A stretch of 64,000 nucleotides of DNA from Microbacteriaceae bacterium (lineage in GTDB: Bacteria; Actinomycetota; Actinomycetes; Actinomycetales; Microbacteriaceae), in contig JAIYCT010000003.1 of assembly GCA_027487865.1 (NCBI GenBank), positions 124,001 through 188,000 on the forward strand. The letters run 5' to 3'. This document shows positions 1 through 64,000 of this stretch, piece by piece (position 1 is the first letter of the stretch; every line of letters begins with the position of its first letter). Below the pieces are notes generated by a model, which made no database searches, was not told the DNA's origin, and worked only from the letters and a program-made list of their open reading frames with translations. Position numbers and translations under genes: made by a program.

Positions 1-2
1 CT

Positions 3-1010
3 TCACCAACAACTTTCAGAACCACCTACGCGGAGATCGCGGCAAAGGCTGGAGTCAGCCGCGCCACGGTATCCAGGGTTCTAAATGGTGATGACCGCGT
101 CCACTCCGATCGAGCTCAGGCTGTAATCGAAGCCGCTAACAAACTTGGCTACCGCACCAATCGTGCTGCCAGGGCACTATCCACCGGTCGCACCGGGCAG
201 ATTGCAGTGGTAATTGATGATTCCCCAGCTGTTCTCACCGACCCATTCTGGGGAGTGGTTCTTGCCGGTATCTCCAGGGTTTTGATCGTCCATGACATCC
301 ACTCGGTGTTGATGATTTCCCCGCTGGAGTCGGAAGACAGCCCTATCGCCCACTACCTAGAGGGGGGCGATGTCGATGGCGCAATTTTCCTAACCGTCCA
401 CCAGGAGCACGTGGTTCAAAGCCTCGTGAAAAAAGGCCTACCGGTGGTCGTTATAGGAACTCCAATAGATCTCAAGTCGGAGATTGTTTATGTCGATACC
501 GATAACCGCCTGGGTGCAGAACTTGCGACCAAGCACCTGCTCTCAAGCGGTTGCAAGAAGGTCGCAACCATCACCGGTGACATTTCAGCAGTCGCAGGAA
601 TTGACCGCCTAGAGGGTTACCACGCAGCACACCTCAGCCTAGGCATCGAGGTGAACGAGGATTTGATTGCTCACGGCGACTGGTCCTTCGAAAACGCCAA
701 GACGCTAACCTTGCGCCTACTTGCCAGAAACCCAGATATCGATGGCATCTTTGCCGCGAATGACACCATGGCTCTTGGAGTTATGGCGGCAATTCACGAG
801 CGAGGCCGAATGGTTCCCGATCACGTTGCAGTTGTTGGTTTTGACGACAACCTGATGGCTCAAACCCATCGCCCAGGACTCACCACAATCCGTCAGGACA
901 TCGTGGGCCTAGGGGCCGCAGCTGCGGAATCTATGTTGTCGATACTGCAGGGTGAAACCCCGGCTCCAAAGATTTTGCCGACCGAACTTATTTTGCGAGA
1001 ATCTGCTTAG
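3..1010 (+). CDS. LacI-family transcriptional regulator (5' end outside the window)
   Basis: Frame is open from base 3, upstream of the listed ORF start at 207, and encodes a LacI HTH (TYAEIAAKAGVSRATVSRVLNGDDRVHSDRAQAVIEAANKLGYRTNRAARALSTGRTGQIAVVI) followed by a periplasmic-binding-like sensor domain (DGIFAANDTMALGVMAAIHERG..VPDHVAVVGFDD). Confidence 0.93.
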   Translation, partial: SPTTFRTTYAEIAAKAGVSRATVSRVLNGDDRVHSDRAQAVIEAANKLGYRTNRAARALSTGRTGQIAVVIDDSPAVLTDPFWGVVLAGISRVLIVHDIHSVLMISPLESEDSPIAHYLEGGDVDGAIFLTVHQEHVVQSLVKKGLPVVVIGTPIDLKSEIVYVDTDNRLGAELATKHLLSSGCKKVATITGDISAVAGIDRLEGYHAAHLSLGIEVNEDLIAHGDWSFENAKTLTLRLLARNPDIDGIFAANDTMALGVMAAIHERGRMVPDHVAVVGFDDNLMAQTHRPGLTTIRQDIVGLGAAAAESMLSILQGETPAPKILPTELILRESA

Positions 1011-1071
1011 TCAAAAAGAATAAAAAGAGTGTGTGCGCACTCGCCAATATGGACAGCGTCGAAAGGTAATT

Positions 1072-2502
1072 ATGCGCACTCAGAATCGTCTCATCGCAGC
1101 TGCCGCCGCGATGGCCATGCTTGTAACTCTGCTTGGACCTGCCGGTCCATCCACTGCAGTCAACTGGGTGACCTCGCTTGCCTGGGGCAACCTTCACGTG
1201 AAGAAGCAGCCCGGGGTCTTTGAACGTTTTACTCGTGAGTTCAACGAAAAGGAGCAGCTACTTGCAGACTCCGAGACCCAGCACAACCAAGCCTGGATTC
1301 GTACCGACCAGACCAGCGTCACTGTGCAGTACGTTGGCACACCAGCTAACGCTGGCCAGCAGGTTAAGTTTGTGGTCGACAGCGACATCGCTTACACAGA
1401 CAACATCCCGGGCGATGAGAATATCGGCACCGTTGATGCAACCGGTATCGCAGAGCTTGTAATCACTCCAACCAAAGCGGCTGTCGAAGATGACTCGATT
1501 CGAGTAGATCTAACCAACGGCACCACAACCGTTGGAACCATGCTTTTGCTTTTCAAGAACCCAGGCTTCTACCCGGTGGTCAAGCTGCTTGGCACCTCAA
1601 CCGGTCCGGAAGCGGCCTGTGACTATAAGTACGACTGTCAGGGATCGGATCTTTGGGAGGCAACCTACGAGTGGAGCGTATTCAAGCGCGGCTGGTTGCC
1701 CGAGTATGCCCAGGTTTACGCAAAGTCTTACCTCTACGGTTCAACCATTGCGCTGAAGTATCGCGTCTTTGATATCTGGGGCACCCCGCAGGCAAAGCGC
1801 GACGTGAACCTGCTGGTCGACACCGCCTGCAGCGTCTGCAAGTGGGCCAAGTTCACCGACAAGAAGGTCACCGACTCCAGGGGTTACGTTTCGTTCTCAA
1901 TCAAGAACCTCAACACCAAGGCTCAGGTTTTGGGCTACAAGTCGGTCAACCCAGACACCAAAGAACCAGGTGCTGGCTTCTTGCCATTCAGCATGCACAC
2001 CACAACCAATGAGCTAGAAGAGTCGGTTGACTACTACTGGCCACAAATTGTGCCGGATCTTTCAATTCGCCCAACTGCAGTTTCGATGCTGGTTCGAACC
2101 AGAGGTAACCAACCTGCTGACACCGACGGTAACGTCGTCGTCGGCACCGAGGAGAACCCTGCTCTAAAGCTTGACCCAGCAAACCTCTCAACCGACGACA
2201 ACGTTGTGGTGAAGCTTGCAATCAGCTACCTAAGGAACGCGCAGGCAAACGCCATGTATTCGCCAGATATCAAGGTGACTGCAACCAACGGTGGAGTAGC
2301 AGTTTTGGTTACCCCATCCAACAAGTTGGAGACTATTGCTTCGACCAAGGTGGGCAAGAATGCGCTGACCTTTGGCTACAACAGCTCGAATAAGCGCCGC
2401 GACGCCGAGATTGTTTTGATCGGAACCAAGGTGGGAAAGACCACCTGGACCTTCACCATCGGTGGCGTAAAGCGAACTGTCACACAGACCTACAAGAAGT
2501 AG
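1072..2502 (+). CDS. Secreted protein with Ig-like/big-type module, unknown function
   Basis: Start ATG 1072 preferred over 1033: GAAAGG upstream and a signal peptide MRTQNRLIAAAAAMAMLVTLLGPAGPSTA. Beta-rich C-terminal part. Confidence 0.7.
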   Translation: MRTQNRLIAAAAAMAMLVTLLGPAGPSTAVNWVTSLAWGNLHVKKQPGVFERFTREFNEKEQLLADSETQHNQAWIRTDQTSVTVQYVGTPANAGQQVKFVVDSDIAYTDNIPGDENIGTVDATGIAELVITPTKAAVEDDSIRVDLTNGTTTVGTMLLLFKNPGFYPVVKLLGTSTGPEAACDYKYDCQGSDLWEATYEWSVFKRGWLPEYAQVYAKSYLYGSTIALKYRVFDIWGTPQAKRDVNLLVDTACSVCKWAKFTDKKVTDSRGYVSFSIKNLNTKAQVLGYKSVNPDTKEPGAGFLPFSMHTTTNELEESVDYYWPQIVPDLSIRPTAVSMLVRTRGNQPADTDGNVVVGTEENPALKLDPANLSTDDNVVVKLAISYLRNAQANAMYSPDIKVTATNGGVAVLVTPSNKLETIASTKVGKNALTFGYNSSNKRRDAEIVLIGTKVGKTTWTFTIGGVKRTVTQTYKK

Positions 2503-2518
2503 AACCTGCAATCGGTTT

Positions 2519-2550
2519 CTAAGGCCAGATACTGCGGTATTTGGCCTTAG
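2519..2550 (+). terminator. Stem-loop after secreted protein gene (possible terminator, no U-tract)
   Basis: CTAAGGCCA-G-ATAC-TGCG-GTAT-T-TGGCCTTAG inverted repeat 17 nt after the stop codon. Confidence 0.5.
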
Positions 2551-2573
2551 ATAACGGTTGTATAAATTCGGTG

Positions 2574-2587
2574 TGAAATCGGTTTCA
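2574..2587. promoter_or_regulatory. Candidate LacI-family operator
   Basis: TGAAATCGGTTTCA: palindromic TGAAAnCGnTTTCA with the central CG typical of LacI-family operators. Lies just downstream of a TATAAA and upstream of the 2745 CDS. Confidence 0.6.
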
Positions 2588-2744
2588 TAATCTCAAACAC
2601 CGAATTAGTCTTTGCTCACAAATAAATACATCCATCATCTCGACGAGTGTGCGACCGCGAGACCCGGTGAATCGACGTGAGAACTGTGTGCGCAACTTCT
2701 TCTCTCGGTCACCTTTCAGCCCCTGCTTGAAAGGAACTATCTTC

Positions 2745-5501
2745 ATGAAGCTTAAAAATTCGAAGTTAGCATCGATGCTAACTTCCGCAGTGCTTCTAGC
2801 TACATCTCTAGTGACATTCGCTGCGGCTCCTGCCAGTGCAGACGCCCCTGCTCCAGCAATTTTGTTCGACTACGAGTCAAACGAGATAGGCATGAACGGC
2901 TGGAGCAACGTGCTCGGCTACACCTCTGCCAACGACAACTCCGCCTGGGGTAACTACGTCTCTGCTGCCGATCAGGCTGGTGGGTCGTCCTATGGAACCA
3001 AGATGGTCAAGGGCCAAAAGGGTAACGCCGTCTCCAACACTGCGATTGGAAGTATTGCCAACGGCTCGAGCTTGATTTCCTCCACCACTCGTATAGTCAC
3101 GATGAGGCTCTATGCCCCAGAGGCTGGTAAAACCGTTCAACTGCAGCTAACCAAGAACGACTACTCAGCTGCTCAGAACGCAACTGCATCGCAAGTGACC
3201 TCTGTCGGATGGCAGACTCTAAGCTTTGAGTTCTCAGCAGGGATTGACTTCACCCAGTCTTTCAATAGGGCGAATGTCTCCTACGACATCGCCTCAAATG
3301 TTGGTGGCAGCACCAGCGCAAACTACATGTATTTCTACGATGACGTTTCCTTTAACGGAGCACCTCTTGCTCCACCAACCTTGTTTAACTATGAGTCAAA
3401 CGAGGTAGGCATGAACGGTTGGGGCAACGTGCTCGGCTACACCTCCGCTGGTGATAACACTGCCTGGGGTAACTACGTAAACGCTGCTGACCAGGCAGGT
3501 GGTTCAGCAACTGGAACCAAGATGGTAAAGGGACAAAAGGGAAACGCATCCTCTAACACCGCCATTGGCGCAGATGCAATCTCTGCTAGCTCTAGCTTGA
3601 TCTCCTACCAGAACCGCTCAGTCACAATGAACTTCTACGCACCAGCAGCCGGCAAGACTGTTGTGCTCGGTGTTCAGACTGTTGACTACTCAGCTACCCT
3701 GACCACCTCCGCCACCGCAACTACAACTGCTGGTTGGCAGACCCTAACCTTCACCTTCCCAACCAGTGCAAACTACGCGGTGGAGTGGAGAAGGGCTTGG
3801 GTCGCCTATGAGCCAGAGCGAACCACTGGTGGCGGAAACGCAACAGAGAACGTTTACTTCTACGACGATGTAGCGTTCAACGGCGCAACCCCTGCTGGAC
3901 TAACAGTTCAGAACTCGGGCGTCACTTTGGTCACCACCTTGTCCCAGGCTGTCCAGTACACCTTCGAGACGAAGTCTTCAGTCTGGGAGACATTCGGAGG
4001 TGCAACTGGTGACTTGGTAGCTACTCCAGCGGGTGCTAACGCACCTTCGGGAACCAACAGCGGATACGTCACCGAGTCCCCAAGCGTAGAGACTTGGACT
4101 GGCTTGACTGTCGATGTGCGGAGCGCCACAGAGGTTATCTCTGCAACTAGCAAGATCGTCCAGCTCAGGGTTAAGGCTCCTACTGCCACGACAAGTGTCC
4201 TCCTGAAATTAGAGGCACCGGGCAATGCATCAAATGGCAGCACTCCAAATCTGTACGTCGAAAAGAGCGCTACCGCTGGAACCACCAGCTGGCAGGTTCT
4301 AACCTTCGACTTCACCTCGCCTTCGGCAGGTACCTACACCGAAGGTTCTAACTACACCAAGATTGTGCTGTTCTTCAACTTGGGAACCGCTGATCCAAGC
4401 GCACAAACGTTCTACTTCGATGACCTAGCGTTTACCCCTAGTGCGGTAACGGCAGCTGCTGCTGCGCCTAGAACTGGTGAGAACAAGAACAACTACCCAC
4501 ACATTCGTTTGGACAAGTCGTTCTTGGACACCAACCTGGATGCAACCTGGTGGGATGGCGTTTGGCAGTACCGCGACGAGGACACCAGAGCGTACCTAAA
4601 GTACATTCCAGTTCGAAGCACCTTCAAGCTCTCCTACACCGTCACCGACGCAGATGACAAGCCAATGGCTAACGCCCTGGTAACTCTGATCGTGAATGCG
4701 AACTACTCATGTGCGAAGACCTTCTTCATGTATGAGAACTCGCTTATCGGTCCAGACGACTGTGCCGGCAACGGTGAAACCCAGTTGCCTGCAAAGCGCA
4801 CCGACGCCGACGGTAAGGTCACCTTCGTGTTGACCAACACCAACGCCGAGGGTGAGAAGATGCCTACCAACCTAAATGGTGCACCAAACGGTAAGGAGCT
4901 CGGAACCAACATCAAGCCTCACCTAGTTGGAGCAACCAAGGAAGGTATCGACATGCTGTTCGCTCACTTCGTTGAGCAGTCAGATGCCGCAAAGGTACTC
5001 ACTACTGCCACCCAGACTGTCAAGACTGGCGTGCCTCACCTTGCTAACTTCCAGTTCCTTGATGAAGCCGGTAAGCCAATGGCAAACCAGTTGGCTGAGT
5101 ACTACATCAACGGACCGGATTCCAAGCAGGACTGGGTGCTAACCGATGCTCAGGGCCGTGTGCAGATCCCAGTTCCAAACTCGACTAACGCAGAGGGAAC
5201 CTCAGCGGTAGGCGTGTCTGTGAAGCGAACTGGACGTCTGCCACTAACTGCCACCTCTATGGTCAACTGGGTACCGGGTGCCATGAAGGTGACTATGGCT
5301 CCAAGCAGCAATTCCGTTGAGGTGAAGATCGCAAACGCTACCAACCAGAGCGTCAAGATCGTCGTCAACGGTAAGTCCTACGAAAGGACCCCAACTGCGG
5401 GTCTAGTGACCTACAAGTTCCCAGCAACAGTGGGCAAGGCGGTCATTCGAGTCACCATTGGCAAGAAGCTCCACGTCAAGGGTGTGATTGTAAGAAAGTA
5501 G
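2745..5501 (+). CDS. Large secreted repeat protein, possible carbohydrate-binding or adhesin surface protein
   Basis: Start ATG 2745 preferred over 2649: AAGGAA upstream and signal peptide MKLKNSKLASMLTSAVLLATSLVTFAAAPASADA. Two near-identical ~165-aa repeats plus a degenerate third, then Ig-like modules. Confidence 0.75.
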   Translation: MKLKNSKLASMLTSAVLLATSLVTFAAAPASADAPAPAILFDYESNEIGMNGWSNVLGYTSANDNSAWGNYVSAADQAGGSSYGTKMVKGQKGNAVSNTAIGSIANGSSLISSTTRIVTMRLYAPEAGKTVQLQLTKNDYSAAQNATASQVTSVGWQTLSFEFSAGIDFTQSFNRANVSYDIASNVGGSTSANYMYFYDDVSFNGAPLAPPTLFNYESNEVGMNGWGNVLGYTSAGDNTAWGNYVNAADQAGGSATGTKMVKGQKGNASSNTAIGADAISASSSLISYQNRSVTMNFYAPAAGKTVVLGVQTVDYSATLTTSATATTTAGWQTLTFTFPTSANYAVEWRRAWVAYEPERTTGGGNATENVYFYDDVAFNGATPAGLTVQNSGVTLVTTLSQAVQYTFETKSSVWETFGGATGDLVATPAGANAPSGTNSGYVTESPSVETWTGLTVDVRSATEVISATSKIVQLRVKAPTATTSVLLKLEAPGNASNGSTPNLYVEKSATAGTTSWQVLTFDFTSPSAGTYTEGSNYTKIVLFFNLGTADPSAQTFYFDDLAFTPSAVTAAAAAPRTGENKNNYPHIRLDKSFLDTNLDATWWDGVWQYRDEDTRAYLKYIPVRSTFKLSYTVTDADDKPMANALVTLIVNANYSCAKTFFMYENSLIGPDDCAGNGETQLPAKRTDADGKVTFVLTNTNAEGEKMPTNLNGAPNGKELGTNIKPHLVGATKEGIDMLFAHFVEQSDAAKVLTTATQTVKTGVPHLANFQFLDEAGKPMANQLAEYYINGPDSKQDWVLTDAQGRVQIPVPNSTNAEGTSAVGVSVKRTGRLPLTATSMVNWVPGAMKVTMAPSSNSVEVKIANATNQSVKIVVNGKSYERTPTAGLVTYKFPATVGKAVIRVTIGKKLHVKGVIVRK
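2855..3885 (+). repeat. Tandem protein-coding repeat, two copies of ~500 nt
   Basis: LFDYESNEIGMNGWSNVLGYTSANDNSAWGNYVSAADQAGG...FYDDVSFNGA and LFNYESNEVGMNGWGNVLGYTSAGDNTAWGNYVNAADQAGG...FYDDVAFNGA. Confidence 0.85.
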
Positions 5502-5516
5502 CCCTAGGGCAAAAGC

Positions 5517-5551
5517 AAAGAGCGGGTGGTCATAACGACCACCCGCTCTTT
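5517..5551 (+). terminator. Rho-independent terminator
   Basis: AAAGAGCGGGTGGTC-ATAAC-GACCACCCGCTCTTT followed by T, 16 nt after the stop codon at 5501. Confidence 0.9.
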
Positions 5552-5614
5552 TGCATTTAAGGTGAGCAGGGAGTCAGGTGGAACCTCCCCAAAAACCCAA
5601 GACGTCCGACACTT

Positions 5615-6352
5615 CTATCTTTTCTTGGAAAGCTGAGCCGCCTGGTTCCGGATGCCATCAATTACATCCTGAGCGTGGGTTCTTGCTGCTTCTGGCCCTT
5701 CTTTGAAAAGCTCAATACAAACAGACGCCATGATTCCAGGTGTGATGCCGTTTTGGCTATCGCCTGCGATGGCAGAAACTCTTGGGCGGTTGCTGACTGC
5801 AATGTCCGCGACAAATCCGTTGTCGCCGGTTGAGAAGTTGATCAGTTTGTCAAACTCCCATTCACGGGCATGGTTAGGACCTGCGAACAAGATTCTCTGG
5901 TTGGTGAAGATCACAGTACCCACGTCAAGCACGGTCTGTTCCTCTGGGTTAGGAGTAAGCGAACCTCGACTGCCGCCCAGCGTCACGCCGATGTTGTTGG
6001 TGGCACGAAGAATGACACCGGCATTGCCACTTTGGAAGCTAGAACCGGTGCCCTTGTATTCGCGAAGCTGAACCTCGCCACGTTCGTAGATTGCCTTTTC
6101 GCCCTTTTGCAATGCTAGGTAGGTATCAATACCCTCAAACTTGCTACTTATCGCCTCTAGCTCATCTGCGACCCTAACCATGTAGCCGATGTTTTTCTCT
6201 CGCTTGTATTGTCGAATTAGGTACCAGGCAATTGCGATTGCGCCAATGACTATAAAGACAACCCACCAGGCCTCAGGGTTTTGCTGAAGGTAATTGCCAG
6301 ACGATACGAAAACGAAAATCAGAACAAGAGCTCCAGCGATAAAACCGCACAT
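5615..6352 (-). CDS. Membrane protein with bacterial PH-like domain
   Basis: N-terminal hydrophobic segments, then YLALQKGEKAIYERGEVQLREYKG...VIFTNQRILFAGPNHAREWEFDKLINF, typical of PH-like domains. Confidence 0.55.
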   Translation of the reverse strand: MCGFIAGALVLIFVFVSSGNYLQQNPEAWWVVFIVIGAIAIAWYLIRQYKREKNIGYMVRVADELEAISSKFEGIDTYLALQKGEKAIYERGEVQLREYKGTGSSFQSGNAGVILRATNNIGVTLGGSRGSLTPNPEEQTVLDVGTVIFTNQRILFAGPNHAREWEFDKLINFSTGDNGFVADIAVSNRPRVSAIAGDSQNGITPGIMASVCIELFKEGPEAARTHAQDVIDGIRNQAAQLSKKR

Positions 6353-6354
6353 GG

Positions 6355-6888
6355 CTAGTTCTCCTCAATCTCAATCGGCAGCTTCACATCAAGCAGCAGC
6401 TGATAGGTATCACCGTACTTCAGTCGCGTAAGCCTCGCATCACAGGTGACTGCGCCGCCTGCGAGCCTGATGGCTTCGGCCAGGTCCTGTTGATCAGCAA
6501 CCGACAAGATTCCCACGTGAGCGCCACTTAGCTCAACCTCAACGGCGTCGGGGTTTTCAAAGACATCAATCTTTAGAAGTGCTGCAACGCCAGGCTCACC
6601 CTTTTGCATGATGTCTAGGTACTGAGTGAATGACTCAAGTGCAAAGCGGTCACCGGTAGAGGTGTCTGCCACAAGGGTGTAACTGCCATCACCCACTAGG
6701 TTCGGCAGGCTTCGCATGTATTTCTCGTAATCTGCCTGCTCACCAGCATGTTGCTGCTGAGAGTCGCGAAGGGCAGTGCGGTAATCGCCCTCTAGTTCAG
6801 TTCTCTTGTCTTTGTAGTTGCGGTAAGCAGCAAAAGCCAACTGCCCCAGCATCAAACTAACAAATGCACCAACTGATCTCTTTGCCAT
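6355..6888 (-). CDS. HIRAN-like domain protein
   Basis: Start at 6888 supported by the upstream GAGGGGGAG. FENPDAVEVELSGAHVGILSVADQQDLAEAIRLAGGAVTCDARLTR resembles the HIRAN pattern (NPxDxxAVxV..G..VGyL). Confidence 0.45.
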   Translation of the reverse strand: MAKRSVGAFVSLMLGQLAFAAYRNYKDKRTELEGDYRTALRDSQQQHAGEQADYEKYMRSLPNLVGDGSYTLVADTSTGDRFALESFTQYLDIMQKGEPGVAALLKIDVFENPDAVEVELSGAHVGILSVADQQDLAEAIRLAGGAVTCDARLTRLKYGDTYQLLLDVKLPIEIEEN

Positions 6889-7039
6889 GGCTCCCCCTCT
6901 GAAAAGACTATTCAACATTGCTGGCTTTCAGCTTCCCGTAGGCATCCGACAATAAAGATGTCAGAGGCACTCTTTAGTTTCTATTCGGGACGAGCGGGAA
7001 CCTTCGCCGTGGGTTGAAATCGCCTTCTCTTCTCAAAAA

Positions 7040-10000
7040 ATGTCCTTCGTGACAAGTAGGCTCGAAGCGAATTCAAAATTGGGGTGCAAGTTGAAGCTAA
7101 ATTCCACGAAGCAGATCACCTGGAACGTAGAAACCCAGGGGCAGGGCGTGAAGGGGCGCGAGATTCATTTCGGTCACGGTCCACAGCCAATTCAAGTAGC
7201 CGTGGCCGAAGCCCCTAGCGAGCCAACCCGCGCAGTTCTAAAGACCCTTTTTGCAGAGCGTAAAGGCAATCTAAACACCCTCATCGTTGTCGTTGTTCAC
7301 GGCGACCAGGCAAGTTTTTTCGGCCCGGATGCTGACACAGAAGTTATGCGTCAAAAGGCCTCTACGACGGAGGCTATCCTCAATTCGATTCTCGATCAGC
7401 CCAGTGAAGTTCTGGCTTACCAGCGAGCCACTTCTATATGGCGATCCAAGCAGACGACCGATCTTGTTGGCTTCACAAACAATGGTCTTTTCGCCAGTCA
7501 CTACATTCGAAGCAGCGTGAACCATCACCCAAAGTGGAAGGCCACCCAAGAGGCGTCTCTAAAGATACAAAATTTGAGAGGTTTAGAGCTCATCACCGCA
7601 TTGGGCTTTGAGGTCACTTCTCGCCCGTCAAACACCATTGTTCTCAGTGCCAAAGGCCAAGAACACCGGGCGGTCGCGATCCTGCTGGATCACTCGGAGA
7701 GCTTCGAGTCAAAAAGTACAAGACTCCAGGCGTCGCCCGTCGAGTGGAGCTTGGCCATTGCCGCAGAGCAGGGCGCTCCTTGGGTTATCGCAATCAAGGA
7801 CTCTCAGATTCGCCTTTACCCAGCTAAAGACGGCGTCGGAGTAGGGCAGAAGAGCCAGGCGGAGACCTATTTTGAAATAGACCTGCTCACAATCGATCAC
7901 GACAAGACCGGACTACTTAATTTGATTTTCTCTGCCGAGGCACTTGCCGAGGATGGAACCGCAGATGATTTGCTTGCCAACAGCCGCAAGTTCGCATCAG
8001 AACTAGGAGTTCGACTCAGGGAGCGGGTATACGAGTCCGTTGTTCCGCTGCTTGCGACCGAAGTTGCTAATCAACTCCGCTCTAAGGGTCACCAACTTGA
8101 CTCCAAGGGTCTCCAGATGTCTTATGAGCTAACCTTGCGCATTTTGTTCCGTCTTTTGTTCCAGGCTTACGCCGAGGACAGAGGCCTTCTTCCTGCGGGT
8201 AGAAATGAAAACTTCGACAAGAACAGCATGAAGCATTGGGCTCAGTACCTTCGCGATAGGGATGTGGATGCCCCCTATGGCGACGCTTCAACAATCTGGT
8301 TCGACCTGATTCAAGTTTGGGATGCAATCGACCAGGGCAATCCAGACATGCAGATCCCTGCCTACAACGGAGGTCTATTTGGCTCAAGCCCGGAACTCCA
8401 CCCAGAAGGTGCCTTAATCAGGACCCTGTCTATTCCAGATCGTGTTCTAGCCCCAGCCCTTAGAGCGTTAGTCATCGATGACAACACCGAAGACGGTGTT
8501 GCAGGCGCTGTTGACTTTAGATCGTTGAGCGTTCGTGAATTCGGAACGATTTACGAAGGCCTTCTTGAAAGCTCTCTCTCGGTTGCGGACCAGGACCTGA
8601 CGGTTGACTCTAAGGGCGCATGGGTGCCGGCAAAACCAGGCGATCAAGTGCTCGCAGCAGCAAATGAGGTTTACTTCCACTCAGCATCCGGCGAGCGCAA
8701 GGCAACTGGCTCCTACTACACACCGTCATTTATTGTGGACCACCTAATCGAGCGTTCCGTAGAGCCGGCGCTTAACAAACATTTGGCCCGAGTAAAGAGC
8801 CTGATAAACACTGGCGATCAGGCCGGTGCATACAAGCTTTTCTTTGATTTCCGAGTCGCAGACTTGGCTATGGGCTCTGCGCACTTCCTGGTCGCAGCCA
8901 TCGATAAGATCGAAACTGGCATGAGGTCGTTCTTGATCCAGCCCGGGAACCACATAGAAGGCGTAACCGCTGAGTTGATCCGACTCGAGGCTGCGGCCAG
9001 AGAGTCCCTAGGTAAAGACGAAGCTGCCTATGCTGAGATTGAGCGCCACAGCTTGCTAAGGCGGCAAATTGCACGACGTTGCATCTACGGCTTAGATATC
9101 AATTCAATGGCTGTGGAACTGTCGAGGCTGGCTATTTGGATCCACACTTTTGTGCCTGGATTACCAATGTCGAGCCTCGAGCACAATTTGGTTTGCGCAA
9201 ACAGCCTTACCGGAATCGGGTCTGTTGACGAGGGCTTAAACGCCCTAATTCCTGAGCGAGCCAAGGGGCACTCGACGTTATTCGACGACATCGTAGAGCA
9301 ATCCCTAACTCAAGCTAAGGAGCTCCTAGAGGATGTCGCGAAAGCGGATGAAGCTGATAAAAAGCAGGCTATAAAGGCTGCTGAAGTGGCGAAGAAAGCT
9401 CGTGTTGCAGCAGCAAAGTCAAAGTTGATTTTCGACCTTGCTATCGCGAATAGAAACGGGATCATCTCAATTGGTGCAGCACTTTCGGATACCGCCCTGG
9501 AGGAGCTACGCGCAAATCCGGGAGTCCAAGAGTTTGTTGAAGCAGTCCAACCAGCGCACATGCCATACCTATTTCCAGAGGTTTTCTTGAGAGACGAACC
9601 TGGATTTGACGCACTTGTTGGCAATCCCCCATGGGAGGAGCTTGTTTATGAGGAGATAAAGTTTTGGCTGGCAAGGTTCCCAGGGCTCAAAGGAAATCCA
9701 GTGTCGGTACAACGAAATCTAATGACCGAATACAGAAATCAACGAAATGACCTTTACGCCCAAATGATAAGTGAGCGTAGCAGTTCCGAGTTCATGCGTA
9801 AGGCTATTTCTTCGGGCCCGTTTCCGGGAATGGAAACCGGTCACGCTGATTTATACAAAGCTTTCGCCTGGAGGTTTTTCGAGTTACTTCGAAGCGGTGG
9901 CTTCTGTTCATTGGTTCTACCCCGTTCCGCCCTCGCAGCAAAGGGGTTGGAGCTTTGGAGGCGAACCGTTGCTGAAAGGGGCAGGTTCTCCGAAGTGGTT

Positions 10001-11077
10001 ACCCTATCGAATAAAAAGGGATGGGTCTTCAAGGGGGTGCATGAACGCTATTCTTTCGCTCTCCTGAGTCTTCAAATGGGAGTAAAGGGGGACATGGAGC
10101 TGGCTGGTCCAATCAGCTCTCCAGAAGGCTTCAAAGCACTCAAGGAGTACGCCAACACGTTCAGGAGTGAAGACGTTCTGTCTTGGAATGAGGCAGCTAG
10201 TTTCCCAAATTTGCAGAGCAAAGTTGCTGCAGAGATTTTTTCGAAAATGCGCTTGCAGCCGAGCATCAGAGCTTCAGCAAGGAGCGATTTGAGATTCGTA
10301 CCGGTCCAAGGAGACCTAAATCAGACTTCCGGAGCCTCTCTCTACTTTGCGGATGATCATTCGTCAGGTGACATGCCCGTGGTCAAGGGATCAACGTTTA
10401 ACATTTGGTCTCCGCAGGATGGTGATTTTGCAGGATCTGCTAACTCAGACACAGTTATTCCCGCGTTGCGATCGAAGTTCAGGCGAAAGTTGCCCTTGGC
10501 GCATGGCTACCCCTCTAATCCAGAGTGGCTTCCAATACTTAGCCCCAGGATCGCGTTCAGAGATATAACCAACCCAACTAACTCCAGAACCATGATTGTC
10601 TGCATGCAGCCTGCAGGAATGATCCTCCTAAATTCCGCACCCTATCTCATCAACCTAAATGGTGATGCACTGGCCGAAGCTTATCTTTTGGGCGTTCTTA
10701 GCTCCCTGCCGTTTGACTGGTACTCACGTTGCTTCGTTGAGCTGCACATGAATTTCTTCATTTTCAACTCTCTTCCAGTACCGAAATTCGATCCGGACAA
10801 CGCGGTTTGTCGTCGGGTTGCCCAAATCGCAGCTTTGCTTGCATCAGAGGACAAGCGCCTAGGAGGCTGGTTTGATTCAGCGTTGTCGATAAGCGAATCA
10901 CGCTTTGAGAGTTCGAACTTCGAACAGCTAACTGCCGAGCTCGACGGCTTGGTCTCAGCGCTCTACGAATTGACATCCGACCAACTGACCTACATTTTTG
11001 ACCATTTCCAACTCGGGTGGTCTGATTCGGGCCGTCTCGGAATCGCCCTTCAGGCCCTCAAGGAGACGAGAAAGTGA
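7040..11077 (+). CDS. Eco57I-type N6-adenine DNA methyltransferase (type II/IIG-like, PglX-like)
   Basis: ERKATGSYYTPSFIVDHLIERSVEPAL, SAM motif VADLAMGSAHFL, CIYGLDINSMAVELSRLAIWI, catalytic NPPW in FDALVGNPPWEEL. Confidence 0.85.
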   Translation: MSFVTSRLEANSKLGCKLKLNSTKQITWNVETQGQGVKGREIHFGHGPQPIQVAVAEAPSEPTRAVLKTLFAERKGNLNTLIVVVVHGDQASFFGPDADTEVMRQKASTTEAILNSILDQPSEVLAYQRATSIWRSKQTTDLVGFTNNGLFASHYIRSSVNHHPKWKATQEASLKIQNLRGLELITALGFEVTSRPSNTIVLSAKGQEHRAVAILLDHSESFESKSTRLQASPVEWSLAIAAEQGAPWVIAIKDSQIRLYPAKDGVGVGQKSQAETYFEIDLLTIDHDKTGLLNLIFSAEALAEDGTADDLLANSRKFASELGVRLRERVYESVVPLLATEVANQLRSKGHQLDSKGLQMSYELTLRILFRLLFQAYAEDRGLLPAGRNENFDKNSMKHWAQYLRDRDVDAPYGDASTIWFDLIQVWDAIDQGNPDMQIPAYNGGLFGSSPELHPEGALIRTLSIPDRVLAPALRALVIDDNTEDGVAGAVDFRSLSVREFGTIYEGLLESSLSVADQDLTVDSKGAWVPAKPGDQVLAAANEVYFHSASGERKATGSYYTPSFIVDHLIERSVEPALNKHLARVKSLINTGDQAGAYKLFFDFRVADLAMGSAHFLVAAIDKIETGMRSFLIQPGNHIEGVTAELIRLEAAARESLGKDEAAYAEIERHSLLRRQIARRCIYGLDINSMAVELSRLAIWIHTFVPGLPMSSLEHNLVCANSLTGIGSVDEGLNALIPERAKGHSTLFDDIVEQSLTQAKELLEDVAKADEADKKQAIKAAEVAKKARVAAAKSKLIFDLAIANRNGIISIGAALSDTALEELRANPGVQEFVEAVQPAHMPYLFPEVFLRDEPGFDALVGNPPWEELVYEEIKFWLARFPGLKGNPVSVQRNLMTEYRNQRNDLYAQMISERSSSEFMRKAISSGPFPGMETGHADLYKAFAWRFFELLRSGGFCSLVLPRSALAAKGLELWRRTVAERGRFSEVVTLSNKKGWVFKGVHERYSFALLSLQMGVKGDMELAGPISSPEGFKALKEYANTFRSEDVLSWNEAASFPNLQSKVAAEIFSKMRLQPSIRASARSDLRFVPVQGDLNQTSGASLYFADDHSSGDMPVVKGSTFNIWSPQDGDFAGSANSDTVIPALRSKFRRKLPLAHGYPSNPEWLPILSPRIAFRDITNPTNSRTMIVCMQPAGMILLNSAPYLINLNGDALAEAYLLGVLSSLPFDWYSRCFVELHMNFFIFNSLPVPKFDPDNAVCRRVAQIAALLASEDKRLGGWFDSALSISESRFESSNFEQLTAELDGLVSALYELTSDQLTYIFDHFQLGWSDSGRLGIALQALKETRK

Positions 11078-14000
11078 CTAACTATCAACCAACTTTCGCA
11101 ACTAATCGCCCAGGAAAAGGTGAGTCCGTTGAGGCTGAGGTCAATCGCCTCTTCAGATTTCTTCGAGAAAACCTCAAATCCACGCCAGAGGTTGCCATTG
11201 CGACTGCCTACATTAATCCTGCGGGATTCAACCTCTTAGCCGACGAGTTGGAGAAGGCTCCTCGCATTCGATTGCTACTTGGCGCAGAGCCAGACCAGCA
11301 ATTGATTCAAGCCAAAGTGCAAGCTGAAAAGGGTGTTGAGAAAAGACTCGCTGATGCAACTCTGTCTCATGAGGAGTGGCTAAGGCGTGAACGAGACCTT
11401 ACTGGATTCACGTTGGAGTCGCTGGCAGATGCAGAGCGCATGGTGGCCTGGCTACGTGAGGTTGACCCTGAAGGGAAGGCAAAGGTTGAGGTCAGACGCT
11501 TCACAAAAGGCTTCCTGCACGGCAAGGCTTACATTTCTTCTGCTCCTGGCATGGACGGGGTGCTTGCTGGATCCAGCAACATGACCTATGCCGGACTCAA
11601 GCTGAATGCTGAATTGAATCTTGGCTATCCGGCTGGAGATCAGCAAAACGGCAAGAAGGTTGTTGAGTGGTTTGAGGAGTATTGGGCACAGTCTGAGGAC
11701 TACGACCTTGCTGGGGTTTACGAGGCCATTTGGGCACCGCATTCCCCTTGGGATGTGTTCTTGAGAATGCTGCTGGAGCTGTATGGTTCGGTCTTGGACG
11801 AGGAGCGTCCAACAGCTGGCACATTCGACCTAGCTAGCTTCCAGTTAGATGGCATCGCGCGAATGAAGCGACTCTTGGAGACCAATGGCGGCGTGATAGT
11901 TGCAGATGAAGTTGGTCTTGGTAAGACCTTCCTTGCTGGTGAAGTTATTAGAGACGCGACAGATGAGCACAGACAACGGGTCCTAATCATTTGCCCTGCT
12001 GCCCTGAAGAGCAGCATGTGGGAGCCATTCCTGAGTAAATATGGGTTCCGACTAACAGATGTAATGTCCTATGCAGAAGTCCGAATCAAGATGGAGCCCG
12101 ACCACCCTGAACACAGGGCATTTGTGAACCAAGTTCGCGACTACGCGATGATCGTGGTTGATGAGGCTCACAATCTCCGTAACTCGGGAGCAGATCAATC
12201 TAAGGCGATTGATCGAGTGATTCTCGAGGGGAAGTATCCAAAGAAGGTTGTTCTGCTGACTGCAACCCCGGTCAACAATTCCCTTACGGATTTAGACACC
12301 CTCGTGCGTTACTTCATTCGCGATGACGCCCGTTTTGCAAACTTGGACATACCGAGCATCCGCAAGTACATTCGCCGCGCTCAGGACATGGATCCAGAGA
12401 ACCTGTCTCCTGAACACCTATTCCAGCTAATGGATCAGGTGGCTGTCAGGCGCACAAGGAAGTTCGTGAAGGAGTTCTATCCAAACGATTCCATTAAGAA
12501 TCCAAAGGGTGAATTGGTTCCGATCAAGTTCCCAACTCCAAGGGTTCGGAGAATCGACTACGACCTAAACGATGCCGCAGAGGCTTTAGTTTCTGCGGTC
12601 TTAACTGCCCTGACAATTGATGAAAAAGATGACTTGTTTTCTGCTTACACATCGGCCAAGGCGGACCCAGATCGACTGATGCTCGCTAGGTACACTCCTA
12701 GCCGTTATCTAAGAACTTCCGGCGGTGTGGAGAGAATTCAAATTCAAAACGCTGGGCTATTGCGCAGCGCTTTACTCAAGAGACTTGAGAGCTCCGCTAG
12801 GGCTTTGAGTTTCACGATCCAGACCTTGATCTCCTCCCACAGCAAGTTCATTCAGGCCATTGAAGCTGGCTACGTGCTCGAAGGAGAAGCACTTCGCGAA
12901 TGGGTTTCTTCAGACTCAGACGATCTGGAAGAGGCTCTTGCAGAGCTAGACGAGAAGGCTTTGCAAAAAGCACGTCCTGTAGCGGACTACTTCATCGACG
13001 CCCTCCTTGCCGATGCTAAGTCAGATTTGGAGTTACTGACTTCGCTATCTAAGTTGGCAGACACTGCGCTGCTTCTGGAAGACCCTAAGTTCGTTGCCCT
13101 CGCTCAACAGCTAGAGAACCTCGCTAAGCAGTCGAGGAAGCCACATCCATCAGGAGTGAGCCAAGGCGACCGTCGTAAGGTGATCGTTTTCTCCACATAC
13201 TCGGACACTGTTATTGATGTGCACGAGAGGTTGGAGAAGCTAATGACCCTTCAGCCAGAAGGGGCGATCGTTGACTACAAGGGAAGGATCGCCGAACCGC
13301 AATTTGGTTCTTATAAGTCTGTCCATAAGGCTGGTAAATCTGGTGGTGTCGATCAAGGGGGACGCGCCAACGTTATCGAGGGCTTCTCACCTAAAACCGC
13401 AAGTCGATTCAACGATGCGGGAGAGCCAACTGGTGAAGATAACTACGACATTCTGGTAACCACAGACGTCCTCGCGGAAGGTGTTAACCTCCAACAGTCT
13501 GGTCAGATCATTAACTATGACCTGCCGTGGAACCCCATGAGGATCGTTCAGCGTCATGGACGTGTTGATCGCCTCTTTAGCGAGCATGATGAAGTGCATC
13601 TAGGATTGTTTTTCCCCGCAAAGCACCTAGATGAAATGCTGGGACTTCAGAAGACTTTGGAGCGTAAGCTCGCTCAAGCTGAGGCGGCTATCGGTGCTGC
13701 CAACGTGCTGCCAGACCGCGATGGATCTTTGGATGTGATCTACCATGATCCGGCAAACATCGAGCGCGAGTTTGAAGATCTTCTTGATCGCGGAGGAGTC
13801 GGATCGGCCATTTCGGGAGAAGAGTTCCGAAGGAGGCTTTTCAAGGAACTCAATGACTTCAAACTTCTAAGAGACCAAGTTAGCCACCTTCCTTACGGGG
13901 CTGGCAGCGGATTTGTAAATCCTCGAGCTAAGAGCAACGGTTATGTATTCTGCGTGAAAATCGCCGGACACCCAGACCCCTGGTTTAGGTTCGTAAAAAC

Positions 14001-14544
14001 TAATCAAGATTGGTCAATTTCCGAACTCGATGGCAAGCCGATGATTCAAGACGAGCATTTGTTCAGTTTGACGATGGCTGACCCAAGGTCCAAAGACTTA
14101 CCAAGAGAGGTATCCGACGCGGCATTCGCCGGAGCCTTCCCTGCTTGGCAGGTCGCCCAGGCGTCAGTGCATGAGACATGGAAAAAGCTGACGGATCCTA
14201 TCAACCTCCAAGCAGAACCCCCTAAGGCCTTCCAGGATGCTGCGAGTTTTGTTCGGCAAAAAGGCGGGGAACTTGGGCCAGAGCTGCAAGCGCTAACGAT
14301 CATGAGATTGCGGAGCGTACCAAGTCGCAGGGTCTCAAACGGAATGCGAGCACTTTTGAACCAGGGCCTGAGTGATTCAGATTTGCTTTCCGAAATCGTT
14401 AAACTGCTGGACTTTGAAGGAGTACAGCCCGCGCCTGAGCCAAAGCCGCTGCCGGAAGTAAACCTTTCCGAGGTGAGGCTAATCGCATGGATGGCTGTCG
14501 CGAAAGAGGATGCGGTCAGAATTCAAGAGATGGGGTCGCAATAG
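11074..14544 (+). CDS. PLD-domain (HKD)-SNF2 family helicase fusion
   Basis: N-terminal FLHGKAYISSAPGMDGVLAGSSNMTYAGL (HxK and GSSN of PLD); Walker A ADEVGLGKTFLAGEV, VVDEAHNLRN, LLTATPVNNS, motif V/VI TTDVLAEGVNLQQSGQIINYDLPWNPMRIVQRHGRVDRL. Overlaps the methylase gene by 4 nt. Confidence 0.88.
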   Translation: MTNYQPTFATNRPGKGESVEAEVNRLFRFLRENLKSTPEVAIATAYINPAGFNLLADELEKAPRIRLLLGAEPDQQLIQAKVQAEKGVEKRLADATLSHEEWLRRERDLTGFTLESLADAERMVAWLREVDPEGKAKVEVRRFTKGFLHGKAYISSAPGMDGVLAGSSNMTYAGLKLNAELNLGYPAGDQQNGKKVVEWFEEYWAQSEDYDLAGVYEAIWAPHSPWDVFLRMLLELYGSVLDEERPTAGTFDLASFQLDGIARMKRLLETNGGVIVADEVGLGKTFLAGEVIRDATDEHRQRVLIICPAALKSSMWEPFLSKYGFRLTDVMSYAEVRIKMEPDHPEHRAFVNQVRDYAMIVVDEAHNLRNSGADQSKAIDRVILEGKYPKKVVLLTATPVNNSLTDLDTLVRYFIRDDARFANLDIPSIRKYIRRAQDMDPENLSPEHLFQLMDQVAVRRTRKFVKEFYPNDSIKNPKGELVPIKFPTPRVRRIDYDLNDAAEALVSAVLTALTIDEKDDLFSAYTSAKADPDRLMLARYTPSRYLRTSGGVERIQIQNAGLLRSALLKRLESSARALSFTIQTLISSHSKFIQAIEAGYVLEGEALREWVSSDSDDLEEALAELDEKALQKARPVADYFIDALLADAKSDLELLTSLSKLADTALLLEDPKFVALAQQLENLAKQSRKPHPSGVSQGDRRKVIVFSTYSDTVIDVHERLEKLMTLQPEGAIVDYKGRIAEPQFGSYKSVHKAGKSGGVDQGGRANVIEGFSPKTASRFNDAGEPTGEDNYDILVTTDVLAEGVNLQQSGQIINYDLPWNPMRIVQRHGRVDRLFSEHDEVHLGLFFPAKHLDEMLGLQKTLERKLAQAEAAIGAANVLPDRDGSLDVIYHDPANIEREFEDLLDRGGVGSAISGEEFRRRLFKELNDFKLLRDQVSHLPYGAGSGFVNPRAKSNGYVFCVKIAGHPDPWFRFVKTNQDWSISELDGKPMIQDEHLFSLTMADPRSKDLPREVSDAAFAGAFPAWQVAQASVHETWKKLTDPINLQAEPPKAFQDAASFVRQKGGELGPELQALTIMRLRSVPSRRVSNGMRALLNQGLSDSDLLSEIVKLLDFEGVQPAPEPKPLPEVNLSEVRLIAWMAVAKEDAVRIQEMGSQ

Positions 14545-14593
14545 TCTGAGAGGCAAAGTACCAGACTGCAGACGAACGCACTAGAAGAACTAG

Positions 14594-14962
14594 TTACTCC
14601 GCGCAGTAAATAGTCTGATCCCCAAAACCAATAAACAATGCATCTAGCGTCTGCACCATGGCATCGCCATCGCTGTCTGCGATGTTCTGGTTTAGGTAAC
14701 TGGCAAGAGCGCTAATGCTGGCAGCCCACTGGGCCTTCTCGCCCTTAGAACCTTCGGACGCAGCGGTTAGATCTGCTGCAGCCTTAGTGAATACCTCACT
14801 TGCGGATTCTGGGGTGGCCTCTGGGTCGTCAAAGGTGAACATCATTGAGTCAATTGCCCCACCAATTAGGTCACAGCTTTCGGCATCGGTCATTGAAGGA
14901 CCTGTTGCACAGCCGGCAAGTAGTGCAAGAGAAGACAGTGCTGCGATGTATTTGATGTTCAT
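14594..14962 (-). CDS. Small putative lipoprotein
   Basis: MNIKYIAALSSLALLAGCATGPS: signal peptide with LAGC lipobox. Confidence 0.65.
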   Translation of the reverse strand: MNIKYIAALSSLALLAGCATGPSMTDAESCDLIGGAIDSMMFTFDDPEATPESASEVFTKAAADLTAASEGSKGEKAQWAASISALASYLNQNIADSDGDAMVQTLDALFIGFGDQTIYCAE

Positions 14963-15012
14963 AGCGACCTTAGTTAGATAGGGGTAATGCTAGCGAGATA
15001 GGGCTTTGGTGA

Positions 15013-17301
15013 CTAGCCAAATAGTTCAGGCAGGGTGTTAGCCCAACCCTTGCGAACCTCGTTCAGTTCAAAGCTTGCTAGGTCCTTGATCTCGATTGAT
15101 CCAGAAGCTTTGTCGGTAACACCAATTCGCAGCACCGAAACTCCACGTGCTTCGCAGAGTGCTTGGAACTTGACGTCATCCTCACGACCAACGCTCACAA
15201 TCACTCGAGCCTGAGACTCGGAGAACAGCGCTGCGGTTAGGTCTAGGTTGTCGCGCTCAAGAACTTCATCGAGCCAGATTCTTGCTCCAACGTTAAAGCG
15301 CAATGCGGCTTCAACAATGGCGATTGCAATCCCACCCTCGGAGATATCGTGGGCTGCTTCGATCATGCCCTGGATAGCTGCACCGTGAATAAGGTCAGCA
15401 AGCTTCCTCTCGCTTGCTAGGTCAACAACCGGTGGCTTACCACCAAGGTGCTGGTGGATGGTCTCAGCCCAGGCTGAGCCATCTAGCTCATCTTTGGTGG
15501 CTCCTAGCAGGTAGATGTTGTTGCCATCGTCTTGCCAACCGGAAGGTATGCGTCTTGCAACGTTGTCGATAACACCTAGAACTCCAACCACCGGGGTTGG
15601 GTAGATGGCAACGTCACCGGTTTGGTTATAGAACGAAACGTTTCCACCGGTGACCGGGATGCCTAGCTCCATGCAGGCATCCGCTAGACCTGCGGTGGCC
15701 TCTTTGAACTGCCACATAACCTCTGGGTTCTCCGGGCTTCCAAAGTTCAGGCAGTTGGTTACTGCCTTTGGCTTTGCTCCGGTTACTGCGACATTTCTGT
15801 ATGCCTCAGCGAGTGCTAGCTGTGCTCCGTGATATGGATCTAGCTGGCAGTACTTGCCATTAGCGTCGGTTGCCAGGGTGATGCCGAGGCCGGTTTCTTC
15901 GCTGACGCGAATCATGCCGGCATCATCTGGCATAGAGAGTGCTGTATTACCCATGACGTAGCGGTCATACTGCGCGGTGATCCAAGACTTGTCAGCCTGG
16001 TTAGGGCTGGTTACGATCGCCAAGATTTGCTTTGCAAGCTCTGTAGGTTCTTTTGCCCTTGGGAGAGAGCTTGAGCTGTTGACGTTAAGTGCGTCTTGAT
16101 ACTTTGGGTACTCGACTGGGCGGTGGTAGACAGGTCCGTCGTGAGCCACGGTTCTTGGTGGCACGTTAACGATCTCTTGCTCGCCCCAGTTGATGTACAG
16201 GCGGTCTTCGTCGATTACCTCACCGAGTACTGAGTACTCCACTTCCCACTTGGTAACAATCTCTTCGAAAGCCAATAGGTCCTTGGTTGGAACAATCGCC
16301 ATCATGCGCTCTTGAGACTCACTCATCAGAATCTCTTCTGGGGTTAGCGAGTCATCTCTTAGTAGCACGTTCTGAAGCTGAACCTTCATGCCCTTGCCTC
16401 CGTTGGAGGCAAGCTCTGAGGTGGCGCAGGAAATACCTGCTCCACCTAGGTCTTGAATACCTGCAACTACGCCTGCGTAGAAAAGCTCAAGGCAGCACTC
16501 GATTAGTACCTTCTCGGCAAATGGGTCACCAACCTGAACCGCTGGGCGCTTGGTGGGTCCGGTTGAGTCAAAGGTTTCTGAGGCTAGAACGCTAACGCCA
16601 CCAATACCATCGCCACCGGTCCTGGCGCCAAACAGGATTACTAGGTCGCCTGGGTTTGATGCCTTAGCAAGCTTTAGGTCTTCGTGCTTCATGACGCCAA
16701 CGGCTAGTGCGTTGACTAGTGGGTTGCCCTGGTAGACCTTGTCAAAGACAGTCTCGCCGCCAATGTTTGGAAGGCCTAGGCAGTTGCCGTAGAAAGAGAT
16801 GCCTGAGGTGACACCGTGAACCACACGTGCGGTGTCAGGGTCACTCGGTGCACCAAAACGTAGCTGGTCCATAACTGCAATTGGTCTTGCACCCATGGTC
16901 AAGATGTCGCGGACGATACCGCCGACGCCGGTTGCTGCGCCCTGGAAAGGTTCGATGTAGCTTGGGTGGTTGTGGCTCTCCACCTTGAAGGTGACAGCTA
17001 GGCCTTCGCCGATGTCGACCACACCTGCGTTTTCACCCATGCCGACCATGAGGTCTTTTTTCATCTCAGGGGTGACCTTCTCGCCAAACTGGCGAAGGTA
17101 GATCTTGGAGGACTTGTAGCTGCAGTGCTCGGACCACATAACCGAATACATCGCAAGCTCTGAGGAGGTTGGACGTCTGCCGAGAATGGTTTTGATCTCT
17201 TGGTACTCGTCTTGCTTGAGGCCGAGTTCTTTCCAAGGTTGTTCTTTATCTTTTGCGATTGCGTCTGAGACGGTGTCGACGATGGTAGGTCTTTTACTCA
17301 T
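15013..17301 (-). CDS. purL: Phosphoribosylformylglycinamidine synthase subunit PurL
   Basis: Full-length PurL-like sequence ([37 protein letters not shown]), adjacent to purQ and purS. Confidence 0.97.
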
Positions 17302-17996
17302 CAGCTATTCACCAGAGCCTTCAAAACCGACTGGAAGAACCTAAGTCCATCAACACCTGATCTGGTAGCGATGTCGGTGTCAGGTCCAAAGCCAGCTTCG
17401 GTGGCGTGCTCTGGGTGAGGCATAAGTCCAACCACATTGCCACGCTCATTGGTAAGACCTGCAATGTCATTCATTGAGCCATTTGGGTTTACGTCTAGGT
17501 AGCGGAAGACTACGCGGTTCTCGGCTTCCAGCATCTTTAGGGTCTCAGCACTTGCGATGTAGCCACCCTCTGCGTTTTTGAGCGGAATGGTGATTTCTTC
17601 ATCCTGCTCGAACAGGTTGGTCCAGGCGGTGCTCGTGTTCTCAACCCTGATGCGTTGGTCTCTGCAAATAAAGTGCTGGTGTTCGTTGCGAATCAATCCA
17701 CCTGGTAGCAGGCGAGATTCAACAAGGATCTGGAAGCCATTGCAAATGCCTAGAACAGGTAGTCCTTGGGCAGCAAGTCTTACTACCTCTTGGGTTGCAG
17801 GGGCTTGAGCGGCAATTGCTCCGCAACGTAGGTAGTCACCGTAGGAGAACCCTCCCGGCAGTACTACGGCGTCAACCTTTTTAATGTCGCTGTCTGCGTG
17901 CCAAAGTGGAACCGGTGTTCCACCGGCTAGTCGAATAGCGCGCTGTGCATCCCGGTCATCCAATGTTCCCGGGTACGTGATTACGCCAATCTTCAT
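17301..17996 (-). CDS. purQ: Phosphoribosylformylglycinamidine synthase subunit PurQ
   Basis: Class I glutamine amidotransferase: [38 protein letters not shown]. Confidence 0.97.
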
Positions 17997-18244
17997 TAGT
18001 CCTCTTTGGTGATTGCAACGACGTCTTCAATGACGTCGTTGGAGAGGAAAGAGGCTGCGACGCTCTTAGCGTCATCTAGGTCTGATTGAGTAATTGGGCG
18101 ATCGAAGTGCAGCTCGATGCGCTTACCAATTCTTACGTTCACGATGTCGTTGTGGCCTGAGCGCTTTAGTGCGTTTGCTACTGCCTTGCCTGGAGGGTCA
18201 AGTAGATCTTGCTTTGGCATGATCTCAACAATGATTTTTGGCAC
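17996..18244 (-). CDS. purS: Phosphoribosylformylglycinamidine synthase subunit PurS
   Basis: 82-aa PurS-like protein, one-base overlap with purQ. Confidence 0.93.
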
Positions 18245-18436
18245 TTTTCCCCTTCGGTTGGCAGGAGGTCCTGTTTCGGGATGGATATTTGGCTCGCGAC
18301 ACTGCGGAATGTCAATAGTTTACTGGGCTGACAGACGCTTCCGCACAGCCACTCGGGAAGCGAAGTTATCCACATTTAGAGCAGCTCAATGACCGCTCAC
18401 CTTGGTCCTTGCTAGCTTTGAAGTTCAAAACTAAAT

Positions 18437-18453
18437 CTAGTCAAAATGACTAG
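18437..18453. promoter_or_regulatory. Candidate autoregulatory operator of Phd/VapC-like module
   Basis: CTAGTCA-AAA-TGACTAG perfect inverted repeat 20-30 nt upstream of the antitoxin start. Confidence 0.6.
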
Positions 18454-18472
18454 TTTGTTGTAGCATTTGAGA

Positions 18473-18733
18473 ATGGCAGGAACAATGAGCGTTACCGAGG
18501 CAAAGGCCGTACTCTCACTTTTGGTTGAGGATGCAATCCGAGGTGAAGAGACAATAATCACAAAGTACGGTAAGCCGGTAGCAAAGATCGTGCCCATTGA
18601 GAAACCAAAAATCATCTTCGGCCTCCTCGAGGGAAAGCTTGAAGGCTGGGATGACGTTGATTTTGACGACAACTCCCACATGGATGAGGCTTGGGATAGC
18701 TGGCGTAAAAAGCTCGAGAGGCTTGGCGAGTGA
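18473..18733 (+). CDS. Phd/YefM-family antitoxin
   Basis: MSVTEAKAVLSLLVEDAIRGEETIITKYGKPVAKIVPIEKP. ATG 18485 is an alternative start (AGGA upstream); the listed 18467 is a TTG. Confidence 0.85.
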   Translation: MAGTMSVTEAKAVLSLLVEDAIRGEETIITKYGKPVAKIVPIEKPKIIFGLLEGKLEGWDDVDFDDNSHMDEAWDSWRKKLERLGE

Positions 18734-19113
18734 GGCTTCTTCTCGATACCAACGTTTTGACCTGGATACACCAAAAGCCCAATCGCATTGGCAAGGCAAC
18801 TAAATCCAAACTCTCTACCGCTCACACCATTTACTTTTCCCCGCTGAGTGTCTTTGAGTGGTCTCAGAAGGATGACGACCTTCAGGTCAACACCAAGAAA
18901 TTGGTTGAGGCAACTAGGTCTCTGGACTTCTTAGAACTTCCGCTAACCGTTGAAGCAGTTTTGGAAGCGAATCGTTTTGGCTCACTTCGACAAAGTGATC
19001 CATTGGACCTGCTTCTACTTGCCCAGGCAGCATCCGAACGCATGGAGTTTCTCACCTCGGATATGAGGATTTTGAGTTTGGGATTTGATTTTGTTTCGGA
19101 CTCAACGCTTTAG
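18730..19113 (+). CDS. PIN-domain toxin (VapC-like)
   Basis: MRLLLDTNVLTWI.., DPLDLLLLAQAASERMEFLTSD; overlaps antitoxin by 4 nt. Confidence 0.88.
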   Translation: MRLLLDTNVLTWIHQKPNRIGKATKSKLSTAHTIYFSPLSVFEWSQKDDDLQVNTKKLVEATRSLDFLELPLTVEAVLEANRFGSLRQSDPLDLLLLAQAASERMEFLTSDMRILSLGFDFVSDSTL

Positions 19114-19997
19114 CGCGAGTTCCTGCTTGAATATCCGGCCACAGTCTCCAGTACCAACAGCGCAGCTAGCCTGACGGTTCGACCATCTTCGCTATCTTTC
19201 GAGGCGTCGATTTCGGTGATATCGATTCCTCGAACTAGCTCATGGCTTGCCAGGATTCTGGTTGCTTGGCGCAACTCAAAAGCAGACAGTCCGCCAGGGG
19301 CTGCTGCCGGGCAGGCAGGAACTACGCTTCGGTCACAAACATCGACATCTAAGTCAACGTGAATCGCGCCTTCGGCGCTACCGGCAACAGTCAGGGCGAT
19401 GTTGCAGGCTTCTTTGATGCCGATCTCGGCAACCATCTCTCTTGAGATAACTGTTATTCCGAGATCGCTTGCTAGCTGGGCGTAGCTTGCGGAGTTTGAG
19501 AAGTCGTTAATGCCAATCTGCACGATTCGCTTTGGGTCCAGGCCGGCTTCGATGAGCCTTCTGACTGGAGAGCCATTAGAAATGCCATCTCTTAGGTCGT
19601 GGTGGGCATCGAGAGTGATTAGTCCTGCCGCTGCTAGGTCATCACCAAAAACACCTAGACCAACCGCATAGGTAATTGAGTTATCGCCTCCAAGGGCAAT
19701 GGTTAGTTTATTGCCTGCTGCCTGGATTGCTTTTGTGGTCTTGGCTTCGTTGTTGTCTGGGTCTTCGATTGCACCTAGGTCCTCGATGCTGAGGCTAGAG
19801 AGGTCTTTACCGGTTGAGTAGCTGTAGGTGCTGTATCGAAGCAGTGCTTCGCGAATCGCTTTTGGAGTCAGGTGAGCATTGGTTGGAGAGATTGAAGTCT
19901 TGGATGCTGGAACGTCTATTAGCCCGATTGGGGAGCTTGCGCTCCCAATAAGGGATGCAGCTCTTGGCCACTTTGCATCTTCAGCCATTGTGACCAA
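19110..19997 (-). CDS. hutG: Formimidoylglutamase / arginase-family ureohydrolase
   Basis: ALGGDNSITYAVG, TLDAHHDLRD, HVDLDVDVCDRSVVPACPAAAPGGL; next to hutU/I/H. Confidence 0.85.
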   Translation of the reverse strand: MVTMAEDAKWPRAASLIGSASSPIGLIDVPASKTSISPTNAHLTPKAIREALLRYSTYSYSTGKDLSSLSIEDLGAIEDPDNNEAKTTKAIQAAGNKLTIALGGDNSITYAVGLGVFGDDLAAAGLITLDAHHDLRDGISNGSPVRRLIEAGLDPKRIVQIGINDFSNSASYAQLASDLGITVISREMVAEIGIKEACNIALTVAGSAEGAIHVDLDVDVCDRSVVPACPAAAPGGLSAFELRQATRILASHELVRGIDITEIDASKDSEDGRTVRLAALLVLETVAGYSSRNSR

Positions 19998-20751
19998 ACT
20001 TTCTCGATAGATCGTTTGCGGATGCGATTAGCACCTGCGCTAATTGAGACAACTGTAGCTTTTCTAGCTCTCTTGATTGCAAGGTGATTGCCAATCCGGC
20101 GATTGGATGACCTAGGTGATCGACAATGGCAACTCCCACCGAGGCGTATCCCATTGTTACCTCGTCCACCTCTAGGGCAAAGCCCTGATCCTTCTCCTGC
20201 GCTAAGAGCTGCTTTAGCTCAATCAGGCTCTTAGGTCCAAGGTTTGTGCGGGTGGCGAGCTCTCTTCCCCTAAATGAAGCGGAGAGCTGCTTTTGATCTA
20301 GTCGGGCAAGCATTGCTCTGCCCGATGCAGTTAGGTGGGCAGGGAGTCTCACCCCAACATCGGTTACCAGCTTGAGAGACTTAGCCGGACGCTGCTCCAA
20401 AAGGTAAAGCACATCTGAGCCATCTAGCACCCCAAGGTGCCCAACCACCGGAGTTTTTGCGGCGAACTCCGAAACCAATTTTGTAATGACTGGCTTCGCC
20501 AGTCTTTCAAGTGGTTCATGGCGTTGGTATGCACTACCCAGCTCCCAGGCGGCTAGCCCCAGACCCCAGCGCTTTTCCTTTTCGAAGTGGATGGCAAAGC
20601 CTTGGTTTTTGAGCACTTCGAGTAGCTGGTAGCAGGAGGAACGCGGGATTCCGATGCGTTTTGCGAGCCTTGCTGCGGTGGCAGGCTGACCGATATCGGC
20701 CATGGTGCGAAGCAGATTGAGAGTGCGTTCGGCGGCTGGGATTTTGCTCAC
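19981..20751 (-). CDS. IclR-family transcriptional regulator
   Basis: N-terminal wHTH (AERTLNLLRTMADIGQPATAARLAKRIGIPRSSCYQLLEVL) and IclR effector domain (HLTASGRAMLARL). Confidence 0.92.
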   Translation of the reverse strand: MSKIPAAERTLNLLRTMADIGQPATAARLAKRIGIPRSSCYQLLEVLKNQGFAIHFEKEKRWGLGLAAWELGSAYQRHEPLERLAKPVITKLVSEFAAKTPVVGHLGVLDGSDVLYLLEQRPAKSLKLVTDVGVRLPAHLTASGRAMLARLDQKQLSASFRGRELATRTNLGPKSLIELKQLLAQEKDQGFALEVDEVTMGYASVGVAIVDHLGHPIAGLAITLQSRELEKLQLSQLAQVLIASANDLSRKFGHNG

Positions 20752-20761
20752 TCTAAAAGTA

Positions 20762-20779
20762 TGTCTGAAATACCAGACA
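20762..20779. promoter_or_regulatory. Candidate IclR-regulator operator in the hut divergent region
   Basis: TGTCTG-AAATAC-CAGACA inverted repeat between iclR-type gene and hutU. Confidence 0.5.
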
Positions 20780-20831
20780 CATCTTTGTTTTGAACATTGT
20801 TTGTTACCTGAGTTAGTTGTGAACTTTAGTT

Positions 20832-22493
20832 ATGAATGCAATGGCGCGTACTCTCAAGGCAGCAACCGGATCTACTTTGACCGCTCAGGGTTGGCAGCAA
20901 GAGGCAGCAATTCGAATGCTGCACAACAACCTTGACCCTTCGGTGGCCGAACACCCAGAAGAACTAATCGTTTACGGCGGTAACGGTAAGGCCGCTCGAA
21001 ACTGGGAAAGTTTCGATGCTTTGGTAAAGACCCTCACCCACCTCAAGAACGACGAGACCATGCTGGTGCAGTCGGGCAAGCCGGTTGGCGTATTCCAGAC
21101 CCACGAGTGGGCACCTCGCGTATTGCTTGCAAACTCTAATTTGGTTGGCGATTGGGCCAACTGGCCAGAATTCCGCAGGTTAGAAAAGCTTGGCCTCACT
21201 ATGTATGGCCAGATGACTGCTGGTTCTTGGATCTACATCGGAACCCAGGGCATTTTGCAGGGAACCTACGAGACCTTTGCCGCAGTTGCCCAAAAGCGCT
21301 TTGGTGGCACCTTGGCTGGAACCCTTACTTTGACCGGTGGTTGCGGTGGCATGGGTGGAGCTCAGCCTCTTGCCGTCACCATGAATGAGGGCACATGTTT
21401 GATCGTTGACATCGACGAGTCTCGCTTGCGCAAGCGCATCGAGACTCGCTACTTGGACGAGATTGCCGACAGTTTGGATGACGCAATCGAGCGCGTAGTT
21501 CGCTACAAGAACCAGCGCAAGGCAATCTCGGTTGGTGTGGTTGGGAATGCCGCGACCATCTTCGCGGAACTTCTAAAGCGCGATGTGCCAATCGATATCG
21601 TTACCGACCAGACCTCGGCTCACGACCCGATGTATTACATCCCTGAGGGGATTGATCTTGCGGATGCGCGCGACTATGCGCTTGCAAACCCGAAGGACTT
21701 TACTGACCGGGCTAAGGCTTCTATGGCTAAGCACGTTGAGGCGATGGTTGGGTTTATGGCCAAGGGTGCTGAGGTCTTTGACTACGGCAACTCTATTCGC
21801 GATGAGGCTCGTCAGGGTGGATACCAAGACGCCTTCAAGTTCCCGGGCTTTATCCCTGCCTATATCCGCCCACTTTTCTGTGAGGGTAAGGGTCCATTTA
21901 GGTGGGTCGCACTCTCGGGTGACAAGAAAGACATCTACCGCACCGACCAGGCGATTCTGGAGCTGTTCCCAGAGAACGAGCACCTACACCGCTGGATAAA
22001 GATGGCTCAGGAGCGCGTTGAGTTCCAGGGACTGCCTGCTCGTATTTGCTGGCTTGGCTATGGCGAGCGCGACAAGGCTGGCGCGGTCTTCAACGATCTA
22101 GTGAAAAAAGGTGAGGTTTCCGCTCCGATTGTTATCGGTCGCGATCACCTTGACTGCGGCAGCGTGGCGTCGCCATACCGCGAGTCCGAGGCGATGCTCG
22201 ATGGCTCAGACGCCATTGCAGACTGGCCGCTACTAAACGCAATGATCAACATTGCCTCTGGAGCATCCTGGGTTTCCATTCACCACGGTGGTGGTGTTGG
22301 CATGGGTCGCTCTATTCACGCAGGTCAGGTCTCGGTTGCCGATGGCACCGAGTTGGCAGCTCAGAAGTTGCAGCGCGTTTTGACCAATGACCCTGGTATG
22401 GGAGTTATTCGTCACAGCGATGCCGGATACCCAGAAGCCCAGGCAGTTGCTCGCGCCAAGCACGTGCACGTTCCAATGCTGGACACCGAATAG
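20832..22493 (+). CDS. hutU: Urocanate hydratase
   Basis: Full-length HutU sequence ([44 protein letters not shown]). Confidence 0.97.
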
Positions 22494-23656
22494 TGACTAC
22501 AACCCTCTTCACCAAAATCGGCTCGCTGGTACTGCCAGCGGCCGAAGTTGGCGTTTTGGAGACAATGTCGAACGCTGCTTTTGTGGTCGAAGATGGGCTA
22601 ATCACCTGGGTAGGGCATGCTGATGCAGCACCAAGCTGTGACTCGGTGGTTGATGTTGCAGGTCTTTGTGTGATTCCTGGCTTTGTTGATAGCCATGCGC
22701 ATTTGATGTTTGCCGGCAGTCGAGAGCAAGAGTTTGAAGCCCGCATGGCAGGTGTTTCTTACTCGGCCGGTGGTATCAAAACCACGGTTGCAAAAACTCG
22801 TGCTGCATCTGATTCAGAGCTGCGCGCCAACGCTCAAAAATTGATCTCCGAGTTTTACCAATCCGGCGTCACGCACTTTGAAATCAAGAGTGGTTACGGG
22901 TTGGATGTTGAAACCGAGGTTCGCTCGCTAAAGATTGCTCGCGAGTTCACCGAAGACACCACTTTTTTGGGTGCTCACGTCGTCCCTGCGGATCAAGACC
23001 CAAATAAATACATCGAGTTAGTCTCGACCACCATGCTGGACGCAGTGCAGCCTTATGCCAAGTGGATAGATGTTTTCTGCGACAGAGGTGCGTTTACTTT
23101 GGCTCAGACCCGCAAGGTTCTAGAAGCAGGCATCGCTAAGGGACTTCTGCCTAGATTGCACGCCAACCAACTGGAAAATCTTGGGGCTATTGCTTTAGCC
23201 GTGGAGCTGGATTGCGCATCGGTTGATCACTGCACGCACCTGAGCGAAAATGACATTGAGCTTTTGGCAGGCAGCAACACCGTTGCGACGCTTTTGCCAG
23301 GTGCTGAGTTCTCAACTAGAAGCACCTACCCAGATGCCAAGAAGCTTTTTGCAGCGGGAGTGACCGTTGCACTTGCCACCGACTGCAACCCGGGCTCTAG
23401 CTTCACGACCTCTATGCCTTTCTGTATTGCGGTTGCGGTGAGAGACATGGGTTTCACTATCGATCAGGCGGTTTGGTCTGCGACCAGAGGCGGCGCTCTA
23501 GCGCTGCGCGATTCATCGCGCGGAACATTGGCGGTTGGTTCGCGTGCGGACTTTGCAGTCCTCGATGCACCAAATCACTTGTTCCTGGCCTATCGCCCAG
23601 GGGTGCAATTAGTTGCGAGCACATACGTTGCTGGCAAAAAGGTTTACGGAAGGTAA
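22493..23656 (+). CDS. hutI: Imidazolonepropionase
   Basis: Amidohydrolase: GFVDSHAHLMFAGSREQEFEARMAGVSY.., ATDCNPGSSFTTSM. Confidence 0.96.
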   Translation: MTTTLFTKIGSLVLPAAEVGVLETMSNAAFVVEDGLITWVGHADAAPSCDSVVDVAGLCVIPGFVDSHAHLMFAGSREQEFEARMAGVSYSAGGIKTTVAKTRAASDSELRANAQKLISEFYQSGVTHFEIKSGYGLDVETEVRSLKIAREFTEDTTFLGAHVVPADQDPNKYIELVSTTMLDAVQPYAKWIDVFCDRGAFTLAQTRKVLEAGIAKGLLPRLHANQLENLGAIALAVELDCASVDHCTHLSENDIELLAGSNTVATLLPGAEFSTRSTYPDAKKLFAAGVTVALATDCNPGSSFTTSMPFCIAVAVRDMGFTIDQAVWSATRGGALALRDSSRGTLAVGSRADFAVLDAPNHLFLAYRPGVQLVASTYVAGKKVYGR

Positions 23657-23659
23657 GTC

Positions 23660-25156
23660 ATGGAAAAAGTAGTTCTCTCCACCTCTGGATTGACCGCAAG
23701 CGATGTGATTGCGGTTGCAAGACACAATGCGCAGATTGAGATCAGTGCCGAGTCGCTGGCAGCCATGGCCGAGACCCGGGAGCACATCGAACGTCTTGCA
23801 GTATCCGAAGAGCCGGTCTACGGCATCTCAACTGGCTTTGGAGCACTTGCCCAGCGTCACATTCCAATGGCGGATCGCGTTCAGTTGCAGAAGTCTTTGA
23901 TTCGCTCCCACGCAGCCGGCATGGGTGAGCCGGTTGAGCGTGAAGTGGTTAGAGCGTTGATGTTTTTGCGTCTAAAGACCATGTGTTCTGGCCAGACCGG
24001 AGTCAGGCCAGTTGTTGCTCAGACTTACGCTCAGATTTTGAATGCCGGCATTACCCCTCGAGTTTTAGAGTTTGGTTCGCTTGGTTGCTCGGGTGATCTT
24101 GCTCCACTGGCTCACTGCGCAATGGTGCTGATGGGCGAGGGAAGGGCCACTGGCAAAGATGGCGTTGAGCGTCCGGTTGCACAGTTGCTCGCAGAAGCGG
24201 GTATTTCCCCGGTTGAGCTTCGCGAAAAAGAAGGACTCGCTCTAATCAATGGCACCGATGGCATGCTCGGCATGCTGCTTCTTGCAATCCACGACCTCGA
24301 TATCCTGTTGGATCAGGCCGACGTAATTGCGGCGATAAGCGTCGAGGGCCAAATGGGAACCGACCAGGTATTCCGCTCAGCCCTGCACGAAGACCTAAGA
24401 CCTCACCCTGGTCAAGCCCAGAGTGCAAGCAACATGTTCAATGCCTTACAGGGCAGCGAAATCGTCGCATCTCACCGTCACGGCGATGGCGTTGTGCAGG
24501 ATGCCTATTCGCTGCGCTGCGCCCCACAGGTCGCCGGAGCAGTGCGTGACACCATCTCACACGCTCGGCTGGTTGCCCATCGCGAACTAGCTGCGATTAT
24601 TGATAACCCAGTTGTGCTAAAAAACGGTGAGGTCACCTCGAACGGCAATTTCCACGGTGCCCCGGTTGCCTATGTCTTGGACTTCTTGGCAATCGCGGTT
24701 GCTGACCTGAGTTCAATTTCTGAGCGTCGCACCGACAGGTTCCTCGATGTCTCCAGAAATCGAAAGCTGCCGGCATTTTTGGCTTTTGATCCAGGTGTGG
24801 ACTCGGGCTTGATGATCGCCCAGTACACCCAGGCTGCACTGGTTAGCGAGAACAAGCGCTTGGCTGTTCCTGCCAGCGTCGATTCGATCCCATCCTCAGC
24901 TATGCAGGAGGACCACGTTTCTATGGGTTGGCATGCGGCGAGAAAGCTTCGCAAGGCAGTCGATAACACTCGTATGGTCCTGGCAATCGAGTTGGTGGCA
25001 GCAGCGCGCGGTGTCGAACTTCGCGCACCACTAAAGCCAGCGCCAGTTACCGGTGAGCTAATTGCGATCCTGAGGGAACAGGTCCCAGGATTTGGCCCAG
25101 ATCGCGATCTAAGTATTGAGCTTGAGGCTGCTAACAAACTTTTGATGCCTCGCTAA
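23660..25156 (+). CDS. hutH: Histidine ammonia-lyase
   Basis: MIO motif LGCSGDLAPLAH, ALINGTDGMLGM. Confidence 0.97.
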   Translation: MEKVVLSTSGLTASDVIAVARHNAQIEISAESLAAMAETREHIERLAVSEEPVYGISTGFGALAQRHIPMADRVQLQKSLIRSHAAGMGEPVEREVVRALMFLRLKTMCSGQTGVRPVVAQTYAQILNAGITPRVLEFGSLGCSGDLAPLAHCAMVLMGEGRATGKDGVERPVAQLLAEAGISPVELREKEGLALINGTDGMLGMLLLAIHDLDILLDQADVIAAISVEGQMGTDQVFRSALHEDLRPHPGQAQSASNMFNALQGSEIVASHRHGDGVVQDAYSLRCAPQVAGAVRDTISHARLVAHRELAAIIDNPVVLKNGEVTSNGNFHGAPVAYVLDFLAIAVADLSSISERRTDRFLDVSRNRKLPAFLAFDPGVDSGLMIAQYTQAALVSENKRLAVPASVDSIPSSAMQEDHVSMGWHAARKLRKAVDNTRMVLAIELVAAARGVELRAPLKPAPVTGELIAILREQVPGFGPDRDLSIELEAANKLLMPR

Positions 25157-25204
25157 CATCCTTCAAAAAGTCTGAGTTATCAACAGATTTGTTCTGGGCA
25201 AAGT

Positions 25205-25223
25205 GGTATCAACTTGATACCAT
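25205..25223. promoter_or_regulatory. Candidate autoregulatory operator of the RHH/Doc module
   Basis: TGGTATCAA-C-TTGATACCA perfect inverted repeat just upstream of antitoxin start 25230. Confidence 0.7.
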
Positions 25224-25229
25224 TACGTT

Positions 25230-25436
25230 ATGGCTATGACTATTAGATTGACTGAAGCACAGGATGAAGTGCTCACAAACATCGCTGAACAGCTAGGTTG
25301 CTCCAAGCAGCAAGCTGTAATTACCGCCATCGAAGCATTTGATGCGAAAGCCCACAGGCAGAAGCAGCTCAAAGAGATCATGGACATTGTCCTGGTAAGG
25401 GACAAGGAGTTGCTCGATCGCTTGGCTGACGCGTGA
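25230..25436 (+). CDS. Ribbon-helix-helix-type antitoxin
   Basis: MAMTIRLTEAQDEVLTNIAEQLGCSKQQAVITAIEAF; 4-nt overlap with downstream toxin. Confidence 0.8.
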   Translation: MAMTIRLTEAQDEVLTNIAEQLGCSKQQAVITAIEAFDAKAHRQKQLKEIMDIVLVRDKELLDRLADA

Positions 25437-25800
25437 CGCACTATCTCGAACTTGAGGATGCCCTTCAGCAAATAGCGGTTGCGGGCTTCTATGTGAAAGA
25501 CCTGGGTCTTCTTAACTCGGCACTAGCGAGACCAAAAACCAGGCTATTCGCCGAAGACGCCTACCCAACGCTGGAGCTCAAGGCAGCGGCCATGGTTCAC
25601 TCCATCATTAAAAATCATGCGATGGTTGATGGAAACAAACGCACCTCTTGGTTCATGCTGTCGTCTTTCCTCTACATCAACGGCTATTTCATAGCGATGA
25701 ATGCCGATCAAGGTATGGAATTCACGTTAGGAATTGCAACCGACAAGTTGACACTTGCTGAAGCGGCGGAAATGATCCGCAAACACATGGTAGAAGTCGG

Positions 25801-25804
<4 letters not shown>
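25433..25804 (+). CDS. Doc/Fic-family toxin
   Basis: Fic-like [30 protein letters not shown]; 123 aa, Doc-sized. Confidence 0.85.
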
Positions 25805-28629
<2,825 letters not shown>

Positions 28630-28632
28630 CTA

Positions 28633-29004
28633 TTACTCCCCGGTTAGCTGGCCGTATTCGGCAGCGGTTAGTAGCTCTGGCAATTGGGTGTACTTGATCT
28701 TGATTAGCCAACCAGCACCGTATGGGTCCTGGTTGATTGCCTCTGGGGCGTTGCCCAGGGCAGAGTTTGACTCGATGACCTCACCGTCCATTGGCGCGTA
28801 TAGCTCGCCCACCGACTTGGTGGACTCGATCTCGCCACAAATCTTCATGTAGCTGGTTGAGCTACCTGGCTTTGGTAGATCGACGTAAACAATTTCACCA
28901 AGCGCATCGGCTGCGTACTGGGTGATGCCCACGGTTGCGACATCGCCGTCTACAAGCACCCACTCGTGCTCTTTGGTGTACTGAAGGTTCTCTGGATTTG
29001 CCAT
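28633..29004 (-). CDS. gcvH: Glycine cleavage system H protein
   Basis: YTKEHEWVLVDGDVATVGITQYAADALGEIVYVDLP; ESTKSV lipoylation site. Confidence 0.97.
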   Translation of the reverse strand: MANPENLQYTKEHEWVLVDGDVATVGITQYAADALGEIVYVDLPKPGSSTSYMKICGEIESTKSVGELYAPMDGEVIESNSALGNAPEAINQDPYGAGWLIKIKYTQLPELLTAAEYGQLTGE

Positions 29005-29006
29005 TT

Positions 29007-30104
29007 TTATCTCTCTGCCTTGTAGAACGGTAGCTTGACGATTTCATAGGGGACTCGGGTGCCGCGAACATCGGCCTCGAGCTTGCTGCCGGGGGTTAGA
29101 TCTAAATCTGCTTTTAGGTACGCCATTGCGATTGGGTAGCCAAGGGTGGGGGAAAGAACTCCTGAGGTGATCTTGCCTATTGAAGTTTCGCCGCCCGGTA
29201 GGAAGATTTCGTAGTCCGCTCTAGCTGCTCGCTTACCTTCGCCCTTGAGACCAAAGAGCTTGGTCTCAAGCTTTTGGCCTGAGACCTTCAGCAACTCGGT
29301 CTTTGAGTTGAACTCGCCCTTATCAAAAGCCACGATTCTGCCGAGGTTCGCCTCAAAGGGAGTCAGGGTTCTATTCAGCTCATGACCGTAGAGCGGCATT
29401 CCGGCCTCAAGACGCAAGGTGTCGCGAGCTGCCAGGCCGCAGGGCAATAGGTCTTTCCCACCGGTAGCCAAGAGCTTGCGCCAAATCGAAGCTGATTCCA
29501 GAACCGGGATATAGATTTCGAAACCGTCTTCGCCGGTGTAGCCGGTGCGGGCTAGTAAAACCGGAACTCCGGCAAGGTTGGCTTTTGCGATCGAGTAATA
29601 CTTCAATTCGGTTAGGTCGGTATCGACCAGCTTGCCCAAAATGTCTTTTGCCTTTGGTCCCTGGATTGCAACCAGTGCCCAGTCTTCGGTCTCGTCGAAG
29701 ATGTCAACCTTGAAGCCGTAGTCGGCCATATCTTGCATCGCAACCAAAACCGCATGGCGGTTTGAAGCATTGGCAACAATCAGGTAATCCTCGGGGTCCA
29801 TCTTGTAGACGATGAGGTCATCGATGATGCCTCCGTCTTTCGCGCAGATAATCGTGTACTTGGCTTGGCCAATCGAAAGCTTAGAAATATCCGACACCAA
29901 AATGCTGTCCAGGAACTTGGTTGCCTCAGCGCCAACAACGTGAAGTTCACCCATGTGAGAGATGTCAAAAAGGCCCGCGCTGTTTCGCACTGCGTGGTGC
30001 TCATCGAGGTCCGAGCCATAGCGAACCGGCATGTTCCAGCCACCGAAATCGGTAAAGGTTGCACCCAGGGAAACATGCTCGTCATTAAGCGGTGTTGTTA
30101 GCAC
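29007..30104 (-). CDS. gcvT: Aminomethyltransferase
   Basis: VSLGATFTDFGGWNMPVRY.., RTGYTGEDGFEIYIP. Confidence 0.96.
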   Translation of the reverse strand: MLTTPLNDEHVSLGATFTDFGGWNMPVRYGSDLDEHHAVRNSAGLFDISHMGELHVVGAEATKFLDSILVSDISKLSIGQAKYTIICAKDGGIIDDLIVYKMDPEDYLIVANASNRHAVLVAMQDMADYGFKVDIFDETEDWALVAIQGPKAKDILGKLVDTDLTELKYYSIAKANLAGVPVLLARTGYTGEDGFEIYIPVLESASIWRKLLATGGKDLLPCGLAARDTLRLEAGMPLYGHELNRTLTPFEANLGRIVAFDKGEFNSKTELLKVSGQKLETKLFGLKGEGKRAARADYEIFLPGGETSIGKITSGVLSPTLGYPIAMAYLKADLDLTPGSKLEADVRGTRVPYEIVKLPFYKAER

Positions 30105-30123
30105 TACACAAGTCTATTACCAA

Positions 30124-30966
30124 CTAAAGAGCGGTCAGTCTCCCACGCAGCTCTTGGTACTTAGATGCCGTAGTTGAGACTATATCGTTAGGTAATTCAG
30201 GTGGAACACCCACCTGATTCCAGTTCGCCGAAAGCCAGTTTCTCACAATCTGCTTATCAAAACTTTGGTCGCGAATGCCCTGCTCCCATGCATCCTTATC
30301 CCAGTACCGAGATGAGTCCGGAGTCAGCACCTCATCGCCCAGGGTGAGCTGGTTGGATCCCGGGTCATTGCCAAATTCGAATTTGGTGTCCGCGAGTATT
30401 AGCCCAGCCTTTTCGCAAAGTTGAGACGCTTCAATAAAGATGCGAATCGACTCGTCTCTCAGGCGCTCGGCTATTTCTTTCCCGACCAGCTCAACGCTCT
30501 GGGCAAAGGTGATGTTCTCATCGTGCTCACCCTGCTCGGCTTTGAATGCCGGGGTGTAGATCGGGTGGGGTAGTCGATCTCCAAATTCCAAACCTGCCGG
30601 CAGTTCGATGCCGCAGACGCTGCCGGTTTGCTGGTATTCCTTCCAACCGGAGCCGGAGAGGTAGCCACGAACCACGCACTCGATTGGATACATATCCAAC
30701 TTCTTGGCGATCATGGCTCGACCGGTGACTTCTTGTGGAACCGCAAGGTCGCTGGAACGGTGATTGTTTATCTCTAGCCGGTCAAACCACCAGTTGGTCA
30801 TCGCAGTCAGGTTCTCACCCTTGCCCGGGATCTCAGGGGAGAGCACGTGGTCGAAGGCACTTACTCGGTCGGAGGCGACAATCAAAACCAGGTGAGAAAA
30901 GTCTGAATCTGTAGGGACGTAGAGATCGCGAACCTTGCCGGTGTAGACGTGCTGAAACCCCTGCAC
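30124..30966 (-). CDS. purC: SAICAR synthetase
   Basis: YTGKVRDLY, VASDRVSAFDHVLSPEIPGKG, ECVVRGYLSGSGWKEYQ. Confidence 0.96.
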   Translation of the reverse strand: MQGFQHVYTGKVRDLYVPTDSDFSHLVLIVASDRVSAFDHVLSPEIPGKGENLTAMTNWWFDRLEINNHRSSDLAVPQEVTGRAMIAKKLDMYPIECVVRGYLSGSGWKEYQQTGSVCGIELPAGLEFGDRLPHPIYTPAFKAEQGEHDENITFAQSVELVGKEIAERLRDESIRIFIEASQLCEKAGLILADTKFEFGNDPGSNQLTLGDEVLTPDSSRYWDKDAWEQGIRDQSFDKQIVRNWLSANWNQVGVPPELPNDIVSTTASKYQELRGRLTAL

Positions 30967-32189
30967 TAGTTCACAACCTTGAGCGCGATGTCATGCCTAA
31001 AGTGTCCACCCTGCAATTGAATTCGAGACATTCCCTCGTAGGCCAAAGTTCTTGCCTCCTGGAATGTCGCACCCGAGGCAACCACCGACAGCACGCGTCC
31101 GGTGGCACTTGCCTTGCAGACCTCTACGCCGTCAATCTCCTCAGCACTGGCAATCCCCGTTACCTCGCGAACCGGTGCGCTAGTGACCGGATATCCTTCG
31201 GATGCCAGCACCACTGTGACTGCGCAGTCGCTCGAGAAGGTGGCCTCTGGCCCAATATCCAATTTGCCGGTTGCGCTTCGCATCAATAGGTCAGCCAGGT
31301 CGTTGTTCAATCTCTTGAGCACGACCTGGGTTTCTGGGTCTCCAAAACGAGCATTGAACTCGATGACTTTTACTCCGCGTGAGGTGATGATTAGTCCGCA
31401 ATACAGCAGCCCCACAAACTCGGTTCCGCGTCGATAAAGCTCATCAATCGTTGGCTGAGCGACTCGGTGGGTGATCTCTTCGACAAATCCTTCGGGTAGC
31501 CAAGGAAGTGGTGAGTAGGCACCCATGCCCCCGGTGTTTGGACCTTCGTCATTATCGAATGCTCGCTTGTAATCCTGGGCGGGGCTAAGCGGCATGACGT
31601 GCTTGCCGTCTGAGAGGAAGAAAAGTGAAACCTCTTGGCCATCTAGAAACTCTTCAACCAGAACGCCATCGTCGATGAACTTCTTGGCGTGCTCCAAAGC
31701 CTCTTCGCGATTTGAGGTGACGATTACGCCCTTGCCTGCGGCAAGTCCATCGGCCTTCACTACATATGGAGCACCAAGTTGTGCCATCGCGCTTTCGACC
31801 TGAGACATGGTTGAGCACTCATAGGCCATACCGGTTGGGATATCGGCTGCGGCCATGATCTCTTTGGCAAACTGCTTGCTGCCCTCGAGCGCTGCTGCCT
31901 CTTGGGATGGTCCAAATACTGCGATGCCCTGCGCGCGAAGTGCATCGGCAACTCCGGCAACCAGAGGTGCTTCCGGACCAATAACTACTAAATCAACTGC
32001 TTCTTCCAAGGCGAGCTTTACAACCTCTAGTCGGTCGGTTGCCACAATTTCGGGCTTTACCTCAACCTCTTGGGCGATGCCTTCGTTTCCAGGGGCACAA
32101 ACAATTTGTTCGCGCTCGGTGCCGGTGCGCAGCAGGGCCTTTACTATGGCGTGCTCTCTGGCACCAGAACCAATCACGAGGATCTTCAC
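30966..32189 (-). CDS. purD: Phosphoribosylamine-glycine ligase
   Basis: MKILVIGSGAREHAIVKALL, ADGLAAGKGVIV, EFNARFGDPETQVVL. Confidence 0.96.
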   Translation of the reverse strand: MKILVIGSGAREHAIVKALLRTGTEREQIVCAPGNEGIAQEVEVKPEIVATDRLEVVKLALEEAVDLVVIGPEAPLVAGVADALRAQGIAVFGPSQEAAALEGSKQFAKEIMAAADIPTGMAYECSTMSQVESAMAQLGAPYVVKADGLAAGKGVIVTSNREEALEHAKKFIDDGVLVEEFLDGQEVSLFFLSDGKHVMPLSPAQDYKRAFDNDEGPNTGGMGAYSPLPWLPEGFVEEITHRVAQPTIDELYRRGTEFVGLLYCGLIITSRGVKVIEFNARFGDPETQVVLKRLNNDLADLLMRSATGKLDIGPEATFSSDCAVTVVLASEGYPVTSAPVREVTGIASAEEIDGVEVCKASATGRVLSVVASGATFQEARTLAYEGMSRIQLQGGHFRHDIALKVVN

Positions 32190-32248
32190 ATGCGCGAGTT
32201 TACCCTGCTAGCTATTGGGTACTTGGCCCAACAACCTAGACTTAGCAA

Positions 32249-33421
32249 GTGGAGAACAAACAGGTAAAGCCAAGGACCGAAGGCTGGACTCAGCGCAAAG
32301 ACGCCGAGGGCAAGCCGCTTCTGCAATTTGCCGAGGTAAAGCGTGGCAAGCCACCGGTTCACTTAGCTGATCTTTCGATTGCTGATCGCACCGAGCGCAT
32401 CAAAGAACTAGGCATTCCAGGCTTTAGAGCCAAGCAGATTTCCACCCACTACTTCACGCACTACTCATCCGATCCCGAGACCATGACAGACCTTCCAAAA
32501 GAAGGTCGTGCTGAGTTGGTTCAGAAGGTATTGCCGCCACTACTAACCCAGGTCAAAAGACTGCAGACCGATAAGGGCGACACCGTCAAGTTCCTATGGA
32601 GACTCTTCGATGGAGCATTGGTGGAATCGGTTTTGATGCGCTATCCAAACCGCATCACACTTTGCATTTCCTCTCAAGCCGGTTGCGGTATGAACTGTCC
32701 GTTTTGCGCAACCGGACAGGCGGGTCTCACCAGAAACATGTCTGCCGCAGAGATTGTCGACCAAATTGTGCAGGCAAACCGAGCGATTCGCGCAGGCGAA
32801 CTCGGACCTAATCGTCACGAGGATGAGCGCGTAAACAACATCGTCTTTATGGGTATGGGTGAACCGCTTGCCAACTACTCAAAACTTATGGACTCAATCC
32901 GCACCATGGTTGAGCCTCAGCCAAATGGTCTTGGTATGAGCGCAAGACAAATCACGGTTTCAACCGTTGGTTTGGTGCCGGGAATTGTGAAGTTGGCCGA
33001 GGAGGATCTGCCACTGACCTTTGCACTTTCGCTGCACGCGCCAGATGACCAGCTGCGCGATGAGCTAATTCCGGTGAACTCGAAGTGGAAAGTCGATGAG
33101 GCACTTGATGCTGCAAAGGCCTACTACGACAAGACCGGTCGCCGAGTTTCTATTGAGTATGCGCTAATCCACAACATGAATGACCACGACTGGCGAGCAC
33201 AACTTTTGGCCGACAAACTAAACGATCGCGGCAAGGGCTGGGTTCACGTAAACCCGATTCCACTAAACCCGACCCCGGGCTCAGTCTGGACATCCTCCAC
33301 CAAGGAGCAGATCAACTCGTTTATCGACATCTTGGATAGAAACGGCATCCCCACCACGCTGCGCGATACCCGCGGCAAGGAAATCGACGGGGCTTGCGGC
33401 CAGCTGGCTGCAGCCAACTAG
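32249..33421 (+). CDS. rlmN: 23S rRNA/tRNA adenine C2-methyltransferase RlmN
   Basis: Radical [31 protein letters not shown] start. Confidence 0.96.
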
Positions 33422-33453
33422 CGCTTTTTGTCTAGACCCCCTAGACTGAAACC

Positions 33454-34491
33454 ATGAACGTCTCGGAATTGCAATTTGGATTAGACACCTTTGGAGATAT
33501 GTCACTTGATGACCAAGGTCATCCAGTCTCCGCCGGTCAGGTAATTCGCGATGTGGTCGAGCAAGCCAAGCTTGCCGAAGAAGTAGGTCTAAACAGTTTC
33601 AACATCGGCGAACACCACCGTGATGACTATGCGGTTTCAGCACCCGACACCATCTTGGCCGGCATCGCAACCGTGACCAGCAAGATCAAGCTCGGCACCG
33701 GAGTTACTGTTTTGTCTTCCGATGACCCGGTTCGCGTCTACCAGCGCTTTGCCACCATCGACGCTTTATCAAATGGTCGTGCCGAAATCACCGCGGGACG
33801 CGGTTCGTTTATTGAGTCTTTCCCGCTATTTGGTTATGAGCTTGCAAACTACGGCGATCTATTCGAAGAGAAGCTAGAGCTACTGGTTGAACTTCTAAAG
33901 GAGAAGCCGGTCACCTGGTCGGGAACAATGCGCGCAGCGCTTGAAAACCAAGAGGTGTTCCCAAAGACCGAGCGCGGTGCGATTCCACTTCGCGTTGGTG
34001 TTGGTGGCTCACCCGATTCAGTTGTGCGAGCCGCTCGCTTGGGAATCCCGATGGCGCTTGCCATCATCGGTGGCGACCCAGCGAGATTCGCTCCCTACTC
34101 GAACCTCTATAGAGAACAGCTTGCGAAGTTTGGTCACGCTGAGCTTCCAGTTTCGATTCATTCGCCTGGCTTTATTGCAGATACCGATAGCGATGCGGTC
34201 GAGACCCAGTGGCCACACTACGAAACTGCATTCGGTCGAATTGGCAGAGAGCGCGGTTGGGGTCCAACCACCAAGATGCACTTCATCTCCGAGGTGAATG
34301 GCGGTTCGATGTATGTCGGTTCTCCGGAGAAGGTTGCCAAGAAGATTGCCTATGCGCTTGAGAGCGTGGGGGCCACCAGGTTTGACCTGAAATACGCCAA
34401 TGGGCCAATGCCGCACTCGAAGTTGATGAAGGCAATCGAGCTATACGGAACCAAAGTTGTTCCGATGGTTCGGGAGCTTTTGGCTTCCTAA
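33454..34491 (+). CDS. LLM class flavin-dependent oxidoreductase (luciferase-like)
   Basis: Bacterial luciferase-like fold: NIGEHHRDDYAVSAPDTILAGIA, GTGVTVLSSDDPVRVYQ. Confidence 0.9.
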   Translation: MNVSELQFGLDTFGDMSLDDQGHPVSAGQVIRDVVEQAKLAEEVGLNSFNIGEHHRDDYAVSAPDTILAGIATVTSKIKLGTGVTVLSSDDPVRVYQRFATIDALSNGRAEITAGRGSFIESFPLFGYELANYGDLFEEKLELLVELLKEKPVTWSGTMRAALENQEVFPKTERGAIPLRVGVGGSPDSVVRAARLGIPMALAIIGGDPARFAPYSNLYREQLAKFGHAELPVSIHSPGFIADTDSDAVETQWPHYETAFGRIGRERGWGPTTKMHFISEVNGGSMYVGSPEKVAKKIAYALESVGATRFDLKYANGPMPHSKLMKAIELYGTKVVPMVRELLAS

Positions 34492-35672
34492 GCCGTTACG
34501 TAAACCGACTCATATCCGCGCAACACAAAGGTGGGCCTGCGCTCAGGTTCTCTTGCAAGTTTGATATTTGGATAAGCCTTCATGAGCATCGGCAGCGATG
34601 TCGTCATCTCCATCCGAGCCAAGGGTGCTCCAATGCAGAAGTGAATGCCGGCACCAAAACCAATGTGTGGGTTTGGGTCACGGGTTAGATCTAGCTGGTG
34701 CGCATTCTCAAAGACGCTCTCATCGCGGTTAGCACTACCAAGTAGTGCGCCGATCTTTTGACCCTTGCGTATCTCGACCCCGCCCACTTCGGTGTCTTGA
34801 GTAGCGGTCCTATCAAAGAGGTGCAGTGGGGCATCAAAGCGCAAGAACTCGTCAATGGCAGTTGCGGAATGCTGATCCGGTGCCTGTCGCAATAGCGCCA
34901 TTTGGTCCTCTTGCCCCAGGGCCGCAACAAAGCCATTGCCAAAGCCATTCACGCTAGCTTCGTGCCCGGCATTTAGCAGCAATACACAGGTGGCAATTAG
35001 CTCGTGAGCGTTTAGTTTTTCGCCGTCCTCTTCAACAAGTGCAAGCTCGGTAATCAAATCTGTGCCTGGATTCCTCTTGCGCTCAACCATTAGCCCTTGG
35101 ACATAGTCTGCGAATTCAGCCGAGGCCTGCATCGCATCTTGCTCGTCCGCCTCAGTCGGCGCTACCTCATACATCTTCACAATGGCTTGGGACCAGGGTC
35201 GAAGCAGGTGCTCATCCTCGTCGGGGAAACCAAGCATGGAAGCAATTACCTTCACCGGTAGTGGTTCTGCAAAATCTGCAATCACATCAAATTCGCCGGT
35301 TTTTTCAACCTTTAGCTTGATCTCATCCAAAAGCTTTTGAGTGATGCGCTCGACATCTGGGCGCATGCTTTCGATCTTCTTTGGGTTGAATGCCTTCATC
35401 ACCAGCGAGCGCAATCTCGTGTGTTTTGGTGGCTCAGAATCCAAAATCGAATCGGCATGCAGCCAGTTGAAGGTGTCCCATTCGTTTTGTGGCTCTCTGG
35501 GTTCAAAGATTCTTCCGAGCGAGCGATTGCGCAAAACTGCACTCGAGTCAGCATGGGTAGCTGCTAGAAAAAGCTGCAGACCTTCGTGCCAGATCGGCTT
35601 GCCAACTTTTCTTAGCTCTGCAAGCTGTGGGTATGGGTCAACGACAAAGTCTGGGTCTTGAAAGTCGATCAT
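34488..35672 (-). CDS. Cytochrome P450
   Basis: Heme-Cys motif HIGFGAGIHFCIGAPLARME; I-helix LLNAGHEASVN; EXXR-like region. Confidence 0.93.
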   Translation of the reverse strand: MIDFQDPDFVVDPYPQLAELRKVGKPIWHEGLQLFLAATHADSSAVLRNRSLGRIFEPREPQNEWDTFNWLHADSILDSEPPKHTRLRSLVMKAFNPKKIESMRPDVERITQKLLDEIKLKVEKTGEFDVIADFAEPLPVKVIASMLGFPDEDEHLLRPWSQAIVKMYEVAPTEADEQDAMQASAEFADYVQGLMVERKRNPGTDLITELALVEEDGEKLNAHELIATCVLLLNAGHEASVNGFGNGFVAALGQEDQMALLRQAPDQHSATAIDEFLRFDAPLHLFDRTATQDTEVGGVEIRKGQKIGALLGSANRDESVFENAHQLDLTRDPNPHIGFGAGIHFCIGAPLARMEMTTSLPMLMKAYPNIKLAREPERRPTFVLRGYESVYVTA

Positions 35673-36403
35673 TTGTTTTTAAGTTTGATATCGCTAATTG
35701 GCAGGCGGTCAGCATTGAAGCCATTCACCTTGTGATCGCTTGGGTAACCAAGGGCAATACCGCAAAGTAGCTTGTAACCCTCCGGCACCTCAAACTCTTT
35801 TCGGACGGCATCTGCCCAAACTGCGCTTGCACCCTGTGCGCAGGTGCCAAGACCGTGGGCATGAGCCGAGAGCATCAGGTTCTGCATAAACAATCCCGCA
35901 TCTGAAACCGAGTACTCGCCCAATCCAGAGTGAGTGAAGATAAAGAATGAAACCGGAGCACCAAAGAACTCGTAGTTTCTTGCCCACTGAGCCTGGCGGG
36001 CTTTTTGGTCCTTGCGATCGATTCCCAAAAGCGCGTAAAGCTCAGCACCAACACGAGCGCTTCTTGGCTGCAGCACCTTTGGGTAGACCCGATTCACCTT
36101 GTAGTCGCTAGTGGGAAGACCGTAGCGGGTAACAAAGAGTTTGGCCTTAGCCAAAAATCCGCCGCCCAGAGCCTTTGAAGCCTGCTCCCACCTAGCCAAA
36201 AATTCTTTTGAGATTCGGTCTCTGACTTCGCCCTGCGCAGTTGCCACCAAATATGGCCGGGTATTTGACCAGGAAGGTGCGGTCATCGCATCGGTGAGGA
36301 GCGTATCGATTAGCTCCTGTGGGACAGGTGTTGGGAGGAAATCACGGGTTGTTCGCCTAGATGCGACGAAGTCGCTAAAGGATTCTGCGTTGAATTTAGG
36401 CAC
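35669..36403 (-). CDS. Nitroreductase family protein
   Basis: FVASRRTTRDFLPTPVPQELIDTLL.., AHAHGLGTCAQGA. Confidence 0.9.
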   Translation of the reverse strand: MPKFNAESFSDFVASRRTTRDFLPTPVPQELIDTLLTDAMTAPSWSNTRPYLVATAQGEVRDRISKEFLARWEQASKALGGGFLAKAKLFVTRYGLPTSDYKVNRVYPKVLQPRSARVGAELYALLGIDRKDQKARQAQWARNYEFFGAPVSFFIFTHSGLGEYSVSDAGLFMQNLMLSAHAHGLGTCAQGASAVWADAVRKEFEVPEGYKLLCGIALGYPSDHKVNGFNADRLPISDIKLKNK

Positions 36404-36417
36404 CTTAGAAATCTACG

Positions 36418-36870
36418 CTAAAAACCAAGACTTATCTTGCTCTCAGCCAGCTCTTTAGCGGTTCCCGTGAAGAAGAATTCGAGGTAGATCGGACCCTTTG
36501 CCTTTAGTTCCAACCAGATCTTCATGCCCTCGCGAAGGTTTCCCGCAGGGCTATAAACCTTGGCCCAAACCTCACGTTTTCCAACGAGTTGCCCGTGGTT
36601 CAAAACTTGAATTTTGATTGTGGTGCCAAATTCAGATTCAGCAACATCCGTGATGCCCAAAACCTCAAGACCGGCGAGTTCGGAAACGGAGGTCGCATCT
36701 TCGAGTGGATAGAAGTTGACCTCGCCAAATTGCAGTTGCGAAACAGCTGTTCTGGTGGCTTCGGTCGCGAGGGTGAAGCTCAGTGGAATTAGCGAGAGCA
36801 AGGCCAAAAAGGTGCCCAAAAGCATTGTGACGCGTTGACCGTTTGGGGTCGTGAGCCAGGGCCGCTTCAA
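36418..36870 (-). CDS. Hypothetical membrane-anchored protein
   Basis: Single N-terminal hydrophobic segment; soluble domain without a recognised motif. Confidence 0.55.
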   Translation of the reverse strand: MKRPWLTTPNGQRVTMLLGTFLALLSLIPLSFTLATEATRTAVSQLQFGEVNFYPLEDATSVSELAGLEVLGITDVAESEFGTTIKIQVLNHGQLVGKREVWAKVYSPAGNLREGMKIWLELKAKGPIYLEFFFTGTAKELAESKISLGF

Positions 36871-36933
36871 GCTATCTCCGAATCAAATTACTTGGTTATG
36901 AATCTACCCAAGAAACCGCAGTAGCCTTATCCG

Positions 36934-37830
36934 GTGCTCAAAATTCACCCAGAAGTCCTAAATGGCCTGCAGAACAATTTGCCGGTGGTTGCCCTTGAAT
37001 CAACCATCATTTCTCACGGTCTACCTCGTCCAAGAAACCACCAGGCGGCACTGGACTTCGAGCAGATTTTGCGCGATAAAGGGGTTGTCCCTGCCACCAT
37101 CGCGGTGATCGATGGCATTCCAAACATCGGTTTGGATGACGCTGCGCTAGATGTAATTGCAAATCAGGACATCGCAAAAGCTTCGGTTCGTGACCTGCCG
37201 ATTTTGGCAGCCAAGGGCCTCTCGGGAGCTACCACTGTGGCTGCCACCGCATTCCTTGCCGCTCAAGCTGGCATTCGAGTATTTGCCACCGGAGGACTTG
37301 GCGGCGTCCACCGCGGAGCGCAGGACAGCTTCGACGAATCGGCTGACCTAACTGTGGTCTCTCAGGTTCCGGTAACCGTTGTAAGCGCTGGTGTGAAGAG
37401 CGTCTTGGACATCGCAGCTACCCTGGAGCGACTAGAGACCTTGAGCGTTCCAGTGATTGGTTACGGCACCAAAATCTTCCCAAGCTTCTGGCTTCGCGAG
37501 TCCGACTTCACCTTGGAATACCAGGCAGATGACGCCAATGAGGTTGCGCTAATCATGGCCGCTCGCGGAGACCAGGGCGGCATCGTGGTTGCCAACCCAG
37601 TTCCAGCTCACCAGGCTTGGGAGCGCGTCGAGCATGATCGAGTGCTTGCTATCGCATTTGAAGCCGCGGCAAAGGCCGGCGTTACCGGCAAGGCAGTTAC
37701 CCCGTTCTTGTTGCAGTACATCGTTCAGGCATCTGGCGGAGTATCACTTGAGGTGAACCTAAATCTTGCTAAGAACAACGTTTCGGTGGCGGCAGATATC
37801 GCTACCGCTTGGTGCAGGCTGCAGGGCTAA
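36934..37830 (+). CDS. psuG: Pseudouridine-5'-phosphate glycosidase
   Basis: PVVALESTIISHGLPRPRNH, VFATGGLGGVHRGAQDSFD; GTG start. Confidence 0.94.
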   Translation: MLKIHPEVLNGLQNNLPVVALESTIISHGLPRPRNHQAALDFEQILRDKGVVPATIAVIDGIPNIGLDDAALDVIANQDIAKASVRDLPILAAKGLSGATTVAATAFLAAQAGIRVFATGGLGGVHRGAQDSFDESADLTVVSQVPVTVVSAGVKSVLDIAATLERLETLSVPVIGYGTKIFPSFWLRESDFTLEYQADDANEVALIMAARGDQGGIVVANPVPAHQAWERVEHDRVLAIAFEAAAKAGVTGKAVTPFLLQYIVQASGGVSLEVNLNLAKNNVSVAADIATAWCRLQG

Positions 37831-38690
37831 TGCCTAAGGTTTTGGTGGTTGGTGATGTCATGGACGACATCTTGGTTCTCCCTAAGGGAGAGATTCGTCT
37901 GGACACCGATACCGATAGCCAGATCCAGCAGCAGCCCGGCGGTTCGGCCGCAAACTTTGCCTGCTGGCTAGCCAGCCTTGGAGTCGAAACCCACTTCGTG
38001 GGAAGAGTTGGTGCTGAAGACTTCGAACGTCACTCGCAGATTTTGCGAAAGTACAAAGTAGTTCCGCACCTGCAGGTGGATAACGAACTGCAAACCGGTC
38101 GCATTGTGGTTTTGGTGCAGGGGCAACAGCGCAGTTTTCTCACTGACCGCGGAGCCAACAAAAACCTCGATCTATCCGCTATTCCAGATGAGCTATTTGG
38201 CGATGCGCTATACCTTTCCGGCTACACGGTTTTTGACCAGTCGGTTGAGGTGATGCAGGGCCTAATCAAACGAGCCAAGGCCTATGGTTTTGTTGCCTGC
38301 GACCCCGGCAGCGCCGGCTACATCGCAGACCACTCGGTTCACACTTTCTTGGCTGCGATTCAAGGGGTAGATCTGCTTTTGCCTTCCTTGGAGGAGGGCC
38401 GAGTGCTGTCTGCTGAGTCAAGACCTGAGATTGTCGCAGCCCTGCTGGGTGAGTGGTTCCCTCAGGTCACACTCACCTTGGGTGCAGAAGGTGTTCAGTT
38501 GCAGTCGGCCGAAACCAATGAGCACATTCCAGCCTTTGCTGCCGATGAAATCGATGTCACCGGAGCCGGAGATGCTTTTGCCGCGAAGCTAATTGCTGAG
38601 TTACTCGGTGGCAAGGACTTGAATGCGGCAGCCCAAGCTGCGGTTAGGTTTGCCGCCAAGGCGGTTACCAAACTAGGTGGTAGGCCTTAG
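37809..38690 (+). CDS. psuK: PfkB-family sugar/pseudouridine kinase
   Basis: PGGSAANFACWLASLG, DVTGAGDAFAAKLIAELL; overlaps psuG, so pseudouridine kinase likely. Confidence 0.8.
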   Translation: MVQAAGLMPKVLVVGDVMDDILVLPKGEIRLDTDTDSQIQQQPGGSAANFACWLASLGVETHFVGRVGAEDFERHSQILRKYKVVPHLQVDNELQTGRIVVLVQGQQRSFLTDRGANKNLDLSAIPDELFGDALYLSGYTVFDQSVEVMQGLIKRAKAYGFVACDPGSAGYIADHSVHTFLAAIQGVDLLLPSLEEGRVLSAESRPEIVAALLGEWFPQVTLTLGAEGVQLQSAETNEHIPAFAADEIDVTGAGDAFAAKLIAELLGGKDLNAAAQAAVRFAAKAVTKLGGRP

Positions 38691-39538
38691 TGACCCTTTG
38701 GGTGCCAGACGGTTTTGACTTCCATCAGGTTCGTAATGTGGTTCAGCGATCCCTTGGATCCGAGACGTGCAAAATCACCCTTGCGAATAACCCGCTTTAG
38801 GTTCTGGGCTGCCTGAATCTCGAGCTCCACGAAGTTGCTGGTTCCCACAAGGTCAATTGCATTGACATCCTGGTGAGAGGCAAGCCACGGAGCAATCTCT
38901 GCTTCTTTACCGGTCAACACATTTACAACGCCACCCGGTAGATCGCTGGTGGCAAGCACCTCGGTCAGAGTGATTGCTGGAAGCGGTAGTGACTCACTCG
39001 AAACAACAACGATGGCATTGCCCGAGACAATCGCCGGGGCGATGGTGTTTACCAGACCCAAAAGTGCGCTGTCTTGAGGGGCAAAGGCAGCGACAACGCC
39101 GGTTGCCTGCAGGGTTGAAATGTTGAAGAACGGACCTGCCACCGGGTTCATGTTTCCCGCAACAGCATCAATCTTGTCGGTCCATCCTGCGTGCCAAACC
39201 CAAGAATCGATTGCGGCATCAAACTCTTGGTTGGCCTGTCGATCGCTCTTGCCGGTTAGGGCTCTAATCTCGGCAACAAACTGCTCGCGACGACCCTCGA
39301 GCATCTCGGCGATGCGATAGAGAACCTGACCGCGGTTGTATGCAGTTGCCCCAGCCCAACCGGACTGAGCAGCGCGAGCTGCAACCACGGCATCCCTGGC
39401 ATCCTTGCGGGAGGCCATTGCAACGTTCGCTAGGAACTCGCCCTTGGAATCTGCAACTGGGTATACGCGACCGGATTCAGATCTTGGGAACTTGCCACCG
39501 ATAAAGAGCTTGTATGTCTTTCTAACGTCTAAACGCAT
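38687..39538 (-). CDS. Truncated aldehyde dehydrogenase paralogue without catalytic Cys
   Basis: 283 aa; Rossmann-part ALDH similarity and no VCCAG-type catalytic motif. Stop/start overlap with the full-length ALDH gene. Confidence 0.8.
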   Translation of the reverse strand: MRLDVRKTYKLFIGGKFPRSESGRVYPVADSKGEFLANVAMASRKDARDAVVAARAAQSGWAGATAYNRGQVLYRIAEMLEGRREQFVAEIRALTGKSDRQANQEFDAAIDSWVWHAGWTDKIDAVAGNMNPVAGPFFNISTLQATGVVAAFAPQDSALLGLVNTIAPAIVSGNAIVVVSSESLPLPAITLTEVLATSDLPGGVVNVLTGKEAEIAPWLASHQDVNAIDLVGTSNFVELEIQAAQNLKRVIRKGDFARLGSKGSLNHITNLMEVKTVWHPKGH

Positions 39539-40971
39539 CAGTAACCACCCTTCAGATAAGCGGCCAATCCTTGCTTGCCGCCCTCCCTGCCGTAGCCGGA
39601 CTCCTTGAAGCCACCAAATGGGCTGGTTGGGTCAAACTGGTTGAAGGTGTTCGCCCAAACCACGCCAGCGTTTAGCTGGTCGGCAAGTTTCAGGATCCTC
39701 GAACCCTTTTCGGTCCAAATGCCGGCACTCAGACCAAACTCGGTGTTGTTGGCCTTGGTTACAGCTTCTTGCGGGGTGCGGAAGGTCATAACCGAAAGCA
39801 CCGGTCCAAAGATCTCCTCGCGAGCCACAGTGTTAGCAGGGCTAACGCCAAGCATCAGGGTAGGTGCGAAGTAGAAACCGTTCTTTGGAATTACACAGGC
39901 TGGAGACCAGCGCTCTGCGCCTTCTTTCTCACCCTGCTTCACAAGCGCTTCGATCTTCTTTAGCTGAGCCTTTGAGTTGATTGCACCGATGTCGGTGTTC
40001 TTGTCCATCGGGTCGCCAAGTCTTAGTGACTCCATGCGGCGCTGCAGCTTCTTTAGAAGTTCGTCTTGGATTGATTCCTGCACCAAAAGTCTGGAACCTG
40101 CGCAGCAGACGTGACCCTGGTTGAAGAAGATGCCGTTGATGATTCCCTCAACCGCTTGGTCAAGTGGGGCATCATCAAAGACGATGTTGGCGGCCTTGCC
40201 GCCTAGCTCCAAGGTGACCTTCTTGTTAGTTCCGGCAACCTGGCGGGCGATGATTCGACCAACCTCGGTTGAGCCGGTGAAGGCAACCTTGTTGACATCT
40301 TTGTGGCCAACGAGTGCTGCTCCGGTGTCACCAAAGCCGGTAACGATATTCACTACGCCATCTGGCAGCTCTGCCTGCTGGCAGATCTCAGCAAACAACA
40401 AGGCGGTTAGCGGTGTGGTTTCGGCAGGCTTTAGTACAACGGTGTTTCCGGCGGCAAGCGCTGGGGCGATCTTCCAGGCCAGCATCATCAACGGGAAGTT
40501 CCATGGGATGACCTGAGCTGCTACTCCGAGAGCCTGCGGGTTTGGGCCAAGACCCGCATAGTCAAGCTTGTCCGCCCAACCGGCGTAGTAGAAGAACCAG
40601 GCTGCCACCAAAGGGATGTCCACGTCGCGGGTTTCCTTGATTGGCTTGCCATTGTTCAAAGTCTCGGCAACCGCTAGCTCGCGAGCTCGCTCCTGAATGA
40701 TTCTGGCGATGCGGTAGAGGTACTTGCCGCGCTCAGCGCCAGGAAGTTTTGACCAAACTTTTTCGTATGCGTGCCTGGCGGCCTTCACGGCGAGGTCGAC
40801 ATCCTTCTCGGTGCCGTATGTGATATCTGCGAGCACTTTTTCGTTGGCCGGGTTGATGGTCTGGTAGGTCTTGCCTGGCTTTTGGAACTTGCCGTCAATA
40901 AAGTGACCGTAGCTGTCCTTGAAGTTCACAAGTGCTTGTGACTCTGGTGCTGGTGCGTATTCGAACATCAT
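39538..40971 (-). CDS. NAD(P)-dependent aldehyde dehydrogenase
   Basis: LELGGKAANIVFDDAPLDQAV, FFNQGHVCCAGSRL. Confidence 0.94.
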   Translation of the reverse strand: MMFEYAPAPESQALVNFKDSYGHFIDGKFQKPGKTYQTINPANEKVLADITYGTEKDVDLAVKAARHAYEKVWSKLPGAERGKYLYRIARIIQERARELAVAETLNNGKPIKETRDVDIPLVAAWFFYYAGWADKLDYAGLGPNPQALGVAAQVIPWNFPLMMLAWKIAPALAAGNTVVLKPAETTPLTALLFAEICQQAELPDGVVNIVTGFGDTGAALVGHKDVNKVAFTGSTEVGRIIARQVAGTNKKVTLELGGKAANIVFDDAPLDQAVEGIINGIFFNQGHVCCAGSRLLVQESIQDELLKKLQRRMESLRLGDPMDKNTDIGAINSKAQLKKIEALVKQGEKEGAERWSPACVIPKNGFYFAPTLMLGVSPANTVAREEIFGPVLSVMTFRTPQEAVTKANNTEFGLSAGIWTEKGSRILKLADQLNAGVVWANTFNQFDPTSPFGGFKESGYGREGGKQGLAAYLKGGY

Positions 40972-40976
40972 TTTCC

Positions 40977-41942
40977 TTAGTCCACGCTCACATAATCTGG
41001 GCCGGAGTAGTTACCGGTCTTTAGTTTCTGACGCTGCATCAAAACATCGTTTAGCAAACTCGATGCACCGAATCTAAACAGGTCTGGGTTTAGCCACTGC
41101 TCGCCAGCGGTTTCTTTCACGACCACCAAATACTTGATGGCGTCTTTTGCGGTTCTAATGCCACCGGCTGGCTTTACGCCAATAAGAACACCGTGCTCGT
41201 CATACCAATCGCGAACCGCCTGCAGCATCAGCATGGTGATAGGAATCGTCGCGTTAACCGTGACCTTGCCGGTTGAGGTCTTAATGAAATCTCCACCAGC
41301 CAACATCGCAAGGTAGCTTGCTCTGCGGATGTTGTCGTAGGTCTGCAATTCTCCGGTTTCCAAGATCACCTTTAGGTGAGCGTAGGAACCATCGCTTCGC
41401 TTGCAGGCCTCTTTGACTGCCTGAATCTGCTTATAAACCTCTAGGTAGTTGCCGCTTAGGAATGCACCGCGGTCGATGACCATGTCAATCTCGTCTGCGC
41501 CAGCCTTGACCGCATCCTTGGTATCGAGCAGCTTCACAGCGACGCTTGCGCGTCCAGACGGAAAAGCAGTGGCAACGGCGGCGACATAGATCCCGCTATT
41601 GCCAAGGGCCTTTTTCGCATGCTTGACCATGTCACCGTAAACACAAATTGCGGCAGGCCTTGGGCAATCTAAATCGGTTGGGTCTGGTGTCAGTGCCTTT
41701 AGGCAAAGGCTCTTCACGCGCTCCGGGGTGTCCATGCCTTCCAAGGTGGTGAGATCCATCATCTTGATGGCGGAATCTAGTGCCCATGCTTTGGAGGAGG
41801 TCTTTATTGAACGGGTACCAAGGGAAGCGGCTCTAGCCTCAAGGCCAACCTTGTCAACGCCAGGCAGCGAGTGCAGCCAGCGCTTAAGGCTTTGATTTGT
41901 GATCCGAGAACCGACGATGGCTTCCGGGCTATGTGGCTGCAA
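40977..41942 (-). CDS. deoC: Deoxyribose-phosphate aldolase
   Basis: VAVATAFPSGRASVAVKLLDTKDAVKAGADEIDMVID, DFIKTSTGK, GVKPAGGIR. Confidence 0.96.
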   Translation of the reverse strand: MQPHSPEAIVGSRITNQSLKRWLHSLPGVDKVGLEARAASLGTRSIKTSSKAWALDSAIKMMDLTTLEGMDTPERVKSLCLKALTPDPTDLDCPRPAAICVYGDMVKHAKKALGNSGIYVAAVATAFPSGRASVAVKLLDTKDAVKAGADEIDMVIDRGAFLSGNYLEVYKQIQAVKEACKRSDGSYAHLKVILETGELQTYDNIRRASYLAMLAGGDFIKTSTGKVTVNATIPITMLMLQAVRDWYDEHGVLIGVKPAGGIRTAKDAIKYLVVVKETAGEQWLNPDLFRFGASSLLNDVLMQRQKLKTGNYSGPDYVSVD

Positions 41943-41969
41943 GATAACTCCTTGAAATCTCCAGCAAGC

Positions 41970-42833
41970 CTACCTCTTAGTTAGGAATTTCACCCCGGTG
42001 AGATCTTCGCTGGTGCGCCAAAGCGCTGCCATTGCCTGAGCATCGTGAGAGCGCTTAGAACCCTTGATTTTCTTTGGCTTGCCCCAAAGCTCGAGGTTTG
42101 GACCGATGAAGTCGCCGCCATGAATATCGCTGCCGAGGGATGCGCAAATCTGGCTCTGTGCGCCTTGCTTTGCCGTTTGTGCGAACGGGTCCAGCACGTG
42201 AGGAAAGTTTTCCTGCAGTCCGGTTACTGCCCAGCCAGGGTGCGCTGCTATAGATTTAATTTGACCGCCTTCGGCGGTAATGCGGTTGTGCAGCTCACGT
42301 GCAAACCAAAGGCATGCCAATTTCGAATCGGCATAACGCTGCCAGCGGTTGTAGCTCGTTTCATCTGCTCCGCGAACAGTCTCGATGTTTGAACTATCGA
42401 AGTTACCCCTGCGGTGGACCACCGAGCTAAGGGATATCACGCGCGGATCTGCGGCGCGATTTAGCTGCTCCCAAAGCCCTGCGGTCAGCACAAAGTGTCC
42501 TAGGTGATTGGTCGCCATCTGGATTTCGATGCCATGTTTGGAAAGCTTGAAATCTGGACCCATAAGTCCAGCATTGTTCATCAAAACATCTACCGGCCTG
42601 GAGATTGAAGCGGCAAAAGTTTTGACCTGGTCGAAGTCGGAAACATCAAGCACCTTGGCGGTTAGCGAGACTTGTGGGTTGTTAGCTTGAGTGTCTCCAG
42701 CGGCAGCAAGAAGTCGCTTTTCACCTCTTGCCAGAAGTATTAGATCGAAGCCCTTGGCGGCTAGCGCTTTGGCAGATTCAAGACCGAGTCCGGAGCTTGC
42801 TCCGGTGATAATCGCAAGTGGTTTCACAGCCAA
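41970..42833 (-). CDS. SDR-family oxidoreductase
   Basis: AIITGASSGLGLESAKAL, VLMNNAGLM, SSVVHRRG..RYADSKLA. Confidence 0.93.
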   Translation of the reverse strand: MAVKPLAIITGASSGLGLESAKALAAKGFDLILLARGEKRLLAAAGDTQANNPQVSLTAKVLDVSDFDQVKTFAASISRPVDVLMNNAGLMGPDFKLSKHGIEIQMATNHLGHFVLTAGLWEQLNRAADPRVISLSSVVHRRGNFDSSNIETVRGADETSYNRWQRYADSKLACLWFARELHNRITAEGGQIKSIAAHPGWAVTGLQENFPHVLDPFAQTAKQGAQSQICASLGSDIHGGDFIGPNLELWGKPKKIKGSKRSHDAQAMAALWRTSEDLTGVKFLTKR

Positions 42834-42877
42834 AAGCTACCACTGCGGTTGGCTAAACTTGAGGGGATCACATCGAG

Positions 42878-44083
42878 GTGTCCATGCAAACCAGCACGAA
42901 GCTGACATTGAAGCTGGGCATACCTCAAATCATTACCTGGGGATCCGGCTTCTACCTCCCGGCAATCCTCGCGGTTCCAATCTCCAAAGAGCTAGGCATC
43001 CCAACCGGAACTTTCTTTTGGGCGTTCACCATTTCACTCTTGGTTTCAGGGCTGATAGGTCCGCGGATTGGCAAGGCGATTGACCGTCTTGGTGGGCGTC
43101 GGGTTTTGCCAGTCGGCAACCTGGCTTTCGCTCTCGGGCTTTCAATGCTTGCCTTGAGCACAGAACCGGTCTTGCTTTTTGTGGCCTGGATTTTCATGGG
43201 CATTGGGTCAGCAATGGGTAACTACGACTCGGCTTTTGCAACGGCGGTATCGTTCCTGGGAACTGAAGCCAACAGGGTCATTGCCGGCATAACCGTGTTT
43301 GCCGGTTTCTCATCGACAATTTCCTGGCCGCTGACATCTTTATTGAACGACAACTTCAGTTGGCAAACGGCGGTTTGGTTCTGGGTTTTGATGCACCTTT
43401 TGGTGGCAATGCCAATTCACCTTTCGATTCCAAGGGTCGAACGCAAAGTGGTGGCTGATGCCACTGGGCCGATTCGCAAGATCATCAAAAACCGATTCCG
43501 GTTTGACCCGCTGCTTGTGGTCTTTGCGCTGATGTTCGCACTTGAGGGCTTCATTGTTTCCAGCGTGAACAGCACGCTGCCATTCATGTTGGGTGAGCTT
43601 GGCGCAGATGCGCAGTTGGCGATCTTTGCGGCTGCCATTTTGGGACCTTCGCAGGTGGCTGCCAGATTGCTTTTGGTTGGGCTTGATCGCTACCTAACAC
43701 CAATGCGGGTGGCGGCTTTATCGATTCTGGTTCACCCGGCGGGTGTGATTTTGCTTTTGGTTTTTGGGGCTAATGCGATTTTGCCGTTTGTGATTTTGCA
43801 CGGTATTGGCGTTGGCCTAAACCCATTTATCCGAGGCTCGCTGCCGCTACTTTTCTTTGGTTCTGAGAGCTATGGCCAGCGCCAGGGTTACGTGATGATG
43901 CTCAGCAAAATTGTTTCGGCGCTGAGCCCGACCTTGCTTACTTTGATGTTGCTGGCAAATCCGCAAATGGCAATCACTGCAACCATGTCGATGGGCACTG
44001 CGGCAATGGCACTACTTATCTTGCTGGCATTTATGCGCAGGGCTCGAAAGCAAACTAGCGTGCTAGTAAAGCCTGCGGATTAG
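42878..44083 (+). CDS. MFS transporter
   Basis: About 12 predicted hydrophobic segments; RIGKAIDRLGGRRVLPVGN loop. ATG 42884 is an alternative start. Confidence 0.88.
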   Translation: MSMQTSTKLTLKLGIPQIITWGSGFYLPAILAVPISKELGIPTGTFFWAFTISLLVSGLIGPRIGKAIDRLGGRRVLPVGNLAFALGLSMLALSTEPVLLFVAWIFMGIGSAMGNYDSAFATAVSFLGTEANRVIAGITVFAGFSSTISWPLTSLLNDNFSWQTAVWFWVLMHLLVAMPIHLSIPRVERKVVADATGPIRKIIKNRFRFDPLLVVFALMFALEGFIVSSVNSTLPFMLGELGADAQLAIFAAAILGPSQVAARLLLVGLDRYLTPMRVAALSILVHPAGVILLLVFGANAILPFVILHGIGVGLNPFIRGSLPLLFFGSESYGQRQGYVMMLSKIVSALSPTLLTLMLLANPQMAITATMSMGTAAMALLILLAFMRRARKQTSVLVKPAD

Positions 44084-44651
44084 CGGTTTCGACCCAAGTT
44101 CCTAGCCCTGGCCAAGCACCCCAGCCATCATCAAGAGAGAAGTGACCTGCGCCTAGCACCTCAATGGTTTCAATCCTCAATTGCTGATAGAAATCTGTGC
44201 CATTTGGCTGCCAGCGATCTTTGTCACTCGCTACCGCTGTGACGCTAGCCGCCCACTTGTTCATCTGAGGCCCTAGGGCCGGGTTTCTAAACTCCAGTGG
44301 CTCACTCTCAATGCCGGTGGTTTCCGAGGTCATAACCGGGTCTGGGATTGCCACCAGTAGTGCTCGGTCAAATGGCTTGGTGAATAAATCTGTGAGTGCG
44401 CCATAGAGAAAATTAATGGTTCCAAGGGAATGGGCAATCACTATCTTTTCGCCGCCTTCAACCTCATCCATCATGTTGGACTCTTGCCTAAGCAAATCCT
44501 GCCATTCCGCAGGGCTTGGCGTTTCTGGAGCGGGAAACTGCGGATACCAAACTTGGTGACCCTGATTGCGCAGCGCCGCTGCCGTCAGGCGCATCCAGTG
44601 ACCTTCGGGGCGACGGTTGGTCCAACCGTGGAGCAGTAAGACCCGCGACAT
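44055..44651 (-). CDS. RBBP9/YdeN-type alpha/beta hydrolase
   Basis: VLLLHGWTNRRPEGHWMRL, IVIAHSLGTINFL, LGAGHFSLDDGWGAWP. Confidence 0.85.
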   Translation of the reverse strand: MSRVLLLHGWTNRRPEGHWMRLTAAALRNQGHQVWYPQFPAPETPSPAEWQDLLRQESNMMDEVEGGEKIVIAHSLGTINFLYGALTDLFTKPFDRALLVAIPDPVMTSETTGIESEPLEFRNPALGPQMNKWAASVTAVASDKDRWQPNGTDFYQQLRIETIEVLGAGHFSLDDGWGAWPGLGTWVETANPQALLAR

Positions 44652-44654
44652 TAG

Positions 44655-46130
44655 TTAGCCCATTGGGTCGGCGATGCCGACATAAACGGTCTCTAGGTAT
44701 TCCTCGATGCCCTCGAGAGAACCTTCGCGACCAAGACCAGACTGCTTCACGCCACCAAATGGACCGGCTGGGTTCGATACCAAACCGGTGTTTAGTCCAA
44801 ACATGCCTGTCTCTAAGCGCTCAGCGAGTCTCAGACCACGGTTTAGATCCTTGGTGAAGGCATAGGCAACCAGACCGTATTCGGTGTTATTGGCCATTTC
44901 AACGGCTTCGTCTTCGGTGTTGAAGGTGCAAATCGGCGCTACCGGACCAAAGATTTCATTGCGAAGAATCTCACAGCTTGCTGGCACGGCCTTGAGAACT
45001 GTTGGTGGGTAGAAGTAGCCCTCACCATCTGGAATAACTCCACCGGTCATTAGCTGTGCACCCTTAGAGGTGGCATCAGTTACGAGTGCGTGAATCGAGT
45101 TTCTAGCCTTCTCGTCAATTACCGGACCGATGTTAGTGCCCTCTGCGACTCCTCTTGCGACCTTGAGGGCAGCAAACTTTGCACTCAGCTTTTGTGCAAA
45201 TTCGTCTGCAACAGACTCGTGAACTAGGAATCTATTGGCTGCGGTGCAGGCCTCGCCCATGTTGCGAAGCTTTGCCTGCATCGCGCCTTCAACTGCCTTG
45301 TCGACATCAGCGTCTTCGAAAACCAAGAACGGTGCATTGCCGCCAAGTTCCATCGAGGTGCGAAGCACCTGGTCGGCAGAATCCTTAATCAGCATCTTGC
45401 CGATTGGTGTTGACCCGGTGAAAGAGAGCTTGCGAAGGCGGGCGTCTTTAATAATCGGTCCGGTGACCTCGGAGACTCTAGAGGTCTGGATGACGTTCAC
45501 CACACCGGCTGGAACTCCAACCTCCTGCAGCACCTTGGCGAATAGCAAAGAGGTCAGCGGGGTTAGGGCGGCTGGCTTGAGGATCGAGGTGCAACCGGCT
45601 GCGATTGCTGGACCAATCTTTCTGGTGGCCATGGCCAGCGGGAAGTTCCACGGGGTAATCAAAAGTGCAGGTCCAACAGGCTTTTTTAGAACCATCAAAC
45701 GGTTTTTGCCATCAGGAGCGGTTTGGTAGCGACCGTTTACGCGGACTGCTTCTTCGGAGAACCAGCGCAAAAATTCAGAACCGTAAGCGACCTCGCCCTT
45801 GGCTTCTAGAAATGGCTTACCCATTTCAAGCGACATCAAAATTGCAAAGTCATCGCTCATTGCGGTGATCTTCTCGAATGCTGCGCGAAGCAGCTCAGCC
45901 CTTACGCGAGGTGCGGTGGCGGCCCAAGACTTTTGGGTGTCGTGGGCTGCTGCCATGGCGTCTTGGCCATCTTGGTAGGAGGCATCGGCAATGGTCTTGA
46001 GTAGCTTGCCCGTAGCAGGGTCAAAGACATCGAAGGTCTTGCCATCGGAGGCATCACGCCAAACTCCGTTGATGTAGAGACCGGTTGGAACTAGATCGAG
46101 AACGCGCTTCTCGTCGGCAGAGGTAATCAA
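44655..46130 (-). CDS. NAD(P)-dependent succinate-semialdehyde dehydrogenase-like ALDH
   Basis: SMELGGNAPFLVFEDADVDKAVEGAMQAKLRNMGEACTAANRFLV. Confidence 0.85.
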   Translation of the reverse strand: MITSADEKRVLDLVPTGLYINGVWRDASDGKTFDVFDPATGKLLKTIADASYQDGQDAMAAAHDTQKSWAATAPRVRAELLRAAFEKITAMSDDFAILMSLEMGKPFLEAKGEVAYGSEFLRWFSEEAVRVNGRYQTAPDGKNRLMVLKKPVGPALLITPWNFPLAMATRKIGPAIAAGCTSILKPAALTPLTSLLFAKVLQEVGVPAGVVNVIQTSRVSEVTGPIIKDARLRKLSFTGSTPIGKMLIKDSADQVLRTSMELGGNAPFLVFEDADVDKAVEGAMQAKLRNMGEACTAANRFLVHESVADEFAQKLSAKFAALKVARGVAEGTNIGPVIDEKARNSIHALVTDATSKGAQLMTGGVIPDGEGYFYPPTVLKAVPASCEILRNEIFGPVAPICTFNTEDEAVEMANNTEYGLVAYAFTKDLNRGLRLAERLETGMFGLNTGLVSNPAGPFGGVKQSGLGREGSLEGIEEYLETVYVGIADPMG

Positions 46131-48232
46131 TTAGCCACTCCTTTGTGTACTGCTATATCTTGCCACTTCAGGCGTTGTGAATTCACCACAACCGAGACCG
46201 AGCTAAATGCCATGGCGGCTCCCGCGAGCATCGGGTTCAATAGCCCGAGGGCTGCAACCGGAATCAAGATCAGGTTGTAGCCAAAGGCCCAACCGAGGTT
46301 TTGCAGGATGTTGCGATGGGTGCGTTTGGCAAGCGAGAGGGCGTAGGCAACGTTTAGCGGATTGTCATCCAAGATTGTGATTGCACTAGCGGCCTGGGCC
46401 GCGTGAGCACCAGAACCCATGGCAATGCCAATGTCTGCACGAGCAAGCGCGGCAACATCGTTGATGCCATCGCCAACCATCGCGGTTACCTGGTCTTCAC
46501 TGTGAAGAAGTTCTAGTTTTTGCTCTGGGGTTACACCACCGCGGAACCTCTCGATTCCAAGCTGCTTGGCGATTACCTCGACGCGAGCGGGGTGGTCACC
46601 GGAGAGTAGCTCCACCGCGATGCCCATCTCGGTCAGCGCGGAAACAGCTTCTTGGGCTCCTTCGCGGACCTGGTCGCTGAGTTCAATTAAGCCGTGTGCC
46701 CAACCTTCCCAAGCAACGACAACCAAGGTGTTGGGTCCGGCGTTAGATAAAGCCTCATCCAGCTCCTGTTGGTTTTCATACCGGCCTGGTCGTTCAACGC
46801 TCACGAGCTTGCCCTCGACCAAACCGGTAAGCCCAACACCGGCCTGCTCACTAACCTCGGTCGCGATGAATTGGCTGCTGAGTTTGCTAATTGCCTTAGC
46901 CACCGGGTGGTTTGAACCCTGTTCGACTGCTGCTGCATAAGCCAGCATGGTGGCGCTACCTACGCCACCTAGCCCACGGGAGTTCACAACTCGAAGCTGA
47001 CCATCGGTGAGCGTTCCAGTTTTGTCAAAAATCACGCGTTTCACGCGAGACGCCAACCGAAGCGCATCTGGGTTTCTAATCACCAAAGACTTCTTAGTTC
47101 CCAATCCGGTGGCAACCGTAAGGCTCATTGGAACCGCAATGCCAAGAGCACAAGGGCAGGCAATCACCAAGACCGCAACAGCTGCCGACACCGCAAAGTC
47201 GGTGCTGGCTCCAAGCAGGCTCCATACCGCGAAGGTGGCTGCAGCAATGACGATAACGCTCGGCACAAAGATGCTGGAAATGCGATCCGCCAAAGAACCA
47301 AGTTGAGTCTTTTGAGCGGTCGCCTCGCGAACCAGGTCTGCAATTCGAGACAGCCGAGAAACACTCGCGCTTCCAGTTGCTTCAAGCTCAATCTGGCCAT
47401 CAAGCGATGTGGCACCAGCGGAGAGCTCACCACCCTGGGTAATTGCCACCGGAAGGCTTTCTCCGGTCAGAGTTGAAAGGTCTATCAGTGCATTCGCAGA
47501 GAGCAACTTGCCATCGACCGGGATCCGCTCACCGGCGTTTACAAATACCTTGTCGCCATGTCGCACTTCTTGAGATGCGACCGTCAAGCGCTCGCCATCA
47601 CGTTCGATGTTTGCGGTTTCTGGGATGGCTGCAAGTAGTGCTCTAACCGCATCGGTCGCGCTTCTTCTAGCGCGGACTTCGATGTAGCGGCCAATTAGTA
47701 CAACCGCTGGCACGACAGCGCTGACCTCGAAGTAGTTGTGCGGGTGGCCATCGAGAGTTAGGTAGACGCTGTATCCGTATGCCACTAGCGACCCAAGCGA
47801 CACCAGGGTGTCCATGGTGGAATCGAGATGTCTTAGGTTCTTGAGCGCAGCTTTGTGGAAGGGGTATGCCACATAAACAATCACGACGGTGGCCAAAGCC
47901 CAGACCAGGTACTGGGAACCGGTGAATGCGAACCATGGCACCATGCCAAACAGCATGGTTAGCCCCGCAAAGATTGAACCGACCCAGAGTCTTGGTTTTA
48001 GGTTTTGAAGTTCTGACCTACCAGATCCGACTTTGTACCCGGCGGATTCAACGGCTTGAGAAAGCTCGGCCTGAGTTACTTCCGGACTTAGTTGAAGGTG
48101 AGCCTTTTCGGTGGCGAAGTCGACGTAGGCAGTTACTCCAGAGAGCTTGTTGAGATTCTTTTCAACCCGCCTAGCGCAAGCCGTGCAGGTCATCCCCTCA
48201 ATTTCAAGCTCTTGAAGATTAGTTTTAGGCAT
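46127..48232 (-). CDS. copA: Copper-translocating P-type ATPase
   Basis: HMA CTAC, ion channel CPC (VIACPCALGIAV), DKTGTLTDGQ, MVGDGINDVAAL. Confidence 0.93.
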   Translation of the reverse strand: MPKTNLQELEIEGMTCTACARRVEKNLNKLSGVTAYVDFATEKAHLQLSPEVTQAELSQAVESAGYKVGSGRSELQNLKPRLWVGSIFAGLTMLFGMVPWFAFTGSQYLVWALATVVIVYVAYPFHKAALKNLRHLDSTMDTLVSLGSLVAYGYSVYLTLDGHPHNYFEVSAVVPAVVLIGRYIEVRARRSATDAVRALLAAIPETANIERDGERLTVASQEVRHGDKVFVNAGERIPVDGKLLSANALIDLSTLTGESLPVAITQGGELSAGATSLDGQIELEATGSASVSRLSRIADLVREATAQKTQLGSLADRISSIFVPSVIVIAAATFAVWSLLGASTDFAVSAAVAVLVIACPCALGIAVPMSLTVATGLGTKKSLVIRNPDALRLASRVKRVIFDKTGTLTDGQLRVVNSRGLGGVGSATMLAYAAAVEQGSNHPVAKAISKLSSQFIATEVSEQAGVGLTGLVEGKLVSVERPGRYENQQELDEALSNAGPNTLVVVAWEGWAHGLIELSDQVREGAQEAVSALTEMGIAVELLSGDHPARVEVIAKQLGIERFRGGVTPEQKLELLHSEDQVTAMVGDGINDVAALARADIGIAMGSGAHAAQAASAITILDDNPLNVAYALSLAKRTHRNILQNLGWAFGYNLILIPVAALGLLNPMLAGAAMAFSSVSVVVNSQRLKWQDIAVHKGVAN

Positions 48233-48446
48233 CTAGAGGGGTGAATTCCTTGGCGGTGTAACCGGCGGCGGTAATTGCCTCGGAGAGCTGGTCATTGGAA
48301 AGACCGCTCTGCTCAACGGTGGCAATGCCCTTGGCGTGATCTGCCTGCACAGTTGCAACTCCAGCAAGGCCACTGAGTTCCTTGGTGATGGTCATGGCGC
48401 AGTGACCGCAGGTCATGCCCTCAATCTGAATCTCGATCTTGCTCAA
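48225..48446 (-). CDS. copZ: Copper chaperone / HMA-domain protein
   Basis: 73 aa, EGMTCGHCAMTITKEL. Confidence 0.9.
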   Translation of the reverse strand: MSKIEIQIEGMTCGHCAMTITKELSGLAGVATVQADHAKGIATVEQSGLSNDQLSEAITAAGYTAKEFTPLDA

Positions 48447-48515
48447 TTTGCCTCCTCTATTTGCTGCTTCTGCTACCAGGACAACCCATGAAGGTTGCTT
48501 GAAAATTTCACGCCA

Positions 48516-48854
48516 CTAAGCGTTGAACAGGTTGGCTATTTGGGCCCAACGCTCTCGGTTCAGTGAATACCAAACCCAGGTTCCGCGGCGCTCGCCGCTG
48601 ATTAGACCCGCTTCGGCGAGCTTTTTTAGGTGGTGGCTAATGGTTGGCTGGGTGAGATCCAGTGGTTCGGTTAGGTTGCAGACGCAGGACTCTTGGTTTT
48701 CACTGGCGGCAATCATCGCCAAGATCTGAAGCCTGGTTGGATCTGCAACTGCCTTAAGTGCGGCTGCCATTGACTCCGCGGTCGTGCGAGCAAGCGGCTC
48801 TGTGCCGGCCTTTGGAAGGCAGTCCAGTAGCTGCAATGGAATTCTGGTCACCAC
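48516..48854 (-). CDS. arsR: ArsR-family metalloregulator
   Basis: wHTH LTQPTISHHLKKLAEAGLI with CVCNL metal-binding motif similar to the ArsR ELCVCDL. Confidence 0.9.
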   Translation of the reverse strand: MVTRIPLQLLDCLPKAGTEPLARTTAESMAAALKAVADPTRLQILAMIAASENQESCVCNLTEPLDLTQPTISHHLKKLAEAGLISGERRGTWVWYSLNRERWAQIANLFNA

Positions 48855-48869
48855 TTGTTTACCTGTCTG

Positions 48870-48887
48870 TATAGATACTTATCTATA
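48870..48887. promoter_or_regulatory. Candidate ArsR operator in the divergent region
   Basis: TATAGATA-CT-TATCTATA perfect inverted repeat. Confidence 0.65.
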
Positions 48888-48922
48888 ATGACAACCAGTC
48901 GGCTAAATAGTTAGGTATCTAA

Positions 48923-49591
48923 GTGAAGTTTACGCTAGCGCAGCGCCTGTCTGCCGAATTCTTAGGGACCGCAGGCATTGTCGCGGTGGTTATTGGAGCC
49001 GGCCACATGGCAGCACAGCTGGCAGCAGTTCCTTCTGTTGACCTCGTGATGAATGCATTGGCAACCGCAGGTGTGCTTTTCGTGCTCATCTCACTCTTTG
49101 CCCAAGTCTCCGGATCTCACTTCAACCCTGTGGTGACGATGGTTTTCTGGATTCGCAAGGAAATCGCAAGCGCTGATGCCGCAGGCTATGTGGTCGCTCA
49201 AATTGCCGGGGCAATTTCTGGAGCACTGCTGGCGAATCTAATGTTTGGCGAGGCAGTTTTCACTCAAAGCCCGAACATCAGATCAGGCCTGGGTATCCAT
49301 GTCGCAGAGGTAGTTGCAAGCTTTGGCCTATTGCTGGTAATTCTTCTGCTGATCCAACAGGGCAAGAACAACCTGGTTCCGGTTGCGGTCCCGCTTTGGA
49401 TCTTGGCCGGTTACTTTTTTACCTCATCAACCTCTTTCGCTAACCCAGCGGTGACAATCGGTCGTGGCTTCTCTGACGCCGGAAGCTCGATTGCCTGGGA
49501 GTCAGTTCCAATGTTCATAGTTACTCAAGTGCTTGGAGCGCTCCTTGCTCTAGGCGTAGCAACTTTTTTCAAATCAAAGACCGAAGGGTAG
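48923..49591 (+). CDS. MIP/aquaporin-family channel (AqpS-like)
   Basis: SGSHFNPVVT and FANPAVTIGR (NPA-type motifs); between arsR and arsC. GTG start. Confidence 0.88.
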   Translation: MKFTLAQRLSAEFLGTAGIVAVVIGAGHMAAQLAAVPSVDLVMNALATAGVLFVLISLFAQVSGSHFNPVVTMVFWIRKEIASADAAGYVVAQIAGAISGALLANLMFGEAVFTQSPNIRSGLGIHVAEVVASFGLLLVILLLIQQGKNNLVPVAVPLWILAGYFFTSSTSFANPAVTIGRGFSDAGSSIAWESVPMFIVTQVLGALLALGVATFFKSKTEG

Positions 49592-49595
49592 AAAC

Positions 49596-50012
49596 ATGTC
49601 CACTCCAATTGCCTCAGTAATGTTCGTTTGCGTCCACAACGCAGGTCGCAGCCAGATGGCTGCTTCCTACCTTCAGCACCTAGCTGGTGACCGAGTCGAG
49701 GTTCGCTCTTCCGGAACTGCGCCTGCCGACACCGTGAACCCGGCGGTGGTTGAGGCAATGCTCGAAGAGGGCATCGACATCTCGGGCAACACTCCAAAGA
49801 TTCTCACCGACGAGGCTGTTTTGGCCTCTGACTACGTGATCACCATGGGTTGCGGCGACAAGTGCCCGTTCTACCCAGGTAAGACCTACCTGGACTGGAA
49901 GCTTGCAGACCCAGCCGGTCAAGGTGTCGACTTTGTGCGACCAATTCGCGATGAGATCCGCGGCATGGTGGAAGATCTGATTTCTCAGATCGATGCCAAG
50001 TTTGGTAACTAG
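49596..50012 (+). CDS. arsC: Arsenate reductase, LMW phosphatase type
   Basis: VMFVCVHNAGRSQMAASYL (CX5R), TMGCGDKCPFYPG. Confidence 0.9.
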   Translation: MSTPIASVMFVCVHNAGRSQMAASYLQHLAGDRVEVRSSGTAPADTVNPAVVEAMLEEGIDISGNTPKILTDEAVLASDYVITMGCGDKCPFYPGKTYLDWKLADPAGQGVDFVRPIRDEIRGMVEDLISQIDAKFGN

Positions 50013-50075
50013 CCGTTCAATTGACATTCACCTTGTGAACAGCTAGCTGAAAGCTGGGGGCGTTATTTTCGCCCC

Positions 50076-51224
50076 ATGCTGAAGCGCGTCGCCATTGTCA
50101 CCGAGTCATTTTTGCCTCAGATTAATGGCGTCACCAACTCCGTTGTGAGAGTTCTAGAGACTCTGAAGCAAAACGAAATTGAAGCGATGGTCATCGCTCC
50201 TTCCTCGCAATCTCCTAAGCACCTAGGTTTTGACGTTCACACCACAGCCGCCATCTCGGTGCTGCAGTTCCCGGTTGCGATGCCAGGACCTGGAATCTCG
50301 AAGCTGCTTGAGGATTTTGCTCCAGATGTGATTCACGTCGCCGCCCCATTTATGATCGGCGCTCAGGCTATTGCCTGGGGGCAGAGAAACAATGTGCCAA
50401 CGGTCGCGATCTATCAAACCGATGTTGCAGGTTACCTAGAGCGCTACAACCTAGCTTTTGCAAAGCCAATTCTGGAGAAAATCGTCGGCGGCATTCACTT
50501 TGGCGCGACTTTGAATTTGGCTCCAACCAAGGAGACCGCCGAGTACCTGCGTCAGATCGGTGGCGGCAAGGTAGAAGTTTGGGGGCGTGGGGTCGACCTA
50601 GACCTATTCAGCCCTAAAAATGTGGGCGATGCCGAGACCCAGATCATTAGGTCTCGCATCGCACCACCTCACCACAGGGTAATTGGCTTTGTGGGGAGGT
50701 TGGCCGCGGAGAAGCAGGTCAATCGCATGATTGAACTGATGGATCTGCCAAACACCAGTTTTGTGATCGTGGGCGATGGTCCGGAGCGTGCGAAGCTGGA
50801 AGAACTGTTTAGGGGCAAGCCGGTGCTATTCACCGGAGCGCTAAGCGGTTTGGAATTGGCAAGGACCTACGCTGCGATGGATATTTTTGTTCACTTTGGA
50901 ACCGAGGAGACCTTCGGCCAGACCATCCAGGAGGCGCAGGCCACTGGACTTGCGGTGGTGGCACCAAACATGGGTGGTCCTAGACACCTTATTGAACACA
51001 AGAAATCCGGCATGCTGGCTGACCCATTTGTGCCAAACGGATACCGAAACTTGGTTGCTCAGCTCTTGGCGAGCGAGAGGCTTCGTCAGGAGATTGCCTT
51101 GGGGGCAGCAAGAAGCGTTGAGGGCCGTTCCTGGGCCGCCAACAACGCTAAACTCTTGCAGTACTACCAAGACGCCCTGACTGCTTCTGGCGCGCTAAGA
51201 CTGGAGCGAATTGAACTGGCTTGA
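50076..51224 (+). CDS. GT4-type glycosyltransferase (GDP-mannose-dependent alpha-mannosyltransferase-like)
   Basis: FLPQINGVTNSVVRVLETL, FVGRLAAEKQVNRMIELM, EETFGQTIQEAQATGLAVVAPNMGG. Confidence 0.88.
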   Translation: MLKRVAIVTESFLPQINGVTNSVVRVLETLKQNEIEAMVIAPSSQSPKHLGFDVHTTAAISVLQFPVAMPGPGISKLLEDFAPDVIHVAAPFMIGAQAIAWGQRNNVPTVAIYQTDVAGYLERYNLAFAKPILEKIVGGIHFGATLNLAPTKETAEYLRQIGGGKVEVWGRGVDLDLFSPKNVGDAETQIIRSRIAPPHHRVIGFVGRLAAEKQVNRMIELMDLPNTSFVIVGDGPERAKLEELFRGKPVLFTGALSGLELARTYAAMDIFVHFGTEETFGQTIQEAQATGLAVVAPNMGGPRHLIEHKKSGMLADPFVPNGYRNLVAQLLASERLRQEIALGAARSVEGRSWAANNAKLLQYYQDALTASGALRLERIELA

Positions 51225-51846
51225 CGCCCAACAGATAATTAACGCCTTTGGCGACTACGTGGCCTTGGCCGTCACCCTGATCATCTTTTTAGAGACAGCT
51301 TTCATCCTTACCTCGTTCTTACCTGGCGATTCGCTACTGTTTTTGACTGGCCTGGCCCTTGCCACCAGCACCTCCTGGCTTCCGGACTGGGTGGGATTCA
51401 TCCTGATTTGGCTGGCAGCTTTTGTCGGCACCCAGGTCGGTTATTGGATCGGTTACAAAATCGGCCCGCCACTGTTTGAGCAGAACCGCAATTTCATCCT
51501 CAACGAGAAGGTGCTGGCCCGCACCCACGAGTTCTTTGAGAAATACGGCGCTCGCGCCGTGGTGCTGGCTCGTTTCGTGCCAATCCTTAGAGCTTTGATT
51601 CCTATGCTGGCCGGTATCTCCCGGATGGATCTCAAGCGCTTCACGCAGCTAAACCTGATTGGCGCAACCGTCTGGGTTGGCGTTTTCATGCTTGCTGGTT
51701 ACTGGTTGGGTCAGATCCCATACGTCAAGGAAAACCTTGAGACCACGGTTATCTTGATCATCATCTTTACGTCGCTACTTTTGCCTGTTGAGCTGTTGCG
51801 AGATCGAATCTCAAAGGGCATTAAATCAAAGCGTTCTAACGGATAG
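51211..51846 (+). CDS. DedA-family membrane protein
   Basis: FLETAFILTSFLPGDSLLFLTG, RFVPILRALIPMLAGISRM. Confidence 0.9.
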   Translation: MNWLDAQQIINAFGDYVALAVTLIIFLETAFILTSFLPGDSLLFLTGLALATSTSWLPDWVGFILIWLAAFVGTQVGYWIGYKIGPPLFEQNRNFILNEKVLARTHEFFEKYGARAVVLARFVPILRALIPMLAGISRMDLKRFTQLNLIGATVWVGVFMLAGYWLGQIPYVKENLETTVILIIIFTSLLLPVELLRDRISKGIKSKRSNG

Positions 51847-52642
51847 TCATTTCCCAGTTGGGGTGTTTTACCCTTGGGCTGTATGGGCTGAGCGCACTGT
51901 GCTTAGGCTGCATGCCATCTCCGGAGGTAACACCCTTGAGCTTGCGGTCGAAAAACGGCAGTACGTCTCTTGTGACCCACTTTGCGGTCTCCACCAGTCC
52001 ACGAGACACCGCTGTCAGCTCTGGGTTTACGTATCGGTAATTTAGGTCTAGCAGAGCAGCCGCATCATTGGCGACTCGGATGTGGCCCTGACCGGAGAAG
52101 TGGACCATGTCCTCGGCCCAGTAGGCCAAGTTCTCAAAATCTTGAATACCAAAGACATCGAGCATCGGAATTTCAAACTCGTCCGCAACGGTTTCGATCA
52201 GGGTGGAGAAAAGCTCAGCCTTTTGCCTCATCGGCTTGAAAAGCTTCAGGTGAATTGGGTTGATGGTGTTTGCCAACATAACATCGCAACCGGCTGCTAG
52301 CAGCTGGTGGACCCCGTCGCGCAGGCTATCGCGCAGCTGTGGCAGTGAGCTCGGGCGGGTCATGATGTCATTCGAACCTGCCATCACGGTGACCAGGTCC
52401 GGCTGCAGGTAGAGCGCTTGCGGCAACTGACCCTGAATGATCTTCTGCAGCTTGGCCCCCCTGAGGGCAAGATTTGCGTATTGAAACTCAAAACCTGAGT
52501 CGGCGGCCTCTTGGGCCAGAAGACCTGCCAAGCGGTCGGTCCAGCCGTTGTGGTGGCGAGAGTTTTTGAAGGTGAAGTCACCAAGTCCTTCGGAGAGCGA
52601 GTCTCCGATTGCAACGTATGAGCGGTAAGGCTTTCCAATCAC
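51836..52642 (-). CDS. SGNH/GDSL-family hydrolase
   Basis: YVAIGDSLSEGLGD, NLALRGAK, VMAGSNDIM, DMVHFSGQGH. Confidence 0.92.
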   Translation of the reverse strand: MIGKPYRSYVAIGDSLSEGLGDFTFKNSRHHNGWTDRLAGLLAQEAADSGFEFQYANLALRGAKLQKIIQGQLPQALYLQPDLVTVMAGSNDIMTRPSSLPQLRDSLRDGVHQLLAAGCDVMLANTINPIHLKLFKPMRQKAELFSTLIETVADEFEIPMLDVFGIQDFENLAYWAEDMVHFSGQGHIRVANDAAALLDLNYRYVNPELTAVSRGLVETAKWVTRDVLPFFDRKLKGVTSGDGMQPKHSALSPYSPRVKHPNWEMTIR

Positions 52643-52727
52643 GAATTCATCAAATGATGCCTAATCGAACAAAAGGCAAACCAACGGTGACGTGTTTGGT
52701 TCGGATTGGTGAATTAGCTGACCCAAG

Positions 52728-52757
52728 TTGACAAAGCCGGCAAAAGTATGCAAAATT
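52728..52757 (+). promoter_or_regulatory. Putative sigma-70 promoter of a leaderless uORF transcript
   Basis: TTGACA 52728-52733, 17-nt spacer, CAAAAT 52751-52756; ATG of the uORF at 52764. Confidence 0.55.
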
Positions 52758-52763
52758 CTTCCA

Positions 52764-52847
52764 ATGTCTACTCGAGCCTTTTCCAGCGCGTTGGTTACCA
52801 ACGCAATGATGTGTTGCTCGATGTGTATGTGCCTTTCGTGCCGCTAA
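52764..52847 (+). CDS. 27-aa cysteine-rich leader peptide (putative cysteine attenuator)
   Basis: atg..taa reads MSTRAFSSALVTNAMMCCSMCMCLSCR: 5 Cys in the last 11 residues. Sits just after a promoter-like sequence and ~100 nt before the regulator. Confidence 0.6.
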   Translation: MSTRAFSSALVTNAMMCCSMCMCLSCR

Positions 52848-52879
52848 TCGAAAAATCTATTTCGATTCCCCTTCGGCAC
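52838..52879 (+). promoter_or_regulatory. Compound hairpin with alternative SD-sequestering pairing
   Basis: Outer stem GTGCCG/CGGCAC (52838-52843 with 52874-52879), inner stem AATCGAAA/TTTCGATT (52846-52853 with 52860-52867). CCTTCG (52870-52875) also matches the regulator SD CGAAGG (52934-52939). Confidence 0.5.
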
Positions 52880-52949
52880 CAGCACCCCAACAAACGCACG
52901 TGATTCGTGCACTCAAAATCGCACACACATCGACGAAGGATTAGAACAA

Positions 52950-53546
52950 ATGACCCAGCTACTAACCAACCAGGAAACCGAAGCTAAGGGCTTCGCGCTA
53001 TACGTCGGAATCTCAGAATCCGAGGCTCAGGCTGCCGGATACTCGCTAGCCGAGATTGCCACCAAGCTGCGCGAAACAATCGCAGAGCTGTTGCCAGAAA
53101 AGGCAAGCGAAACCTATGCAACTTTGGCTATTGCGCCTGTCACTGCAACCGGTCGCAACCTAGACATCACCCGCATTGCACTCAAGGAGCCAAAGGCGAC
53201 TTCGATCAAGTCGGGCAAGCACGAAGAAGCAAAGGCAGCCAAGGGATTGGTGGTTGACCTAACCCGTCGTCGCCTCTTTGTCGATGGTCAGAACGCAAAC
53301 CTCACCTGCAAGGAGTTTGAACTTCTCGCATTCTTGATCGAGAACACCGGCAGGACAGTATCTCGCCAGGAGATCGCAGGAATCTCAGACCGTTGCGGAG
53401 AAGCGACTCCAAACGCTCGAACCATCGATGTTCACGTTCGTAGGTTGCGCGGCAAGATTGCCGGTTACGAGGATGTGGTTCGCACCGCCAGGGGCCAGGG
53501 CTACCGCTTCGATAGGCACCCAGACGTGCTTATCGAACAGCTCTAG
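52950..53546 (+). CDS. Winged-helix (OmpR/PhoB C-terminal-type) transcriptional regulator
   Basis: LTCKEFELLAFLIENTGRTVSRQEIAGI...ARTIDVHVRRLRGKIAGYEDVVRTARGQGYRF; N-terminal half is not a receiver domain. GAAGGA upstream. Confidence 0.85.
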   Translation: MTQLLTNQETEAKGFALYVGISESEAQAAGYSLAEIATKLRETIAELLPEKASETYATLAIAPVTATGRNLDITRIALKEPKATSIKSGKHEEAKAAKGLVVDLTRRRLFVDGQNANLTCKEFELLAFLIENTGRTVSRQEIAGISDRCGEATPNARTIDVHVRRLRGKIAGYEDVVRTARGQGYRFDRHPDVLIEQL

Positions 53547-53555
53547 ACTGAGCTA

Positions 53556-54140
53556 ATGCAAGATTTCCACCAGGCGGTTGCTGCCATAACCAAGCAGGTA
53601 GTTAGCCTGGTGGATAAAAATCCAGCGCCAATCATTTTGATTGACGGTAGAGCAGCCAGCGGTAAATCCCACCTGGCTGCACAGCTCAAAAACGTTCTGT
53701 TCAAGGAACTTGAGCAAGCCCCTCGGCTTATCCATATGGATGATCTTTATCCAGGCTGGGAGGGCTTGCAGATCGGTTCCTTCTACCTAAACCAGCAGAT
53801 CCTGCAGCCACTAAGCGCAGGCAAGGCCGCGCACTGGCAACTGTGGGATTGGCAAAAAGGAGAACGCGGTAGGACCGATGAACCGGGTAACGGCTGGCGC
53901 GAATTCTCCGGGGGAACTCCACTGATTGTTGAGGGCTGCGGCGCAATCTCCCGTGTCTCCAGCGAGCTAGCCGACTTTCGGGTTTGGATCGAAGCACCAA
54001 AAGAGATTCGTCATGCTCGCTGGCTGGAGCGCGATGGTGAAAAGTTCAACGACTTTTGGCACATTTGGGCAGCCCAGGAAGATGAGTTTTACCAGCAGGA
54101 AAAATCTCAGCAGCTGGCTGATCTGGTAATTGAAAACTAG
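53556..54140 (+). CDS. Uridine kinase-like P-loop protein
   Basis: IILIDGRAASGKSHLAAQL; nucleoside kinase-like P-loop fold. Confidence 0.75.
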   Translation: MQDFHQAVAAITKQVVSLVDKNPAPIILIDGRAASGKSHLAAQLKNVLFKELEQAPRLIHMDDLYPGWEGLQIGSFYLNQQILQPLSAGKAAHWQLWDWQKGERGRTDEPGNGWREFSGGTPLIVEGCGAISRVSSELADFRVWIEAPKEIRHARWLERDGEKFNDFWHIWAAQEDEFYQQEKSQQLADLVIEN

Positions 54141-54775
54141 CTGTTGCGGTTGAGGCGCCAGGTTCTAACACCGGCGATGATGCTCAGGCCAATTACGACC
54201 AAGGCGATGATGTAAACAAAAGACCTCACCCACTCAATTGAGTAGGTGAAGTAACCGGCAACCGTAAGGCCCGTTCCCCAAAGCACCGCTCCAACAAAAT
54301 TGGCGGAGAAGAATTTGTAGTAGTTCATTTTGCCAATGCCCGCTAGCGCTGGAATTATCACTCTGGCCCAGGGGATAAATCGGGCAACCACCACCGACCA
54401 CCAGCCATAGCTTTGGTAGAACTGCTCGGAGCGAACAATCGCCTTTTTGAGCCAGCTACCTTTTCGCTTGTCGAGGTATGGCCTGCCGTAGTGTCGCCCC
54501 AGGGTGTAGCCCACTTGGTCACCGAGCCAGGCTGCGATGCCGACACCAATTGCCATGACGTAAATGTTTATCGAGTCTGTGTGAGCGGCTGCAATTAGTC
54601 CTGCTGCAAATACCAGTGAGTCACCGGTGATAAAGGGTATGAATGCGCCTATAAACAAGCCGGTCCCTGCGAATACCAGACCGAATACCGCAAGGTAAAA
54701 AAGCACCGGACCAATCACATCGAACCAGCCAACGATATCGTCGGTAACAGAGGCACGAATATTGATTAGATTCAC
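54137..54775 (-). CDS. DedA-family membrane protein
   Basis: FIPFITGDSLVFAAGLIAA, VVARFIPWARVIIPALAGIGKM. Confidence 0.88.
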   Translation of the reverse strand: MNLINIRASVTDDIVGWFDVIGPVLFYLAVFGLVFAGTGLFIGAFIPFITGDSLVFAAGLIAAAHTDSINIYVMAIGVGIAAWLGDQVGYTLGRHYGRPYLDKRKGSWLKKAIVRSEQFYQSYGWWSVVVARFIPWARVIIPALAGIGKMNYYKFFSANFVGAVLWGTGLTVAGYFTYSIEWVRSFVYIIALVVIGLSIIAGVRTWRLNRNS

Positions 54776-54842
54776 CCGACAAGTTTACCCGCCTATCCGC
54801 AATGGCCTAATCGGGCCAAATCGCCTGAGTAAACTTGGGGGA

Positions 54843-55931
54843 ATGCATATCGGTATGAAAATCTCCTCCCTGTTTTTGCTTAGTGCTTTGGTGCTAACCG
54901 GCTGCTCAGCAGCCCCTGAAGTAAGCCCCAGTGCATCACCAACCATCACCGAGGAACCGGCTCCAGAGCCGGTTTACCTGACTGCCCCATTGACTGGTGT
55001 GCAGTATTTGGAGGGCACCAATCAGTTCCTAGCGCTACCTGCAGTCTCCGCGAAGATCGACAACACCTACGCCGGTCGTCCACAGCTTGCGCTGAATGAT
55101 GCCGACATTGTCTACGTCACTCGCGTCGAAGGTGGCATGACCAGGCTGGTGCCGGTTTGGCACTCCCGCATGCCAGAGAACATTGGACCGGTGCGATCGG
55201 TTCGTCCGGTAGATGCCAGCATCATCGATCAGTACGGCGGCGTATTTGTTTACTCCGGTGGTCAGAGCCCATTCAAGAACGCGGCTCGGGACACCGGCTT
55301 GGTGATGAGCGATGAGGACACCGAGAACGGCAATGACACCTACTTCCGCGAGCCTTCGAGAAACGCTCCGTGGAACCTGTTCTTCCGCGCTCAGAAATTG
55401 CAGTCAATCCATGTCGAGCAACCAGCCCCAACTCAGTCTCTAGTCTTTGATGCCTCACCAAGTGCTGTTGAACTAGGCGAAGCGGTGACCGAGATTGACG
55501 TGAAGTACACCTCACTGCGCTCGACCTGGAAGCCTGGCACCGCAGCTCTGCCATGGACTGCGACCTCGGAGCCAGTTTGGATGCGCTGGATGGACAAGAC
55601 CGAACACCTGCAAGAAGGTGGCGAGCAGGTAATCGCGAAGAACGTGATCGTGATGGAGGTTGAGCATGACCTCAGCTTTATCGACCCTAAGTACGGCGCA
55701 ATCCCTAAGGCCAAGATCAACGACAACACCGGCGTTGCCCACATATTTAGCGATGGCTTCTACCTAAAGGCTGTTTGGACCAAGGCCGGTAACGACCAGC
55801 CGATTCTCTACACCCTAGAAACCGGTGAACCGGTAAAACTTGCAATTGGTAACACCTGGGTTGAAATGATGGATCTTCCGCGCTCGAAGCTAACCATCAC
55901 CAAGCCTGAGGTTGTAGAAGAGACCGAGTAG
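54843..55931 (+). CDS. DUF3048-like lipoprotein
   Basis: Start ATG 54843 preferred over 54762; MHIGMKISSLFLLSALVLTGCSAAPE lipobox; KIDNTYAGRPQLALNDADIVYVTRVEGGMTRLVPVWHSRMPENIGPVRSVRP. Confidence 0.8.
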   Translation: MHIGMKISSLFLLSALVLTGCSAAPEVSPSASPTITEEPAPEPVYLTAPLTGVQYLEGTNQFLALPAVSAKIDNTYAGRPQLALNDADIVYVTRVEGGMTRLVPVWHSRMPENIGPVRSVRPVDASIIDQYGGVFVYSGGQSPFKNAARDTGLVMSDEDTENGNDTYFREPSRNAPWNLFFRAQKLQSIHVEQPAPTQSLVFDASPSAVELGEAVTEIDVKYTSLRSTWKPGTAALPWTATSEPVWMRWMDKTEHLQEGGEQVIAKNVIVMEVEHDLSFIDPKYGAIPKAKINDNTGVAHIFSDGFYLKAVWTKAGNDQPILYTLETGEPVKLAIGNTWVEMMDLPRSKLTITKPEVVEETE

Positions 55932-55934
55932 TTT

Positions 55935-56078
55935 GTGCGCGGAGTGAAAAAGGAAAACCTTCCCGAGAAACTCTGCCTACGCTGCCAAAAGCCAATGGTC
56001 TGGCGCAAAAAGTGGGAAAAAACTTGGGACGAAGTGAAGTACTGCTCAGAAAAGTGCCGTCGCACTAAAGATCAGTAG
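55935..56078 (+). CDS. 47-aa DUF2256-like zinc-ribbon protein (absent from ORF track)
   Basis: GTG start; VRGVKKENLPEKLCLRCQKPMVWRKKWEKTWDEVKYCSEKCRRTKDQ with CxxC...CxxxC and WRKKWEK..WDEVKYCS. Confidence 0.75.
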   Translation: MRGVKKENLPEKLCLRCQKPMVWRKKWEKTWDEVKYCSEKCRRTKDQ

Positions 56079-56964
56079 CAAACTCTTTCAGCCAGGACCG
56101 AAGGTCCTTACCAATGTCATCGCGATCGATACCGATCTTTAGGGTCGCCTTTATAAAGTCGAGCTTGTCACCGGTGTCATAGCGTCTTCCGGTGAAGACC
56201 ACACCACGAACTCCGCCTGCAACTTCTGGGTGCGCAGCCGCATACTGCAGAGCATCGGTGAGCTGGATCTCGCCACCTCGACCCGGGTCAGTCTTCTCTA
56301 AGATGTCGAAGATTTCTGGGCGAAGCACATACCGTCCAATGACGGCAAGGTTCGATGGGGCTTCCTCGGCGGCTGGCTTTTCAACCAAGCCGTTGACCTG
56401 AACGACATCTGACTGGTTTGTGGCATCAGCCGATGCGCAACCGTAGAGGTGAATCTGATCCTTTGGAACAACCATCAGTGCGATGACGTTATCGCCGGTC
56501 TGCTCGTGAACCTCAAGCATGCGAGGCAGGATTGGGTCGCGATTGTCAATCACGTCATCACCCAATAGCACCGCAAAGCTGTGCTCGCCTACGTGGGACT
56601 TAGCTCGCAAGACTGCGTGACCTAGACCGCGTGGATCGCCCTGGCGGGTGTAGTGAATATCTGCCAGTTGAGAGGACTCCTGAACCGCGAAAAGCTTTTT
56701 CTCGTCGCCCTTTTTAGCCAAAACCTGCTCAAGTTCGGCAACCCGGTCGAAGTGGTTTTCGAGCGCGTTCTTGTTGCGACCGGTGATCATCAACAGATCA
56801 ATTAGTCCGGCCTCTACGGCTTCCTCAACCACGTACTGGATGACTGGCTTGTCGACGATCGGCAGCATCTCTTTTGGCATGGCCTTGGTGGCTGGCAAAA
56901 AACGAGTTCCCAGGCCTGCTACTGGAATAACGGCCTTGCTGACTTGAAAGCGGGGATTAGACAT
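56065..56964 (-). CDS. galU: UTP-glucose-1-phosphate uridylyltransferase
   Basis: KAVIPVAGLGTRFLPATKAMPKEMLPIVDKPVIQYVVEEA. Confidence 0.96.
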   Translation of the reverse strand: MSNPRFQVSKAVIPVAGLGTRFLPATKAMPKEMLPIVDKPVIQYVVEEAVEAGLIDLLMITGRNKNALENHFDRVAELEQVLAKKGDEKKLFAVQESSQLADIHYTRQGDPRGLGHAVLRAKSHVGEHSFAVLLGDDVIDNRDPILPRMLEVHEQTGDNVIALMVVPKDQIHLYGCASADATNQSDVVQVNGLVEKPAAEEAPSNLAVIGRYVLRPEIFDILEKTDPGRGGEIQLTDALQYAAAHPEVAGGVRGVVFTGRRYDTGDKLDFIKATLKIGIDRDDIGKDLRSWLKEFATDL

Positions 56965-57035
56965 GTTACAAGCCTAGGGGGATAACTCGAACTAGTCACT
57001 TAGGGCTAGTCCCACAACTCAGTGGTTGCGAACTT

Positions 57036-57812
57036 CTAGCGGCCCAATACAAAAAGCAGCAGGTTCTTTAGTGACCCAAGCTCTCTGAAGCGCCTGAGAC
57101 CAAAAGGCAATCTCACAAATGGTGCTAGTGCTCCAAAGACTCTCGTAAAGATGATGGCCCTTGCCCTGCGGTCCTGAGCGCTGCCCCATCTGGAGCCGGA
57201 GGATTCGGTTGGGTGTTGAGCCAAAGTAATTGGAGCAAAAACTGCCTTGCCACCGGCTTTGATTAGGTCAACCACAAAGATGTACTCATCACCGAGGTAA
57301 TTCTTTGCCCCGGCCCCAAAATCCTCATCAAACCGAACTCCAAGCCTGCGGATATCAGAAACTCGAATGATCATCTCGTAGGTGGCGGCTCTTGCGGAGT
57401 TGAAGCTTCCGAGTGTTTCGATAGTTGTCGGGTAGCGCTTTCTTAGCGCTCCAGTTTCATCGGTTGCTTGCCCAAGCATTAGCGAGACATCTGGATGTGA
57501 ATCTAGGTATTCAATTGCCTGGCGAAGCCCAAATGCGTCAAAGGTTATGTCGTCATCGCTGAAGATCAGGTACTCACCAAGGGCTAGATCAATTGCCTTG
57601 TTGCGGCTCTTTGCAACGCCTTTGCTAATTAGCTCATGGTGGCGGAAGTCTTTGCGGGTCGATAGCTCTTTGAACCTTTGACCTTGCCAATCGATTTGGT
57701 TTGGGTTCTGCACCACCAGCAAGGTTTCCCACTCTGGATTGCTTGGGGGTTCGACCAGGGTCGCGACGCGCTCAGCGAGGGTCGAATAACCCAGGGTCAG
57801 CTTGGGGCTCAT
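57036..57812 (-). CDS. Family 2 glycosyltransferase
   Basis: GT-A-like, NKAIDLALGEYLIFSDDDITFDAFGLRQAIEYL. Confidence 0.82.
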   Translation of the reverse strand: MSPKLTLGYSTLAERVATLVEPPSNPEWETLLVVQNPNQIDWQGQRFKELSTRKDFRHHELISKGVAKSRNKAIDLALGEYLIFSDDDITFDAFGLRQAIEYLDSHPDVSLMLGQATDETGALRKRYPTTIETLGSFNSARAATYEMIIRVSDIRRLGVRFDEDFGAGAKNYLGDEYIFVVDLIKAGGKAVFAPITLAQHPTESSGSRWGSAQDRRARAIIFTRVFGALAPFVRLPFGLRRFRELGSLKNLLLFVLGR

Positions 57813-58582
57813 TAGAAGCTGTTGGCCTTGGCTCTGGCAAAGCGCATTAGGGATGAGGAAACCGAGCTAAAGGTGGTGTTCTGGATTCGAAGCGCGAGGA
57901 ACAGCACGATGGCATTTGAAAGTGAGACCCAACCCTCAAGGCTGAACCAGATCAAAACTGCAAGCAGCACCACGACACCAAAAGATGCCATCAGGGTTGC
58001 AAACTCGGCCTGCTGAATTCTTGAACCCAAGCGCTCTGCGGGGGTAACGGTCTTCTTGGCACGCTTTTTCTCTACGAACCCGCGCTGCTTCTTGAGCTGA
58101 CGCTTGAATATCACGCCCATTAGCTGCAGCACTAGGACGATGAGCAACAGGTTTAGCAGCCCAAAGTTTGGTGAGAGCACAATTAGCATCGAGGCAATCA
58201 CAAACATCTGGGTTATGAAGGAAAGCGCATTTACAAGCTCAAGCCCCATTGCCCACTCCCAAGATTCCTTGGTCGAGCTCTTCTCTCTGGTGTCAGCGCC
58301 AAATGCCTTATCGAAGAACTTCACGCGGTAGGTCTTCTGCATGTAGTTCGCGATTCTGGTGGAGACAAACAAAACCGCAAACAAAAGCAGCTGCAAGATA
58401 ATCTCGGTGATCGGTCTGGAGTTGCCGGCGATAACCAAGTCTGTGAAGAGCTTCGCTACCAACAGCTCTGTCACAGGGATCATGGCTGCAATTAGAACCA
58501 GCAGCATTAGTTGCCAGCGATGGCGCTTGGTTGGAACCAAGAGCTTGGTGGCGGCGAACAGCTGGGTAAAGATTGTGCGCAA
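57812..58582 (-). CDS. ABC-exporter-like transmembrane protein lacking an ATPase domain
   Basis: ~6 hydrophobic segments; ends after RIQNTTFSSVSSSLMRFARAKANSF without Walker A/B. Confidence 0.55.
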   Translation of the reverse strand: MRTIFTQLFAATKLLVPTKRHRWQLMLLVLIAAMIPVTELLVAKLFTDLVIAGNSRPITEIILQLLLFAVLFVSTRIANYMQKTYRVKFFDKAFGADTREKSSTKESWEWAMGLELVNALSFITQMFVIASMLIVLSPNFGLLNLLLIVLVLQLMGVIFKRQLKKQRGFVEKKRAKKTVTPAERLGSRIQQAEFATLMASFGVVVLLAVLIWFSLEGWVSLSNAIVLFLALRIQNTTFSSVSSSLMRFARAKANSF

Positions 58583-58584
58583 GG

Positions 58585-60348
58585 CTACTTCTTCCCAAAC
58601 CTTTGCAGGGCTTGGCGAATGTGGTCTTCGACCTCATCCTTCTTCGCCTCGGATACTCTGATGTCTTTAATTAGCGCATCGAGGTTTTCTTTTCTTAGGT
58701 CAAGGCCAATAACCTGCGGGTTCATAACCTCAACCCCGGCACCCAGGGCGTAGTCCTCGTACTTTATTCCAGAACCGTGAACATTTTCTTCGTAACCGGC
58801 AAAAGTCACCAGTCCACATGGAATGCCATAGGACTGGCAGGTGATCATCACGTGCATGGCGGAGGTGACCACCTTGTCATACTTTGCAAGCTCTCCCACG
58901 AACTCTTTAATTGTTTCCGGCTTTGACATCAGGACCGAAAGCTCGTCCATGTTTGCTGGAAGCTGCATAGGAATAGAGGTGTGAGAGAAGTGACGCACGA
59001 AAGCGATGCGACCGTTGGTCTTCCCCCTCTTCACAGGGATGATTCGGCTGATTGCAAGACCTGGGTCACCAAAGGCGGTAACGGTAGGGCCGCCAGATTC
59101 CTTTAGCACACGAGCGGTTATTGGTCCGCGGACCGATACGTAGTCGGCCTTGGTGTTTAGCTCAAGGTCGTCGGTAGAGATACCGGTTCCCAAAACCACC
59201 GAGTTGGATTTGATGAATCTTCCAATCGAACCAAGCGCGATGATGTGCTTTTTGCCAGCAGGCTTCACAGGTGACTGCAGGGTAATTGCGGCATCGGTGT
59301 AGTGCGAGACGATTAGTGGGCTGAGCCAGTCACCAAAGTTTCCAGGGAACGGCTTTGACCACCAGGCCAGCTTGATCTTCTTCTCAGACTCTTTTGCGGA
59401 GTAGCTCAAGAAAGCTTCGGCAGCGTGAATCATCGACTCTTCACCAAAGGAGGCGATGTACTTATTGTCGAACTCGGCTTTAGCCGTTACAAACAGCACG
59501 CCATCGCCCTTGATACCGCCACCAAGCATCTCACCCATCATGCGGGAGCGCTCTGGGTCGATGCTCTTGGCTTTGCCCGAGGTTAGAAGACCGGTTAGGC
59601 CGCTTGAATCCGCAATCCGACGAAGCGGCTTCTTGATGGAATCTGGCAGTGCCTTTTCAATCTTCTTGGCCTGCTTCAGAAGCTTCTTCGTGGTGGACTG
59701 CTTAGATCCACCGCCGTGTTGGACAACCTTGTCCTTGAAATCGGCAACATTGCCGGAAGAGCCAAACTGGAAAAATGCATCGCGTGAACCAGGTTCGACC
59801 AGCTTGCGATCACGAACGATTGCGGTTGAAGGAATCATCTGGAAGGTGATCTTGCGGGCATTGGCTCGCCATGCCTCTTCCAAGAAGTAGTCGTCGGTTG
59901 CCTTTAGCACTGCACGCTGCTCTAGGTCATAGGCATCGTCAACAATCTTGCGACCCTGGACTGTGGCGTTTACGCCCCAGAAGCTCGGCTCCCAGAATCT
60001 GGTGCGGTTGTGGTAACCGATCTGAAGCGGAGAACCAAAGCTGCGCTGGAAGCCAATGAAGTCCGCGGTGGTGTTGGTGATGTAATCCGGGAGGTGAGTG
60101 ATGCGGCAGTCAACATCGATCCAGAACACCATCTTGTCCGGGTGCTTATGGCAGATGTCGCGGATAAAGCCAATCTTGCGGCGGGTGACATCGGCCCAGT
60201 CCTCACCGGGACGCTTTTGAATTTCTAAAAGCTCGTGGCCAATGCCCAAAGATTCGAGTTGCTCCCTGAGCTCTCGGGCATGACCCCCGTAATACTCGTC
60301 CTGGGTATAGAAGCTGCAGATCACTACGTCGCGGTTACTCACGCCCAA
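58585..60348 (-). CDS. Nucleotide-sugar transferase-like + polysaccharide pyruvyltransferase-like fusion
   Basis: N-terminal MVFWIDVDCRITHLPDYI (glycosyltransferase-like); C-terminal KKIKLAWWSKPFPGNFGDWLSPLIVSHY..SVRGPITARVLKESGGPTVTAFGDPGLAISRI. Confidence 0.75.
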   Translation of the reverse strand: MGVSNRDVVICSFYTQDEYYGGHARELREQLESLGIGHELLEIQKRPGEDWADVTRRKIGFIRDICHKHPDKMVFWIDVDCRITHLPDYITNTTADFIGFQRSFGSPLQIGYHNRTRFWEPSFWGVNATVQGRKIVDDAYDLEQRAVLKATDDYFLEEAWRANARKITFQMIPSTAIVRDRKLVEPGSRDAFFQFGSSGNVADFKDKVVQHGGGSKQSTTKKLLKQAKKIEKALPDSIKKPLRRIADSSGLTGLLTSGKAKSIDPERSRMMGEMLGGGIKGDGVLFVTAKAEFDNKYIASFGEESMIHAAEAFLSYSAKESEKKIKLAWWSKPFPGNFGDWLSPLIVSHYTDAAITLQSPVKPAGKKHIIALGSIGRFIKSNSVVLGTGISTDDLELNTKADYVSVRGPITARVLKESGGPTVTAFGDPGLAISRIIPVKRGKTNGRIAFVRHFSHTSIPMQLPANMDELSVLMSKPETIKEFVGELAKYDKVVTSAMHVMITCQSYGIPCGLVTFAGYEENVHGSGIKYEDYALGAGVEVMNPQVIGLDLRKENLDALIKDIRVSEAKKDEVEDHIRQALQRFGKK

Positions 60349-60358
60349 AATCTACCAG

Positions 60359-61324
60359 CTAGGTTGTTTTATTACCCCGAAATAGCCCCCACCAAAAACC
60401 TGTGCCCCAGGCATAGTGCATGGTAGGTAGCACAACCAGCAGCCAAAGCTTCTGGCGCTCGGTGATCACTTTGGCGCTTCCAGCCAAGATCGCAATAGCT
60501 ATTAGATAGATCCAAAGCGGGAACCAGAACAGTGTGCCAAGCACCAGTAGTGGCGGAATCCAGTAGCGCACCGAAGAACCGGCTGGGTTCTCTCGCGTCA
60601 GCGCTCCGCGCCAAACACCGGTCTTGAAAAACTGCTTGGCAAGTGACTCCCAGTCACTTCTGGGGTAGTAGCTCACCTGAAGCCTTGGATCAAACCAGAC
60701 AATCAGCCCCGCTTTCCTCAGTCTTTGGTTTAGCTCCCAGTCCTGCCCACGAACCCAGGCTTCAGAGAAGCCACCAACCTGCTCGATGGCAGCTTTTCTA
60801 AAGACGCCCAGGTAAACAGTGTCGGCGGGACCCGCCTCACCGCCAACATGGAAAGAGCCACCGCCGAGACCAACTTTGTTGTTATAGCCGTAGGCAACTG
60901 CCGACTGGAAATCGTTCTTGCCCTTGGCAACCATCATTCCGCCGACATTGGCTGCGCCAGTTTCATTCAAAAGCTTTACCGCAAGAGCTGCGTAACCTTC
61001 GGAGAGTTCGGAGTGGGCATCGACTCGAAGGATGACCTCGTACTTAGCCTTTGCAATCGCAAGATTTAGCGAGATAGAGGTAAGGCCGGGAGAGTGAACC
61101 AATTGCAATTTGGCACCGTATTTGCGCTTCAGCTTCTGCGCTACCTCGTCGGTCTTGTCCTTGGATGGACCAAGCGCCACAACTAATTCCATCTCACCGG
61201 GCACCACCTGGCTAAAAACAGACTCAACAGCGGTGGCTAGGTAGGCCTCTTCGTTCAGCACCGGCATCACGAAGCTGATGTTTTTTAGAGCCTTAGCCAT
61301 TGTGGACGTTTCTACCAAGCGCAA
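60359..61324 (-). CDS. Family 2 glycosyltransferase, succinoglycan-like, membrane-anchored
   Basis: FVMPVLNEEAYLATAVESVFSQ, ILRVDAHSEL..., C-terminal hydrophobic segments. Confidence 0.88.
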   Translation of the reverse strand: MRLVETSTMAKALKNISFVMPVLNEEAYLATAVESVFSQVVPGEMELVVALGPSKDKTDEVAQKLKRKYGAKLQLVHSPGLTSISLNLAIAKAKYEVILRVDAHSELSEGYAALAVKLLNETGAANVGGMMVAKGKNDFQSAVAYGYNNKVGLGGGSFHVGGEAGPADTVYLGVFRKAAIEQVGGFSEAWVRGQDWELNQRLRKAGLIVWFDPRLQVSYYPRSDWESLAKQFFKTGVWRGALTRENPAGSSVRYWIPPLLVLGTLFWFPLWIYLIAIAILAGSAKVITERQKLWLLVVLPTMHYAWGTGFWWGLFRGNKTT

Positions 61325-62609
61325 TTACGCGCCAGCCGGTCGCCTGCCACTTGGCTACATCCAAAACATTTCGACCATCGATGATGGTCTTAGTTGCGAC
61401 AACCCTGCCAAATTCGACCGGGTCAATCTCGCGATACTGCTTCCACTCTGTGCCAAGAATTACTAGGTCTGCACCGGTGGCGGCTTTGAGTAAATCTTCT
61501 TCGCGATACAGCTCAGGGCAGCGGGTGGCAAGCGGGGTTAGCGACACCGGATCGTGCACGGTCACCTTTGCACCATGGGCAGTTAGTCGCTGAGAGATCT
61601 CCAGGGCAGGAGAGTCTCTTAGATCATCACTGTCCGGCTTGAAGGAGATGCCAAGCATGGTGACTGCTTTGCCAGTTAGTGATCCAAGTTCTGATTTGGC
61701 AAGTTCGACAACTTTGTCACGCCTACGCAGATTCACAGCGTCGACATCTTTTAGGAAGTCAACGGCAGAACCAACACCCAGCTCTTCAGCTCTTGCCACA
61801 AAGCCACGAATGTCCTTCGGAAGGCAACCGCCACCAAAGCCAATGCCCGTTCTTAGGAACTTGTTTCCAATGCGCTCGTCATAACCAATCGCCCTGGCAA
61901 GAGCCACCGCGTCCGCCCCAGAGACCTCAGCAACCTCGGCCATGGCATTGATAAAGCTGATCTTGGTTGCCAAAAACGCGTTAGCGGCAACCTTCACTAA
62001 CTCAGCGGTTGGGACATCGAGCTCCAGGAACGGAGTGCCGGTGGCAAGGATTCGTGCGTAGACCTCTCGCAGCACATCTACCGAGTGCTGACTCCAGGTG
62101 CCAACCACAATGCGGTCAGGCTTTAGTGAGTCCTCTAGGGCGGTGCCTTCCCTTAGGAACTCCGGGTTCCAAGCCAGGTGAACATCAAAGCCGGCAATCT
62201 CAGTCATCGCAGTCTTGAGCGTTGCAGCGGTTCCAACCGGAACGGTGGACTTTCCTGCAACCACCGCGGTTGGCTTGATCCATCTCGCAAGCTCTTTGGC
62301 TGCGGCAATTACATAAGTGGTGTCGGCAGCATCGCTACCTTTGGTTTGCGGAGTGCCAACGCAGATGAAGTGGAGGTCGGCGCTCGCTGAATTCTCATTG
62401 TGCTCGTGCTGGAATGTGAGTTTTCCACTCGAGATTGCCTTTGGCAAAGCAGCATCTAGGCCTGGCTCGTGGAATGGCAATATGCCGGCTGCGAGCGATT
62501 CAAGTTTCTTGGAATCTGGCTCAATACCTATGACTTCGTGGCCCAATTCAGCCATGGCAACAGCGTGTGTTGCACCCAGATATCCAAGACCAATAACAGT
62601 TACCTTCAC
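61293..62609 (-). CDS. ugd: UDP-glucose 6-dehydrogenase
   Basis: MKVTVIGLGYLGATHAVAMAELGHEV, NKFLRTGIGFGGGCLPKDIRG. Confidence 0.94.
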   Translation of the reverse strand: MKVTVIGLGYLGATHAVAMAELGHEVIGIEPDSKKLESLAAGILPFHEPGLDAALPKAISSGKLTFQHEHNENSASADLHFICVGTPQTKGSDAADTTYVIAAAKELARWIKPTAVVAGKSTVPVGTAATLKTAMTEIAGFDVHLAWNPEFLREGTALEDSLKPDRIVVGTWSQHSVDVLREVYARILATGTPFLELDVPTAELVKVAANAFLATKISFINAMAEVAEVSGADAVALARAIGYDERIGNKFLRTGIGFGGGCLPKDIRGFVARAEELGVGSAVDFLKDVDAVNLRRRDKVVELAKSELGSLTGKAVTMLGISFKPDSDDLRDSPALEISQRLTAHGAKVTVHDPVSLTPLATRCPELYREEDLLKAATGADLVILGTEWKQYREIDPVEFGRVVATKTIIDGRNVLDVAKWQATGWRVIALGRNVHNG

Positions 62610-62686
62610 AAGCCCAGAGTTTATCTGTCAAACCTAAACTCGCTGGGACCGTAACGCCTATTGACAGCCTGCGTATATTGGAGGTG

Positions 62687-64000
62687 ATGGCACACGAACC
62701 GAACGAAGATCTTTATCAAGAAGATCCACTCGAGCAGCTCTTGGATCAAGAGACTGACGAGGAGTTTGGCCTGCCTGAATTTAAAGAGCACTTTGCTGAC
62801 TCTTTGACCCCTGCCGTCCTAAAAGACTGGACCGCGCAAGACTTCGCGAGCATCTATGTTCGCTTCCGCCCACACCTTGAGCGTCACGCTCGTCGCTTCC
62901 TAACCAACCGCTCCCAGGTTGAAGAGGTTGTCCAGGATGCCTTCCTATATCTAATGACCACGCTTCCGGAGCTGGACTCCGAGGTTGGCGTACTGCGCTT
63001 TTTGAAGTGGAAGACCAGGCTTCTGGCCCTGGACGTGATTCGTGCCAACTCCAGAGCTAGCTTTGCTCCTATTGATGACCAGCCAGAGTTTGCAGCGAAC
63101 CTGCCTGAGATGAGCGACTCGCTTCAGCAGGCAGACGATGCAGCCATCGTGAGCTTGGCACTTGCAAAGCTTCAACCGCGTCAGCGCGAAGCCTTGATTG
63201 CCACCTTGTATGAGGAGAAGAGCGCTGAGGTTGTAGCCGCTCAGATGAACCTCTCCGACAACGCCTTCCGTCAGCTGTTGTTCCGCGCTCGATCTGCCTT
63301 CAAGAAGGCTTTGGTCGGAGAAGCGGAAACCGCAGGCAAGACGGTTTCACAGATTCTTTCCATCGCAGCCCGCAAGGCAGCTGCCGAAAGCGGCAAGTAC
63401 ATCTCGGCTGCCGGTGCATTCCTACTAGTTCTAGCAATCGCGATTGGCGTGGTTCCGAACCTCTCCAACGATGTTGTGAGCGAACAGGTTGCTCTGCCAG
63501 AACCAACCATCACCTCACCTGAAAACCCTGTGGCTGAGACCGAGACCGGAGTTCTACCAACTGAAGAGCCAGGTCCAGGTGCTGAGGTAGTCGAGACTCA
63601 AGATCTCGCAGTGGCGACAAACACTCAGTTGAATATCGCTCCTGCAAGCAACATCACTCCAAAGCCAAGACCTGCGCCAACCGCCGAAGCGGTTGCTCAG
63701 AAGCAGGCTGAGAATGCAATGCGCAACGCATTGAGCGTGACCACTGTGAAGATGCTTAGCCGCGAAGGTCAGGTAAGTGCTGACGCAACAGTCAGCAACG
63801 CGAACCAGGGAACCGTCACGCTGGCTGGCTCAAACGGCCTGAAGGCAATCATTTCCTACGACCTAGCCAGCACCCGCGGTGTTAGCGGTGCTTGGATCTC
63901 ATTTGATGTTTCTGGAACCACCTTCGTGGCTGGTACCAAGGTGGATCACGCTGAGAAGACCGTGAACTCAGATGGCTCAGTAACCCTTACCTACCTCGCC
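62687..64000 (+). CDS. Sigma-70-family (ECF-like) protein with TM segment and long extracytoplasmic tail (3' end outside the window)
   Basis: Open from ATG 62687 (GGAGG upstream) to the window end, so absent from the ORF track. Region 2-like YVRFRPHLERHARRFLTNRSQVEEVVQDAFLYLMTTLPEL...FLKWKTRLLALDVIRANSR; region 4-like KLQPRQREALIATLYEEKSAEVVAAQMNLSDNAFRQLLFRARSAFKKAL; then TM YISAAGAFLLVLAIAIGVVPNL and a Pro/Thr/Glu-rich stretch. Confidence 0.82.
   Translation, partial: MAHEPNEDLYQEDPLEQLLDQETDEEFGLPEFKEHFADSLTPAVLKDWTAQDFASIYVRFRPHLERHARRFLTNRSQVEEVVQDAFLYLMTTLPELDSEVGVLRFLKWKTRLLALDVIRANSRASFAPIDDQPEFAANLPEMSDSLQQADDAAIVSLALAKLQPRQREALIATLYEEKSAEVVAAQMNLSDNAFRQLLFRARSAFKKALVGEAETAGKTVSQILSIAARKAAAESGKYISAAGAFLLVLAIAIGVVPNLSNDVVSEQVALPEPTITSPENPVAETETGVLPTEEPGPGAEVVETQDLAVATNTQLNIAPASNITPKPRPAPTAEAVAQKQAENAMRNALSVTTVKMLSREGQVSADATVSNANQGTVTLAGSNGLKAIISYDLASTRGVSGAWISFDVSGTTFVAGTKVDHAEKTVNSDGSVTLTYLA

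Follow-up and report, generated by a model that had tools for sequence, protein, structure and literature searches.

Can a sigma factor that is itself a membrane protein link the bacterial surface directly to transcription, and which genes would it control? The question is raised by the end of a 64,000-nucleotide stretch of a Microbacteriaceae genome (contig JAIYCT010000003.1, positions 124,001 to 188,000; hereafter the window). There, a sequence-only reading had described sigma region 2- and 4-like sequences followed in one frame by a transmembrane (TM) segment, a Pro/Glu/Thr-rich linker and a beta-rich domain, a composition confirmed with Pfam, hydropathy and AlphaFold2. The frame starts with an ATG at 62687 and is open as far as the window end. 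Its C-terminus had been placed beyond the window, and reading on in the assembly located the stop at window-equivalent 64153, which yields a single frame of 488 codons. The gene and the parts of its product, here named TM-sigma, are:

62687..64000 (+), with the stop at window-equivalent 64153: gene for the membrane-anchored ECF sigma factor, 488 aa, uninterrupted frame
62687..62818 (+): acidic stretch at the N-terminus (EDPLEQLLDQETDEEFG), retained in Aquiluna and in most Rhodoluna
62855..63055 (+): sigma-70 region 2 (PF04542, residues 57-123, E 5e-9, above the curated cut-off)
63149..63295 (+): sigma-70 region 4 (PF08281, residues 155-203, E 3e-9, above the curated cut-off; fold match to solved ECF sigma region 4)
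63320..63397 (+): juxtamembrane helix with L224, S225, A227, A228, R229 and K230 invariant
63398..63457 (+): single TM helix (hydropathy and charge; at the same location in 23 of 23 homologues)
63458..63676 (+): extracytoplasmic disordered linker rich in Pro, Glu and Thr (pLDDT below 50)
63677..64000 (+), reaching 64150 beyond the window: first part of the beta-rich ectodomain (AlphaFold2 pLDDT 94 and pTM 0.85 when modelled alone)

A frameshift or assembly error joining two genes, named at the outset as what could undo the fusion, was ruled out, and its probability is practically negligible: numerous assemblies, obtained independently, from two genera carry the fusion, and another family has a diverged version of it. 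TM-sigma is present in 19 of 23 Aquiluna genomes, including all 14 with a completeness of 90% or more, and in six sampled genomes of the sister genus Rhodoluna; its frame is disrupted in G006 only. The second objection, that relatives might lack the TM segment, fails as well, all 23 aligned homologues carrying it in the same position. TM-sigma is a conserved single-gene membrane-anchored sigma factor with an extracytoplasmic domain and not an artefact. In the rest of the family, outside Aquiluna and Rhodoluna, nothing comparable was found, and ordinary ECF sigma factors match weakly there. The diverged form was recovered in a class-level profile search from a second small-genome family (f28, probably the Nanopelagicales, acI), where 34 of 60 genomes encode it, every single-contig genome of the sample included.

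Regions 2 and 4 without region 3 identify TM-sigma as an ECF sigma factor, and all 23 members agree in this respect (Pfam). The generic NCBIfam ECF model TIGR02937 matches with 66.6 bits (cut-off 42.9), none of the listed NCBIfam equivalog models reaches its cut-off, and Pfam yields nothing above cut-off on TM-sigma except sigma regions 2 and 4. Fold matches of the sigma part are to solved ECF sigma factors. The TM helix (residues about 238-257) is the single strong hydrophobic segment, with a Kyte-Doolittle value of 2.44 against 1.38 for the next-best stretch. It is flanked by three Lys/Arg on the sigma side and by none on the other, and the sigma part is therefore predicted as cytosolic, the topology being judged from hydropathy and charge only.

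In the AlphaFold2 model, residues 232-326 are disordered and residues 331-488 form the beta ectodomain. This domain had no fold match in the PDB at E<=0.001 (the best match, E 0.006 with a TM-score of 0.2, is not meaningful) and no curated match in Pfam; BACON_2 and DUF5643 matched one or two members weakly, below cut-off. A profile match over 48 residues leads to PDB 6g6o (Ika8; E 2e-4). Mean pairwise identity is 0.73 for sigma regions 2 and 4, 0.66 for the juxtamembrane helix, 0.47 for the TM helix, 0.22 for the linker and 0.25 for the ectodomain; judged by these alignments, the sigma part is conserved and the part outside is fast-changing. At the N-terminus, the acidic motif EDPLExLLDEESDEEFG is kept in Aquiluna and Rhodoluna and absent from f28; it could be a candidate autoinhibitory or DNA-mimicking element.

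By taking ECF sigma factors to be normally soluble, the sequence-only reading overlooked an established class. Fusions of a sigma factor with membrane segments are represented by the actinobacterial groups ECF48, ECF52 and ECF53, which bear a zinc-finger anti-sigma part, and by IutY of Pseudomonas, which bears a FecR-type part (PMC8999054). Like TM-sigma, ECF52 (SCO4117), ECF48 and ECF53 are actinobacterial and combine an ECF sigma factor with a TM segment, a Pro-rich linker and an extracytoplasmic domain, and for all of them autoregulation and proteolytic release are suspected. TM-sigma might hence be an ECF52-type sigma/anti-sigma fusion whose anti-sigma part is now unrecognisable: the order of sigma, TM, Pro-rich linker and extracytoplasmic domain is the same, it occurs in Actinobacteria, and SCO4117 of Streptomyces coelicolor is likewise reported to affect its own gene (PMC5826349). 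This origin is very unlikely given the domain content of TM-sigma. A zinc-finger anti-sigma (ZAS) part was looked for after region 4 and is absent, no anti-sigma Pfam match occurs among the 23 members, all full-length members have 0-1 Cys in the entire protein, and only about 26 residues separate sigma region 4 from the TM helix. Nor was a carbohydrate-binding domain found in the C-terminal ectodomain with Pfam or among PDB folds (E<=0.001), where a novel binding domain is possible. TM-sigma further differs from ECF52 in its one TM segment, its promoter motif and its tie to an S-layer-like gene.

IutY of Pseudomonas putida (ECF243) also unites a cytosolic sigma part, a TM segment and an extracytoplasmic part in one protein and is the model for RIP activation by a site-2 protease. 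However, IutY includes a FecR-like anti-sigma domain and is partnered by a TonB-dependent receptor; TM-sigma has neither, and no FecR match was obtained in the 23 members. Sigma factors with SnoaL/TPR extensions resemble TM-sigma in carrying the regulatory part in-chain without a separate anti-sigma factor, but their extensions are cytosolic, unlike the ectodomain of TM-sigma. ToxR/CadC-type one-component regulators share the arrangement of DNA-directed domain, single TM segment and sensing ectodomain; they are winged-helix activators, whereas TM-sigma is a sigma factor. Set apart by its domain content as predicted from sequence, TM-sigma is not filed under the ECF52 or IutY types, with which it shares the layout and probably the mode of action. 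The literature searched yielded no relevant account of a membrane-bound sigma factor from Aquiluna, Rhodoluna or Planktophila, nor of one tied to an S-layer, most subscription papers lying outside the coverage.

What such a protein would control was approached through its surroundings:

61293..62609 (-): UDP-glucose/GDP-mannose dehydrogenase family gene, divergent, first of a glycosyltransferase cluster; order kept in seven Aquiluna genomes
62650..62677 (+): predicted promoter of ECF type for the sigma gene, CGTAAC-N16-CGTATA (exact-pattern scan)
64194..64220 in window-equivalent numbering: predicted promoter of the S-layer-like gene
64325 onward in window-equivalent numbering (L090:16325-18718): S-layer-like gene

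In most Aquiluna and Rhodoluna genomes the S-layer-like gene comes next after the sigma gene on the same strand, often followed by a GAF-LuxR regulator and a second S-layer-like copy. Its products are Thr/Ala/Val-rich proteins of 800-1000 aa that have a signal peptide, contain 15-19% Thr and 15-22% Ala and lack Cys. They are called S-layer-like from composition only, since S-layer proteins have these traits; no known Pfam domain was found above cut-off in those of Aquiluna and Rhodoluna. The family was not found in 11 small-genome relatives without TM-sigma. The final ~90 residues of the S-layer-like protein are found again as the C-terminal end of numerous further secreted proteins of the same genomes, with 8-10 matches in some (other secreted proteins in G002, G007 and G017), and the recurrence suggests a common surface-attachment domain without Pfam entry. 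In several Aquiluna and Rhodoluna genomes, the GAF-LuxR type regulator (L090:18778-19542, -) is flanked by an S-layer-like gene on either side, and TGTCCGGACA palindromes in or near the S-layer promoters could be its candidate sites.

Upstream regions of the sigma gene that otherwise diverge have the element CGTAAY-N16-CGTATA in common. With AAY at -35, a spacer of 16 nt and CGT/CGC at -10, its layout is that of an ECF promoter. Exact matches amount to 12 sites, one in each of 12 of the 17 genomes scanned (two genera) and all 5' of the sigma gene, counts to be read with the facts that the motif was first spotted in these very upstream regions and that the genomes are not independent; the control pattern, read backwards, gave 0-2 matches per genome. 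The motif is absent 5' of the sigma gene in G002 and G007. In Aquiluna 9 nt separate the end of the -10 element from the ATG, and the mRNA is therefore probably leaderless or nearly so; the leader of Rhodoluna is longer.

A variant of the element, CGTAAY-N16-CGYTA, occurs at 16 sites in 12 genomes, with one or two per genome. Eleven of them, in as many genomes, lie 5' of the S-layer-like gene, one precedes an envelope-cluster gene (G202) and four are apparently due to chance. The two promoter classes share the spacer of 16 nt and differ in the -10 element, which is CGYTA at the S-layer promoter and CGTATA at the sigma gene's own promoter. The S-layer-like gene of G002 has CGTAAC-N16-CGTTA in its upstream region. 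The best control for the S-layer promoter motif is G017, in which some 80 kb lie between the sigma gene and the S-layer-like gene, and the latter still has the motif 133 bp upstream. The envelope-cluster gene of G202 is the same gene that has one-mismatch sites in G105 and G159. In the latter, a Rhodoluna, an insertion (L082, 4196-4823, -) with a Phd/VapC-like toxin-antitoxin pair and genes for secreted proteins separates the sigma gene from the envelope gene with the second promoter site. One-mismatch sites elsewhere in G000 lie within or at unrelated genes, vary between genomes and were treated as chance.

Each genome encodes a principal sigma factor, one SigR-type ECF sigma factor and TM-sigma, with a fourth sigma factor in some, and the motif is kept in genomes without the fourth. 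The CGTAAY motif is likely read by TM-sigma, as far as its distribution tells. Alternatively, the SigR-type or the principal sigma factor reads these promoters, and TM-sigma is merely one regulated gene, perhaps with another regulon. This is quite unlikely, although at least one more ECF sigma factor is present per genome and G013 shows no second site at up to one mismatch. SigR-type sigma factors recognise GGAAT-N18-GTT and not CGTAAY. In addition, f28 has an element of its own, CGCKACA-N15-CGTAG, as expected under autoregulation; of 12 genomes, 10 have it once 5' of the TM-sigma gene, and a single stray site turned up across the entire set.

In f28, the gene after TM-sigma encodes an S-layer-like secreted protein (MSTKT...), and a membrane protein resembling a polymerase comes next; two of the three f28 neighbourhoods read also contain, further along, genes for a nucleotide-sugar dehydrogenase and an epimerase. 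The secreted protein differs from the S-layer-like protein of Aquiluna and Rhodoluna and has a similar composition. The TM-sigma promoter motif was not found upstream of its gene, and an operon with TM-sigma is likelier.

With TM-sigma as the reader of the motif, the predicted regulon, which is new here, consists of its own gene and the S-layer-like gene. Judged from the promoter sites, autoregulation is very likely and control of the S-layer-like gene quite likely. The promoter motif and the S-layer-like gene, both outside the span of the sequence-only reading, make the likely function specific. In the subclade G013, G014, G018 and G019, TM-sigma and its own promoter are kept and no full-length S-layer-like gene was found; the S-layer therefore cannot be the sole output of TM-sigma.

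On balance, we consider it probable that TM-sigma unites sensor, membrane anchor and ECF sigma factor in one protein, which monitors the condition of the cell surface and controls an S-layer-like coat. Its ectodomain would read the envelope, for example unassembled surface protein or exposed cell wall, and the tether would limit sigma activity. Upon a signal, site-1 and site-2 (Rip1/RseP-type) proteases may cut the protein and free the sigma part. TM-sigma is predicted from the promoters to activate its own gene, as a positive feedback, and the S-layer-like gene via the CGTAAY-N16-CG elements; in Rhodoluna, the envelope-cluster gene would be a third target. The release step, suggested by analogy, has about an even chance; it is plausible because a site-2 protease (PF02163) is encoded once per genome and because IutY is activated by proteolysis (PMC5411451).

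The main rival to proteolytic release is action while tethered: as in ToxR/CadC-like one-component regulators, the holoenzyme would form at the membrane and the ectodomain would modulate it without cleavage. Conservation of the juxtamembrane helix comes close to that of the sigma domains, and the helix was modelled, with low confidence there, as continuous with the TM helix; the lack of a zinc-finger anti-sigma region leaves no obvious inhibitor to remove. Nevertheless, IutY, activated by proteolysis, is the only characterised membrane sigma fusion, an RNA polymerase with a membrane-fixed sigma factor is an unproven mode, and the site-2 protease, though such proteases are nearly universal, also speaks for cleavage. 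Action while tethered is possible but unlikely.

Small-genome planktonic actinobacteria have very few regulators. If the proposed sensing of the surface by TM-sigma is true, half of their ECF signalling would be one protein that links the surface coat to transcription, a concrete entry to the envelope-level handling of grazing, phage attack and osmotic change. The pathway would be among the simplest sigma-based transmembrane pathways, with sensor, anchor and sigma factor in one chain and no anti-sigma factor, and the predicted promoters make the circuit directly testable. More tentatively, an anti-sigma-free membrane sigma factor, tethered or cleaved, may form a closed feedback circuit with the surface layer that is common to two streamlined planktonic actinobacterial lineages, constitutes one of the two or three alternative sigma pathways available to them and employs an ectodomain fold unseen in solved structures.

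In a tree of the sigma domains, the TM-sigmas form one clade (support 96/96) apart from the soluble ECF sigma factors of the family, a grouping that carries a long-branch warning. The class-level search also recovered a diverged TM-sigma in two genomes of f20, a large-genome, GC-rich family. The sigma gene of a third f20 member, G320 (L176, 3440-4255, +), is without a TM segment and ends right after sigma region 4; a secreted surface protein still comes next.
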